Source: Paramarasmius palmivorus
Taxonomy: Eukaryota > Basidiomycota > Agaricomycetes > Agaricales > Marasmiaceae
Direction: 5' to 3'
Length of the DNA stretch: 64,000 bases
Assembly (NCBI GenBank): GCA_037176845.1
Contig: JAYKXP010000027.1
Location: forward strand, 310,001 to 374,000
Shown: positions 1 to 64,000 of the stretch, one piece after another
How positions within the stretch are numbered: the first letter of the stretch is position 1
Layout of the letters: the number at the start of each line of letters is the position of its first letter
Translations under genes and position numbers: made by a program
The notes under the pieces: model-generated
The model's input: only the letters and a program-made list of their open reading frames with translations
Databases searched by the model: none
Told to the model about the DNA's origin: nothing

Positions 1-468
1 ATAATATGAGATGAGTGGCTATAGTGACTTACCATGGCATTGTTCCCGCTGCAGCCTCCGAGCATCTTTCCTCGCGATATGAAGAGGGATCGATTTGCTG
101 CACCCGGCTGAGGAACGCTGCTCATCATCCAATCGTAATCTGGGTTTGCTAAGTATCCTGCGCCTTGAGGGACAGCGATCCTGGCATCGTCGACATGGTT
201 TTGTCCAGCCTCGATAACACCCACACGAACGCTAGGATCTTCGGCTAGTCGTGCAGCTACAATAAGACCTGCAGTTCCTCCGCCGACTACAACGTAGTCG
301 AACTCTTTTTGAGTGAAGGCAAGTGCGCTGAACTCTGTGAGGAGCACTTAGTACACCAAGCCAGCTCGTCACGTATCAGAGCCACTTACCGACCAACCTC
401 TTTTGAGGGCTGGGACGAGACGCCACGAGCTGAGGTAGTAAGAGAAGGGCAAGTGATGCTGCTAACAT
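1..468 (-). CDS. GMC oxidoreductase (aryl-alcohol-oxidase-like), N-terminal part
   Basis: Secreted FAD-dependent alcohol oxidase or dehydrogenase of the glucose-methanol-choline family; it runs off the left edge. Exons read on the minus strand are 468-390 and 334-33, then a GTAAGT donor at 32. The start is followed by a hydrophobic signal peptide of about 16 residues. Exon 2 holds the ADP-binding motif VVVGGGTAG followed by an acidic end (VIEAG), and later GGCSGNNAM, the GMC motif that lies against the flavin (usually GGSSxxN). This identifies the family; the substrate cannot be told because the catalytic His/Asn region is outside the window. A TATA box lies about 40 bp upstream. It is transcribed away from the neighbouring berberine-bridge-like oxidase, and both products appear secreted. 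Confidence 0.9.
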
Positions 469-507
469 GATTGCCGAGTGCTGGAGTTGGAAAGTTGGAA
501 AGGTAGG

Positions 508-515
508 TATTTATA
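508..515 (-). promoter_or_regulatory. TATA box of GMC gene
   Basis: TATAAATA on the minus strand, about 40 bp before the ATG at 468, a usual distance for a short fungal 5' leader. Confidence 0.6.
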
Positions 516-1637
516 CAGTCGTGCAACTGCAGCGGGACTGCTAGACGTGTTGACTTGAGCACTGCTGCGTTGCAAACAAACTAGAGTCGGTGCCGTTCAG
601 ATTGACCCGCCCTGAATGTGTCGGTGCTTCCGCAAGGGCATCGGTATACTAGGCCAGAAATTTCGGATCCACGTACACAGAAAGCGATACGAGATTGGCC
701 TGGCCTGTGATAGACCACAAAAATAAACCGACGAAAATGAAGGACGTGCCGCTAGGGGTATGCGCATTAGGATTGATGATGGGTAATTGTCATTTTGACC
801 GACGATCACCAAACAAGAAGCGTATAGCATTGGCTACGAAACATGTCAACGAAGATCTGACGTAGATAACTTCGAGTCAACATCGTCCCGAGGCTCAAGG
901 AAAAAGTTCAAACATACCGTTCGGTGCTCACAGCATAGTCGGTATCTCCTTGGTGGAAAAGTGTAGTTCCTGACAACTGTTTGAAGTCATTCGAATTCCG
1001 AAGTTTCAAGCTGCCCAGCCTTGTCCAGCCTTGAGCTGAAGAGCATGTAGAGAGTTCAAGAAAATGGAGCACGCGACGCAAGTCCTCGGATGCTATGAGT
1101 GATTGTGGGTGCAAAGCGTCTGTTGTGGACGTCGGGTGCTCTCGGTGGTCAGTGATGCGCCTGTGAGAAAATGATGTAATCTGCTGGAACATCGGATAAC
1201 TACCATGGTCCACAGACCTGCAACCTGGGCCGCCTCCCGCCCTCCGTCTTCCACCACCGTCTACCCATCTACCGCCCACAGGGAAATAGGCTCTGCGACA
1301 AGCGATGCACTTGTTTACAGTTGAACAATCTCTACCCACTCAAGTTACCGATCAACCAGATTAGACGTCAAATTCCGTGAACGATTTGGGTTAATCAGGA
1401 AGTCCGAAATGTTCTCCAAGCTTCCCAGTACCTTACCAAGTTCCAGCTGAACCGCTAGCGACCGTCACTAGCACTTAGTGAAATCCGATGCAACGGCTAG
1501 GATTACTCCATATTCAAACGAGGGAACGCCTATTTTTGCTTCGGAAGTCAGGCACCTCCTTCAGCTTTGGTGCAGCGGTTCTCCTTGGGTTTTGCGTAAT
1601 CCAAAGATTCCAGCCGATGCGCTCAGAGCCGAGCGAA
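516..1637. other. divergent intergenic region
   Basis: About 1.1 kb between the divergent GMC and FAD-oxidase genes. Open frames here are short and lack splice partners or recognisable motifs. It must hold both promoters; beyond the TATA boxes I see no definite element. Confidence 0.5.
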
Positions 1638-1643
1638 TATAAA
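1638..1643 (+). promoter_or_regulatory. TATA box of first FAD oxidase
   Basis: TATAAA 76 bp before the ATG at 1719, in the expected place and orientation. Confidence 0.6.
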
Positions 1644-1718
1644 GGACGGGATATTCTGGGATGTCTCTTCATCAGCTAGCACAGTCTTTTCTGGTGTCTT
1701 CAAGCGTACTCCCACATC

Positions 1719-3455
1719 ATGAAGCTTCTCGCTGCAGTCCTCCTCTCTATCTACTCATTGCACGCCAACGCCGCATCACTGAAGCACCTTGATGTACGCC
1801 ACAAAGACTGTTCAACTTGCGTAAGCTCTTTATCTCGATTGAGTTAGATAATGACTAACCTAGGAACCCGAATAGTGTGCTATCCTGCAACAGAAGCTCG
1901 GAAACAAGGTCTTTCTGCCAGGGGATGCCGTGTACGAGGAGGAGAAGGTCGACTACTACTCGGCTATGGTTGCCGATTTGACCCCGGCATGCAGAATCCT
2001 GCCCGAGAGTACGGAGGATGTTTCCACCACCCTTAGCGTCTTGGTTCAGAACGAGTGCCAATTCGCCGTAACCTCTGGTGGCCACAACCCTTGGCCGGTA
2101 AGCTTTCCCTTTCTTTCTATATCCCAAGCATGCATCTGATATCATTTAGAACATGTCCAACATCGGCGCTCCTGGTGTGACAATCGACATGGGCAACCTA
2201 TCTTCGACCACTGTCTTCCCCTCCGCTGATGGATCTATGCCTATCGCTGGCGTTGGTCCAGGTGCTCGATGGGATAAGGTTTACGACGAGCTCGACAAGC
2301 ACAACTTGACAGCTCTCGGCGGTCGTTCTACTGGTGTCGGTGTCGGTGGTTACCTGTTGGGAGGTATGTTAACTAATCTACCTCGGCGACGTCCTTACTC
2401 ACTCTTTTTGTCAGGTGGTATCGCCTGGGCTAACGCTCAATCCGGTCTCGCTGCTCAAAACATCGTCAACTACGAAATCGTTTTCGCTGATGGCACTATC
2501 GGCAACGTCAACGCCACCTCCTTTCCCGACCTCTACAAAGCCCTCGACGGAGGTAGCACCAACTTCGGTATTGTCACGCGTTACGACCTTAAGACCTACC
2601 CCTTGGTACCTCTCTGGGGAGGCTTCCGAAACTACGATCTTTCGCAACAATCAGCTCTCATTAACGCCACCCTCATCAACATGGAGGAGCAACACACTGA
2701 CCCACGTGTCGGTGGGGCCATCTTCAGTTACCTCCGTGGCATGAACACCACGGAAACTGCTCTCGCCGTGCTTGCCTGCTACTTTAACGGTGATGGACCT
2801 CTCAACGGATCATTCCAAGCCATCCTCGACGTCCCATTCTTGAACGGAACCGATCTTTTCAGGACCAATGCCAACCAACAGAACCTCGCTGGACAGGTCA
2901 GCGATCGTTTCGAAGGCGGTAACCGGGCTCTTTTCAGTACTCTCACTTTCGCTGGAGACCTTCAATATCCCCAGGATGTCTTCGCATACGCTGATGCATC
3001 CTTCAACAATCGTTTCGGAAATGCTCCCAACCTTTCATACGGTCTCAGCTTCCAGCCTAACAGCAAGGCAGTCTGGCAGAAGGTCGCCTCATTGCCAAAC
3101 TACCAAAACGTCGAGACCGAGCGTGATTTGATCCGTGAGTTTCAACGCTACATGGTCTAATATACTTGACTAATCATTCATCTTTATAGTCTTCGTCCTC
3201 GTCACCTACTCCACCGACCCTGTCCACGATGAGGACCTCATCGACTGGCACCACGAGGTCACCGAATGGATGAGTGAACAGGCTCGCGAGCGTGGTCTCC
3301 TGTCCGACTTCTTGTACATGAACTACGCTCGCCCTGACCAGGCTGTCTTTGAATCGTACGGTGCTGAGGCTCATGCCGAGTTGAAGAGCATTAAGCAGAA
3401 GTATGACCCTGACAACGCTCTTGGTCGCTTCTGGATCGGAGGATGGAAACTTTAA
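1719..3455 (+). CDS. Secreted FAD-linked oxidase, berberine-bridge-enzyme-like (copy 1)
   Basis: Five exons: 1719-1820, 1876-2097, 2150-2363, 2415-3134, 3190-3455, giving 507 residues. The N-terminus is a signal peptide (MKLLAAVLLSIYSLHANA). The FAD_binding_4 domain contains SGGH; His104 is the expected 8-alpha-histidyl FAD attachment site. The second attachment Cys found in bicovalent berberine-bridge enzymes is absent: the corresponding loop reads GGRSTGVGVGGYLLGGG. The C-terminal BBE domain is seen in FESYG and YDPDNALGRFW. Family members oxidise sugars, alcohols or alkaloid-like compounds with O2; the substrate here is unknown. It is a paralogue of the gene at 7981, which lacks intron 2 but shares the positions of introns 1, 3 and 4. 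Confidence 0.94.
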
Positions 3456-5352
3456 GGGACGATGGTAGGAATCTTCGATATTTATCTTAATGCACCTTTG
3501 CAGTGTAAAAAGCAATGATTTGTAGCACCTTAGCATTTTTAGATACACTTACTTTATGCACCTTTTGAATAAATTCCTCTTATAATTCACAACTCGCTCG
3601 CCTCGACCGGACATCCGCTTCTCCTTCGATTCTACGGTTGGTCTCTTGAATGAAACTTGACCTGGCAAATTGACAACTACTACCGTGATTAATATGGTGA
3701 AGGAATAAGGTGACCGCGAATCACTGTGATGACTGCCACAGGAAGTGCAGAGCTAGCCATAAACCTGACCTCTGAAAAAAACTGCACTCGGTTTATGTGG
3801 TCTCAGTAGTACCAGTGGGAATTTGCATTTCACCTCGCTACCTCTAGAGTCCAAAAACCATCCATGCATGTGCGCCAAGCACGCAGCTTTTCGTGCCGAA
3901 CACGCCTTCCGAGTCAGTTGGTGGATCGATCCCGAAAAAATATTGTTCACGCACCTTCCTGGTAGTTCCTACCAGACATGATCGTCCAACCACCCAACCC
4001 CAAATACCTTCCTAACCCCTATGCAGCGCTCAAATTCCCAGCCCTTTCTAAGTAGCCCCCGACGCTCAACTTGAACCACCACCGCCTAACCCTGAATCCA
4101 CAACTCCACGATATCATCACTATTCAAACCCTCAAACTCCTGCCACCTAACCGCCGCCCTCCAACTGATCCTCAGCGCATAGCGCTTTGTGCCCATAGAA
4201 TTCAGAGAGGATGTTACAACACGCACCTGCAGTCGACAAACTTGAACTTCTTGCTACTGCCTGTCTCCGAGTCCCATCGTCACGGAATAGGCGTTCCCGA
4301 TCTGGCTTGCCAGTGTAGATACAACCCAAGTATTCTGTTGAAGAAAAGACGAGGGTGTATGAGTCTTCAAGCATTGAAAATGTTAGCTTTTATCAGCGCC
4401 TCAGAAGTTGAAAACGGCCGCGTCTAAGATGTAACGTCGATCCTTCGGCTAGCTTGTCCCTTGTCGCAGCTTCAACTTGGCAGTAAAAGAGTCGCCGTTT
4501 GTCAAATTTCCGAAATAGTAGTGCTGTCCTATGCGGTCAAGTTGTATGTTTAGGGAATAAGGTACCGTATTGATTCGCTACACACCGACATAAACTGCGG
4601 CCTGGACGCTAAGTGCTAAGCGCCCAGTAGGAGTCCAGGACTTTCTTTTCTGTACATAATTATTCTCTCTCTTTGACCGAAGATTGTACGAAACTGATGC
4701 TAATTGAAGCAGACTCTCGACCCCTTGGAAGTTTCGGATCCCAGGTCGGAGAGGACTAGTTGGCTGTCGCCGCCATAAGTAGTGGTCGCCAGGCCGTTGC
4801 CTGCGAGACTAATCTAGTTTGATATAGCCAATTCATAAGTTGGAAGATATGGTTTTGATGGAAGCATTGGATTCTGCTGAGCCATAGAGTAAAAGCACCT
4901 GAAGTCCCCTCGTTGATGTGGTGCAAAGGAGTGAGCGTCACCGACGCGTGCGAAAATCTTCACGACGAAATTCCTTGTCTCCCATCATTACGCCTCAGAC
5001 AGCAGGCTCAACTCAATCCGTGCAGCTAGGACATCAGACCTCAGGTACGCCACATCCCAATCCAGTTTTCTATGCACTGCCTAACACGTATTGTCACCAG
5101 CCATGATACTCAACGACTGGAAGAGAAACGGAAAAGAATTCGATACGATACAATTTGCAAAGCCTTGCTTTTGGAATCAGAAGTCCCAGATACCCCGCTA
5201 GCCCCAGAATTATTCAGTTTCAGCTAGTCATGTCCGCCTTAGCAAGTACAATGAAGGATTTTGTGGAGTTTGGGATAATAATATGTCGAGTTCAGATTAC
5301 AGTACGCTTCCAATTACATCTGCGCCATTATACCCTAAACAAAACTAACCAT
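3456..5352. other. gene-poor spacer
   Basis: About 1.9 kb between the converging ends of the oxidase and the EthD gene. Several 60-145 codon open frames occur on both strands, but none has a family motif, consistent codon use or convincing splice sites. I see no repeat or RNA gene. Confidence 0.5.
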
Positions 5353-5915
5353 CTACTCAGCATCTTTATCCATAATAACTGCAAAGTTGAGGGGGATGAT
5401 TATCGTCGCGTTGCGCTGAAGGAATTTCTCCTCATCTGGAACGATGATTTCCTCGTGCTCGGGAGAGCTCAAAACCTTCGAGAAAAGTCAGCATCGGCCT
5501 TTTTCATAAGTCCAACATTCTACTCACACTCAACAGTTCCTCGTAGGAGTTGCCTTCAAAGACCGCAATACCGTCGTATCCAGAAAGAGTGACGGCGCCA
5601 GTCGATTTGAGCATCTCGTTGAGTTCTTCGTTGATGGGCATCTATTTCGTTGAGGTGAGTACACGGCCATTACACCCAATTCACATGTCTTACCTCTTCG
5701 TACCTCAAGACAGACTTTGCCATCTCGGTCGTCTTGAAGAGCTCTCCGTGAGCGAGCCAGTGTTCCAAGAACTCCTCCCTGCTCAAGCCCTCCTTCTTCT
5801 TCAGAACACCGGCAAGACGAACACGATCCGTGCGCCATGTTGGTTTTTCGGGGCAGGTTGCCATTACTGCAGTCGCTGCTGCAACGAACGTCAAGAGGAG
5901 CGAACGAACGAACAT
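5353..5915 (-). CDS. Secreted EthD-domain protein
   Basis: Three exons read on the minus strand, 5915-5694, 5641-5528 and 5475-5353, give 152 residues. Residues 1-19 form a signal peptide (MFVRSLLLTFVAAATAVMA). The rest matches the dimeric alpha-beta-barrel EthD pattern: a strand ending in GVLKKKEG, then SREEFLEHWLAHGELF, the HW..HG helix typical of EthD proteins. Such domains occur in ring-modifying, decarboxylating and monooxygenase-type enzymes and in helper proteins of oxidative pathways. Its position between two secreted FAD oxidases suggests a shared pathway, which is inference. The start is chosen because it gives a clean signal peptide; an upstream in-frame ATG would bury it. Confidence 0.72.
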
Positions 5916-5996
5916 TGTTGTCGAAAAGAAGGCTTTCAAGGCTGGGAGAGGCGTTTGAGTGCTGAGTGCTGAGTAGCCTGGCACGCTCCTCCCATA

Positions 5997-6004
5997 ATTT
6001 TATA
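5997..6004 (-). promoter_or_regulatory. TATA box of EthD gene
   Basis: TATAAAAT on the minus strand, about 80 bp before the ATG at 5915. Confidence 0.5.
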
Positions 6005-7980
6005 GTATCAGACCCTATGTCCAAGACACAGAATGTTGAGCTTGGTGTGCCTTGCGTATCTCTGAGGTGGTGCGGTGGTATTGTCCCTGCCAACGTTCCT
6101 TTCGTCTAGAGGGACATCTACCAGTGAGCTTTGGCGCCAAGTCAAGTTTTCCGAGGAATTAATGATCAATTTCAGGTACGTACTGTTTCCGTACACCAAT
6201 ATGACATCCTTTTTGACTTGACTCATCTCCGTAGCACCGTGGTCAGCGGAGGATTACCTCTTAGAGTTTTTGTATGGGATCGCCTAAACATGCGGAGACG
6301 CAATCAAACGGCGCCCTACGGCGCCCTTGGCGGTGTTGTGCGCCGGGTATGTCGCTTGCTAGGTGGTCCAGCGGAAACACGTTTAATGTCTTTGGAGTGC
6401 TCTTCTGGGATAAACCTCGGTACATTTATTACTATTTCAAAAACCACGGTCTGATGCTCGTTCCTCCTAGCTATCATTGTCGTGAAACTCATTGAACCTA
6501 CATGCTACTTCGGACCTGGAGTAGGGACAAATGTCTATGGCCATGCATCGGAGGACGGGCGAGCCTTTGATGTACAGCTTTTCTCACCTGGGTAGTCGGT
6601 GGATTTATGAGGTGACCTTGATTGGTTGGCTTGCGGTTGACGCGTTCGGAGTGTTGAGCGTTGCATGTTGTAATACCGTAAGATGTCGGCGCGTCTTCAC
6701 AGCTCTTGCCTCCGTTAACACTCCTTCGTTTAGTCGCATGTCGGATCCACGATGCCTGTAAACGCGGGAAACGAATTACAGCAAACAGAGGTACCGTACG
6801 AACGGCAAGGTCCCGGGAGGCGGGACGATTGTTCGAATGATTGTAAATCCAGGTCCCATTGTATTGTTAATATTGCTATCCAATAGTTGCGCAGCTTGTA
6901 AATAGATCCTTGTAAATAGATCCAAGCACGGGTTCTTTCAACTAACACTCATTCTACCTAGTCATGGATCTCGGATTAGAACTATATGGTCTTTCCGCAG
7001 GCAATGTTTGAGAGACGTCTCCCAGAGCTCATCGGCAAGTTCGGGGTGCGTCATGATTACCGAGTACAACTACGCATCACCGCTGGGCGATAGCGTCTGC
7101 AGTTCGAAAATGTAAACAGGCAGGCAGAGATAAAAATAACTCACCAAGGGTGGACGTTTGCTCTGAGGGTCGAAACATTTTGTTGACATATTCAAGGGTA
7201 AGCGAAGATGAGCAGCGGGGGTTGCATTCGGGTAAATGCGAAAGGATAGTATGATGAATAATCCTGATCTGTAACCTGTAGCAAGATGTATGGCTACGTT
7301 TTTCTTGTTGGTATAGGTTTAATTGCCGATGATAAGCCCTAAAAATTACGGAGTCCAAGATCATACAACCGTAGGGCGCTGTGGAAGTCGGGGCGGAGGA
7401 GAAGGTCAATCATCCAATTTTTGATCCGAGGGACGTGAGAAATGACATTATCTTATCACATTGGTTGCGTGTCACTTTCTCAGTTTGGATCATCTTTCTT
7501 TGCACCACCATACACGACTTACATGACCCGCCGATGAATGGGACTCAATGCGATCTTCGGAAGGAAATTGTCACAAATATTCGCGGTCCATTTCGGTGAT
7601 GTTATATGTCTATCTCATCGTGAATGTAACCTAACTACACTTCATCCGAACAGTCTAAAAAAAGTCGGACAGCACAGCAGAGGGTGACGCGTAGCGCTCT
7701 CCGTGCCCCGGATATTGCCCAAGTCGGTAGAAGTATGGTCTGCGGCCTTCCCGACAACGTCTCGGAATCGTATAGCCGATGCTGCTACATCGAACTCCAC
7801 AATTCACTCAAGGAGCCTATGCCTGATGAATCAGACATGTGAGTCTGTGTTAATCTAGCTGTTCCTGACTCCATGGACTTAGAAAATCGTTTAAAAGGCT
7901 CTGCAGTTTCTCTCGACACGATATCGGTCTTCCACATTTCTCTCTCGACCTCCTCCCGACGGACTACTTGCAACATCACA
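6005..7980. other. gene-poor spacer
   Basis: About 2 kb between the EthD gene and the second FAD oxidase. Only short open frames without motifs are present. A perfect 14-bp tandem duplication lies at 6895-6922. The last ~100 bp before 7981 are pyrimidine-rich and probably the leader of the oxidase gene. Confidence 0.5.
6895..6922. repeat. 14-bp direct tandem repeat
   Basis: The unit CTTGTAAATAGATC occurs twice head to tail with no mismatch. It is a minor duplication in non-coding DNA. Confidence 0.8.
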
Positions 7981-9604
7981 ATGAGGTCAATCTTGCTCTC
8001 CACCATTCTCTTCAGCGTCGCTGCAAATGCTGCGACACTTGCTGCCAAGAGGGCTGCTGCTTGTGTACGTGTCTGGTTTTCTATACCGAGGATGTGGGAC
8101 TAAGTAAACCTCGACAGTGTGACACTTTGCAAGGACAACTCCCAGGAAAGGTTTTCGGACCTAGCACGTCAGAGTACCAAGAAGAACAGTCTTCTTACTA
8201 CTCTGCATTGGTATCCCAGCAGACCCCTGCTTGTCGAGTCAACCCCTTCAGCGCGGATGATGTCTCCACGGTCCTCAAAACGCTCAAGGCTGGCCAGTGT
8301 CAGTTTGCCGTTCGCTCCGGCGGACACATGCAGTGGAAGGGATCCAACAACATCGATGCTCCTGGAGTGACGATTGACATGGGCAACATGACCAGCATCA
8401 AGATCGCGGACGACAAGAAATCCGTTCAGGTTGGCCCTGGTAACCGATGGGGACCTGTCTACGATGCTATCGCGGTTGATGACTTGATTGTTGTCGGTGG
8501 TCGCTCTAACACCGTCGGCGTCGGTGGCTACCTTCTCGGAGGTATGTTTTGTCCCCTTTCCTTGATTATTCATCTGACGCTTTGCAGGCGGTATTTCCCA
8601 CTTGAACGCTCAGCATGGTTTCGCAGCCCAGAACATCGTCAACTACGAGGTTGTTCTTGCTGATGGTTCCATTGTGAACGTGAACCAGGATAATTATCCT
8701 GATCTTCACACGGCTATCCAGGCCGGAAGCACCAACTTCGGTATTGTCACTCGTTATGACCTCGCTACCTATCCTCGCCCAGGAATGTGGGGTGGTCTTC
8801 GCAGCTATAACATCTCCGAGAACCGTGCCTTCCTCGAGGGAACCATGTCGTTCATGGATGCTCAAGTCAACGATCCCTCCGCTGGTGGTATCATCATCAG
8901 CATGACTGATACGGTCATGTCCGCCACGATGGCCTACTGGAACGGCGACGGCCCTCAGTCCGATGCATTCGACAAGATCAATGCCATCCCTTCCACAGTG
9001 GACAAGGTTGTCCCTCACACCACTCAGCAAGAGCTCTCAGCTCTAGTTGACGACGCCTTCCCTGGTGGCCAACGTGCTCTCACCAACATGCTCGGGTTCA
9101 AGGCTGACGTTCAGTTTGCTCTTGACCTCAACGCGAAATCCCACGAACTATTTGAGCCGTACAAAGACAAGGACGTTTTCTTCGCTGTTACCTTCCAACC
9201 GTTCGGAAAGGCCGTCACAAGGGCTATCGCCTCCAAGCCCAGCTTCCAGGGTCTCGAAACAGAAGTTGACAACCACCTTCTCGGTATGTCCCACAATTTG
9301 CACTTCCCGTACACTTACTGATGCTGATTCTCTTGTAGTCTTCGGAATTGCCGCATACTACGACGACCCTGCTCTTGATGAGCCTCTTGACCAGTGGATT
9401 CGGGATGTCATTTCATGGGGTACCCAGGAATCCAAGGCCAGAGGTCTGGAAGCACCTTGGCTCTACTTGAACTACGCTCTTCCTTGGCAACCAGTCTACG
9501 AATCCTTCGGTGCCAGCAACTTGCAGAAGCTGAAGGATTTGAAGGCCCAATACGACCCAGAGAACGTCTTTGGACAGCTCTGGCCCGGAGGATTCAAACT
9601 CTGA
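7981..9604 (+). CDS. Secreted FAD-linked oxidase, berberine-bridge-enzyme-like (copy 2)
   Basis: Four exons: 7981-8064, 8118-8541, 8588-9283, 9339-9604, giving 489 residues. A signal peptide (MRSILLSTILFSVAANA) precedes the FAD_binding_4 domain; SGGH places the histidyl-FAD residue at His98. As in copy 1 the second flavin-binding Cys is missing (GGRSNTVGVGGYLLGGG). The BBE C-terminal domain ends YDPENVFGQLWPGGFKL. Mature sequences of the two copies align throughout, and three introns are at the same positions; copy 2 lacks the intron that interrupts copy 1 just after the FAD-binding His. Function: extracellular flavin oxidase of unknown substrate. Confidence 0.95.
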
Positions 9605-10492
9605 TCTGTACACTTTCATTACAATTTCGCGGGAAACAATTCTTTCCTTCACAATATTTATCTAGAACATTAAAAGCTTACAGTACAGTCATATACATCC
9701 TGTATCATATGTATCGATACCATCGAATCACATAATTTTCTTTGCACGTAGTTGATGTCTGGCTGTGAACTGGCGCGCGCTTCTGTGCTTTTCACTACCA
9801 TCACATTCCGCACTCTTTCTCCATCGCAGTCTGGTCATCAAAAGCAGGCACCTCTTATGCAATTCATTAGATCTCGGAGGGCTCCTTTCGTGCACGCTGT
9901 GGTCGAGGCCAAGCCCTCGTGCTGGCACTGCTGAACATTCCAATAAGGTTCGTTCACATGGCTGTCCTCTTTCAAATGTTCTCTTATCCATCACGATCTC
10001 TAGAATACCTCTAGAACCACCTTGGAAATACGCCCGAACCTTATCTTTGACTTGTCACCTTCATCGAGTCCGTAGCCCTCCAAAGCCGCTTTGACGTGCA
10101 ATGAAAAGGCATACTTCTGACGCCCAGACATGCCATTTGCGTCTTGTTCTCGTCTCTGTAGCTTCGGAAGCCGTTATCTGGGATATATCTGGATCTAGGG
10201 TATATGATTGTGATGATATCGAGAAGGGGTACGGAGGACAGTGACTTTCATTCCGAGGGGATCGTCGAATTCAAGATTCCAAGGAGAGAAGAGACGGCCT
10301 TGAAATCTCGCTGTACCCTTGCACATGGAAGGTCGGAGGTGTGTTTGCCGGTCTTCTCTGTCTTACTGCTCTTTAATGTGATAATAGATCTTTCGATCCA
10401 GTAGAACAGGCTTTCAAAAACAACGTTTGAGGGTTTCCTGGTCTGTACATTGCGGAAGAGGTCTCGTTTTACGGATCTCGCACTCAGGAGGG
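9605..10492. other. spacer
   Basis: About 0.9 kb after the FAD oxidase. Short frames overlap on both strands but none is supported. The last part is the promoter of the Asn-rich gene at 10575. Confidence 0.5.
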
Positions 10493-10498
10493 TATAAG
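10493..10498 (+). promoter_or_regulatory. TATA-like box of Asn-rich gene
   Basis: TATAAG 82 bp before the ATG at 10575; the leader between them is rich in C and T, as in many fungal genes. Confidence 0.45.
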
Positions 10499-10574
10499 AA
10501 CCCAACACCATTACCACAATTCTTCATCTCGACCCCATTCAATACCTACCACTTTCGCAACCTCATAACACACT

Positions 10575-10929
10575 ATGCCTTTCAACTTCGGAGACCGCGG
10601 CAACGCCAACGTTAACGGCGGAACATTCAACGACGTTGCAGGCAACCAAACCAATAACAATCACCATACGAACACAAACAACAAGAACTCTCACAACAGG
10701 TCAAACTCGTCGAGCAACACCACGAACACAAACAACCGTAAGTCATTTGCACAACTATGCTGTCAAGATGTTGACCAGATTTCACAGGCAGCGAGCGCAA
10801 TGGGGTCAAGGTCACTTCGAAGAGCCGTGATAACGGTATGACTGTTCTCAGATTCTCCCTTGGGCTCACTGAAATTTCGGTGTTGTTGCAGTCATTGCCA
10901 ACGGCCACTCGTCGGCGAGAAACCGCTAA
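10575..10929 (+). CDS. Small asparagine-rich protein with GG.FN.V.GNQ motif
   Basis: Three exons (10575-10737, 10788-10835, 10892-10929) give 82 residues. The splice sites are GT/AG, and both junctions keep one open frame to a TAA, which supports the model. The N-terminus contains NGGTFNDVAGNQTNN followed by an Asn/Thr/Ser/His-rich low-complexity stretch and a basic tail. The GG-x-F-N-x-V-x-G-x-Q pattern is also at the start of the gene at 29228 (SGGQFNQVRGDQSN); I associate this pattern with N-termini of many mushroom proteins, but no function is known to me. No signal peptide or membrane segment. Confidence 0.72.
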
Positions 10930-11075
10930 TTCTGACTGCTGTTTGGACACAAGTTAGGGTTGATTTTGGTAAGTTGACTGTCTTACTAGTACCGTTGGCT
11001 AAAACACTCAATCATTCCAGAATTCACTAGTGTTCGTTGCTCTCCGAATATACAAATATTGTCCATCAGAGTCCA

Positions 11076-13772
11076 TTAAGATACATTAGCTACCTCATCT
11101 TTGGGATCGTACACATAAAACATCGTTTCTCTATCATCGTTCATCGCACGAGCATATTCCAACAGCAATCTATACATTGTTTGTCAGTTCCATAAGTAGT
11201 AATGGATATTCATAACGCCCACCTGAAGTTATATGCGACCATGTCTTCTCGCCTCCAGAACGACCTACTCCATTGCCAAGCATCGTTTCCGATCTCTCTT
11301 GCGAATTCATCGTGATGGTTTGTACCATCAGGATCACCATGGAAGAACGCAAACGTATCCCACAAGTCCGAAAGATCAATTTGAGTGGGTACATAATGCA
11401 CCCAGGGCTGGATGCGGTCCGTGAACCTATCTCAAAAGTGAGCTTAAAATACGAAAAGGCATTTAGATATGTGATACCATTCAGGATAGGCAGTCGCCTT
11501 GAAAATCACCGAGCCAGAACTGATTAGCCTCTTGAAACGACTTGACCAGGCGTTTCCGTCAATCTGACAAAACCAAACGTCATCAAACGTGCTTTCAGCA
11601 CTTAAGAATTAGGATACGCACGTCCAGCAAGAACTTCCTCTCCCGCCCGACCCCTTCCCTGGGAACACCATTTTGCCATTGATACCGTCGTCTGAGCTCG
11701 TCGCAAACTGCAGGTGCACACGCTGTAGGCGAACCTGAGAAAGAGATGTCCATCATAGCGTTTGTCCACTTGACACGGTCAATCTGTTCGGGAACTTGTG
11801 TTAGAGATAGTCATAGAAGGGATAGCCAGGGATATATTCTCACCTGCTTATCGAAATCCGGGCCCAATATCTTCATCTTATCGGGGTATACGGTCGCCTT
11901 TGGGAATGTTTCTACTGCGTCGCGCTGACGTAGTTCGTCCGCGATGGAAGTATTACCTGCATGGGAAGGTTTGAGTACATGTACCAGAATCGAGCATGCC
12001 GCAAAGTACCTTCAACACCAACGTCGACCCCTAGCAAGTCCATCATACGGATCCTATGAGCAAGCTCCCACTCCATGCCAGTTCCATGCCACATCCCAGT
12101 GTTGCTACCTCTCCAATGCAGGCGTTCCTCAAAACCCTTGAGTGCCCAGCGATATGCCTCCTTGGTCAGCTTCTGAACAGACACCGATGTTCCTTCCTCA
12201 GATCCATCGATGTTTCGCTTTTCCCATAACGGTAGTTCACGTCGAAGTTCGCCAAAGACATACTGAAGCTTGTCATCGTCACCAAAGTCTATGTCTATTC
12301 CCCACTCCTCGCCAATGACGGACTCGTCTATATTTGCAGGACGAGATGTTTCGGGTTTCCGGTTAGCCTCGGCAGCCGAATCTGCATTCCACTCCAGCTC
12401 CAAACCTTCGGGTACCTCTTCATCCTGGGTGTCTTCGATCCATTCCAAGGGAATCGCAGCAGTCATGTCGGAATGTAACGTGGTCGGTGAAAAGCTTAGC
12501 TATGTTTGTCTCGTCAGGTGATAGCTATAACACTAAGTACTTGAGACTTACCACACCAACCCAGCCTACTTCCTCATAATCGTCCAAAGAGTCGTACTGG
12601 GGAAGGTTTGGGCCCCGTCCGCGATCGTAGCTAAGAAATTGACCGTGTTGTCTGAACAAATGTGGATTCAGACATGGATCCATTGTAGCCGAGTGTGTGT
12701 GAATAAACGTGTGCGGAGAACTGCGCAGAGGAGGCTTCTTGTGAGGCGTGTAATCCACATGTGTATACCAAGCCGGTGACGTAGGGTCGCAAGACGATAA
12801 CCAGCCTCTTCCAGGTGGAGGATCCATGAAGAGCGGAGGTAGTACTGCGAGCTAGAGCGTCGGTGACCCTGAGTGCAAGAAAGGAAACATGTTAGACTTA
12901 CCGGAGCCAACGCGGGCACTCTGTACCGCCATATCCCACAGAACCCAGTCCTTCTGAATGAGAGGTCGGTCATCAGGGTTAACGATGATTCTAAAAGGAG
13001 GTATGTGCTTCTCGACACCGGAATCATGCAACAAGTCGATTAGAAGTCGACCACCGAATGTCATATCTTCGTGATAGGAGGTATTGTCGAAAACCCTGAC
13101 ATCTTCATTCCATGTATCCTTCCCAATCACATACACCCCGTCCTTTCGTTTTTGCAGAAAGTTGGAGTGAGCCGCCTCTAATGCCCTCGTCTCAAACCCC
13201 CAGAACACCTCTACATCTCTCCATATCTGGTCGTACTCATCAGGAAGTTGAACGTTGTGCTTCTTCACGTATGCCCACCACTTTTCGAACCCTAATGGAG
13301 GTTCTCGAGCGTAACGGCGGCGATACTCCTGAACAGCATCGAACAGCGTAAGCGATTGTCCACTGAGCTTCTGAGCCCATAAAAGGCGAGAACGATGTAT
13401 TAAGGTTTCGACTGGATGAGTGCTGTTGTTGGATAAAGAGAGGGGATTGACCTCAAGTAGGCCATTGCGATGAAATGCATGCCGGGACAACGAGGCTGAG
13501 TGCGATAACCACGTTGTAGATGCGTATGCTTTGCGCTTTCGGGGTGTGCTGGATCGTAGTTTTGGGGCCTTGGGTTTGCGCTGGTCAGCTAACTGTTCCT
13601 CCGAGTCTACCGGTTCAGCGACGACTGCGGCAGCAACGACTTGATGACTGCCAGCAGTAGCCCATAGGCTTGCTCGGAGACCAATCAAAATGATTGTGCA
13701 GATGAAAAGGAAGGTGAGGGTGGCTCGGGAGAGACGACGTGGATGGGGGATACGATATGTTGAGCGTACCAT
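11076..13772 (-). CDS. GT90 (CAP10/CAP59-type) glycosyltransferase
   Basis: Eight exons read on the minus strand: 13772-12902, 12844-12552, 12499-11957, 11924-11844, 11783-11622, 11563-11478, 11426-11223, 11169-11076; 777 residues. Residues 19-37 form one membrane segment after a basic N-terminus, so a type II Golgi protein is expected. Family hallmarks: YRRRYAREPPLGFEKWW, then DEYDQIW, a central FSPTTLHSD, and the catalytic-domain end DGNAWSSRF followed by PWVHYVP. GT90 enzymes transfer xylose, glucose or similar sugars to glycans; Cryptococcus CAP10 and Cxt1 are relatives. Acceptor and donor here cannot be told. The second exon begins at the third possible AG because earlier acceptors give stops. 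Confidence 0.9.
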
Positions 13773-14353
13773 ATCGTCGGGGGAGGAAAGGACATCGATG
13801 ATTATACAAAGGCATTTTTGTGTGGGTCGAGAACACGTTTCAGAAACCCATCACGGCAGCTGTAGCCCGGCAAAGCGTGATACGTGCAGTCAATCAGGTA
13901 CGAGGAACTGATTTGGGAAAGCGACCGAGCGACGCATGCAACGCGGGCGCCTCATTTCCTAGGACGAAAAATGCGATATCAACGAAGGAATGGGTTGTAA
14001 TATCTAGGAATTCTTGTCAATGATGAGAATGTAAGTGGCCAAGAGGGCGTTTACCATAGCGCGTCCTTGCATCACACTCGAGTGGGCTTGGGTAAAGGTA
14101 CAGCCTCCCATCAAGGAACAACCGTGCCGATGTCGCAAAAATGGCATGACTTTACAGTTGGCGGCGTTTGGTAGGCCCCCTATGAATAGATATAAAGGAA
14201 CAAATGAATATTGTCGAATCTCGCCCGTTGAAAAGGGATTATGCGTAATAGATTCGTGTGATGTCCTTTTTCCCTATTGAGTCTTCGGGAAAGCCGCAGC
14301 AATACGACAATACTCCGAGCCGTTCCAACCATTTTGGGGTAGAATGTCCTACA
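13773..14353. other. promoter region left of the transposon
   Basis: Between the GT90 start and the left terminal repeat. Contains only short unsupported frames; presumably the GT90 promoter. Confidence 0.5.
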
Positions 14354-14365
14354 TACACGGCCAGG
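14354..14365 (+). repeat. left terminal inverted repeat
   Basis: TACACGGCCAGG; perfect inverted match to 25897-25908. The similarity continues inward, with gaps, to the first GAAACAATGTTTCAA site. Confidence 0.78.
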
Positions 14366-14371
14366 ACTTAT

Positions 14372-14508
14372 TTGAAACAATGTTTCAAGTTCGGAGTTGA
14401 AGTCAGGCATCAATCAAGAATTGATGTTACACTTCAATAATTTTAAACACGCTTTCAAATCCAAGAAGCTTCACAAAAACATCAAAAGGTTTTGAAACAT
14501 TGTCTCAA
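14372..14508. repeat. left subterminal near-palindromes (2 copies)
   Basis: Copies at 14372-14388 (TTGAAACAATGTTTCAA, a perfect inverted repeat about one central base) and 14492-14508 (one half altered). The DNA between them is AT-rich with many TCAA words. Probable transposase-binding sites, by position and symmetry. Confidence 0.75.
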
Positions 14509-14598
14509 ATTGACCAAAAAGCCCCGAGCCCTTGTACGAAAAGGGTAGTACCGCCGACAATGACGAAGTCAAGCGCATTGGTGAACAAGCAAAGCCAA

Positions 14599-16261
14599 CT
14601 ACTGCAAAGGGGAACCGTACATCTTTCTTAACTCATCTGCCGTAGAAAACATACCCAAGCCTGTAGCAACTCGTTTAGCATCCTCCGCTTTCCGCGCCCT
14701 TATCATCTTTTCCGTTGCTGTAGCATTCCAATCCTCCACTGTTTGAAAATCATGGTCCACCCAGCGAAACAGCCCGCCGGCACTGTACTGTACAAACGAG
14801 TGGCGTGTTTCTCCTGGCTGTACAACGGTGTTCGAGTGAACCAGAAGGGCAGAAGGGATAAGGATTGTGGCTCCCGGTGGAAAACGTACGATCAGTCCAA
14901 GATCCCAGAGGATCAAGTGTCCACCGCGGCTGGGGTCATAATCACCCATAGCCGTTATCGCACACCAGGTGAAGGGAGAATTGTTGGCGTCAAGATGAGG
15001 GTAGCAGACGAACTGAGGACCGAAGTTCCAGGTGCAGGCTGCAAACGCCGTGTCTGGAAAGTTCAACTCCAACTCCTTGTGATGGTCAAGGAGTTGTTCA
15101 AGACCATGTTTCTGAAAGGAATGAGCTCGTGGAGCATAAAACTCCAGGAAGTCTAGTAGATAGTTAGAAAGTATATGTGTTTGAATCAATTTGGAAGCTT
15201 ACGGTTTGCCCGTCCTGACAGCCGGTGAAAGAGAGGTAGCTCAGCCAGGCTGTTGAGGACCTTCGCCGTTCGAGCTGAATGGCTCAGGATCTGCGGACGT
15301 TTCTGGCCACCGCCGAGAGAAACTCCCCTTGCACAAGCAGCGGAGGTTCCTCTATCGTTGTTTCGCTCCTTGGCCGTGAAACGTATCTCTCTTGAAGCTG
15401 CGTTTAGTGCATCCGTGCCGTCTTTCAAATGTTGTACGAACGTCGGGTCGTCTGTCTGCGCTGCACCGAGAATCGCTATGCAAAGATCCTTCTCGGTGGC
15501 AAGAATGCAGGTTTCTCTACAGAAAAATAAGCACCTTCAATCTCATCAGCCGTAACAAGGGGCTTACTTTCCGTCCCACTCAAGCTCCCTTAGCCCGGCA
15601 TCCTTGGCTTCCTTCAGCGAGTACGTCTTCTTGTTCTTTCGGCCCCTTCGAACCCCCGTCCATCCAGTTTCCACTATTCTCACTTGTCCTGTATTCAGCG
15701 TAACTGGAACCACGTTGTCTTCCGCAGACTGGGCCCCCTTCTTCACAGCGACCTTCTTGAAGGGGCGGCCTGACTCTGCTCTTTCCACCTCTCTCTTGAT
15801 TCGTCGCTGCTCGTGTTGTCGCTGTTTCTGCCGGTCGCGTTTTTCAGCCTTACGATGGCGTGGTTTTTTGGGCTGCTGGTCTGAAAGTTCCTGATCGTGG
15901 TCTGAATGGGGGCGTTTGAGCATGTTGGTTGTGTTTGAACTGCTTGGAACAGGGGTAGTTGGTGCGTCAGTCTCAATGGGCGGCAGGGGAGTTTCGGTGG
16001 CATCCTCCTCCCCAACTTCAGCCTCGTCGTCTTCAAATTCGCCCTTCCCTTGCTCCAGCTTCTCTAAACGGCGAACTTCCAGCTCTTGTAGTGCTTCCTC
16101 TGCATCGAAGCCAGTGGGAACGCGAACAATTTTGGCGCCAGGATAGCACGAAAACACGCGACTGCTACGCGTCAGCCGGGCTAATAGGGTATTAGAGTCG
16201 AGTCTTCAGACCAGCTGATGAGGTGCTCACGAAATTCAGCCAGATAATCCTGGGGAAGCAT
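14599..16261 (-). CDS. 2-oxoglutarate/Fe(II) oxygenase, TET/JBP-like, transposon-borne
   Basis: Four exons read on the minus strand (16261-16231, 16180-15568, 15516-15203, 15152-14599) give 503 residues. Residues 1-200 are charged and low-complexity with basic clusters (KKPRHRKAEKR, KKVAVKK) that could be nuclear-localisation signals. The C-terminal half is a double-stranded beta-helix oxygenase: HLD at 372-374 supplies two iron ligands, His425 in LLVHSN the third, and Arg436 in GETRHSF fits the 2-oxoglutarate carboxylate site. SLGGGQ lies ahead of the core and GGHLILWDLGL within it. All catalytic residues are present. Family members in mushrooms are numerous; assignment to the 5-methylcytosine-oxidising TET/JBP class is inference. 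Its promoter must lie between 16262 and the 3' end of the transposase-like gene. Confidence 0.68.
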
Positions 16262-16699
16262 CCTACTTGTTATCCGACACGTCAGAAAAGTCCTTGGTGA
16301 GTACGGCTGCTGCGCTCACCTGCGAGTGCTGATCTGAACACCAGGATACGGTTCCCTTCTTCTGATCGAAAGCAAGAGTCAGCTTACGCGTTGCCACTCG
16401 TTAGAACTCAGAAAAACCCGCCTGCACGTCGCGTTTTCAACGGTGCGATAGGCTTTCATCCACCAGGGTCGGGGTTTCCAGCCTTCGTAGCACGCCAAAA
16501 ACACTCACCGCGGGCAGCTTTTGGAGAAGAAACAAAGAGGAAATAAAAGCTCACCTTTCTGAGGGCGGTGGTAGCTGAAGGAGCGCGAAGCAGATGAGAA
16601 AGCAATCAACAAAAGGAGTGTCAGGTGACATTACCACGGCCATCTGATCACGGTCACGCCGACGTCGCCGTTCAATGGCTTCTCCCTTTCCAACATCTC
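16262..16699. other. spacer between oxygenase and transposase-like gene
   Basis: About 440 bp without a supported exon. It holds the oxygenase promoter and the 3' end of the upstream gene on the same strand. Confidence 0.5.
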
Positions 16700-19600
16700 T
16701 CAACGCTCAGCCCCGCCGTGCTCTTCAAAGCTCGATCTCTCCGAAAGGTTTCCCTCCAGTCTTTCCTCTTCGTACCACTGGTGCCTCAATAGGCTCGAAC
16801 GTCCGGGTACCGCTCCTCTATAAGCCGGCGTTGGACGAGGTCTATGGTCAATGAGGCCTGAGTTGTTTGGGCTATAGGGATAGGTCTGGGCATAGTGAGT
16901 AGCAGATGAGGGCCCAGTGGCAAAATTGGGTGGGATAGGTGAGGAGTACGGCCTCTGTGATTGGGCCAAAAATGTTGTACGTGCATTCTCTTGGCTGTAC
17001 ACCGCTCCGTGCCGATTTCTAGCAGCTTGTTCCTGCTGCAGTCGATTGGAACCAGGATATCCCGCTAGTGCTTCAGCTCCCCAAGTCGACCGCCCGCTTG
17101 GTAGACCGCTACCACCTGCGTGGCTTCTCCAGGCCATATTCAGAATTGGAGGGACGTTTGGCATGACGGGTGTCGACGCAGGTACTGCAAATGTGTTGGG
17201 AGAACGACGCGGTGTTGCATTGTGTGAAGGGGTTGGTGAAACGGCGGCTTGGGTGCCAGGCGGGCGGCTCGATACTGGTTCAGTTGCAGTGGTGGCCCTG
17301 TTTGTTGGACGCCGAGCTCTTTTTGCCTTCTTCCTGCCCTCCACTTCCCTCTTTGCACTCTCCTCTAAAGTCCTTTCAACTTCCAATAGAATGGGCGGAA
17401 CACGAAACTGCTGCATGTACTTTGCATCTCTCATCTGTGCCGTGTTCAGAACCATGTCGTCGAGCTTTCCAGCATGATGCACCTCTCCCTTTCTCAACTC
17501 GCTGTCCTCTCGCTCTATCCTTACCACCCGTGTATTCAATACCTTGCATTTATTTCTTATACAGTCATGCTGCACATTCGCCGTACACAGAAGGGTCTAA
17601 ATAACCATCAGCACCTTTGAAACATCGCTGCAATGCCCTAACTCACCTTACTCCCAACAAAAGCAAAAGTTTTGGGGTTGCGTGATTGAATTCGGGGCAT
17701 TCCATGAGCAGAAGCCTCAGGTCCAACGCTCAGCATTTCGATCAGCACCCCACTCGCCTCTGACTGAAGTGCCAGCGGTATGCTTTGCTGAACCCGTTGC
17801 AGCACTTCGCAAACTCGTACCACACTAAGTCCACTATCGAAACTTCCAATCGCATAGCTCCCTGGTCGACATTGGTCGCCGTTTGGTAGAACCACGTACT
17901 GTGCTGTCCGTAAATGCTTGGATGTTTTATCCGATAGATTCAATGATTGAATCTCGTGCGGGAGATGCTGCCCTGTTTGGGTCTCTTCAAAAGACACCAA
18001 GCTATCAGATTTACGGAACTTGCAGGTGTCTATTCTCGTCTGTCAGCGGGCTTTTAGAAACGTTCAAACAATATGCTACTTACTTGGAACTGTAGCAACT
18101 TTATCTTCCAATCCGAGATAACGTGCAATTGTCTTCCGTGACGTCTCAACGACTTGCACTGAGCCAGACCCAACCGTCACCCAATGTTCCTTCTTGGGCT
18201 CACAGTTCCTAAAATACCACTGAACCTCAGTGATACGCTGAGATTGAGGTAGCCTCAGGTCGTCGAATCTTTTCCGAGCAACCTCGCCAGCCTCACCCCA
18301 GTCCACCACAGCACGATCAAGGAATTTGCCGCCACTGAGCAGGTGGCGAATGCGGTCTCCTTGAGCGAATGCAAAAGCAATGTCTCTTGAAGGTGCCAGT
18401 CGATTGGAATGCGTACTTTTCGCACGAATCACTGCATTATAGGATTCGAAGGACTCGGTGGCAAAAAGCATAGCTGGTCCGAAGCGCCGTATGTGGTCAG
18501 GAAGATGGACCAAAATATGAAACTTCGGCTTGTTGAACCATCGTATTGACCAGTCTGCTGCCAGCACCAAGAAATTCTGAATCTCATCTTCGAGGGTTTT
18601 CTGAATACCTCTTGAGCGAACAGATATCTACCGCGGAAGACTGACACTCACCAAGTACTTAGGCAGATCCGTGATTTCAGTTTGCCATATCAATGGAATG
18701 AGCTTCGACAACTGAACCCAGGTTGCATAGCATTTGTCCATTACCATTCCGTGAAGCACAAAAGGCGCAACTTGAGCAATCTTCCGGAAATCGGCTCCGG
18801 TGAGTGAACCATAGTAGTTCACCAGAGTATCTCCGGCCAACAAAGATTCAAGGCCCAGTCCGTCGATACCCACTGATGATAGTCGTGCTGCAAGCTCCTT
18901 CTTCTGGTCGATGTTATCCTTGATTTGGTACTTGATCACGTCACGCCAAAGATATTTGACAAAACCGAGGAGTACAACGTGCAGGATCTCCACTGGTGTG
19001 TCCGTGTTCGGGTTCAGGGCTGAAAGCAGTCAACAATGAGCTTTACTTGTAGGAGCCGGCACCTACCTCGTATACGCCATACCGGGCTTGACGTATTGAT
19101 AGGCAACGTCTGAATTGCTGCGTCCAAAGTGTTTTGTTTCGTGGTCGATGTTCCACGCCTTGACTTGTATGAATTGAGAAGTCGATCAATAAAAAACATC
19201 TGATATCTGTCTTTCAAACCGCTTTCAGTTTGCATTTGCTTGAGCCGATTTCCTGCATGCAGAGTTTTGGCAGTGTCAAACTGTGCCGAAAGCTTCTGGA
19301 TGGAGTCGTCTCGGTTTCGAGGCTGTCCCGGCTGTAAAGGACACTTATCAATAGAGCAACATGGAAGCTAGAACGACGCTCATACCTTCACAAATTCTTT
19401 CACGCGACGTATCATTGACTCTAGAGTCTCAGCAGCCCTGCCTTTCTTCCGCGGCTTTCCAGAGGGACTTCCCGGACGACTTGCTGAGGTACTAACAGAG
19501 CCTTGATCTGACTCGACCTCGCCGTCTGACTCTATTCCTTCTCCATCACTCTCATTCCCTTCATCAACATCTAAACCTGCTGCAGCATTCTCTGCTGCAT

Positions 19601-21748
19601 CCTTGCCTTTCACCAGACATGCACGACAAAACCTTTTTCCTTTCAGGCCAATGTGGCAGGCGAATTCACTCTGCATGGGGTTATCACCAAGTAAAGCTAA
19701 CACGCATACCAATAGCAGCACTGGTTCATCTGTAGCAGAGTCCCAGGCCCAGATACCGTGAGTTTGTGCGTCTCTGGGGTTAAATTTGTTATCAACACAA
19801 TGTCTCAGTGTACAGGGGGAAAAAACGTACTCGATCTGATCAACAACACCCTCGAGCATCTCCAAGGGGGTCGCCCGGTTCGAAGTGCACAGAAAGTGAA
19901 TGTTGTAAGCCTTCGACACTTGGTCCCTGCTGAGACCTGCAGCAGTGAAGAGGAAACTATTATGCTCGTTCCATTTTTTCGACGTGTTCCCAGAAGTATC
20001 ATCACAGTACAGCCAAATGGGAAAGAGAAGGCACCGGTGATTCTTGGCCTTGTGACGCCACGGATTTCCATCTACTGGGTTTGTAATTGTCCAGGGCTGA
20101 GTAGGTGTTTCCAGTGATGGGTCGTACACTTCTGCGTACATATTGAATAGTTAGTCCTCATGATACACTTATAAACGTTAATCGACTTGCTTACCCTCGA
20201 TAAGCCGGACATCTATGAGATCAGGATGCCACTGACCCGCATCTCGCACAATCTCAGGAAAAGGCTTTAAAAACTGATCCTCTTCCACTTCAATTTCTTC
20301 CCCTTTGACCACTCGCCATGCTCGACGCCCATGCTCACGAGTGACAGGCTCCATTTTCCAGCATTTTCCCATATACCGTTCCTTGCGTGCGGAACGTTTG
20401 TCTTCCTGTACGAACCACCGATGCGGCATACACACCGAGCCATCGCGGAGCATGGCAGGCTCGAAGATATAATAATCACGGAATGTTTGTCCACGCACAA
20501 TGCGAACCATTGGACCCATTTCTTCATCGGGAATCTCCTCTGTCCACCGTGCACCCTCATTTGCTTGTGACAGCTTGTTTGGCCCGCTGTCTTTGGGATA
20601 GGTGGAAAGGTGTGTTCGCATTCTAGGGTTTGACATGATCTGATAAGATATGTTAGACGTTCTCCTGTGTCTGGACTCTGGAACAAGGGATTGAGATACC
20701 TGGGCAGCTTGATCTGCTAAGCTGTTCACATAGTAGAGATGACCTTGTGAGCCAAGGTACCGATAGGTCTGAATGCCAAAGAGTTTCTGAAGCCTCTCGT
20801 TACATGTCTTCATCGAGTCCAAAGATGGAACATCAGGTACCCCATTGATATCTAGCAGCCACAGGAAAAGATCCATCTGCCTCGTAGAAAAGGCAGATCG
20901 CGGAAGGTGCATCAAGATATCCACAGTACAGGACTGCAACAGACACTGTTCAGTTTTTATTCCTCCAGGGAGAAATAGACGCACCAAGCGGCTGTCCCAC
21001 GGAAACCACTCCTTGGATATAGGGGTATTAGCATTTCGTCTCGTTCGCTTCGCGGCGGGCCCAACAAATGCAGTTTCCCCTTCATCATCAGAGCTGGGTG
21101 GCGACTCGGGATCAGGTATTTCACCAGGCCCTTCGTCGTCATCAGAGTGAATCAGATCTGGACCATACTCCAGATAATGAAGCAAACGCTCAGCCAGAAC
21201 ACTTGTTGAAGTATACGCTGGTGACGCATCAGCAGAAGTCCCTTCCCTGGCCAACTGCTCTGCATAGTCACGGTCCATCTCTTCCCAATCTACAACAGAG
21301 GGCTTTGGTATGTGACCCACTTGCTGATACCAATCATCGAGCTCAGAAAGATGAGGTACTGTCTCACGTGGGACTTCGGGAGATAGGAAGGACTGCCAGA
21401 ACCGAGTAGAGGCAGCATCTCCAGTTGTTCGAATTGGCACCGCTGGCCCAGAGGGTCTACTACCCAGTGATGCTTCGAAAGTACGCGTTCGAGTAGAGGC
21501 ATGGGTCTGGGCGTCATGTTGATTCTGTTGCCGGCGAATTCGTTCGAGCTGTTTCTTGTGTGAAGAGCTCTGTTCATGTTGTGTTCGAGAATACAGATCT
21601 CGAAGCTTTCTATCTTGACAAATTTTGCAAGACACCACCCATTGGCCGTTTTTTTCTTGGACCTCCCAGACTATAGACTCTCGTGAATAATATTCAAGTA
21701 AAATGCTGTAAAGAATCACTTACTGTTTGGGTCAACATCAGATGGCAT
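16700..21748 (-). CDS. Transposase-like protein, 1519 residues, N-terminal zinc finger
   Basis: Ten exons read on the minus strand: 21748-21724, 21670-20700, 20639-20195, 20131-19831, 19773-19386, 19331-19067, 19019-18652, 18600-18084, 18029-17647, 17596-16700. All joins keep frame, without a stop. Cys23, Cys26, His40 and His46 (SCKICQ...H...H) form a BED/C2H2-like DNA-binding finger. A low-complexity acidic linker follows. The core contains CDDTSGNTSKKWNEHNSF, HFLCTSN, GIWAWD, GDNPMQSEFACHIG with nearby Cys pairs, and DTPVEILHVVLLGFVKY. I recognise this layout from large transposon-encoded proteins of mushrooms, but I cannot assign the exact superfamily or catalytic triad. The last exon has QHDC..NKC and a disordered tail. 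Its finger and the terminal palindromes suggest it moves this element. Confidence 0.72.
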
Positions 21749-21899
21749 TAGATGACTTGTGCGTGCAGAGGGCATGTCAACAGTGGGAGATGATGGTGGA
21801 AAGGGAGAAAGCGGAAAAACGTGCATCACGTCAGCACTGCAGGCAATTTTGCAAGGAACAATTTTGCATTGCACAAGCATGTATTTACAGAGCATTTAT

Positions 21900-22704
21900 C
21901 TACGAGTGGTATTTACGCAAATGTTCAACGACTTCTGGCCCAGGATTGAGGACCGACGGAGCAAGGAAAAACGTCGCCGGGCTAGGGGGATCAGACGTCT
22001 CATGGTCTGACACATTTCTGGTGCGATCAAGATGCTTCTGAATGGTGGCAGAGAGCTTCTTGTTTTCGTGTCGAATGTGGATGTAGGCGTTCATCTTCTC
22101 CTGGCGATTGAAGCGCTTGAGATAGAGCTGTGAATCAACAAGTGGACGACGGAGCGAGCGAATTTGGCGGCGCATGCTTCGGACCAGCTCTTCCGTCGCT
22201 CTGAGACATCCAAGTCGTGCTTCCAGAAGCTTGAGTCGATTGGCATTGGACTTGGCGATAACAGCCTTCTCCCAAGGCAGTTCCGGAAACATGTTGTCTA
22301 AGACATTGGTGAGCGACCTATAAATAAAAAAAAAGGTAATGAGGACGTACCAGAAAATCTAACAGCTTCTTCTGCCTCCTTGGCCCCACTGTCTACGTCT
22401 GGCCTCAGGTTCTTCTTTGCTTTGACGGCAGGAAGACTCTGGGCGAAATCGCTTGCAGCGGCATTCTCATGGGCATCTGCCTCATCAGGATCCATTTCCA
22501 GAAGGGTTCGAAGCTCATGAAGATCATCGTGAACATCGACAAGATCTTCCAAGCAAAAGAGAAGCCGGTCTCCCAGGGAGAGAGCACCGTCTGCTGGATC
22601 CATGGGAGCGGAGCTACTAGATGAAAGTCAGCATATGTGGGAGGCCTGAAAGAATAATTGTTGAATCAGACATACACGGAGTTTGGGTCAGAATCATCGG
22701 CCAT
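21900..22704 (-). CDS. Small helical transposon-borne protein, unknown function
   Basis: Three exons read on the minus strand, 22704-22676, 22616-22351 and 22297-21900, give 230 residues. The N-terminal half is acidic and helical (LEDLVDVHDDLHELRTLL), the C-terminal half basic with coiled-coil character (ANRLKLLEARLGCLRATEE). The first residues MADDSDPNS resemble the first residues of the neighbouring transposase (MPSDVDPN), both encoded by tiny first exons. It lies upstream of the transposase on the same strand, stop at 21900 and next ATG at 21748, and shares a 220-bp divergent promoter region with the gene at 22925. Likely an accessory protein of transposition; no family recognised. Confidence 0.65.
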
Positions 22705-22924
22705 GAGTCGGAGTGCTTGCGTGAGGTTGGATGGGGGATTGGGAATGGAATCGCCGCTTTTAAAGGAAGTGCCGCTTTTATAGAGGCGCGGAGGTCACGT
22801 TTTTGCACCTTTGTTGATTCTGCGTCGTGTTTGGCCTCACGCGTATTCTGCATGACTGGCGATGAGCGTGCCACTATAAAAAGGGCACTCTCTTTGCTAT
22901 CGCTCCCCGCTTCCACTGTACACC
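22705..22924. promoter_or_regulatory. bidirectional promoter inside the transposon
   Basis: The 220 bp between two divergent starts contain a TATA box for each direction: TATAAAAG on the minus strand at 22782-22775 and TATAAAAAG on the plus strand at 22875-22883. Two genes of the element are therefore likely driven from one short region. Confidence 0.55.
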
Positions 22925-24731
22925 ATGTCTGGGACACAACCGACCTTTTTCTTTCCCAACGCAACCGACTCTCATCTCCAAACCCCTGCTCGTCCGAACT
23001 CGGCCATTGACACGCAAGGCATGGGATTGAACGGAATGAACTCGCCTTCTCCAATGGGCATGTGTTCATCTGGAGCAAATGGGAGTGCACCGCCATTACC
23101 ATCCTGGCAGCATAGTTCATCACCATCACCGTCACCAACGCCTTTCCACTCGCACGATGAATCCCAGCTCGGGCACGGTAATCCGCCGCTGTCATTCAAT
23201 CAACCCACCACTCGGGTCACCAGCGTTGCGGTCGATAATTTGGCTCTGGACTTTGATCTACTTGATGTGCAGCGAGATGACATGCAAACATTCACTCGAG
23301 TGAGTATCTTTTTCATGGAACGAAACGGCTGGTGGTAACAACTTCCCTTAAGCTTGCGAGTCAAGGCGACGGCTTGAACGACACTCAGCTTGCATGCGGA
23401 TTGTTCATTCTGGCAGTCTTGTTCTCTTGCTTCAATCGTCGTCACGATGGGGATGCCAATGCGGAGTCATTCAAGACTATGCTGAAGGAATTGAGGACAC
23501 TGTTGGATGACAACTTCAAGCTCACAAATGAGCAGACAGTACGTGATTCTTACCTCTGAAATATTTATCCCATCTGAAAATGAGCAACAGAAAAACATTC
23601 GCATCATCGTTCAAGAGCTTTTGTACGACCCAAAGCGCGTCTGTTACAAGGGCCTGGCAATGGATGTTTTTGTAAGTGGATTACGCATTCATAGGCAGCG
23701 ATAAACTTAATAGGGCCGCACAGGACTACATTGAAAAGCATCAAGCAGCAATGAGGTTCCATAACATCTTTGGAAACCCTGCTCGCATGAAGGTTCTGGA
23801 GAAGGCGGTGACCGATACATCATCTAGCGTCCGCAACTCCTTCCGCCAGACTGTGAGTCCAACGTCTTGTCGCCGATGCTCATTACTGACAAGTGAGCCA
23901 GATTCGAGATGGGATGGGGAAGTCGCTTCACGAGTTCACACTGATGACGAACTCAACATACATGCGAGCTGGTGGGGCGAGGTATAAGCAAGAGATGGTG
24001 ACAGTCAAAAACGCAATCTTGGTACGTACTCATGGTGTTCAAGATAGTTGCTGCATAGATCTGATTGAGGAAACAGAGACGCTTTGTCTTCGACAACAAG
24101 GCTCTGGTATGGGCAGACGAGAAAGCAGACGGCAGCGACGGACCAGACGGAAATGTTGAACAGGGTGGCGAAGAACCGGCTACCAAGAAGAGGAAGCGTG
24201 GAGGACGTGTTCCACCTGAGAAGGACTTTTGGTTGAAAGTGGACGAATGGTTCGTGAAGGAGATCGAAGATAATAAGCGAGGAACGGACATTTCGAGTGA
24301 CACTTGGCGAGGGTGAGTGAGCCATCCTTGATAGTTGTGCATTGACCGAGTTCATCCTGGACAGGTACTTGAAAGACGTAGTAGCCTTCGACGTGGCCGG
24401 ATTTCGAGAGCCTGCACCAGTACCCTTCTCTGCAGTATCCCAACAATCGGCCCCTGCTCCTGTAAACCCTTCACCGCCCAGTCCGCCGGCCAGCATCAGT
24501 GCTCAACACACTGCCAATCTGCCAGCTCCAGGACTCAACACTGGCTTCCATCTGAATCCTAACCTTCCTACGCAGACTCGGATGCTCAATTCGTCCTTTG
24601 GATCAACTCCCTATCTGAATGCCTCGTCACCAATGAGTGTTGGTTCGGTACAGGGGCCACAAACGACTCCGAGCTCTGCTCCAGCAGGGGGTCAACGTGG
24701 CGGAAGGTTCTTGACTGGTATCCTCAACTAG
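22925..24731 (+). CDS. Transposon-borne nuclear-type protein, unknown function
   Basis: Seven exons (22925-23299, 23353-23538, 23591-23671, 23724-23852, 23902-24021, 24077-24312, 24365-24731) give 497 residues. The N-terminal ~100 residues are Ser/Pro-rich; the centre is helical and contains SSSVRNSFRQ followed by a conserved-looking SLHEFTL...RRFVFDN region; TKKRKRGGR is a likely nuclear-localisation signal; the tail is Pro/Ser/Ala-rich. I associate this type of protein with transposon-rich regions of mushroom genomes but know no function. It is the only plus-strand gene of the element. Confidence 0.65.
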
Positions 24732-25760
24732 AATTGCGATTAGAATACTTGATATGCCTTAGTAGCTATAGTACGCACCTAAATAAACATTTCCTGAGCA
24801 ACTGTCTGTGAACGCGACGCAACTTGGGCTTGATCGAGATGGGGTTGAAATTTGCTTCCGTTGACGCGAGTGGAAAGTCGACTCGGGTCTGCTTATGTCA
24901 GGTTGAACTTCTCTGTTTTCAACGCTCACTTTCGCACTGGCCTTGCACTGTCCCCAGAAGACAAAGTTAACCTGCTGCAAACGTCAATCGAGTTATCAAG
25001 AATTCAAAACCTCAACAAGACCTCTCATATCTCACCACGTCAAGCCTCAATCTGTCCAAAAAAAATTTTGCTGCAAAGTCCTCAAAGATCGTTGACCTCG
25101 GGATGACCTCAAGACCTCAAGGGTTCAACGGCTTCAATTTCTCTGTCAATGTGGCTTTTTTCCTTTCAAGCGGCTCAATTTTCAAGCATTTCAACGCTCA
25201 GGGGCCTCAACATTCAAGCGTTCAATCTCTCATCGAGTTGGCTGTAAAAACGTTCGGCAAGTTCGTCAAGAACACATCAAACGCCTCAAGGTGCTTAGCC
25301 TCACGCTGTCAACTTCAAGGTACACAAGTTATGTATCAATTTGGACGCCGCGGGTCTCAACGTTGTTTGGATTCAACGTCATTTTGGATTCGACGCCGCA
25401 AGTTTTGGTACCGTTGTCAGCTCAGGAGCAGAATTGGGGCTGCATGTTTCGGTCAGTTTTGGCTTATTGATGGTACGGTGTCTTCTACTTTGGCTTTTCG
25501 GCTGGTCTCTGACTTGTGCTTGCAGGTTTCGAGTAGACTCAGGCGCTGCGGTATGAGCGAGCCAGTTTCAACAGCTCGGCAGCAGGGTAACATAAGGTAA
25601 ACTTATTTGGATGCATAGGTTTTGTGTATTATATAGCAAAAATATAATTTATTGGTACTGTTCATCGATATGAAGGCATTGAGAGGATACCAGAAAGTAC
25701 CGGGAAGGGGCGGAACGGTCGCCCAAGCATAACCGGAATCGGAATGGCGTGACCTCAGCG
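24732..25760. other. right inner region of transposon, dense in TCAA words
   Basis: No supported gene. From about 24960 to 25330 the tetranucleotide TCAA recurs every 8-15 bp, mostly as CTCAA or TTCAA on the plus strand, without a fixed period. The same word is common between the left subterminal sites. It may be a decayed array or a protein-binding region. Confidence 0.55.
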
Positions 25761-25889
25761 TTGAAACATTGTTTGAAGGAAGTGAACCTAGGCATCAAGC
25801 AGCCGAAATTTCAATTTCCTATTTTTCAAACATTGTTTCAAGATCTGGAAACATCAGCGAAAGCTAGCCAGATTGAAACATTGTTTCTC
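25761..25889. repeat. right subterminal near-palindromes (3 copies)
   Basis: Copies at 25761-25777, 25825-25841 and 25873-25889 of TTGAAACATTGTTTCAA with one to three changes. The innermost bases AACATTGTT are constant. Matching copies sit at the left end. Confidence 0.75.
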
Positions 25890-25896
25890 AGAATCC

Positions 25897-25908
25897 CCTG
25901 GCCGTGTA
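25897..25908 (-). repeat. right terminal inverted repeat
   Basis: CCTGGCCGTGTA, exact reverse complement of 14354-14365. Confidence 0.78.
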
Positions 25909-26701
25909 GAAGGTGCGATAATTAGATCAGTTGGCGTGCCAATAGTATCAATCTCACCTTAGCCATCGAACAAGCAATCGTATCTCGCCAACGCTCCCAA
26001 TATTCAAATACCCAACAGATACAGCCTTCCGTCGTACGGCTGTCGATGATGGCATCGGAAGCATGGACAGTGCTCGTCGTCTAGAGATGTTATTCGGTTT
26101 GATGACTGTTGCATGGGTACGATGTCGGCTGCTGACCTTTTGTACACGTTCTCGAGATTATACCACAAGATTTAAGCCGAGCAGCCTGGATAGAAGTAAC
26201 CTTTACATCAGAGGAAAAGATACGATGATGAGTATAGAGCCTCAGCATCGAAGTGAATGGGGCTCACCTGTACTAGCAGTAGGAATATAGCAACACCCAT
26301 TGTTGACACGAAAAATGCTGTCTTGTAACTGACGAAGACAGCGCAGTTAGGGCCCTAATTTCACATATTTGACGTGATACTTCAGAGTCCCAAGAGACCT
26401 TTGGATTGTACGGGCAATTCCGAGCGACCATGGGCGTAAGAATCGGAGGGAGAGCATTTCATGATCAAGCTTCAAGGAGAACGTCGGACGTGGTCATAAG
26501 CCTTACGATACAGCGTGAGAATCAAATACTTCATCTAGAACGCGACTAGCGCCCAGCGAAGAAAGGCTCTTGTTCCACAACTCCCACATAGGTTCTGAGA
26601 CAAGTCGGTTTTTCTCGCTGGTGCGAATTCATTCCTCAATGCATAATTAATTAACGCTAAAAATCGTGGTTTGGTATAATATAGGACTTCGCTGGTGGAA
26701 T
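25909..26701. other. spacer right of the transposon
   Basis: Flanking DNA plus the promoter of the F-box gene. Only short unsupported frames. Confidence 0.5.
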
Positions 26702-28390
26702 ATGGCATCGTCCAACATACGAGTAACTTTACCACATCTCCGGGCGTCAAAACCACCGCTGCCTATCGCAGAGCTGCAAGAGAAACTACGCTCCCCGGAT
26801 AGCTTTCCCCAAAAGAATCACGGAGAGATATCTGCGTACATTCAGGATGCAGAACATGATGTTCGCTTGTACGAAGCTTACGTTCAGCAACTACGGGCCA
26901 AGCAAGCAGCGCTTCAACGAGACATAGCTTGTTACACCTCTCTACAATCTCCTATTCGACACCTACCCACGGAAATTCTACGCGAAGTCTTTCGGTTTGC
27001 GAAAGGAAGCATTGTGCTCGGTTGTAAAGATCGACAATCCCCCGCATTCGTCCTGAGTGCTGTCTGCAGCCGCTGGCGCGAGGTGGCTCTAGGTTTCCCA
27101 GAGCTATGGTCTGACATAGTCATCATGCTGGACAAGAAATACGAGGACGAGGTCAAGTTGTGCATCGAGCGCTCGCGTGAACATCCCCTTACCTTGGGCG
27201 CGTTTGGACCACAATCGGTGCCTGTTTTCGAATGTCTTCGCGAACAAAGACATCGTTGGAGACAAGTCGAGGTTCCGCAGTCTCTCATAGAGCTTTCGAG
27301 CTCCAGTTCCACCGGAGGTATCCCGATGTTGAAGTCGTTATTATACTCAGCAAGCCGCCTAAATACGGTACCCTCCGATATGCTGGATTGGGCGGCGATA
27401 GTGCCAAATTTACAGGAATTGTCTAGTATCGGCGGAGCACCCACTTCTATCGACAATTTTCCGTGGAGAAAGATCCGTTGTCATACAATGCAACACGGAG
27501 GTCCCGTTAGTCTGCGAAGCGCCATTCGGGCACTACGTCTATCGTCAAACCTGGTCTACTTCAAATACCAAGGACTCGCATCTGCCCTTCAGCCGGATAT
27601 CACGATACAATCATCATACACTGAACGACTCCCAGACTCCGACCTTCAGCCCCTCGTAACCTCGAAGATCGAGTCACTCCACTTTCACGTATGGGACGAC
27701 CGTGGCACTTACGCTTTGTTGGGCGACTTCCTCCGAGCAGTTCGCCTTCCTTCTTTAACCGCGTTGAGCATTCATAGTGCCTGCTCTGGAATCAAAGACC
27801 AAGAACACAACCGGGCGACTGCGTTCGAGGGCGAATGGCCTAGGAATATTGTGGACGCCTTCATGGCCCGCTCACGCTGCCAGCTTCGAACGTTGGAATT
27901 GTGCGGAATGCCACTCACGGACTCAGACGTCCTAGCTATTCTCCATCTCACCCCAAATCTCGAGGAATTCACCGTACACGAGGTGTTTGCTTCCACCTGG
28001 GACCCGACTCCCAAAAGCCCTATCAGCAAAGTTGCTGCCGTGCCGCACGACCTGCTCGTCGAGACAGTCACCACTCATCTCCTGGAACAGCTTCAGAATC
28101 CTGAGCTGGATGCGAGTGCGTTCAGGGCACAGAGGCACGCTTTAGTACCCAAGTTGAAGCGGTTGAGGATGCGGACACAGCAACATTTCCGTGCAGACGG
28201 AGCTTTTGTGCAGCTGGTATTGTCAAGATGGTATTGTGGAGTGGGTAGCAAGGTTGAGAGGCTGAAGGAAGTGGAGCTGACGGTTGTGCACTCGCAGGTG
28301 TTAGAGCCTGAAGTGTATGAACCATTGAAGGCTCTGGAGAGGGGTTGGCTGATGGTAACGGTGATCGACAGTAGTGGATATGTAGTATGA
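26702..28390 (+). CDS. F-box protein with leucine-rich-repeat-like C-terminus
   Basis: Single exon, 562 residues from the ATG at 26702; the frame is open for 36 bp upstream, but this Met has the better context. A helical, probably coiled-coil stretch covers residues 44-80. The F-box at about 83-140 reads SPIRHLPTEILREVF, then SAVCSRWREVALGFPELWSDI. The remainder has irregular leucine-rich segments (LRTLELCGMPLTDSDVLAIL, LTPNLEEFTV). Such proteins are substrate adaptors of SCF ubiquitin ligases; mushrooms have large, rapidly evolving families with exactly this coiled-coil/F-box/LRR order. The target is unknown. Confidence 0.88.
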   Translation: MASSNIRVTLPHLRASKPPLPIAELQEKLRSPDSFPQKNHGEISAYIQDAEHDVRLYEAYVQQLRAKQAALQRDIACYTSLQSPIRHLPTEILREVFRFAKGSIVLGCKDRQSPAFVLSAVCSRWREVALGFPELWSDIVIMLDKKYEDEVKLCIERSREHPLTLGAFGPQSVPVFECLREQRHRWRQVEVPQSLIELSSSSSTGGIPMLKSLLYSASRLNTVPSDMLDWAAIVPNLQELSSIGGAPTSIDNFPWRKIRCHTMQHGGPVSLRSAIRALRLSSNLVYFKYQGLASALQPDITIQSSYTERLPDSDLQPLVTSKIESLHFHVWDDRGTYALLGDFLRAVRLPSLTALSIHSACSGIKDQEHNRATAFEGEWPRNIVDAFMARSRCQLRTLELCGMPLTDSDVLAILHLTPNLEEFTVHEVFASTWDPTPKSPISKVAAVPHDLLVETVTTHLLEQLQNPELDASAFRAQRHALVPKLKRLRMRTQQHFRADGAFVQLVLSRWYCGVGSKVERLKEVELTVVHSQVLEPEVYEPLKALERGWLMVTVIDSSGYVV

Positions 28391-29227
28391 AATGACGGAC
28401 CGCTGGTATTATGGACAGTCTTAAGTTATAGTGTTATTCTTTATGCGTCCTAAGTAAAAAATCATCGTATCCTATGTACTACTCTCAAAGTCTCAAAGAG
28501 GCAGACGTGGACATCACGTTGACTGGTAGAATGTATTGAATTTGTGTGTCGAGACGAGCAGCACGATGTGGGTCGGGAAGAAACATCGCCTAATTTTCCC
28601 GTGACACCGTGTGACACTCTCCTCAACGCGAACCACCATCACCTTGCCATGCGAGCAGCTCCTTCCTGCTGTTTGAGGTGTCTGAGGTCTTCCTCTTCCT
28701 TGGATGCGACTGCTTCTTACTCGGTCGTCTCTTTTGCCCATGAAGAACCCTCTTTTAATATGAACTAGGTCCATAACACTTGCATCGGACTTGCCAATGG
28801 TCACAGCAAAATCGCTACAAAGAGCATTCAAGTTGGAATGGGATAGATGGGTAGGGCGGTGAGTCCCGTCTTTGTTTTTTGGGTACACTGCGCTGATAAT
28901 AACCTCAAGGTTCTCCCACTCCGCTTTCATACAATCCAAAGGATTTCCTTCTGGGATTGACGGGCCAGTTTTGCATGCTCACAAAGCAGTCATCCGAGCA
29001 AAGGAACATGCATCGTCCATCATTCTAGCGCGATTGGCATTATGCACAATGACAGTGACACAGGCGCTCGAGAAGGCGAACAGAACATTGCCTTTGTTCT
29101 CTATCAAGGAAACTTCTCCCACCTCGTGTCACACTGCATCGCCCACGTAGCCCCGAAGTTCACCGAACTTCTACCTCTACATCTTACTCATCCCCCCCCA
29201 GCTCGCTTTTCTTCACCCACTTTGCCA
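28391..29227. other. spacer
   Basis: Between the F-box gene and the second Asn-rich gene. A 141-codon frame on the minus strand (28514-28939) has no motif and no splice partners. Nothing else seen. Confidence 0.5.
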
Positions 29228-30241
29228 ATGGCCTTGTTCGAAAACTCACACGACATCAATATCTCTGGTGGACAATTCAACCAAGTGCGGGGGGACCAAA
29301 GTAACGTCAATAACTATAACACAAGCAACATCTACGACTCTTACAACACAAGCAATACAAGCAACTACAATTCCTTTAACCGCAGTATGTCTTTCATGTG
29401 GTTGAGAAGTCCATTGTACTTGACTGGGTCGGATTATATGTGCAGGGAAGTCCAATCGATCAACTAATAAAGATCAGAGACGATACCAGGCCCAACAGAA
29501 TAATGGTGCGTGCACCAGCTTCATCATTTTGAGGTGGACATTGACATGGCTTTGATATCAGTTCATGTCAGGGGGAATCGGTCGACCCATGGTCATCAAC
29601 AGCCACAAGATCAGAACCACTCCAACCATTGGGAACCGATTGACGATTGGGAAGACGACGACGACGACCCAGATCCACACCTACACTCATCTGCGTCTGC
29701 GCCTCCACTCAGGATAGAAGGCGGACCAAATCGTAACCATCACACTCGCTATCCCGACGACCCCGTCGGTATCACGAATGACATCTTGGCTAGTGCCCAG
29801 CCACAGATGTCCCGGAGACAAACAGAACCAGCCTTTGCCCCAAACCCCCGTCAGATGCCAGGTTATCATTCGCAATACGAGCCCCGGTATCAAGAGGCCT
29901 ATGGGATGAATACATCTCCCATCCCACAACGCTCACAATCCACACGGCCTCGGGGCAATACGTGGCAATATCACCAGGAGTACGACAACGACAGTGGGGC
30001 ACAAGCATACCAAAGCTGGCAGGCGAATGCTACGCAATATCGGCACCAACCGGGTCAGATGAATGTTCGTGCACCCCAGCCTCAGAATCGGGCTCAAACA
30101 CCCTCGCAACCACCGTTTAGGTCGAATAATCCGTTCAATTCATTCATTAATCGAGCTCAGGATAACGCATCTGCGCCTCCAGATGTTATAATGGAGGATG
30201 TGCAGGGGGAAGGCGAGGTGGAAGGAAGCACACGGCGGTGA
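29228..30241 (+). CDS. Asparagine/proline-rich protein with GG.FN.V.GDQ N-terminus
   Basis: Three exons (29228-29384, 29446-29505, 29562-30241) give 298 residues. It begins with ISGGQFNQVRGDQSN, the same pattern as the gene at 10575, followed by repeated N-x-S/Y-N words (YNTSN, YNTSNTSNYNS). The rest is predicted disordered: an acidic run of Asp (WEDDDDDPDP), then Pro/Gln/Asn/Tyr-rich sequence, with no recognised domain, signal peptide or membrane segment. The third exon starts at the upstream AG (29560-29561); the next AG would shift frame. Function unknown. Confidence 0.72.
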
Positions 30242-30890
30242 TAAGGAAAAATGCGTTAGAGCTATTCATGGGTGGCTCGTAGGTTGCGAATAACTATCTT
30301 TGGTTGTCAGTAGTCTAGGAATCATTCATAAGGCCTGCGTAATAGAACCATACCAATACAAAATGGATCGTGCGATTCGAATAACGATGGAAGAAACCCG
30401 TGCTGAGGTACTTCGCGAAACCCTTCAAGCTTTCGTATTCCCGCGATGTGTATGCATGAAAGCCATCTATCTACTTATCTCCCTTTAGGCTTTCACTGAG
30501 CTACACGCCTGTTCAAGTGGGCAATGAATGATCCAACGGTGATCTATTAACTAGAAGACAATCCAAATAAACATGAGCAGCTCCTCCAGGCCGATTATTT
30601 AGAGTGTATTGACTTTTACAGCCCTGCCGACACACTTGAGACCTCGGCAACTTGAGCTAGGCTTTGGCTGATCCCAGCACACATCCTTCACCCAGGCATG
30701 ATGATATCCGCATCTTCACTCCCGTGAGTCGCTCTCGGCTTGCTGTCATCTAAACATTCCAAAACACCGTTCAGCTTTCCCTGATTTGAGTCGGTCTTTC
30801 CGGGCCTCGTGTCTTTCATGAAGACTCTTGTTGCTGTTTTCAATTTGGGCTGCAGGCTAATTACAAGAAATGGTGTTATACTATGGCCGC
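30242..30890. other. spacer between converging genes
   Basis: Convergent 3' regions of the Asn-rich gene and the repeat-exon gene. No supported feature. Confidence 0.5.
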
Positions 30891-33800
30891 TTATAACGAG
30901 TCCAAATTTCCAAGAACCGCCTCTGTGCAATCAGTAGTGTCTTTGGAAACACCCTTTGATGTGAACACCTTGAATGATGGATTAAGTACACATAACATTA
31001 GGTACATTATGCAACGTACTTTCCGATTCTGCATGTCAACGAGGACCCTGGCGAAATTATCAGAGATTGCTTCGTATATGTTACGAGCAACATCCTCTCT
31101 CTCGAAGCCTAGTATCCTGACCTCATCCTTTACGTGAAACGCGACAGCATAGGATGCAATTCTCATAGAGACGACCAAGTCCTTAGAGGGATTTCTGATT
31201 CCCTGCTCGCATATCTGGATATATTTTTCCGCTCCAATAGATGTCACTTTCTGAGTGTTCAATGAGCTATCAATTGAGATGACTGGGCTGATTTAGATCC
31301 GACGTACCTCTAATTTTGATAGCCGTGTGTCCACAAGAATTCTTGACCACCTCCTTTCCAATGCTCCGTATATGTCTTGAGCGATTTCGATATCAAAGAA
31401 TCCGATCATCTTCACACCGTCACGAATGTGAGCAGCCATTATATACTGAGCATCACTTAATGGGGCTGTATCATCCAAATGACCCAGCCTTGAAATCTTT
31501 TCTTCACATAGAGCTACGAGGGGATCGTCGCCGCAGGACCGAACTGTCTTTCGAAACTTTAGAGTAGCCGGCAAATGAACTGCAAAAGTACAGGCACACC
31601 TTGAAGAAGCGCCTGTTCACTAGGACCTTGGCCAATTTGTCTGAAATTGAGTCATACACCGCATGAGCTGCCTGTTTCTTCAAGAAACCAAGCGCGAGAA
31701 TGCTAGCATTCTCAGGGAATGCAATGATATATGGTGCTTTCTGTAACGGAGCTGTGATCTGGAACTTGCGAAGGGAAGTGACCTCCTCCTTGCATTGATC
31801 ACAGAACTTCGCATCACCTTTCGATGACAATACCTATAGCGAAGATCAGAACATGACAGACCCTATTGAGAGTTTCATACATACCACTGAATTTCGTTTA
31901 TCGTAGATAATCCTGGACCATAATGGGGAAATTAGGTCAAATAATGAGCGGGCAGAGGCCTCAGTGGCAAGAGCAATCTGGACGACTCGACTGGAGTGAT
32001 GAAACGCAACAACATAAAAAGCATCCGACATAGGTACGCTGGTACCCGAACTCTTCAACGGTGGAAGGCAACGAATCTCATCTTCGCAGAGCTGGTTCCA
32101 CTGAGCGTTCTCGACATAAGAAAGTAAAGTCTTGAGTATGGTATCAGAAAAATGTGGTCAGGTAGAGGGCCTTATCGACATACCTTTGACCTTTGTCTGT
32201 CGAAAATAATCCTAGCCCAGTCATTAGAGATCGCATCATAAACGTTTCGAGCATCCTCTTCTGTGGTTAAACCGATCATTCTAACGTCTCCGTCTCGATA
32301 CACAGCGACAATGAACGAAGCCTTGTCCAATGGCATCGTGGTCTTAACAGCAGATATCTTCTCTCGACATTGTTCGACATGTGGATTAGAGCCAGATGAT
32401 GACAAAGCCTATGCTGGTCTGTGAGCATCTGCACAAAAGTGGCATGGGATTCCGCACATACCTGCGAAGCTTGTCTATCCCACAGTACCTTGCTCAGTGG
32501 GCGGAGCAAAGCCTCGTACATTGCCAATGCCGACTCCACGGTGTTGAACCCAATCAACCTCACAGAGCCATCACGATGATACGCTAGAAGATACGGAGCA
32601 AGCCGCAAGTCGCTCACATTATCAAGAGGTGGCAGCTGCTGTATCGCTTTCATACACTCCTCCATCCATTTGCTTTCACCGTAAGAATCTAGGACCTGAG
32701 ATTCGCGATCAACAACTGATATAAATAAAGTAGAGTCGCAGATTTACACACCTCCAGCTCTTGCCTATCAAACACCATTTTCGCCCGTTGCTCTGAAGCA
32801 TGTTGATAAACCGTAAAAGCAAACTGTTCTTCGGCGCATGGAACGATTTTGACACAGTCGCCCTGATAGAAAGCGACTACATAGGACGCACTTTCAACAG
32901 GCGCAGTCAGATCGTGTGTCACAGTAACTCCGAATGACTTCAACTTCAGCACCTCTTTTTCGCATTCCGATATCCACCGATATTCCGTAGGGGTGTAAGC
33001 TGTTACAACCTAATCATCTGGATGAGCAAATACTCGAAATTACGACAAAGTGAGCCTCACCTTAGCTGCCGGCCTGGAGTAGAGAATCTTTGGCCGTTCT
33101 TTCGGGACGTTATCATACACAGTTCGGGCAGAACCTTCGTTGCCCAACAGAATCATCCGAGCTCGATTGTTCTCATGGAAAGTGACAATGAAAGGCGCAT
33201 TCTGGAGTGTAAGAGGTTCTGAGACATCTGTTGTGGAGAATAGTAGGATATTCGAGGAGTAGATAGCGAGTTTCTTGACCTCGGGAAGAATTCGAGGCGT
33301 AGGGCCAGTCATTTTGGAAAGAAGGTGGGTAAAGGTATGCGATTCAAAAGTGAACAGAGGTCGCAGGAAAGGTCGATATCGTAGTTCATCGGCCATGAGT
33401 TCTATCGGAACTCGAAATCGACCACTATAACAATTGACGGTGGTGATAGCACCCTTGTCGTTCAAATGGATGCTTCCGGCAGCAACGACGACCTCTCCTG
33501 GGTCTGAAAGACTCCTATGACCGACAGAAGCGTTATGAACCTTCGCGGCAGTGCTTTCATGTTCGTGTGTCACCGCACGGACAGATCCATCTGCTAACCG
33601 TACGAAGTCGTATCTAGGAATAAGGAATGGTAAGTTTTCAGTTCTGACAGTCAACGTGATGTCATACTTTTGTTTAGCTTCGAGAAAGCGCAGCGAATCG
33701 GCAGGATCGCGGAAATACCTGACCATACCAGCAGTTTGAGCATCCGCTTGTAACGTTGCCAACGAGACCTGCGGTTTTGAACAAGCCATGTCGCTGAAAA

Positions 33801-34443
33801 GCGCAGGAGCCCTCATCGAAAAGTCGGGTTGTAATAATTTCTCCAAGATCTCAGTCGTAGCGGCAGAGCCATCAGGCATGACTTCATCGGCCTGTGGAAG
33901 TGCTCCGCCAGCCACGCTACCGAAAGGCAGCTCCACAGTCTTCATCCCATCCACAGAGCCACCATCCTGGGTTCCTGCTAGTGTATCTATCGGTGTATAT
34001 CCCCGTCCATGCTGGTTCAACATAGCGGGGAAAGAGTCCTTGGCAACATCCTTCAAGATGCGACTGGCTATTAGAATAGACTGCGAAGAGGCCAAGGCAG
34101 TCCGTTCCTCGCTAGATTCATGTCTGTATCGGATCGTGCCTATGGTATGCTTGCACTCTGCGGCTTGGCCTTCCTCCAATTCCGCCCACGTCTCACTCTC
34201 CTTCTCCAGCACATAATCGGCATTCTTGTCGTTACTTGGAACCCTCGCTGTGACGATCCTAGTGTTCGCCGCGAATAGGTTTACAACAGCATAATGCTTG
34301 GATGGCTCCTTGGTATCATCTGGTTTCGACTCTGAGTCGTGGCCTAGTAGCTCGCATGACCCTCTGGATGCGACAATGCGTGATTCGATGTTGATGGGAG
34401 TGACCGTTTCACCAACAAAGGGAATAGATTGAGCGGCTCCCAT
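30891..34443 (-). CDS. Repeat protein with one repeat per exon, possible N-myristoylated start
   Basis: Nine exons read on the minus strand: 34443-33061, 33009-32752, 32695-32462, 32408-32184, 32109-31885, 31833-31600, 31556-31308, 31250-31020, 30968-30891; 1038 residues, every intron phase 0. Exons 2-8 (75-86 codons each) and the end of exon 1 encode eight copies of one unit, whose consensus is roughly PL..A.YIVAF..DG.VR.IGF, then E..A..VYDAIS and R...DRQ..K just before each donor. The unit looks like a small alpha-beta fold; I cannot name it. Exon 1 starts MGAAQS, a plausible myristoylation signal, and holds ~390 residues with no recognised domain. The frame is open upstream of this Met, so an earlier start is not excluded. 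Confidence 0.78.
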
Positions 34444-35199
34444 GAGGAGATAAGAGGGGAGTGTATGGAGTGTAAGAGAGTCGCAAAGTAGGTTTTGTCG
34501 GTCCCATGAACGTGACAGCAATCTCGTACAGTCCCAGTGGGTCCAAACTTTATCGGTTGCTGCGCAGGCTAACAGGTGACTGCACTGTTTGATCAAGGCC
34601 TGAGCGCTGAGCCTAGAAAGACTGGGTGATTAGTGAACTGTGAATACAAAAAGTAACTGAAAGACTGAGTTCTCTGCCAGGAAATAATAGCCATGTCACC
34701 GTCATTTAGAACGTTGCTGAAAGGTAAGGAAAGTTTGTTCGCTTGTTTCCCGGTCCGAGGAGCAGAGAAGATTTGACTTTGTTTGTCAAAAGCCTGTAGA
34801 ACTTTGCAACCTGGGTCTTCACGACTGGACTTTTGACCAATTTGACACTCGCCTGCATGCAGGATTTCATTCAAAACTTTCATTTTTACGCTTGCTCCTG
34901 TGAGTTCTTTTGCTGTATCTCTGTTTTCTCTTACCGACGTATAATTGACAGTACTCGGGCCCCATGATCACCTGAATGCTCCCGAAATGCTTCTTGGCGA
35001 GTATGGAGCGGTATCGAATGCGGTCTGCTTTATTGGATTCGCGTCATAACGAAGCTCGACAATCGTCAAAAGGTCACGGAGAAGATCCTATCGTCCGCGG
35101 ACCGCTACCAATACACAAAGGACATTCAGTGAATTTCATTTATAATTGCTTCTTCGGCAGAGAGGATGGTTGCTTTCGCCCGCCTCTCCTTCACCAGCC
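34444..35199. promoter_or_regulatory. divergent promoter region
   Basis: About 750 bp between the repeat-exon gene and the ABC transporter, transcribed away from each other. Short unsupported frames only. Confidence 0.45.
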
Positions 35200-38100
35200 A
35201 TGGCCGATACTCCCGGCGACAGTGCCACCTTACACGAAAAGAGGTCACATAACGAGGATATTGAGTCTCAAGGCTCTCGAATCGATGTCTTGAACGAAGA
35301 TGCGGATCAAGGAGGGGTCGATGTTCAACGCGCTGAACGCCAGTTCGAAGAGCTTTCGCGGAAACTCAGTGCTAGGTCTGATTTGGGGAAGAAGAACCCG
35401 AACGACAAACAACAATGGCAGCAATCGACTCACTCTGTTTCCACCGTCATCAATTCGGCGGACCTGGAGAAAGGCTTATCGGACGATGAAGCCAGCATCT
35501 TTGACCTCCGGGAGTACCTCACTTCTTCCAATGATGCTCATCAGCAAGCTGGTATCAAACACAAGGCAAGTACTCTTGTAATATCCTCATGAAGTTGCTC
35601 CTATTGACCGATTATTACAGCACGTGGGAGTTACCTGGGAAGGGCTGCAGGTAGATGTGATTGGGGGCGGAGACAACAAATTCTATGTGTCAACTTTTGG
35701 AAGTACGTCTTCGACTACTGTAGTCTGATTCTGGTGCTAAATTTACTTTGTGTAGATGCGATTCTTGCTTTCATCCTTTCCCCACTTACTTTCATATGGG
35801 GTCTCATTGCGCCTCTTCTTCCTCTCAAAAAGCCTCCGATGAGGACGATCTTGCACAAGTACGTGAAGTACTCGTCCGCCTTCTCCCAGCATTCTGACAC
35901 AGATAATCCAGATCTGACGGATACCTCAAGAGTGGTGAAATGTGCCTTGTGCTTGGCTGCCCTGGTGCAGGCTGCTCCACGTTCCTCAAGACAATCGCCA
36001 ACCGGAGAGAGGATTATGCCTCTGTTTCTGGCGAGGTTTTATACGCTGGTATGGATGCTCAAGAAATGGCCAAGTTCTACAAGGGTGAAGTGGTCTATAA
36101 CGAAGAAGGTTTGTTTCACCTACTTCTTTCAAGATTTGGTATTGATTTTGTTGAAGATGATCGACATATCGCCACACTCAGTGTTGCTCAAACTCTCGGT
36201 TTCGCTCTTTCCACCAAAACACCAGGTCCCAATGGTCGATTACCCGGCATCTCTAGAAAGGAATTCGACGAAGAAGTCCTGAACACCTTGTTACGTATGC
36301 TCAACATCGCTCATACCAAGAACACACTCGTTGGTGACGAGTTCGTTCGCGGTGTTTCGGGCGGTGAGCGGAAACGTGTCAGTATTGCCGAGATGATGGC
36401 CACACGTGCTCGTGTACAATGCTGGGACAACTCTACTCGTGGATTGGATGCTTCAACCGCTCTGGATTTCGTGAAAAGTTTGCGGATTATGACCGACATC
36501 CTTGGTCAAACAACCTTTGTCTCCTTGTGAGCGATACCTGCACGTCATGCGGCTCCCAGCAGTTTATCTGACCGAATTTTGACCGAATTTTCACCCATAG
36601 GTACCAGGCTGGAGAGGGTATTTACAATCTATTCGACAAAGTCATCGTTCTTGATCAAGGCCGACAAGTCTTTTACGGTCCACCTAGCGAGGCCCGTGCG
36701 TACTTTGAAGAACTTGGTTTCAAATCACTCCCCCGTCAGAGTACTGCCGACTACCTCACCGGTTGCACGGATCCCAACGAACGTCAGTTTGCACCTGGCC
36801 GTTCCGAGGCCGACGTTCCCAACACCCCCGAGGCACTCGAGCACGCTTACCGAGCATCAAAGCACAACGGTGAAATGCAACGAGACCGTGCACTATACAA
36901 GAAGGCTTTGGAGATTGACAGGAGTGACCAGGAGGCTTTCCGTGCTGCTGTTGCTGCTGACAAGAAGAAGGGTGTGTCGAAGAAAAGCCCATACACTCAA
37001 GGTTTCTCGGGTCAGGTTTGGGCATTGGCCAAGAGGCAATTCACGCAGAGGATGCAGGACAAATTCCAGCTCTATTCTAGCATGGGTATTACCACTGTTC
37101 TAGCGCTTGTTATGGGTGGTGCCTACTTCAACCTTCCAACGACTTCGGCTGGCGCTTTCACGAGATCGAGGTATGTAAATATAGGTTTAGCTTGAGCCAT
37201 ACTGACGTGATTGCTTCAGTGTTATCTTCGTTGCCCTTTTGACAACCTGTCTTGATGCCTTCCAAGAAATGCCCATGCAAATGCTGGGGAGACCGATTCT
37301 TCACAAGCAGGTAGGTTGTTTTGGCGGAGCCTTGAATCATATGCTCATATGTGTATAGACCAACTACGGCATGTACAGACCATCTGCTACTGCTATCGCC
37401 AACACTATTGCCGATATACCCTTCTCGGCCGTCAGAGTGTTGATCTTCAATATTTGTATCTACTTCATGTCCAACCTACACCGTTCGGCCGGAGGATTCT
37501 TCGTGTTCCACCTCATCAACTGGCTCGCATTCCTGACGATGCAAGGATTCTTCAGGACGTTAGGTCTTTTCTGCACCAACTTCGATTCTGCGTTCCGACT
37601 AGCGACGTTCTTCATGCCCAACTTGTGCGTTTTTCTTCCAATCTGGCATTTAGGTGGATGTGCTGACAATTCGGTGGTGTTATAGCAACCAGTACAGTGG
37701 TTACTTGATCCCCGTGCCCAGTATGAAGAGATGGCTATTCTGGATCGTGAGTTTTTTGTTCCGTGCGCTGCAGGTGGAGGGCTCACAATTTGGATATAGT
37801 ACTATATTAATCCCATGTCTTATGCATGGCAAGCGGTCATGGAGAACGAGTTCATGCGTATCCGTGTAAGCACATCTTTTCATGTTCCAGACGCTCTTTC
37901 TTATTATATTATAGCTGAGCTGCGATGGCGCTTACATAGTCCCGCGGAACCTGGGTGATGTCACCAAGTATCCAGAACAACTTGGCCCTAACCAGGTTTG
38001 TACCCTCTTCGGTGCTACTGGCGGCAGCGAATACATCCCCGGAAGTTCATATGTCACTGCCGGATACGGGATCTATGTCTCTGACCTTTGGAGGCGATGC

Positions 38101-40598
38101 TTTGTCGTGCTTGTCGGCTTCTTTATCACGTTCCAAATCACTCAAGTTATCGCCTTGGAGTACTTCCCTGTGAGTGTTAACGAGTTTGTCACTAAAACTT
38201 GCTCATACTCTCCTTTAGCAATACCACGTTAGTTTCGGTGCAGGTATCTTCGCCAAGGATACCGAGGAGACGAAGAAGCTGAACCAGCTGCAACAAGAAA
38301 AGAAGGCCGCTAAGAGACTTGTGAAGAACAATGACAAGGAAATCGAACGTGGCTTGCTCAGCACCGGCGAGAAGGACAGGCCGTATCGCAAGACTTTCAC
38401 TTGGGAGAAGCTCAACTACATAGTACCCGTTCCCGGTGGTACTCGTCGCCTCCTTCACGACGTATATGGATATGTCAAGCCCGGCACGCTCACTGCCCTC
38501 ATGGGTGCAAGTGGCGCTGGTAAGACTACATGTCTGGATGTCCTTGCGCAACGGAAGAACATAGGTGTCATTCATGGCGATATACTGGTTGACGGTCGTC
38601 CTCTTGCTTCAGACTTCGCGAGAGGTACTGCTTACGGTGCGTCGTTCGTCTACTGAATACCTTGAGTTGAGACTAATATTGTTTCCAAACAGCCGAGCAG
38701 ATGGATGTTCACGAGGGTTCCGCTACGGTTAGAGAAGCTCTCCGTTTCTCGGCTTACCTCAGACAGCCTGCCGAAGTTCCCGAGGAAGAGAAGAATGCCT
38801 ACGTCGAGGAAATCATCGAGCTTCTCGAGCTTCAGGACTTGTCTGAAGCGATGGTATTCAGTCTTGGTGTTGAGGCACGGAAACGGCTCACCATTGGTGT
38901 TGAGCTGGCTAGCAAGCCTGAACTTCTCCTTTTCTTGGACGAACCGACCTCCGGTCTCGATGCACAGAGTGCTTGGAACTTGGTGCGCTTCCTTCGAAAG
39001 CTCGCTAACCAAGGACAAGCCATCCTGTGTACCATTCATCAGCCTTCCTCCCTACTCTTTGAAAGCTTCGATCGTCTGCTATTGCTCGAACGTGGCGGTG
39101 AGACCGTCTACTTCGGTGACATTGGTGAAGACTCTCACATTCTACGCGAGTACTTTGCTCGTCACGGTGCACCATGTCCTTCCAATGTCAACCCTGCCGA
39201 GTTCATGCTCGAAGCTATCGGTGCCGGTGTAATGCCTAGAATTGGAAAACGCGACTGGAAGGACATTTGGCTCGATTCCGCGGAATATCAGGCTGTAAGG
39301 AAGGAGATCGAGTTAATCAAGGAGAGAGGTCTTGCCAGACCTGACGATAGCAACAAAAAGATCAACAGCTGTGAGAATTCAGATTATATTTTCGTAGTTT
39401 TAGGTTGTGCTTACCTCCTCGTTAGATGCTACCTCGTTCCTTTACCAGCTAAAGGTAGTTGTGAAAAGGAACAACTTAGCACTATGGCGTATGCCCGATT
39501 ATATCTTCACTCGTCTTTTCATCTGCATGTTCATCTCCCTATGGGTATCCTTGTCTCTTTTGGACCTGGGCAACAGTGTGCGCGAACTGCAGTTCCGTAT
39601 CTTTGCAATGTGAGCCGACTTCAGGTTCACGCTTCTCTTCTAACCGTTAACCTCTCCGTTACAGCTTCTGGATTTCAGTTCTGCCAGCTATTATCATGTC
39701 TCAGATCGAACCGATGTTCATTAACAATCGACGAATCTTCATCCGAGAGTCTTCAAGTCGCATTTACTCCCCATACGTCTTTGCTATTGGGCAGTTGATT
39801 GGCGAGATTCCTTATAATATTTTGTGTGGTATCGGATATTGGGTTCTCATGGTCAGGGATCCTGTCAACAAACCACAGTTCTGGCGCTAATACAGTTTTG
39901 CAGGTATTCCCGATGAACTTCGGCCAGGGTGCTGCTGGACAAGGCGGCAATGCTTTCCAGTTACTCATCATCATCTTCGTCATTCTCTTCGGTATCTCTC
40001 TAGGCCAGCTTGTTGCAGCTATCAGTCCGAGTGTCCAGGTTGCGGTATTATGGAACCCATTCCTTGGTGTAATCTTCTCTACCTTTGCCGGTGTCACGCT
40101 TCCATACCCAACGCTCAACTCGTTCTGGAGAAGCTGGTTATACGAGCTGAACCCTTTCACGCGTCTTTTGTCCGCTATGCTGTCAACCGAGTTGCAGTGA
40201 GTAGAACCCACTCGTCTTGACCAGCTATCGTTCTGATCATATTTCAGTGGCCTAACGATACAATGCAAGAGTGACGAGTTTGCCCGATTCAATCCTCCTT
40301 CAGGCCAAACCTGTGAGCAATGGGCCGGCGCATTCACAGCCGTGGCCGGTGGATACATTGCGAACCCTAATGCGACATCGGATTGTCAATATTGCCAATA
40401 CTCTGTTGGCGATGAATTCTACACGCCACTAAATATCAGCTACGACAACCGATGGAGAGACGCCTTCATCATTTTCTCCTTCTTTGGTATGTTATTGGGA
40501 CATTTGGTCGATATGGGTCCTGACTAACCATCTCTTTAGTGTTCAATCTTATCGCAACCGTCATCGCATCTCGTCTACTCCGTTTCGCAAAACGCTAG
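35200..40598 (+). CDS. PDR-type ABC transporter (ABCG, Cdr1/Pdr5-like)
   Basis: Eighteen exons (35200-35565, 35621-35702, 35756-35858, 35912-36108, 36157-36526, 36601-37170, 37220-37310, 37359-37624, 37686-37746, 37800-37865, 37915-38169, 38219-38636, 38693-39370, 39426-39609, 39665-39851, 39904-40196, 40248-40486, 40540-40598) give 1494 residues, the usual length. Order NBD1-TMD1-NBD2-TMD2. NBD1 has the fungal PDR variants GCPGAGCST (Cys for Lys in Walker A), [10 protein letters not shown] and [12 protein letters not shown]2 has canonical GASGAGKTT and [13 protein letters not shown], with the degenerate signature [11 protein letters not shown]. It is a plasma-membrane ATP-driven exporter of hydrophobic compounds, a common cause of drug and toxin resistance. 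Intron 1 is GC..AG. Confidence 0.96.
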
Positions 40599-41024
40599 GG
40601 GTATCTTTTATTGTCTTTTTCTTTGCCAACCTTGGATTTTACAATTCACGTACATTACATTCAAAATAGATATGATAGATACGATATCTCTTCATGGCAC
40701 GATTTGATGTATTTTAGCCACGCATCCCAGATCTGATTTTGCAAACCCGATGTCCTTGCGCGATGTGAAAACTACATGATGCGCTAATCGGCCATCTGGT
40801 ACTCGTAGAGGGGCACTCCTCACAAAAACCGGTGTATATGGCCAGACGGGTGCGAGCTGATATTTTGGTGAACAAAGACAACTTCACAAAGCGTAATAGA
40901 GGATGGAATCATCCGCAGTCGATACACATGCGTGATCTGGTTGATAGAATGGCTACTCCTGAACTGCACAATCTTTGTGCTATTTCGTGTACAAGATGCA
41001 CTCAGCACTAGGACCACCTAACAA
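40599..41024. other. spacer between converging genes
   Basis: 3' regions of the ABC transporter and the minus-strand membrane protein. Nothing else seen. Confidence 0.5.
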
Positions 41025-42516
41025 TCATTTCGTAATCTCAATAACCCAGTTTTGGAGGCTAAATAGAACAGGTGTTGGTGAGCTTGCGAAATACTACGCG
41101 TATGGACAAGTCAAGACTCACTATTCAGCGACTTGGTACCAGATCCCAATAGCTACATCAATCGGATGTCTCTCAGGATCGGTTTCAATTATACGGTAGC
41201 CGCTATGTTACATCAGATAGGGTTAACATTGGACAAAGGTCGGGACACCCTTAGATAGCTTACCTGAAAACAGCCGTTGCAGACAGCCCACCTCCTACAA
41301 AACCGAGTAGTAGCATCTCGGCCCAGCTGACGCTTCTTAGTCCTGGGGGTAGGAACACCGGACCTACAAACGATGCTACCAAAAAGGAGATGAAGCCGAC
41401 CCATGATTCCGGGACGGGACGATATGTGCTTGAATTTGAAGAGTCAGGTTAAATGTACTTCCAAGTCGAGGTAAGGTTTACTTTGCCATGGTATTGGTGT
41501 AGCAGTAACCTCCAAGATCGATCAGAGCTACTAGGATGGCTCTAAAGGCGAACGCCGGATCGAGAACATAAAGGGAAGCTATGAGCGTCGCTGGCGATAT
41601 GCTGAGAGCCTGAAGAAGTATCCTCATTTTCTGCGTAGCCGAAGGAGTCAAAATGCTGCTCACCATCCACTTCAGGTGCTTCTTGGTAGTGCTTTCCGAG
41701 TCTGATGTTATCAGTTTAAGGCCTATTCCGTTCAACAAACCGACACCCATGACCAGCACTTCAAAGTACGTGAATTGTCAATTCGTGTTCGTATCGCAGA
41801 AAGCATCAACAAAACTCACAAGGGTATCTCTTTGTAACCTTCGCCAAGGGTCTGAAAGCAAGCATCGACCAAGCCACTATGTGCAATCAAACTGTGATGC
41901 AGAATCCGTAACTTCGAATGGCAACGACGTACTGATGGCGGATAAAACCAGTCCACCTCCAAAATACGCATAGGCTTTGTTCATCAAGATTCGCTGCTTC
42001 TCTAGATCGGGGTTTTCTGACTTATGAAGAGTGTAGAGCTTGAGTCCAATACCGCTTGCGACGAGGAATGCCTTTCAAAAAAAAAAAGGGTCAAAAAACG
42101 TGTCTTTGGAGTCATTTAGAAAGTAACGGACTCACTGATGCACCTAGAATTTTTTTCCACTTCCACCGAGAACGTTCCTCTTCCCGTCCTACATCCATCG
42201 GGATTTCTTCCCACAACAACAACGACATCTCTAGTTTTGGCTCCGATTCTGATTTGGAATTAAGACCAGGCTCCAATTCTTTTCGATTGTGAATACGAGG
42301 CGAATTTGAAAAGTTTCTCATAATTGCGAACGGTTTCTGCGAAAGTTGACTAGCTGTGCTAGCGGGCTGAACGTGCTGAAGACCATGTGTAAAGATCGCG
42401 CGAGCCAGATGCCCTCTGGAACCACCTGATATGGCATGTTGGGGGAGATGATTACAGAGCCTGAGATGGGGATACAAGACGCGCCCGAGTTCCACCACTT
42501 TCCTCGGAGCGGACAT
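41025..42516 (-). CDS. GHITM/Bax-inhibitor-1-like membrane protein, paralogue A
   Basis: Eight exons read on the minus strand: 42516-42136, 42071-41933, 41876-41820, 41758-41664, 41609-41482, 41428-41264, 41202-41122, 41058-41025; about 359 residues. The N-terminus is basic and Ser-rich without acidic clusters, like a mitochondrial presequence, but its exact start is uncertain (a later in-frame ATG is at 42321). Six or so hydrophobic segments follow: AYAYFGGGLVLSAI, LVMGVGLLNGIG, LIASLYVLDPAFAFRA and FVGGGLSATAVFR. The pattern resembles mitochondrial GHITM of the BI-1 family, which shapes cristae and ion exchange in animals. Exons 2, 3 and 5 have the same lengths (139, 57, 128) as in the divergent paralogue at 43323. 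Confidence 0.6.
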
Positions 42517-43322
42517 GGTGGTGGGGATCCGAGCCCTGAAGCACGAGAGTCAATATTTGAAGAAGACTGGTCCCACTTCAAGTTTGCTTGGGGAGTACTC
42601 ACCTGCCGACTAGATTCGTGTCACCTTCGGCCGTGCAGTTATTACGTCCACAAGTCATTCCTTCTGTTGAAACTTGAGATCTTGAGAGCTTGAGACGAAG
42701 TTCATTTTGCTGGGGTCATGGAAGTAAAATTCCTTCGCAGGTTGGTCTGGAACTCAATAGACGGGCAACCACAGTACCGTAAGACTAGTCATAGAAGAAC
42801 AGTCCGACGTCCAAGGCTTAGGCTGACGCGACTCGGATTAGCCCTGTACTATCGCGGGAAGTAAAAACCAAATTAGGAGATCACGTGTAGGCATCATTAA
42901 ACAGTCGCCACCGCGGCTCAGTTTTTCTACACCAACGTCGATGAAGTAACACTACATGGTACGACCACAGGGATCCCGGAGATTCGAGGCGTAATACTCG
43001 CTGAATATGCACTGCCCAACGCTTACATTTCACCCATAACCGGCACTCAAAATCTGCTACTTGAAAGTTGGAACAACTGCCAGCTAAGGGCTTAGGCCTT
43101 AGCTTGCCCTTTCGGAGTTTCGTCGCCACAGAATAATCTTCGCGAGCAGAGATCGATCCAGAAGGTTTTAGAAGGTCTGTACCGACTCGGTGGTAAATGA
43201 AGATGGCTCCTCATTTTAGCTTGTAGGTTTGCCGAAGGGACGCGTACGCATCTCCGCTGCTGGGAACGACGACAGTGACATGACCTTCCCCCGACTCAGG
43301 CCTTGGGAGTCGTCGACCAGCC
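42517..43322. promoter_or_regulatory. divergent promoter region between paralogues
   Basis: About 800 bp between the head-to-head GHITM-like genes; no supported coding sequence. Confidence 0.45.
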
Positions 43323-44752
43323 ATGTATCAAGTAATGAGACACTCCCTCAGGTCGTACTGTTTTAATACGCTGCGAAACACGACCGGAATTTCCAGGCAG
43401 AGGGTGTTCGCTTGGACTCGATCATTACGCGCCCGAGGGACTTCCTCTTCCGACTCGTCTACTCCTACACCAAGCAAAGCTGAAGAGATATGGCCCACAA
43501 ACTTTCCCCTTCCTATGTGGGAAAAGATCCCAGAACCAGACTCGGACGAGGCCAAGGCTCGACTTCAGTGGAGAAAATTTCATTTGTTAGGCTGTTCAGT
43601 GCGTTGCTTTCCAGTCTTATGTTGTGACATACACTCAACTCTTTGCTTGATAGGCAGTGTTTATTACAACAGCTATTGGCATCAAAGTCTACTCAGCCTA
43701 CAATCCAGGAACACCCATTCCCGAGAGACAAAGAAGGATATTGAAACAAATGTACGCTTACTTCGGAGGTGGTGTGTTATTGTCTGCTCTAGGTATGCGC
43801 GAAATCGACTTCTATCCGAACAAGACCTCTAAGGTTGATGTTTCTCAGTGGCTGGCTCTGTGTTTTCGGTCAAGAGTGTGGCCAAGATTACGAAAAGGTT
43901 CCCTTGTATGCCTAACTCCCCATTCAACCATTGATATGATTTTGATTTCTTTTCTGCAAGACCTGGTAATGGGGTTTGGCCTGTTCTCTACGATAGTCAC
44001 CGGGAATACGTGGTCCGACCGGGCTGTCAAGGCGTCACTCGACTCGGAGTCGAATGCACGGAAGTATCTTAGGTGGTTTGTGAGTATCATTCCTTTAATC
44101 ATCACGAATCACGTCAATGAACTCGGTCTGTCTCTTCAGAGCCTCGCCTTTTCGCAAGGCCTCATGGTGGCTCCTTTATATGTCCTCAGCCCTGCCGTTG
44201 CTTCGCGAGGTTTCGTTCTAATTCTAGCCTCGTTGTGTACTACTTCGTATACCGTCGCAACCATGGGGTGAGCTCTTTCAATGGGTTTAAGGTACTCTCA
44301 CTTATAGCAATTCTTTCCCTCGAAGAACATCTACCGACTTGGCAATGAGCAAAGAATGGCTTTATCCCCTAAATTACACTATAGTGGGCGCCTTCGCCGT
44401 AACAATGTTTCTACCCCTCGGATTGAGACCCCTGCGTATCACGGAGTACGTCGTCCTTGCGCTATACGCATCTCGTTTGAACTATATTGCGGGATCACAG
44501 CAAGTTTTTCATCTTCACGATTTGGCAGTGTTACTCATGCGTCACCCCCTAGCGTTGACAGGATCATGAACCCTGAGCAAGAGGAAGAGCCAGGTAGGAC
44601 GACTATCACGATACACCATCCAATCGATGGAGCTATCGGTATTTCTTATGGGATCGTCAAACATCAGTACGTTTTGAGTTTTACTTGATCTGATTATTGA
44701 CACGAAAATTCTTAGCGTTGATGCCATTATGTCCTTCTTTCTGAGCGCGTAA
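43323..44752 (+). CDS. GHITM/Bax-inhibitor-1-like membrane protein, paralogue B
   Basis: Eight exons (43323-43598, 43654-43792, 43849-43905, 43961-44079, 44140-44267, 44308-44445, 44505-44666, 44716-44752) give 351 residues. A basic, Ser/Thr-rich N-terminus of about 45 residues (RQRVFAWTRSLRAR) resembles a mitochondrial presequence. Conserved parts: RQRRILKQMYAYFGGGVLLS, LVMGFGLF, GLMVAPLYVLSP. The last exons replace the final membrane segments of paralogue A by a more hydrophilic stretch (NPEQEEEPGRTTIT) before HHPIDGAIGISYG, so exon 7 is less sure. Shared motif near the end: P-I-D-x-A-I-G-I (paralogue A has HPIDVAIGIWY), as in GHITM relatives. Confidence 0.58.
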
Positions 44753-45215
44753 CTCTCGAAATCTACATCGTGTAAATTCTCCTGGTATACGTCTAATCAA
44801 TTCACCCCGCTCTCGATATCGATCAGTGTATGGAATGTGTTAGCGTCTTAAGTTGTTTCTGGCGCATCCCTGCTCCTCCCGTGAGCTTGGGCGATTGTGG
44901 TCGAAACCTCTGGCGAATGAGGGTAGACTTGAAGGTGAGGATGAGGTAGACACCCTGTTCTGAACATGGCATGCGCTCATTGATTGGGTCAGAAGAAGAG
45001 GACAAAAGCTTGAAACCGGTCGTAGTAGCTTACAACCACGATCTTCCTGATGCTTAAATGGACGAATAACTTGAAGGCATATTTCTTCTCGAAAGACAAA
45101 CCTTTAATACTCTCGTAACAGCTAGCAGCTTTATGTCAACATCCTCTCCACGTGCCATGATAAGGCTGTCCATTTTCGGCAGCCTAAGGACGTTTCTTGT
45201 TCACTATTCCCCATC
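44753..45215. other. spacer and H1 promoter
   Basis: The last ~150 bp (from about 45062) resemble the region upstream of H3-H5: a GAAGGCAT..TTCTTCTC stretch, then AACAGC..TTTATG and AAGGCTGT before the ATG. Otherwise nothing seen. Confidence 0.55.
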
Positions 45216-45805
45216 ATGACCACCAGTAATTCTGTGGAACACCATTCTTCTCGTCAAAAAACGGCAGTCACTGTCGTCGGTGGGATATGTATGGTTGTAG
45301 GTGGATTCATAACTACACATAACACGTTGAACCCTGCAATTGGCGCCACCTTCTCGGTAGTTTCTGGAATTGCGACGATCTGGGCTGCTCTCCCGTATGT
45401 GAGATTTCGTTCCATTTGAGACTTATCAATCATTTTTATTCTTTTAGAACTTGTCAGAAGGGCTTGTTGCGTCGAGCTATTGTGTGCGGGATGAGGCAAG
45501 TACTCAACGTTCCCGACGCAGAGTTAGATATCGAACAAAGAGAGATGGAGAGTGAAAGAGTATCGTTACCTTTGGAAGAACCAGTCTATGATGTTCACTC
45601 TTATGACGAATATCCCTGTCCACCACCACCGCATCTATCATATTCCCATGCATATGCGTCGTCGATGCCGGATCTACTAGAAGCTAAGGATATTGTCTAC
45701 ACTGAAGGCGCAGCTACCAAGCTCTCGGATCGATTTAGACGACGATGCTTCAATTGCTGCGCCACTGATACCCACCTATGTGTCCCACGGAACGCCATCA
45801 ATTGA
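45216..45805 (+). CDS. H1: hairpin-head family protein, 3' end replaced by a repeat
   Basis: Two exons (45216-45394, 45448-45805) give 178 residues. Exon 1 encodes the family head: a polar start, then two hydrophobic segments (TAVTVVGGICMVVGGFITT and GATFSVVSGIATIWAAL) joined by a short polar loop, as in a membrane hairpin. Exon 2 starts at the same phase as in H2-H6 with a basic stretch (QKGLLRRAIVCGMRQVLNVP) in the place of the DVELG region, then acidic and Tyr/Pro-rich sequence. The last ~11 codons and the stop lie in the hairpin-rich repeat that begins at 45773, so the original tail seems cut off. Downstream DNA near 46795-46885 reads as an acidic Pro-rich exon that might be its lost end. 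Confidence 0.6.
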
Positions 45806-46132
45806 TGGGCAGCTACTGCACGTAGCTGGCCATCAATTAATGGCATTTTTCTCTGATAGTGCCCACCCGCGGAAAGCGCCGCGGGTTACCTCGAATAATT
45901 CATGGCGAAAGCAGTCCAAGTTCGACTTTGGCTGAGCTCCCCTTCGTTAGCGCCCACTCACGGCGTCTCGAGTGAGTCAGGTAGTTCACGGCATCCCTTG
46001 GCGGAGGTCTGTCATCGTTTACAGCTCCGAGCCGTGGGATACCTCAATACCCTCTGCCCTTCCCATCAACGTTACCACCTGAACGCGCGTTTTCCCTCGC
46101 CCACTTCCCGTTATGGTCCCTTCGCCGACGTT
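45773..46132 (+). repeat. hairpin-rich repeat, copy 1
   Basis: About 360 bp nearly identical to 48117-48486 in inverted orientation. It contains a long hairpin at 45795-45843 whose arms are CCATCAATTGATGG and CCATCAATTAATGG joined by CAGCTAC..GTAGCTG, and a second perfect hairpin at 45866-45885 (CCCGCGG, six-base loop, CCGCGGG). No protein signature; could be a MITE-like or SINE-like element or a structured RNA. Confidence 0.75.
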
Positions 46133-48116
46133 CAAGCTAAACGACATTCAGAACAGTGTAGGTCTGTCACTTCTTGCTATTTCAAGCTCTCTCACTCTAT
46201 TATTAATTTATTAATTCTCTAGAAGTGATGAGAGGTACGACCTCTACCAGGATGTACAATGAATGATAGAATGTCCCCAACTATGAGCTGTCCAGATCCA
46301 CCAGCCTTTTATCCCTTCTTTGCTCTCAGCTCTGCTTGTTCCTCGATGACAACTACGACCATGATAACTACGACCACGACAGCAACGACGTACCATTCAT
46401 CAGCTGTGGAGACTGGAGACGCGGAAGCTAGGCCCGGACTGGAAGCTTGAAGTGTGGACCCATGTTCGAAGGTACAATTCTAAGGTGTCGGCAAGGTGTT
46501 TGGTGCTGTGGGAACAGATGTAGAGGACAAGGCAGAGGGATAGACTCGGAGCGATGGCTTGGGTGCTACACGAAGATTGCGAACGAGGTCTTTTGGATCA
46601 TCTTTATCACTCAGGCTGCCGCGTTCTGTTATAGAGGTCGAACTACACCTCTTACCCCTTGGGATAGAAACCTTCGTCTCCTTCAGTACCACTATTCCAG
46701 CCATCAATGTTTAGATCATGTTTGCCGCATGATTTTCCCAGTAGGTTTTTCTTCGCCATCCGACGATTTCCAACTCACAAATAGTTCATCAAGCACTATC
46801 AGATAGAGTTGAAGACTTGCCTGAAGTTAGAGTCCCGCCGACGCTATCAGAACGCCATCCGATACCTTCTGATGAAGCGGTTAGTTTCGTTGTTAAGATC
46901 TCATAAAATTCTGGAGGCGTAGCTTCACGTTGTCATATTAGGTTTACATATCATAATGTATATACACTCATTCCATAACAAATAGCATTGATTTGAATCA
47001 GAAGCAGAGAGAATGTTTAAAAGATGATTTGATCCTGTTCAATTCAACTTCAAAGTTGTTCGCCAACTCAACGCCGACATAGTCTTCGGCAGCATTGTTA
47101 CTGCTTTTCTGCGCGTGAACCTCACTATCCAAGCTTTGTGAGCCGGCCAGAATCATTACTGAGCATCTCAGAATCCATTATGAGCAGGAGGTTGATGGTG
47201 AATTTTTTTGAATGTGGATGTCATGAAAGTGGTCTCTGATCACTACTGGCAGTAGCAATCAGAACCGGCATTACCACCATGTCGATTATTGTCTCATCCA
47301 CTCCTTCCTCTTCCCTCAAAACCATCGTATATATGTTCCTTGGTGTTTAATCTGACTGATGAATGTGTTTCTACGTCGATATGACAGAATTAGCTCCAGT
47401 AATATGGCAGAACTGACCGCGCGGTGAGTTTCTAACATATCGCTCGTATGCAAGATACTCTTGATCCGGTGGTCTCGGACCAATCGGAACTTCTCTATGC
47501 TAGTATTATATGTCTGTAAAATTATGTCCAAGGCAATCTATTGAGCGGATGGACTGGTATGTACTTGGAGTGAAGAGGGTGGTGAGTTTCAATACAATAC
47601 CTCTCTATCGTTGAGTTGAAGTTCTTACCGCTTCAAATTTGCATAAACAACTAGTATAGATGCTACGATGCGGTACTCCGTTTTTTGACCATATTTCATG
47701 CTACGTGTGAGGGGTTTTGGCCATGCACTTTTGTAGCGCTCATCCGGAGATATTACCTTTTTCGGACTTATCTCCGACCTTATGGTGGTGTTTGACTATC
47801 GTCGCTTTACACAAACTTGAAGATCAATCTTTGAGATAATTCTATTACCTTCATTTTCGAAAACCAACAATAAAATACAGGATAGCATTCATCGCTACAA
47901 AGACATTGGACGTTGCTGCATTGAGGAAGTATCGACCGGGTTGCCTACCAAATATAGAAAGTCAGATAAGTTCATCATAAATTTCTTCGCCCTAACTTCT
48001 TATTCTCCAGCCACATTCAGAAAGTACATTGCGCAAAGATAACGATACCTACTGAGGAGTAGTTCACCATTGCGTCGGTTCAGAGATGGTCATACATAAT
48101 GAACTTACACCTAATA
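46133..48116. other. spacer between repeat copies
   Basis: About 2 kb. At 46330-46420 one frame has Asp/Tyr/His-rich low complexity, and at 46795-46885 there is a possible acidic exon; both may be relics of H1. From 47000 to 48100 the DNA is AT-rich with no supported feature. Confidence 0.4.
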
Positions 48117-48486
48117 AACGTCGGCGAAGAGCCCAGAAATGGAAGTGGGCGAGGGAAAACGCGCGTTCAGGTGGTAACGTTGATGGGAAGGGCAGAGGGT
48201 ATTGAGGTATCCCACGGCTCGGAGCTGTAAACGATGACAGACCTCCGCCAAGGGATGCCGTGAACTACCTGACTCACTCGAGACGCCGTGAGTGGGCGCT
48301 AACGAAGGGGAGCTCAGCCAAAGTCGAACTTGGACTGCTTTCGCCAGCTTTCGCCATGAATTATTCGAGGTAACCCGCGGCGCTTTCCGCGGGTGGGCAC
48401 TATCAGAGAAAAATGCCATTAATTGATGGCCAGCTACGTGCAGTAGCTGCCCATCAATTGATGGCGTTCCGTGGGACACATAGGTG
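48117..48486 (-). repeat. hairpin-rich repeat, copy 2 (inverted)
   Basis: Inverted copy of 45773-46132 with the same hairpins and a small local duplication of GCTTTCGCCA. Open frames across it are shared by both copies but have no homology signature. Confidence 0.75.
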
Positions 48487-48497
48487 CTGATACCTTT

Positions 48498-48582
48498 CAG
48501 CTGTTTACGAATCCCTAGCAATTTTTTGCGAAAATCGGTCTTCCTGATGGTATTTACATCCAAACAAAGAGCTCCACCCGGC
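48498..48582 (-). repeat. 85-bp inverted repeat, left copy
   Basis: Begins at CAGCTG; near-perfect inverted match to 48953-49037. It directly abuts the hairpin-rich repeat copy 2. Confidence 0.75.
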
Positions 48583-48952
48583 GCTTGTCCAGCCCTTCAG
48601 CAGTTGAATGATAATTGTCATTGTCAATGATTTCCTCACCAACTCCCATGTCGAAGTCTTCATCTCACTGCAGCCCTTGGCACAGAAATTGATTCGTTAT
48701 CTCTTGAAATCTATACCCTAGCTACCTACCGAATGGGCCATTGACCGACTCTGTCGCTGAAGCTCTGCCGCCTATTCTTATCGGCTTCTTTGACGGGAGC
48801 AGCGTCGATGACATTCTAGATAGCATGTCCATTTTATTGGACATCATAGCTTGTGACTCTGGTGGTGGTATATAGTCTATAGTCTATGTACGGTTGGCTG
48901 CTGTGAATGCGACTGCTGCGAGCGCCAGACAAGCGCTGGGTCGGCATCCCTG

Positions 48953-49037
48953 GCCGGGTGGAGCTCTTTGTTTGGATGTAAATACCATCAGCAGGACTGA
49001 TTTTCGCAAAAAATTGCTAGGGATTCGTAAACAGCTG
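48953..49037 (+). repeat. 85-bp inverted repeat, right copy
   Basis: Matches 48498-48582 with about three changes. The two copies enclose about 370 bp. Translated in one frame both give DFRKKLLGIRKQL, so the repeat may descend from a coding exon. Confidence 0.75.
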
Positions 49038-49962
49038 TTACATGGCGAAGGTCGAACCTATCTCCCGGCAAAGTGGTGAGTCGCCGTTGTTTTTCCAACT
49101 ATATTAACATACACTGATTTGATCGCACCTTGACTTAGCTCTGCAACAAATGTTATCTGTTTGAAAGGACACACTCCCGTCCTCATCCGGTAGCAGCCTC
49201 TGTGTTGGGCAGAAGTGAGCGATAATCATTAGATCCCATGATTATAATAGCGTCCAATAAGTAGATCATGCAAAGTAACAGTGAACGGGTAATGTTTATG
49301 TGGGCCAACAACATTTCGATAGAGACCTCAGACAACACAATACCACTGTACAATTGAGAATCCGCTCATCAATAGAACAGCTATCATCTAAATGACACCC
49401 ATCAGCATCTTCACAGTATACGGCAGGGGGTTCATCATAGGGTGTAGACTGGCAAGCAGATGCACCAGGAGGTCCAGCAAGATACGAACAACTGAATTGT
49501 ACGCAGATGAAGAATTCTTGGCCGAACCGGAATGAATATTGTGTCTCGGCCGAACCGGGAATCTCGGCCAAGCCGGAGTACTCAGCCTGACTCGGTCATG
49601 ATAGTGTCGAGGAGAGCTGTGTTGTCCAAACAGTGGCCACAAAACGGTTACCGTAAAGTGGTCGGGATGAGACGAGGTTATAATTCAGAAAGAACGTTGT
49701 AAATAGGAGAGGGTTTAAGGAGGCGCCCCATTAAGTTGTTTGTGAAGTCAACAAAGGAGAGCCTCATGGCAAACAAGTGCAATGAAAACTGGTCAATTCG
49801 TATAACTCCCCTGAGCTAGGCATTTTCAGAGTCATCACACCACCAAGACCCGCTACCCTATAGGGGTAGCGGGAATCTTATTCGCAACATGAGGCTGACC
49901 TCGATTTCACAGGATTAACAGCTTGTATAGCTTCTGCTTCTCGTCGCCTTTTGTCTTCGCTC
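49038..49962. other. spacer and H2 promoter
   Basis: No supported gene. Two short repeats of CTCGGCCgAACCGGgA type lie near 49545-49580; their relation to the GGTTTCGGCAT motif upstream of other family members is doubtful. Confidence 0.4.
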
Positions 49963-51453
49963 ATGCCCACCAATAGCTTCAACGGACGACGCGGATCCTT
50001 GAAACGGGGGATTCTGGCCGTGTTTGGTGGAGTATGCTCAACCATAGCGATTGTGGTCGCTGTCCAAAGCACCAGCCCAGCAATCACTGTTTTCGGAGCG
50101 GTCGGCGCTCTTGTCTCAACTTGGGCTGCAGTGCCGTGAGCCTTCTTTGACCAGATATTTATACATGGTACTGTTCAAAACTCACGTCTTTCTTAGCTCT
50201 TTCATGCGGATCATGCTATATCGAGTCATCCGAAAGATGTTCAGATTTGCAGTGAAACAAACACTGAACTTACCCGATCCCGGTCGAGATGTTGAACTTG
50301 GAACAGTTGGAATAGTAATGGTCAGGAATAGGCTCTTAGCAGAGGAGGTGCGCCCAAATTATATCTGCATAGAAACGCGACATTGAGATTAGTGCTCCTA
50401 GCCCTTACTCAGGAACCGGCCTTTCCGAATGAGACCCATAGTACCAATTGTATTACCTCCTCGATCTTCGAATGTGCAGGGAAGACTTCTAGAACCGACA
50501 TCATTTCCACCCACGACCACCGAACGAGGAACTTCTGTCTCTTCCTCTATCTCGCGCGAGCGGGCGATTATTGAAGAACACAAGACACCATCTCTACCTC
50601 CAGTACAGACCACTGCTCAATCAAGCTCATTCTTCGATGATCCCCGTAGTCCGTCAACCACAGTAACAACCGCGGAAATGTCTCCAGGTTCCTCAGAGCC
50701 TCGGCAGCCAACGACAGCTGCAGCTCCAAATGAAATCGAAAGACAAGGAACACTGTCAACAGAATATTCTCTTAGGACCTTACCTGAAGCGGTCAACGTC
50801 GCAGAAAACTCAACGCCCGTTGCTCAAGTTCAACCCAATTCAGAGGCGACTAAAGAATCGGAACATTACCGACCCAATTCGTTGACCACTCCTGCTTCAG
50901 TGGATTCCGAGCCAAAAGAGGCGGGCACTACGGTAGAAATGAAATGCACAGTAGAGTCACTGTCATCGATATCTGCAGCATCCCGAGAAAGCCGCCAAGA
51001 TTCACCGTCAGACTCGGAGGAGCCAAAATCATCTAACACATCGTCTTCGTTGGGTCCGGGCAGTATGGAAATGGTCGACAAGAAGGTTGAGATTGAGCCC
51101 CCTCAACTGAACTCTGTTAAACAGGTGTGTCTCCGTTGTTGTCGTATATATGAATCGGGACATGTGATATAACACATCCACAGCCTATTACACCCAGGAT
51201 CCAAGGCATTGCACTACCCCAGGAGAGCAATGAGGCTGAGAGTCTACCAAGCTTGCCAGAGCCACTGGGTGCCGACGTACACCGTGACTGGCAAAGAGTT
51301 CCGACCCCTCCCCAGAACAAGCCGAACTCAGAGTTTGTTGCAGAATTCAGGGAATATCCCGACTTGGTGGGATCCTACGTCTTCACAGAGTCGGACGATG
51401 CGGAAGGAGAGAGTAGGCTAAACGTAGCCCGGATAGGGAACTCGACTTCTTGA
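49963..51453 (+). CDS. H2: hairpin-head family protein with long disordered tail
   Basis: Four exons (49963-50135, 50197-50347, 50402-51124, 51184-51453) give 438 residues. Exon 1 is the membrane-hairpin head (RGILAVFGGVCSTIAIVVAV, then AITVFGAVGALVSTWAAVP). Exon 2, 151 bp as in H6, is basic (MLYRVIRKMFRFAVKQ) and ends LNLPDPGRDVELGTVG..LLAEE. Exon 3 opens LLRNRPFRMRPIVPIVLPPR, closely matched in H6, then becomes a Ser/Thr/Pro/Glu-rich disordered tail; exon 4 is acidic. No zinc finger. Probably a small membrane-anchored protein with a large flexible cytosolic part; function unknown. Exon 3 uses the upstream AG because it alone keeps frame with phase-0 exon 2. Confidence 0.7.
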
Positions 51454-51945
51454 TTATATAAGCGTAAAGTAGAAAAAAATGCCGAAATACGACGTGAAAA
51501 GGGTAAGCGTAGAGAATAAAAAGGTCCCGTGTATGATGTGGTACACTTTCAGGAGGTGGAAGTAAACAGTGTTGAACCTCTGGCACGCGCCAAGGGAAGG
51601 AGAGATGGATAAATGAAAAACACGTGCCCTGTGAAAGCAGTAACATGCACCGAATTCAAACCGAATTTAGAAACGGAATGTAAACAAATGAAATGAGAAG
51701 AATTCAATATAATGAATACTTATCATGAACTCTTGAGGCCCTTAAAGCTCGAAAATAGCTCTTGGGGCTTGGGCTTGCTCGTTCTCGGGCTCGAAGATGA
51801 GGGGAAAAGGCAGGAAAGAAGATGCGACATTTTTCTGACAGCGTCACGGATCCGTAACGATGGTCCGTGCGCTCAATACAAATATGTGATAAACCGAGCA
51901 TCCGTTTTTCAAGTTTAAGTGTTGCGTCGAGCGCCAATTGAGTAA
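51454..51945. other. spacer
   Basis: 3' region of H2. No supported feature; AT-rich with short frames. Confidence 0.45.
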
Positions 51946-52231
51946 GTAAGTAACCCCGTTTTTGGGTTTCGGCATTCCGACTTGGAGCCATCAACGCACC
52001 GCTTGCTCTACTTACGTCCACGATCTTCCCAATGCTCAAAACGAGTCACGACGAACAACGTGAAGGCATTCTTCTTCTCAAAAAAGACGGTGTCGTATAT
52101 GATGGCAAATCAGCAACATTCAACACCCTCATAACAGTTTTATGCTATGCACGAGTCATGTCTGTAACAAGGCTGTTCATTTTTAACAGCATCTCTGGCC
52201 CTCGCCTGATTCTTGCTCGCTGTCCTTCACC
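51946..52231 (+). promoter_or_regulatory. conserved upstream block of H3
   Basis: Contains GGGTTTCGGCATTCCGAC at 51964-51981, then CGATCTTCCCAATGCTCA, a TTCTTCTTCTC stretch, and AACAAGGCTGTTCATTTTTA just before the start. The same blocks in the same order lie upstream of H4 and H5, and in part H1 and H6. It is likely promoter plus leader copied with the gene. Confidence 0.6.
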
Positions 52232-53186
52232 ATGACCACGCTCGTCGATATCTCCAAAGGAATATGCGTTTCTCACCTCCAAAAAACGATATTCACCATC
52301 CTCGGAGGAATATGCACGGTTATGGCCGGATGTATGGGCATACGAAACACAAACCCTGGGATTACTGCTTTTTCGGTAATTTCTGGATTTGCGACGGTTT
52401 GGGCTGCTCTACCGTGAGTTTCTTCCTGCTATGTAGAAATATCTAAGCTGAATCATATCGAGTTTAGGGATTCGAGCAAAGTTTTGTTGTATCGAAACAT
52501 TAGGCGTGTGGGGCGACGGGTCTTTATGTTGCCCAGTAATTCTGGAGGAGACGTCGAACTCGGGGTTTTGGGACGAGAGGGTTTATCGACATCATCAACG
52601 TCGGAAGAGGTGCGTCTGCCCTAATGTCAAAGCTAGTTCGGCGTTAATCTCTGTCTTACAGCTGGTACCTGACAATCAGTCAACAACTTCACCTGCTAGC
52701 TCTCCGGGCCCATTAATACATGCTAAAGACGAAACAGCGCGTGCATCCGGCCCGAACACCCTAGGCCAACCTATTTTGTCCGCAGAGACTAACAGAGACG
52801 AAAACGCGACAAACCTCAGAACTTTGAACACTGTTTTCACTTCCTGGGCCACGAGAATAGACGCTGGACTCCGAAATCGGAGAGATGGAAGATATCACTG
52901 TGGTCTCTCAGGCTGCGGGGAATCATACACATCTATACACGATCTCTACAGTAAGTTATCTCCGGAGTAGTATGTAGTGATTCTCATACCTTTCCTAGAT
53001 CATAAACGCTCACACGAAGGTGTGGAACCTTTCGTTTGCGGGTACTGTGGGATAGGATATCGCTCTGGATCTGACCTCAGGCGCCATTTGACAAGATCTA
53101 AGGAAATTTGTGCACAACGGCATCAAGCAGAGATGGCGAAGAAGTCACAGGTAGAGGCAAAGGCAGAGGCTGCTAGTACGACCTAA
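52232..53186 (+). CDS. H3: membrane-hairpin protein with two C-terminal zinc fingers
   Basis: Four exons (52232-52413, 52468-52609, 52662-52950, 52999-53186) give 266 residues. Head: TIFTILGGICTVMAGCMGI, loop RNTNP, then AFSVISGFATVWAALP. Exon 2: basic LLYRNIRRVGRRVFMLP followed by GGDVELGVLG. Exon 3: hydrophilic linker, then the first half of a C2H2 finger (CGLSGCGESY..); exon 4 completes it (NHKRSH; C-x4-C-x12-H-x3-H). A second finger has C-x2-C-x12-H and the unusual end RRHLTRSKEIC. Lysine/alanine-rich tail. Membrane hairpin and nucleic-acid-type zinc fingers in one short protein is an arrangement I do not know. The gene is the mirror copy of H5. Confidence 0.75.
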
Positions 53187-53272
53187 TTATAATCCCTACT
53201 ACTCGTGTATTGTGTACACGGACTGTCTGTGTATCGCAGATTTGAATTTGATTGAAAACTGAATCTACCGAT

Positions 53273-53603
53273 ATGACAACCTCCGAGTCAGATACCGGAC
53301 TCCAAAATGAAGGAACCAGAAGATATCACTGTGACGTCCTAGGGTGCGAGAGTTCATTCACAGCACAACACGACTTCGAATGTAAGTCATTGATTCATCT
53401 CTTCTGTACCAGTGGATCATCTTATATGTCTCCCTCTAGTTCATAAACGCATACACAAGGGTAAAAAACCTTTTGTCTGCCCCTACTGCACAAAAGCATA
53501 TCGCTTTGAACTTGATCTCAGGCGCCATTTGACAAGGTCCAAGGGACCTTGTGCACAACAGTATCAAGCGGACACGTTCAAGCAGAGGTTAGCAGAGGAA
53601 TAG
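53273..53603 (+). CDS. Two-zinc-finger protein without membrane head (left copy)
   Basis: Two exons (53273-53381, 53440-53603) give 90 residues. Starts MTTSESDTG, then finger 1 YHCDVLGCESSF...FHKRIH (split by an intron at the same place as in H3) and finger 2 FVCPYCTKAY..LDLRRHLTRSKGPCAQQ. It corresponds to the last two exons of H3 with a new start. Its inverted copy is at 56284-56635, whose first exon has the same length, 109 bp. Could be a soluble nuclear protein or a non-functional fragment kept by duplication. Confidence 0.6.
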
Positions 53604-53714
53604 ATCGCGTCTATGTTACGTCAATTGCAAATCTTGTAGTAGATACCAGGTTTGAATTATTTCGAAGAAGTTATCCAGGCGCCACAAAAAACTATCCTCG
53701 GAAGAAAGATAGTA

Positions 53715-53812
53715 GGTGCTACCAGGGTTCGAACCTGGGTTTCGGGAAGTATTTGTCTATCGCCTTGATCGCGAATCAAAATCCCGAGTGATGACCACTA
53801 CACTATAGCACC
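53715..53812 (-). tRNA. tRNA-Gln (UUG) with intron, left copy
   Basis: Read on the minus strand: acceptor stem GGTGCTA/TAGCACC, anticodon stem CGGGA/TCCCG, loop TTTTGA with anticodon UUG, T-arm CCAGG-TTCGAAC-CCTGG. A 27-nt intron (53775-53749) sits one base 3' of the anticodon, the usual place for eukaryotic tRNA introns. Its partner is at 56101-56204; the mature parts are the same but the introns differ. Confidence 0.88.
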
Positions 53813-54046
53813 TCTTGCTTCGAGCACGCCATTCGCGGTCCTAGTGCGCATTTGCACAGCGTGTCATCCGCCTGACACTGGACAGTACACCGCCCGCCGC
53901 ACCTTCTTGCTGTACCACCACCACCACGCTGGACTCTTCTTTGTTACTCGCCTAATTGTAAGAGCTACTTCCCAACGCCATACAGAATCAGGGAAGGAAA
54001 CCAAAACGCAGAAACGCAAAGAAAATAGAAACGACACACAACACGT

Positions 54047-55990
54047 ATGTCAACCAACCTAACACCTCCCCAAACACACGCTCTCACTCAACTCCGAGAG
54101 CTCACCAATACAGACGACTCGGATGTGGATAGGTTAAGAGAGGTTTTGGAGAGTGTGCAGTGGGATGTTCAGCGGGCTGTTGAGGTTATATTCGGCGGGG
54201 GCTCCTTGGGCTCGGGGTCGGATACCGCAAGACCAAGGGAGCCAGAGCAGCCTTTTCCCAGAGAAAGAGAGCGAAGAATGATAAAAGAATTCGACATAGA
54301 CGACTCTGAACAGGGCGCCTTGCTTCCTGGGTCCAATTCCAGTGCTCGCGTACGTGTCTCTTCTTCTCCACCTTTCTACCTTCTTGGTCCTAACACACTC
54401 CCCTAGCCCTCAACCAGCAACTCCAACAACTCCTTCCTATCAATCCTAACATACCCCTTCTCCCTACTCTCCTCTCTCCTTCGGCTCATCTTCAACTTCC
54501 TACGTATTCCTCTTCCAAACCTATACATCCCACTCCTCTCACGTCGTCCAAATTTCTCTCCCCGGGGACGTGGGACACCAGAACGTTGGATACGTGAGCT
54601 CGAAGAAGAAACCGGTGCAATCTGTTTATCCAAAGCAGCTGCGTCTGCAACTGGTCTATCCAGCGGTATCGCAGGGCCTTCGACTGCCACGTTGAGGAGC
54701 ATCAATGGAAGTGGGGCGGGGGAAGGAGGCAAACACCTCCCTGATTTTGCTACGTTTGGGACGTACGACGCTTTCTTGGGGCATCTGAGAAAGGAGGCGG
54801 TGATTGGGTGTGTTGTGTTGGTTAGTGAAGAGCATGATGATGTTGCGGCGTTTAAATTGTACGTTCTTTTCTTCCTTCTTCCTACTTCCCTTTTACTTTT
54901 ATTCTACACTACGAACAAGAGAGCTAATGCCCACGCCGACTATAGAAACACCTTAACAAACCCCACATTCATCGACACGCTCACCCAAAACGACATAATC
55001 ATCTGGGGAGGTGACACGCGTGATACATACGCATTCACCGCCTCGCTCAAGTTAAACGTCACATCCTTCCCATACATCGCCTTCCTAGGCCTGCAACCTT
55101 CACGCTCAACCAGCTCTTCCAACTCCTCTTCTTCCACGCGCGGCTCGACAGAACCCACGTTATCCATCTTATCTCGACATCAAGGCGCCGAAGCGTGTAC
55201 ACCCGAAAAACTCGTAACGCATCTCCAGGAAACGTTGCTTCCGAGGGTGAAGCCGTATCTGGCACGTGTAAAGACGACTAGAGAGACGTTGGCTGTGCAA
55301 CGCGATCTCGAGGAGTCTCAACGTCGTGAAGAGAGACGAATTCGTGAGGAGCAGGATCGTGCATTCGAAGCTGCCGCGCTGAGGGACCGAGAACGTATAC
55401 TTGCTAAGATGCGCCAAGAGGAAGAGGCGAAGCGGCGCGAGCGAGAGGAACGAGAGAAACGTGAACGAGAGGAAAGGGAGGCGGAGGAGAAGAGAAAGCG
55501 GAGAGTTGGTGTTAGGGAGTGGTTGAGGGCGTATCTACCGCAGGAAAGTGGGGATGTGAGAGTTGCGGTGAGATTACCGTCTGGAACGAGAGTCGTTCGG
55601 AGGTTTAGGAAGGAAGATGGGGTTGGAGTGTTGTATGCGTTCGTTGATACGCAGTTGCATCCTGCTTCTCCTTCTTCGTCGTCTGCTTTGGGGGTGGCTG
55701 CGCCGAGTAGAGAAGGGGAGTTTGAGAAGACGTTGAAGGGGTTGGTGGCGCAGGATGTGGAGACGAAGGAGTGGTGGGGGTTTACGTTGGCTACTGCGTA
55801 TCCGAGGAAGGAGATTCCGTATGGGATGGTGAGGATGGGGGAGTTGGGAGAGGTTGGGCAGGTTGTTGTCGAGCTTGTTAATGGGAATAGTGGGAGAGGG
55901 AGTCCGAATGGGAATGGGAGTGGCAAGGGTAAGGCGAAGGAGAAAGAGGAGGAGGAAGATGAGTATGAGACGGAGAGTGATGACGAGTAG
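54047..55990 (+). CDS. FAF2/UBXD8-like UBA-UAS-UBX protein
   Basis: Three exons (54047-54349, 54407-54858, 54946-55990) give 599 residues. Order: UBA domain about 10-50 (LREVLESVQWDVQRAVEVIF); hydrophobic hairpin about 111-145 (SILTYPFSLLSSLLRLIFNF), which inserts into ER and lipid-droplet membranes; UAS thioredoxin-like domain (FATFGTYDAFLGHL, IIWGGDTRD); Arg/Glu-rich coiled coil; UBX domain (VRLPSGTRVVRRFRKEDGV) that binds Cdc48/p97; acidic tail (EEEDEYETESDDE). Proteins of this layout recruit Cdc48 to ubiquitinated ER proteins and control lipid droplets. It is the single-copy gene at the centre of an inverted duplication of H-family genes and tRNA genes; nothing suggests damage. Confidence 0.93.
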
Positions 55991-56100
55991 ATGTAGAGTG
56001 TTTTATGTGTATTCCAGTTATTTGAGCTAGCGCTATTTAGATCTATGTAATGCGATTCTGTTCACCCGATATCAGCATAGAAAGTGGAAAAGTTTAGCAT

Positions 56101-56204
56101 GGTGCTATAGTGTAGTGGTCATCACTCGGGATTTTGATGCATGCCATCTGGGAGTGCGCCCATGTAAATCTTCCCGAAACCCAGGTTCGAACCCTGGTAG
56201 CACC
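56101..56204 (+). tRNA. tRNA-Gln (UUG) with intron, right copy
   Basis: GGTGCTA...TAGCACC acceptor, D-arm TAGTGTAGTGGTCATCAC, anticodon stem CGGGA/TCCCG, loop TTTTGA (anticodon UUG at 56134-56136), T-arm CCAGG/CCTGG. A 33-nt intron occupies about 56138-56170. Inverted partner of 53715-53812; its intron is longer and unrelated in sequence. Confidence 0.88.
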
Positions 56205-56283
56205 TATAGTGTGGGGCTACGTGTTTTTTTTTTTCCTTTTTTGCGCCTGGATACTTCTTCGAAATAATTCAATCTAGTACCTA

Positions 56284-56635
56284 CTACAAGACTTGGCTTG
56301 ACATATACTCTTCCTCTGCTGACATCTGCTTGCCCGTGTCCGCTTGATACTGTTGTGCACAAGGTCCAAGGGACCTTGTCAAATGGCGCCTGTGATCAGA
56401 TGCCGAGCGATATGCTTTTGTGCAGTAGGGGCAAACAAAAGGTTTTGTACCCTCGTGTATGCGTTTATGATCTAGAAGGAGACATATAAGATCCACTCGT
56501 ACAGGAGAGATGAACTGATGACTTACAATTGAGGTTGTGTAACTCCGCGAATGATTTCTCGCACCCTGGGACGTCACAGTGATATCTTCTGGTTCCTCCA
56601 TTTTGGGGTCCTGTATCTGACTCGGAGGTTGTCAT
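56284..56635 (-). CDS. Two-zinc-finger protein without membrane head (right copy)
   Basis: Two exons read on the minus strand (56635-56527, 56471-56284) give 98 residues: MTTSESDTG start, finger 1 YHCDVPGCEKSF..YHKRIH, finger 2 FVCPYCTKAY..RRHLTRSLGPCAQQ, then a short tail. Inverted copy of 53273-53603. Upstream, 56640-56740 on the same strand resembles the linker exon of H3 (AACAGC..CCC..GAGACGAAA) with frame damage, so this gene may be the surviving end of a former head-plus-finger gene. Confidence 0.6.
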
Positions 56636-57156
56636 AGTTTTCAGGTTTGGGTGCGCTTCAATTTCGTCTCTGGGGGTTTCTAGGGAGCTGGTGATGGATT
56701 AGTGTGGGTGCTGTTTCATGTTTTATACCTCTCCAGAGGCAGCGGACTGCCTAAACACTGCCTTAAACTTAAAGGTCACAGGGGAGCGGGAGATAAGACT
56801 CAGAGAATCAGATAGCTACACTGCAGCGATTGCTGTTTCTGCAGAAACAGTACCCGACAAAGATGACGGGCTAGCCGAGCAAAAATGAAGGATCTTTGCT
56901 CACAACTTGAAAGATCAAAGGGATTGCCTTATATATGGCAGTCAGGATCGCCAGCCCGGGACCAAATATTTTGAATCTCTTCCCGCAACCCGAACATCAT
57001 TGCTGAACTTTTGAGATTGTTACGAGTGAACCTGGTTTTGTGGCGCCTGGATACTTCTTTGAAATAATACAATCTGGTATCTACGACATGAAGAGTTGAT
57101 GTATAAATACATGAGTAGGAGGTTATCTGAACTATGTCATTGCAGTCAATGGGTTC
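56636..57156. other. degenerate H-family sequence
   Basis: 56640-56740 resembles the H3 linker exon. 57040-57110 repeats the segment GGCGCCTGGATACTTCTT found next to both finger-only genes (near 53690 and 56245). No intact gene. Confidence 0.45.
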
Positions 57157-57941
57157 TCATCGGCCTTTTGCCTGTGCCGCATACCGTTGTGCACAAGGTC
57201 CCTTGGACTTTGTCAAATGGCGCCTGAGATCAGATGTAGAGTGATATCCTGTGTAGCAGAAGGAGCAAATGAAAGGTTTTGTGCCCATGTGCGCGCGTTT
57301 ATGATCTAGAAGGAGACATATAAGATCCACTGGTACAGGGGAGATGAGTTGATGTCCTACAATCAAGGTTGTATTGTGCCGTATATGATTTCCCGCAGCC
57401 ACGATAAGGACACCAAAATCTCCTTGCCGTATTGGGCGTCTGAGTCGCGGTGGACTCGGAGACTAGAAAAGATCTCCATGGTTCCAGGGCATAACCACTG
57501 CCACTGTGAACGGCGGGTATCACTGCCGAGTGTGATTGTTGGACGGGTACATTCTCGAGAGAGTCTGATGGTACCAAAACATCAACCGTAATGCTTGAGG
57601 TATCCAAGTCTCTGTGAACGGCGGGTATCACTGCTGAGCGTGATTGTTGCACGGGTACATCTTCAAGAGAGTCTGATGGTACCAAAACATCAGCAATGCT
57701 TGAGGTATCCAAGTCTGTAGCGGGCGAATCATGAGACGAACTTGAAAACATACGGGAGAGCAACCCAAATCGTCGCGATCCCAGAGATCACCAAAAAGGC
57801 AGTCACCGCAGCATTCGTATGTCGCACACCTATGCACGCGGCTATGATGGTGGATAATCCACCAACGGTAGTAATTACCGTCTTCTGAACATGACTCGGA
57901 GAAGAACAGTATTCCCTAGAACTAGGGTGACTGGCGGACAT
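57157..57941 (-). CDS. H4: membrane-hairpin protein with two zinc fingers and duplicated linker
   Basis: Three exons read on the minus strand (57941-57754, 57698-57361, 57305-57157) give 224 residues. Head: KTVITTVGGLSTIIAACIGV, loop RHTNA, then AFLVISGIATIWVALP. The basic DVELG exon of H3 is missing. The linker holds two copies of a ~34-residue unit (VLVPSDSLE.VPVQQS.SAVIPAVH). Fingers: CPYRGCGKSY...YHKRAH and CSFCYTGY...LRRHLTKSKGPC. The exon 1-2 join needs an AG inside the first repeat (57700-57699), because the preceding AG gives a stop; this join is the weakest point of the model. Confidence 0.6.
57504..57715. repeat. in-gene tandem duplication in H4 linker
   Basis: Units 57504-57610 (107 bp) and 57612-57715 (104 bp) are over 90% alike and differ by one codon in length, so the frame is kept. 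One unit contributes the splice acceptor, the other is fully coding. Confidence 0.85.
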
Positions 57942-58250
57942 GATGGGGGATAGCAAGCAAGGAAGGAGATCCTGTTAAATATGAACAGCTTTATCACGGA
58001 CATCCTTCATGAAAGTTGATGTTAACATAAAGCTGTTGAATACCGTCACCCGTGACTGAATCTTGCTAATTTGCTCCCACATACGATGCCGCCTTTTCAA
58101 GAAGAAAAATGCCTTCACGTTCAAGTTGTTCGTCGTTTTGAGCATTGGGAAGATCGTGAACATAAGTAGAGCAAGCGGTGCGTTGATGGCTGGATTCGAC
58201 TCCAAGTCGGAATGCCGAAACCCGAAAACGGGGTTACTTACAATTGGCGC
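57942..58250 (-). promoter_or_regulatory. conserved upstream block of H4
   Basis: Read on the minus strand, it has GGGTTTCGGCATTCCGAC, CGATCTTCCCAATGCTCA, a TTCTTCTTGAA stretch and AAAGCTGTTCATATTTAACA before the ATG, matching the block upstream of H3. Confidence 0.6.
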
Positions 58251-58340
58251 AGACTCAGCGCTCTATGTACAGCTTTCCCAACAGCTTTCCACCACCGGTT
58301 TGGTTTCTTCACCCCTCGTGCTAATAGCTTCTGCCTCTGC

Positions 58341-59252
58341 CTATGACTTCTTTGACAGCTCTGCTTGATGCTGCTGTGCACAAAGTCCCTTGGACCTTGT
58401 CAAATGGCGCCTGAGATCAGACCCAGAGCGATATCCTATCCCGCAGTACCCGCAAACGAAAGGTTCCACACCTTCGTGTGAGCGTTTATGATCTATAAAA
58501 GGTATGAGAATCACTACATACTACTCCGGAGATAACTTACTGTAGAGATCGTGTATAGACGTGTATGATTCCCCGCAGCCTGAGAGACCACAGTGATATC
58601 TTCCATCTCTCCGATTTCGGAGTCCAGCGTCTATTCTCGTGGCCCAGGAAGTGAAAACTGTGTTCAAAACTCTGAGGTTGGTCGCGTTTTCGTCCCTGTT
58701 AGTCTCTGCGGGTAAAATAGGTTGGGTGTTCGGGTCGGATGCACGCGCTGTTTCGTCTTTAATATGTGCTTCTGGGCCCAGGGAGCTAGCAGGTGAAGGT
58801 GTGGACTGATTGTCAGGTACCAACTGCAAGACAGAGATTAACACCGAGCTAGCTTTGATTTCAAGTAATATACGCACCTCTTCCGACGTTGATGGTGTCG
58901 ATAAACCCTCTCGTCCCAAAACTCCGAGTTCGACGTCTCCGGAATTACTAGGCAACATAAAGACCCGTCGTCCGACACGCCTAATGTTTCGATACAACAA
59001 AACTTTGCTTGAATCCCTAAACTCATTATGATTCAGCTTAGATATTTCTATATGGCAGGAGGAAACTCACGGGAGAGCGGCCCACACCGTCGTAAGCCCA
59101 GAAATTACCGAAAAGGCAGTAATCCCAGGGTTTGTGTCTCGTATACCCATGCATCCCGCTATAACCGTGCATATTCCGCCTAAGACAGTGATTATCGTTT
59201 TCTGGAGGTGAGAGACGCATATTCCTTTAGAGATATCGACGAGCGTGGTCAT
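58341..59252 (-). CDS. H5: membrane-hairpin protein with two zinc fingers, mirror copy of H3
   Basis: Four exons read on the minus strand (59252-59071, 59016-58878, 58823-58541, 58492-58341) give 251 residues. Exon 1 has the same length (182 bp) as in H3 and differs by only a few residues; exon 2 lacks one Gly codon; the linker has short in-frame deletions; fingers are the same (CGLSGCGESY..NHKRSH; CGYCGIGY..RRHLTRSKGLC); the C-terminus is shorter. All differences keep the frame, so selection may still act on both copies. About 300 bp upstream are also related to the H3 upstream block. Confidence 0.75.
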
Positions 59253-59540
59253 GGTGAAGGACAGCGAGCAAGAATCAGGCGAGGGCCAGAGATGCTGTTA
59301 AAAATGAACAGCCTTGTTACGGACATGCCTCGTGCAGCGGAAGACAATAACATCAAGCTGTTAGTGTCGTTGATTCGCTCGAGATACCGGTCTGCCATTG
59401 TCTTTTGGCTCTCGAGAAGAAGAAAAGGCTTTGCTCGCCGTTCTGAGCATCGGGAAGATCGTGGTTGCAGAACAAGCGGCCGCGGTCGTCAACGGGCCGT
59501 TATGCCGAACCCGAAAACAGGGTCTCACGGTGTACGCAGG
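59253..59540 (-). promoter_or_regulatory. conserved upstream block of H5
   Basis: Minus-strand reading: TTTTCGGGTTCGGCATAACG, CGATCTTCCCGATGCTCA, TTCTTCTTCTCGAGA, AACAAGGCTGTTCATTTTTA. The last 90 bp before the ATG are almost the same as upstream of H3. Confidence 0.6.
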
Positions 59541-59964
59541 TTTTGCGCTGGTTTCAACTTCTGCGCCCATCATCCCTTGAATGTGTACCACTGCCAGACC
59601 AGGTAAGGTTCTTCCTACATTCAATTTTTCTCATCCACTCGGAGACAAAATATAAGAATGATTCGGATGTCATGATCGTGTCTGTGTTACTCAAGACGAG
59701 GATTTGGAGGGATGACGATTATGGGAGCACGAAATCTTGAAGGTGCGTGATAGTTTCTGGCTCATTCTTGTATGGATTCGCTGACGCTTTCGAGTTTAGA
59801 CCGTCGATGAACCATGTTCATTATCACAAACATGTAAAAGATGCTCGATATGTTGAATGCATTTAGTATTGGTACACGCAGCGAAAGGGGAAAAAGAATT
59901 GTCAATGACATGGGTATACAGTAGCGGAAGACCGTGACGAGGACGTATACAGTGAACTCACACC
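59541..59964. other. spacer with duplicated segment
   Basis: 59627-59760 resembles 63840-64000 in the same orientation (shared ACTCAAGACGAGGATTT, GGAGCACGAAATC and AGGTGCGTGAT); a third partial match (AAGTGCGTGATATTTTCTGG) is near 61995. No gene seen. Confidence 0.5.
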
Positions 59965-61272
59965 TCAGAAACCAGGAACGTCGTCATCAAAGATCTTCAG
60001 CCCCAGCATATTTGGGGATAGTAGATCCTCATCGACATCCATTCCGACTGTTGGGTCTGAAGCATGACTCGCATCTGATAGTGTTGCTTCCATTAGAGGC
60101 TGAACTGGGGTCATAAGCACGTAATCCCGGAACGGTGCTCCTTCACCAAAATCCTGGGGCTCTCTCGTAGTTGACAGTGGAGAGTATGCTGACGAAATCC
60201 AAGGTGGTATGCTCCTTGTCGCCTCCTGGAGCGGAATAGGTCCGTTCATGTCATCGGGGGTGAGAAAATGGGGGACATTATCCGGGGAATATTCTCCTGA
60301 GAATATACGAAAGTGATTCGAGTCCTTAGCGTAGGGATGGATATAATAATTGGAACTGTATCAAGGCAATGGAGAATGAAGATAACGATTCACTTACTGC
60401 CACAGCTCTAAATAATTGCTCTCTGAGCCAATCATCATAAGCATCATGAGAGCGCATTGTTCCTGGGAGAATGGAATCGGATCCTGAAAAAGGTGATTCC
60501 GACCGTAGGCTTCTAACCGGATGAGAAAAGCGTAAACGATCGGTACCGGTCTGGCTATGACGACTGTAGCACTGAAATTCTACGTACCCCACTGGTGAGT
60601 GAAAATCTAGTTCTTCCTCTTTCTCCGAGATGACGCTCGAACTAGATGCAGTAGCCAGGGTCGGATATGTATCCGGCCATACTAGATGCCGCTCAATCTC
60701 GTAGGGGCGACGAGGTACCGCAATGGGCGTTACTGGCCTCATTCGAAACGGCCTCGTTTTTAGTATAGACTAATCTAATCATATCAGTATCAATATCAAT
60801 GTTCCGTTTGAGAAGAAGCAGGCTGCAGCGTGTTCGTTGCCCGCCTTCAGCAAGCTGTTCAGACCCTAACAGTGGCCGAATGGTGAAACGCACCTCAGGT
60901 TCTTGCCATGCTGGTACCGCGTGCCCGCTCCCCATTACTCCAAGTTCAACATCTTGTCTAGGACTCGATAAAGTGAATATATGTCTTGTCACAAATCTGA
61001 CAATCTTGCGAATATTCCGAAGGAGTGAAGTTTTCACAGCGGGTCTGCGGCGAACCTTGAACATTTGGGAGAGGATCATATATACAGATGACTCACGAAA
61101 AAGCCGTCCAGATCGTTGCAATCCCAGACACTACTGAGAAGACCGTAACCGCAGGCTCGGCGCTTCGTACGGCTATAACAGCAGACACAACTGTGCATAT
61201 TCCACCAAGGACTGTAATTGCAATTTTTCGCATTTCAGAAGGATTTCTTTGTTGAGGAGTGTTGGTAGACAT
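59965..61272 (-). CDS. H6: hairpin-head family protein with long disordered tail
   Basis: Four exons read on the minus strand (61272-61097, 61044-60894, 60769-60398, 60324-59965) give 352 residues. Head: KIAITVLGGICTVVSAVIAV, then AVTVFSVVSGIATIWTAFS. Exon 2 (151 bp, as in H2): LLRNIRKIVRFVTRHIF, SSPRQDVELGVMG. Exon 3 starts LKTRPFRMRPVTPIAVPRRP, paralleling H2, and continues as a hydrophilic tail; exon 4 is acidic and ends FDDDVPGF. No zinc finger. H2 and H6 are thus the same subtype, though 10 kb apart and in opposite orientation. Confidence 0.7.
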
Positions 61273-61740
61273 GTTGGGAGATGGTAAGGATGAACTTTGT
61301 GTTCGTTATGGTGCAAAATCCTGCCAAAAGCCTCGGACAGCCTCGTGAAGCCTCATGCCATAGCTAGTGTCATCAGCATATTGGGTTCGCAAAAACGTGT
61401 TTGCACAGCGACACGAGCAACAAATCACCTATGTAGATTCCAAGGTTCAGCAATCATCCCTTTCGGAAAAATAAACGGTGGCATACTTCACAATGGCATT
61501 CCCGAGACCCATCGCATCTTATCTTATGAAGTGCGAAGGTTATACTGGCATAGAGCCATTCATTGCCAGAGTAGTTGCTGATTTGCCCCAGATCTTCCGA
61601 GCCGCTCGAGGAAGAATGTTTGCCGTATTAAACTTGCATCAGGAAGATCATGGTTGCAGAACAAGCCAGTCGACGTCGTGACCCGGTGCGGCATGCCGCA
61701 TGAACCTCGGCGGTCCGGAATATGCCGAAACTCAAAAATG
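61273..61740 (-). promoter_or_regulatory. upstream region of H6
   Basis: Minus-strand reading contains TTTGAGTTTCGGCATATTCC (61739-61720) and GTTCTGCAACCATGATCTTCC, close to the H5 upstream block. The region nearer the ATG has diverged. Confidence 0.5.
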
Positions 61741-63163
61741 ATTTTATTTTCCACGACACTCCTTGCTCCGAGCATTCGACTTGAAGTTGAGTCTGATGCC
61801 TCCCATCCCATACTCACGGTCAAGTGTACGACAAGGTAGGTCTCTATTTTTAATCTCTTTTTCAGCTACCTTTGCTTACTCTACCCAGTAACTAAACGAG
61901 GAGATGACTTGGACGAGAGCTGCAGTGTCGTACGATGCGACATGCACGCAGAACTGACTCGTAATAGATGAGGGCAAGCATGAAAATCATGACAAGTGCG
62001 TGATATTTTCTGGCTCATTTTTCTACTGTTTTGCTGAAACTTTAACAACTATAGGTCGTTGATGAATTCAGCACACGATGGGGTTCATAATTTCGACCGT
62101 TAGGCTCTTCGTTCTGGAAATCGTTGAATGGAAATCCGCGCTCGAGTGGTACCATCCGCCAATCCTCCACCTTATGCACGGCTGCTACTGTTATTGCAGA
62201 TGTCAGATCACCCTGGTGTCGAATACCATCACGACTACACCCCTTTACAGTCTTCATGTCGCCTTCTGATCTCTTCAAAGGCCAATCAAAGCGTAAATGA
62301 GCTTTCTCCGTTCGGGTCATCCTTATGATTATCCTTCGCCGTCGACGGAATCCTCCAATATAAAAAACTCTCCAGAAGCCTCGAAGACACGATTAAGTAT
62401 TCGCTACTCTGGCCGAACCGCACTTCTGCCTTCGCTCATTCAAGTTATTGGCAGAACAATCCACGTCGATCTTTCGCCTGAATGGAACTTCGAAGGTGTT
62501 ATCGCGGCTCCATGCTGTTGTGGGGTCATTGAACTCTGTGCCCTCTCTTTGGGCCAGGCTATATGCGTATATCGGGTAACAAGGGAAAGACTTGTGTCGA
62601 TTTCGACCATTTCAGAGACAGTGCTGGCGTTTATGCGCCATGGATCGGAAGGTCCTAAGTGCAGGATATCTGTGATGCATGTTGTTAGCCGTGTGGGATA
62701 CCGTTGTTGGATGCTCGCTGCACGTCTAGGGTGATTTGCTTTTTCTTTTATTGACACATTGCTGACGCCGCGGGGTTATCTGGCACTGAACAGAGTGGCT
62801 TTTGATAGAAGCCAAGGCTGTACAAATATCTACCGCGAGTCTTATGAAGCATCGACGATGGTGTATTTGTTGAATCACGATTTTTGACAATCTAAGATTG
62901 TCTACACTGACATATGTACTGTAGTTAGCCAGGCTGCAATGCCTTAATGGTGTTTCCCGTCGAGATTTCGACGGCCCAAAGCTCAACGCTATGCTCAGTG
63001 GCTCCACTTGTGTCTCGTCGACGTCGGCTTAGTAGAGATTTACATGACCATAATGCACCATAACACAATTGCTGATTACATCGGATAGAAAAAAACGCTG
63101 CACAACTTGCATAACGTCCGTCACAGACTCTTCTACTACGTGCCCGTTTGTCCGATCCCTAAG
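61741..63163. other. gene-poor spacer
   Basis: About 1.4 kb. Overlapping frames of 92-145 codons on both strands (62042-62757) lack motifs and splice support. Spacing of duplicated segments around it suggests that a further H-family copy once lay here. Confidence 0.4.
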
Positions 63164-63663
63164 CTATTGTGGCATCATACTCAGCCCATTCCTACCCTTC
63201 AAGAACGTTTGAAAGCCTCCCTGATTCTGTATCGGTAAACCAATCTTGCCCAAACCTGCTTCCCATCGCAAAACAGCTGGTAAGCGACTATCAAAGTTGA
63301 ATTCTTCGTCTTCAGCATAATGATCCAAGATAAACACCGCCAGCTGCGCATTACAGTCACGACCATCGTTGTATGCTATCGGTGAAATATTGGCTTTGGC
63401 ATATACCTTGGGAAAGGCACGCCTGATGTAGCGGACAAATAGAACAGCTCTAGCTGCAAGATTTTGACAACGCTCTTTGAGTTGGTCGCGTTCGATGTCG
63501 TTGATTACTCTCTTGTATCTGTTGTTTTCAAGTAGCCACTCGAACAGGTCGTCGACGTTGAAAGCCCATCCTCCATAGAAATGATACATGTCTGTTATGT
63601 GGATCATAATATGAACATATGAGCATGGAAGAGTAAGTAAAAGGCCTTACCGGGCGGACTCAT
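63164..63663 (-). CDS. Small acidic helical protein, unknown
   Basis: Two exons read on the minus strand, a 13-bp first exon (63663-63651) and 63591-63164, give 146 residues. The tiny first exon encodes MSPP and joins in frame to DMYHFYGGWAFNVDDLFEWL. Sequence is helical with mixed charge (NDIERDQLKERCQNLAARAV, LDHYAEDEEFNFDS), one Trp-rich start, no signal peptide or membrane segment. A TATA box lies about 50 bp upstream. I do not recognise the family. It sits next to the H cluster, and its upstream region contains the GGGTTTCGGCA motif. Confidence 0.6.
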
Positions 63664-63711
63664 GCTGGCTATGGGGTAAATGTGAAAGACGAGTCTGATT
63701 TGAGCCTAGAC

Positions 63712-63719
63712 TATTTATA
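63712..63719 (-). promoter_or_regulatory. TATA box of the small acidic protein gene
   Basis: TATAAATA on the minus strand about 50 bp before the ATG at 63663. Confidence 0.55.
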
Positions 63720-64000
63720 AACCGTTTCATGTCACGTGGTGGTGTTTTTCCCACAAGGTGCCTGGCGCTGACTGCCGAAACCCAGAAACAGGGTTTTTTC
63801 CGCTCTTTTTCAACAGAAACAACCACTGCCTGTTTTTTTGCTCATCTACTCCGAAACTAGAAAGGAAAACGGTACGGATGTCGCGTTGTACGATGTTTCA
63901 AGCACTCAAGACGAGGATTTATGTAGTGAACACATACTATAATGGCGGCCCATGGTTGGGAGCACGAAATCATGACAGGTGCGTGATCGTTTTTAGGGGT
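63720..64000. other. duplicated spacer at right edge
   Basis: Contains CTGTTTCTGGGTTTCGGCA (minus strand, near 63790-63773), the motif shared by H-family promoters, and 63840-64000 repeats 59627-59760. No gene seen before the edge. Confidence 0.5.

What the first reader, a model, noticed from the sequence alone, without database searches (positions are those of the whole stretch)
14354..25908. Apparently complete 11.6-kb transposon carrying a TET/JBP-like dioxygenase
Seen: exact 12-bp inverted termini, matching subterminal palindromes at both ends, and four undamaged gene models in between. Known: fungal TET/JBP genes can be cargo of KDZ-type DNA transposons. Inferred: this is a young, perhaps active element that brings its own candidate DNA-base-modifying enzyme. 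The exact transposase class appears not to fit the KDZ or Plavaka motifs I remember, so it may be a distinct lineage.
Basis: partly seen in the sequence, partly recalled or inferred. Interest (0 to 1): 0.9.

Follow-up and report, generated by a model that had tools for sequence, protein, structure and literature searches.

The report
RAG1-like mushroom transposon carrying TET demethylase
An 11.6-kb stretch of a mushroom genome, bounded by matching inverted ends, encodes one protein predicted to fold like the RAG1 recombinase and another predicted to be a TET-type DNA-demethylating enzyme, so it is likely a transposon that would shield itself from silencing by DNA methylation.

Summary
Host: Paramarasmius palmivorus. 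Exact 12-bp inverted ends (14354-14365, 25897-25908) enclose three subterminal palindrome-type repeats per side. The exact core palindrome occurs three times in 68.3 Mb, twice here, outermost at each end. Four intact spliced genes encode a 1548-aa transposase, a 503-aa TET/JBP-type enzyme and two proteins with almost no relatives found.

The transposase matches neither KDZ nor Plavaka Pfam models. Its D, D, CxxC, HxxxH, E layout is kept in 38-40 of 40 homologues, and a homologue's predicted model matches RAG1 first: a CMCT (CACTA/Transib/RAG1-type) element, EnSpm versus ESTA unresolved.

The TET model matches CcTet first, but by position its pocket has a TET2-like Asn. Of 81 TET loci in the genome, 51 lie near KDZ hits and 0 near Plavaka hits. 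Four of nine loci of this transposase have a TET gene.

'Young, perhaps active' is not shown: single copy, no empty site. TET-carrying fungal transposons are published (PMC12730594); this combination is a new variant.

The parts
14354..14365 (+). left terminal inverted repeat TACACGGCCAGG; its first TA may be a target duplication, the end then being CACGG
25897..25908 (-). right terminal inverted repeat, exact reverse complement of the left one
14371..14511 (.). left subterminal array: three palindrome-type repeats at 14371-14391, 14441-14461 (degenerate), 14491-14511
25761..25890 (.). right subterminal array: three palindrome-type repeats at 25761-25778, 25825-25842, 25873-25890
14599..16261 (-). 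TET/JBP-type dioxygenase gene, 4 exons, 503 aa; H372, D374, H425 triad
   Evidence: model; identical to VNI00_008103; fold; residues
16700..21775 (-). transposase gene, 9 exons, 1548 aa; CxxC..H zinc-finger-like N-terminus (from residue 32), D554, D640, C659/C662, H978/H982, E999/E1002
   Evidence: model; motifs; fold of a homologue
21900..22603 (-). 216-aa predicted protein, 2 exons, function unknown; no other copy found in this genome, not searched in the protein database
22925..24731 (+). 497-aa predicted protein, 7 exons, function unknown; one weak relative (Scleroderma citrinum)

Best explanation
This is likely a complete cut-and-paste DNA transposon whose transposase is predicted to have a RAG1/Transib/CACTA-type core and which carries a predicted TET-type 5-methylcytosine oxidase that would counter methylation-based silencing of the element. 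Shown: the inverted ends, the paired subterminal repeats, four open genes, the DDE-plus-zinc motif layout, and purifying selection on the last TET exon against its closest relative. Inferred: the transposase would bind the palindromes with its N-terminal zinc-finger-like segment and/or through an accessory protein, bring the ends together, cut at CACGG and integrate at a TA. Inferred too: the TET enzyme would oxidise 5mC on the element's promoters and ends so that host methylation does not shut it off. The Asn at the substrate pocket predicts 5mC preference rather than the combined 5mC/6mA activity of CcTet.
Against: No second copy, no empty site, no expression or methylation data. The TET protein itself has no Pfam Tet_JBP match, no sequence match to solved structures, and about 12% identity to CcTet. 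CpG ratio of the element is lower, not higher, than the rest of the window (0.84 against 0.94). The RAG1 match is of a homologue's model with mean pLDDT 74 and 11-12% identity.
Confidence: 0.62

Rival explanations
1. The TET gene is a passenger: TET genes are common in this genome and one was caught between the ends by chance, with no role in the element's life cycle.
For: At least 81 TET loci in the genome; the TET genes of this transposase lineage do not form one clade, and five of the nine loci found with the transposase show none within 8 kb (C21 and C127 were not fully fetched).
Against: Four of nine loci of this transposase have one, three near it against about 0.2 expected in the coordinate count (which included C52); strong purifying selection.
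Confidence: 0.2
2. Two or more nested or decayed elements and host genes lie side by side, and the 12-bp repeat is a coincidence.
For: 12-bp inverted pairs are common in the window; no duplicated target longer than TA; the 216-aa and 497-aa genes were not found elsewhere in the genome (216-aa) or in other Paramarasmius proteins (497-aa).
Against: Palindrome arrays at both ends, outermost centres 26-27 bp inside; host genes start again roughly 0.5 kb left and 0.75 kb right of the ends.
Confidence: 0.07
3. The dioxygenase acts on something other than 5mC in DNA (thymine, 6mA, RNA or a host target), and helps the element in another way than demethylation.
For: Only fold and residue positions were tested; FTO and AlkB structures also match the model, more weakly.
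Against: TET structures rank first; Asn377 sits, by gap-free position, where human TET2 has Asn1387.
Confidence: 0.11

Closest known systems
ESTA (EnSpm-like elements with TA duplications, TET+ in Pucciniales; PMC12730594)
   Same: RAG1-like CMCT transposase; TA on both sides and CA..TG ends are compatible; carries a TET gene.
   Different: Known TET+ ESTA are from rust fungi with PU-type TET; here a mushroom. ESTA sequences could not be fetched, so kinship is untested.
TET+ EnSpm of fungi (PMC12730594)
   Same: CMCT transposase, CAC..GTG ends if the outer TA is set aside.
   Different: 3-bp target duplication is absent here (ATA/TAG); the Agaricus bisporus TET+ elements carry PE-type HxE enzymes in that paper's text, here HxD.
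Plavaka (PF18759)
   Same: Also CMCT; profile comparison aligns about 150 columns around HxxxH..E (78.8%, E 1.6e-5).
   Different: No Pfam match; ends are not TGT..ACA or CATCA..TGATG; 0 of 81 TET loci lie within 8 kb of the 53 Plavaka loci used.
KDZ (Kyakuja-Dileera-Zisupton) elements with TET
   Same: Same TET family: 51 of 81 TET loci of this genome lie within 8 kb of a KDZ hit.
   Different: Transposase has no PF18758 match and the RAG1-type motif layout; no 7- or 8-bp duplication.
CcTet of Coprinopsis cinerea
   Different: 12% identity; by gap-free position Asn377 and Cys383 stand in place of Gly331 and Asp337.

Membership tests
CMCT clade of transposons | DDE catalytic residues with C(2)C and H(3-4)H between second D and E | tested here: met
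   D, D, H, H, E in 40 of 40 and CxxC in 38 of 40 (two gaps) aligned homologues; positions in the window protein D554, D640, C659/C662, H978/H982, E999 or E1002
CMCT clade of transposons | RAG1/Transib-like fold | tested here: met
KDZ | PF18758 transposase domain | tested here: not met
   no Pfam match at E up to 1
KDZ | 7-8 bp target-site duplication | tested here: not met
   flanks differ at every length of 3 or more for both readings of the ends
Plavaka | PF18759 transposase domain | tested here: not met
   no match; none of the 105 genome matches is on C27; distant profile match only
Plavaka | ends TGT..ACA or CATCA..TGATG | tested here: not met
   ends TACACGG..CCGTGTA or CACGG..CCGTG
EnSpm (fungal) | ends CAC..GTG | tested here: inconclusive
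   met only if the outer TA is not part of the element
EnSpm (fungal) | 3-bp target-site duplication | tested here: not met
   ATA against TAG outside CACGG..CCGTG; ACA against GAA outside TACACGG..CCGTGTA
EnSpm (fungal) | Transposase_21 domain (recalled as its Pfam model) | tested here: inconclusive
   1 of 40 homologues at E 0.04, and DUF4218 in 2 of 40 at E 0.16, all weak; none in the window protein
ESTA | TA target-site duplication | tested here: inconclusive
   TA on both sides of CACGG..CCGTG, but no empty site to tell duplication from repeat
ESTA | transposase groups with ESTA in a tree | not testable with these tools
   ESTA sequences are in a supplement that could not be opened
TET/JBP dioxygenase | TET-type double-stranded beta-helix fold with H-x-D..H metal site | tested here: met
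   fold; H 47, D 46 and H 48 of 48 aligned
TET/JBP dioxygenase | Pfam Tet_JBP match | tested here: inconclusive
   17 of 48 homologues match (best 9.5e-7), the window protein does not
TET/JBP dioxygenase | oxidation of 5mC in DNA | not testable with these tools
   needs an enzyme assay
AG-type TET (PMC12730594) | Asp at CcTet 337 and Gly or Ser at 331 | tested here: not met
   Cys and Asn at these offsets in 48 of 48; offset is gap-free, not from a superposition
PE-type TET (PMC12730594) | HxE in place of HxD | tested here: not met
   H372-x-D374; D in 46 of 48, N in 2

The most novel reading that the evidence does not exclude
A distinct Agaricomycete lineage of RAG1-like CMCT transposons, outside Plavaka, KDZ, EnSpm and ESTA, has repeatedly captured TET genes of a further type (HxD with a TET2-like Asn, neither AG nor PE). 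It couples a palindrome-array end-recognition system to a self-encoded 5mC eraser: a transposon that demethylates itself before it cuts.
Probability: 0.3. Interest if true: 0.75.

Novelty: new variant of a known kind. Interest (0 to 1): 0.57.

Why it matters
TET-carrying transposons of fungi are catalogued, but the function of their TET genes is not experimentally tested (PMC12730594). This locus offers defined ends, a RAG1-type transposase and a TET enzyme whose pocket makes a clear prediction (5mC rather than 6mA). If true, it makes directly testable the question whether transposons carry TET genes to erase their own silencing marks, and it ties a RAG1/Transib-type transposase to an epigenetic eraser. 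It also points to a widespread Agaricomycete transposase family (558 relatives at E up to 0.001) of which none of the 40 members scanned has a confident Pfam match.

Tried and rejected
KDZ and Plavaka as the transposase class: rejected by Pfam. The 12-bp repeat as sufficient proof of the ends: rejected, such pairs are common. Same ends or palindromes in the related loci C121, C271, C265, C25, C115, C23, C278, C52: no convincing match; one search asked for 12 bases from CAC with one mismatch and so missed the element's own ends too, which match over 10 bases from CAC, from TACA, found them. Empty site in the genome: none. Sequence searches of solved structures with the TET exon, the transposase profile, the TET profile and one TET relative: no relevant match. 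CpG depletion as a sign of escape or youth: uninformative. Transposase and TET relatives on one contig in other species: contig lengths of the two hit lists compared by eye, none shared but the host's own; the lists are the best 120 of 558 and of 302. Rfam: nothing at gathering scores. C121 TET gene: no transposase of this family in the 20 kb fetched. In the structure tables, families not listed are not excluded.

Rows left out: one search used 81 of 90 TET matches (nine rows taken as further exons of a listed gene), 145 of 178 KDZ matches (listing cut; further-exon rows dropped), 53 loci from 105 Plavaka matches (rows of one gene merged by eye) and 10 transposase loci (nine, plus the C52 fragment). 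C52 was fetched for its TET gene, so I quote 4 of 9 without it. C25 and C115 TET genes were found only by tblastn in fetched DNA (C115 weakly, E 5e-6). C21 and C127 were held only as pieces of about 3.4 kb or less. The tree used 47 of the 120 listed TET homologues and three own-genome fragments; C271 and C25 are long branches whose joining is weak; 39 of 500 label shuffles were as low. The dN/dS value uses only the last TET exon; C52 was saturated, as were the two transposase stretches against C271, one of which holds a stop. The first gene models were wrong and were corrected.
Full report
What is there. The window lies on contig C27 of a 68.3-Mb genome. A protein search gives the element's transposase as VNI00_008104 of Paramarasmius palmivorus on a contig of 616,197 bases, the length of C27, so the host is that mushroom. 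Between 14354 and 25908 the ends are exact 12-bp inverted repeats. Each end carries three palindrome-type repeats near TTTGAAACAWTGTTTCAAA, the outermost centred 26-27 bp inside each end.

Is it more than chance? The 12-bp repeat alone is not: 1174 such inverted pairs exist in the window, against 65 on average in 20 simulations, and the 12-mer's three genome sites (two of them here) are no more than its reversed control's four. The palindromes are: five of six matches with at most one mismatch in 64 kb lie at the two ends, against at most one match in any of 100 shuffles, and two of the three exact sites in 68.3 Mb are the two outermost copies (reversed control: one site). Given two such points, a 12-bp inverted repeat just outside both is rare: 5 of 200,000 random pairs.

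Genes. Spliced models give a 1548-aa transposase, a 216-aa protein, a 503-aa TET/JBP-type protein and a 497-aa protein, all open, with 18 GT-AG introns of 47-63 bp. The TET and 497-aa models equal annotated proteins; the annotated transposase has 1511 aa. The 497-aa protein has one relative at E up to 0.001 (29% identity over 53%, Scleroderma citrinum); the 216-aa protein has no second copy in this genome and was not searched in the protein database.

TET protein. The model (mean pLDDT 82) matches CcTet first, then NgTET, CMD1 and TET2. The window protein itself has no Tet_JBP match in Pfam; 17 of 48 homologues do. The metal triad is H372, D374, H425. By gap-free offset, the place of CcTet Gly331 and human TET2 Asn1387 is Asn377, and that of Asp337/Thr1393 is Cys383, both invariant in 48 of 48 (CcTet and TET2 residues from passages of PMC11040006). 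PMC12730594 says that AG-type enzymes keep Asp337 and have Gly or Ser at 331, and that PE-type enzymes have HxE; this family shows neither. The PU signature is not spelled out in the text I read. The last exon is under strong constraint against the C121 TET gene (dN/dS 0.076, 182 codons).

Context in the genome. Of 81 TET loci, 51 lie within 8 kb of a KDZ hit (about 2.7 expected if placed evenly), none near the Plavaka loci used (1.0 expected), and three near this transposase, C52 included (0.2 expected). Two more, C25 and C115, were found by tblastn in fetched DNA. Of the nine loci found with the transposase, four therefore have a TET gene: C27, C271, C25, C115. In C27 and C25 it lies downstream on the same strand, in C271 upstream on the same strand, in C115 on the other strand. 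In a 50-row tree the TET genes of this lineage (C27, C52, C271, C25) need three changes, and starred branches force three; C271 and C25 are long branches, so I read at least two captures as likely, not proven.

What it does. Most likely the element moves by cut and paste and uses the TET enzyme against 5mC silencing. That function is the published proposal for TET-carrying transposons and is untested. The host has four matches to the C5-methylase family, one with stops. Plant elements encode proteins that lower methylation of their own copies (Spm TnpA, VANC, MURA; PMC10398659 passages); whether the palindromes guide the transposase, an accessory protein or the TET enzyme here is inference. 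Against: the CpG ratio is not raised and there are no activity data.

Youth. Neither end has another copy and no empty site is held. Two stretches of the C271 transposase are saturated at synonymous sites. Intactness supports recent function, not recent insertion.

In print. PMC12730594 does not contain the word Marasmius. Six held papers name Paramarasmius palmivorus; five were listed, and none of those titles or abstract starts deals with transposons. In Marasmius oreades, KDZ and Plavaka elements dominate the DNA elements and Plavaka was defined there by PF18759 (PMC8290104 passages). Within these searches I found no description of this element.

Noticed in passing
whole genome G000: At least 81 TET/JBP-type loci in one mushroom genome, 51 of them within 8 kb of a KDZ transposase hit and 27 with none of the three transposase types examined nearby.
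   Followed up: partly
16443-16492: A 50-bp block upstream of the TET gene is 98% identical to C52 (L033:7199-7248) although the TET genes there are only about 66% alike at the protein level. It may be a shared promoter element or a small repeat.
   Followed up: no
22925-24731: The 497-aa gene inside the element has a single relative in 5.8 billion proteins at E up to 0.001 (Scleroderma citrinum, 29%).
   Followed up: no
L015, L016, L029, L031/L032 (C21, C127, C23, C278): More distant relatives (about 25-40% identical) with STSPHA and DNPxQ motifs: apparently a second CMCT subfamily, and their places are not among the PF18759 matches.
   Followed up: partly
genome C211:21102 and C130:96108: The only further sites of the 12-mer end and of the exact palindrome in the genome; their surroundings could not be fetched (for C211; C130 not asked).
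   Followed up: no
12852-13850 (-) and 26651-28390 (+): Host-like open frames on either side; the right one looks like an F-box protein by eye. The element lies in the gap between them, roughly 0.5 and 0.75 kb away.
   Followed up: no
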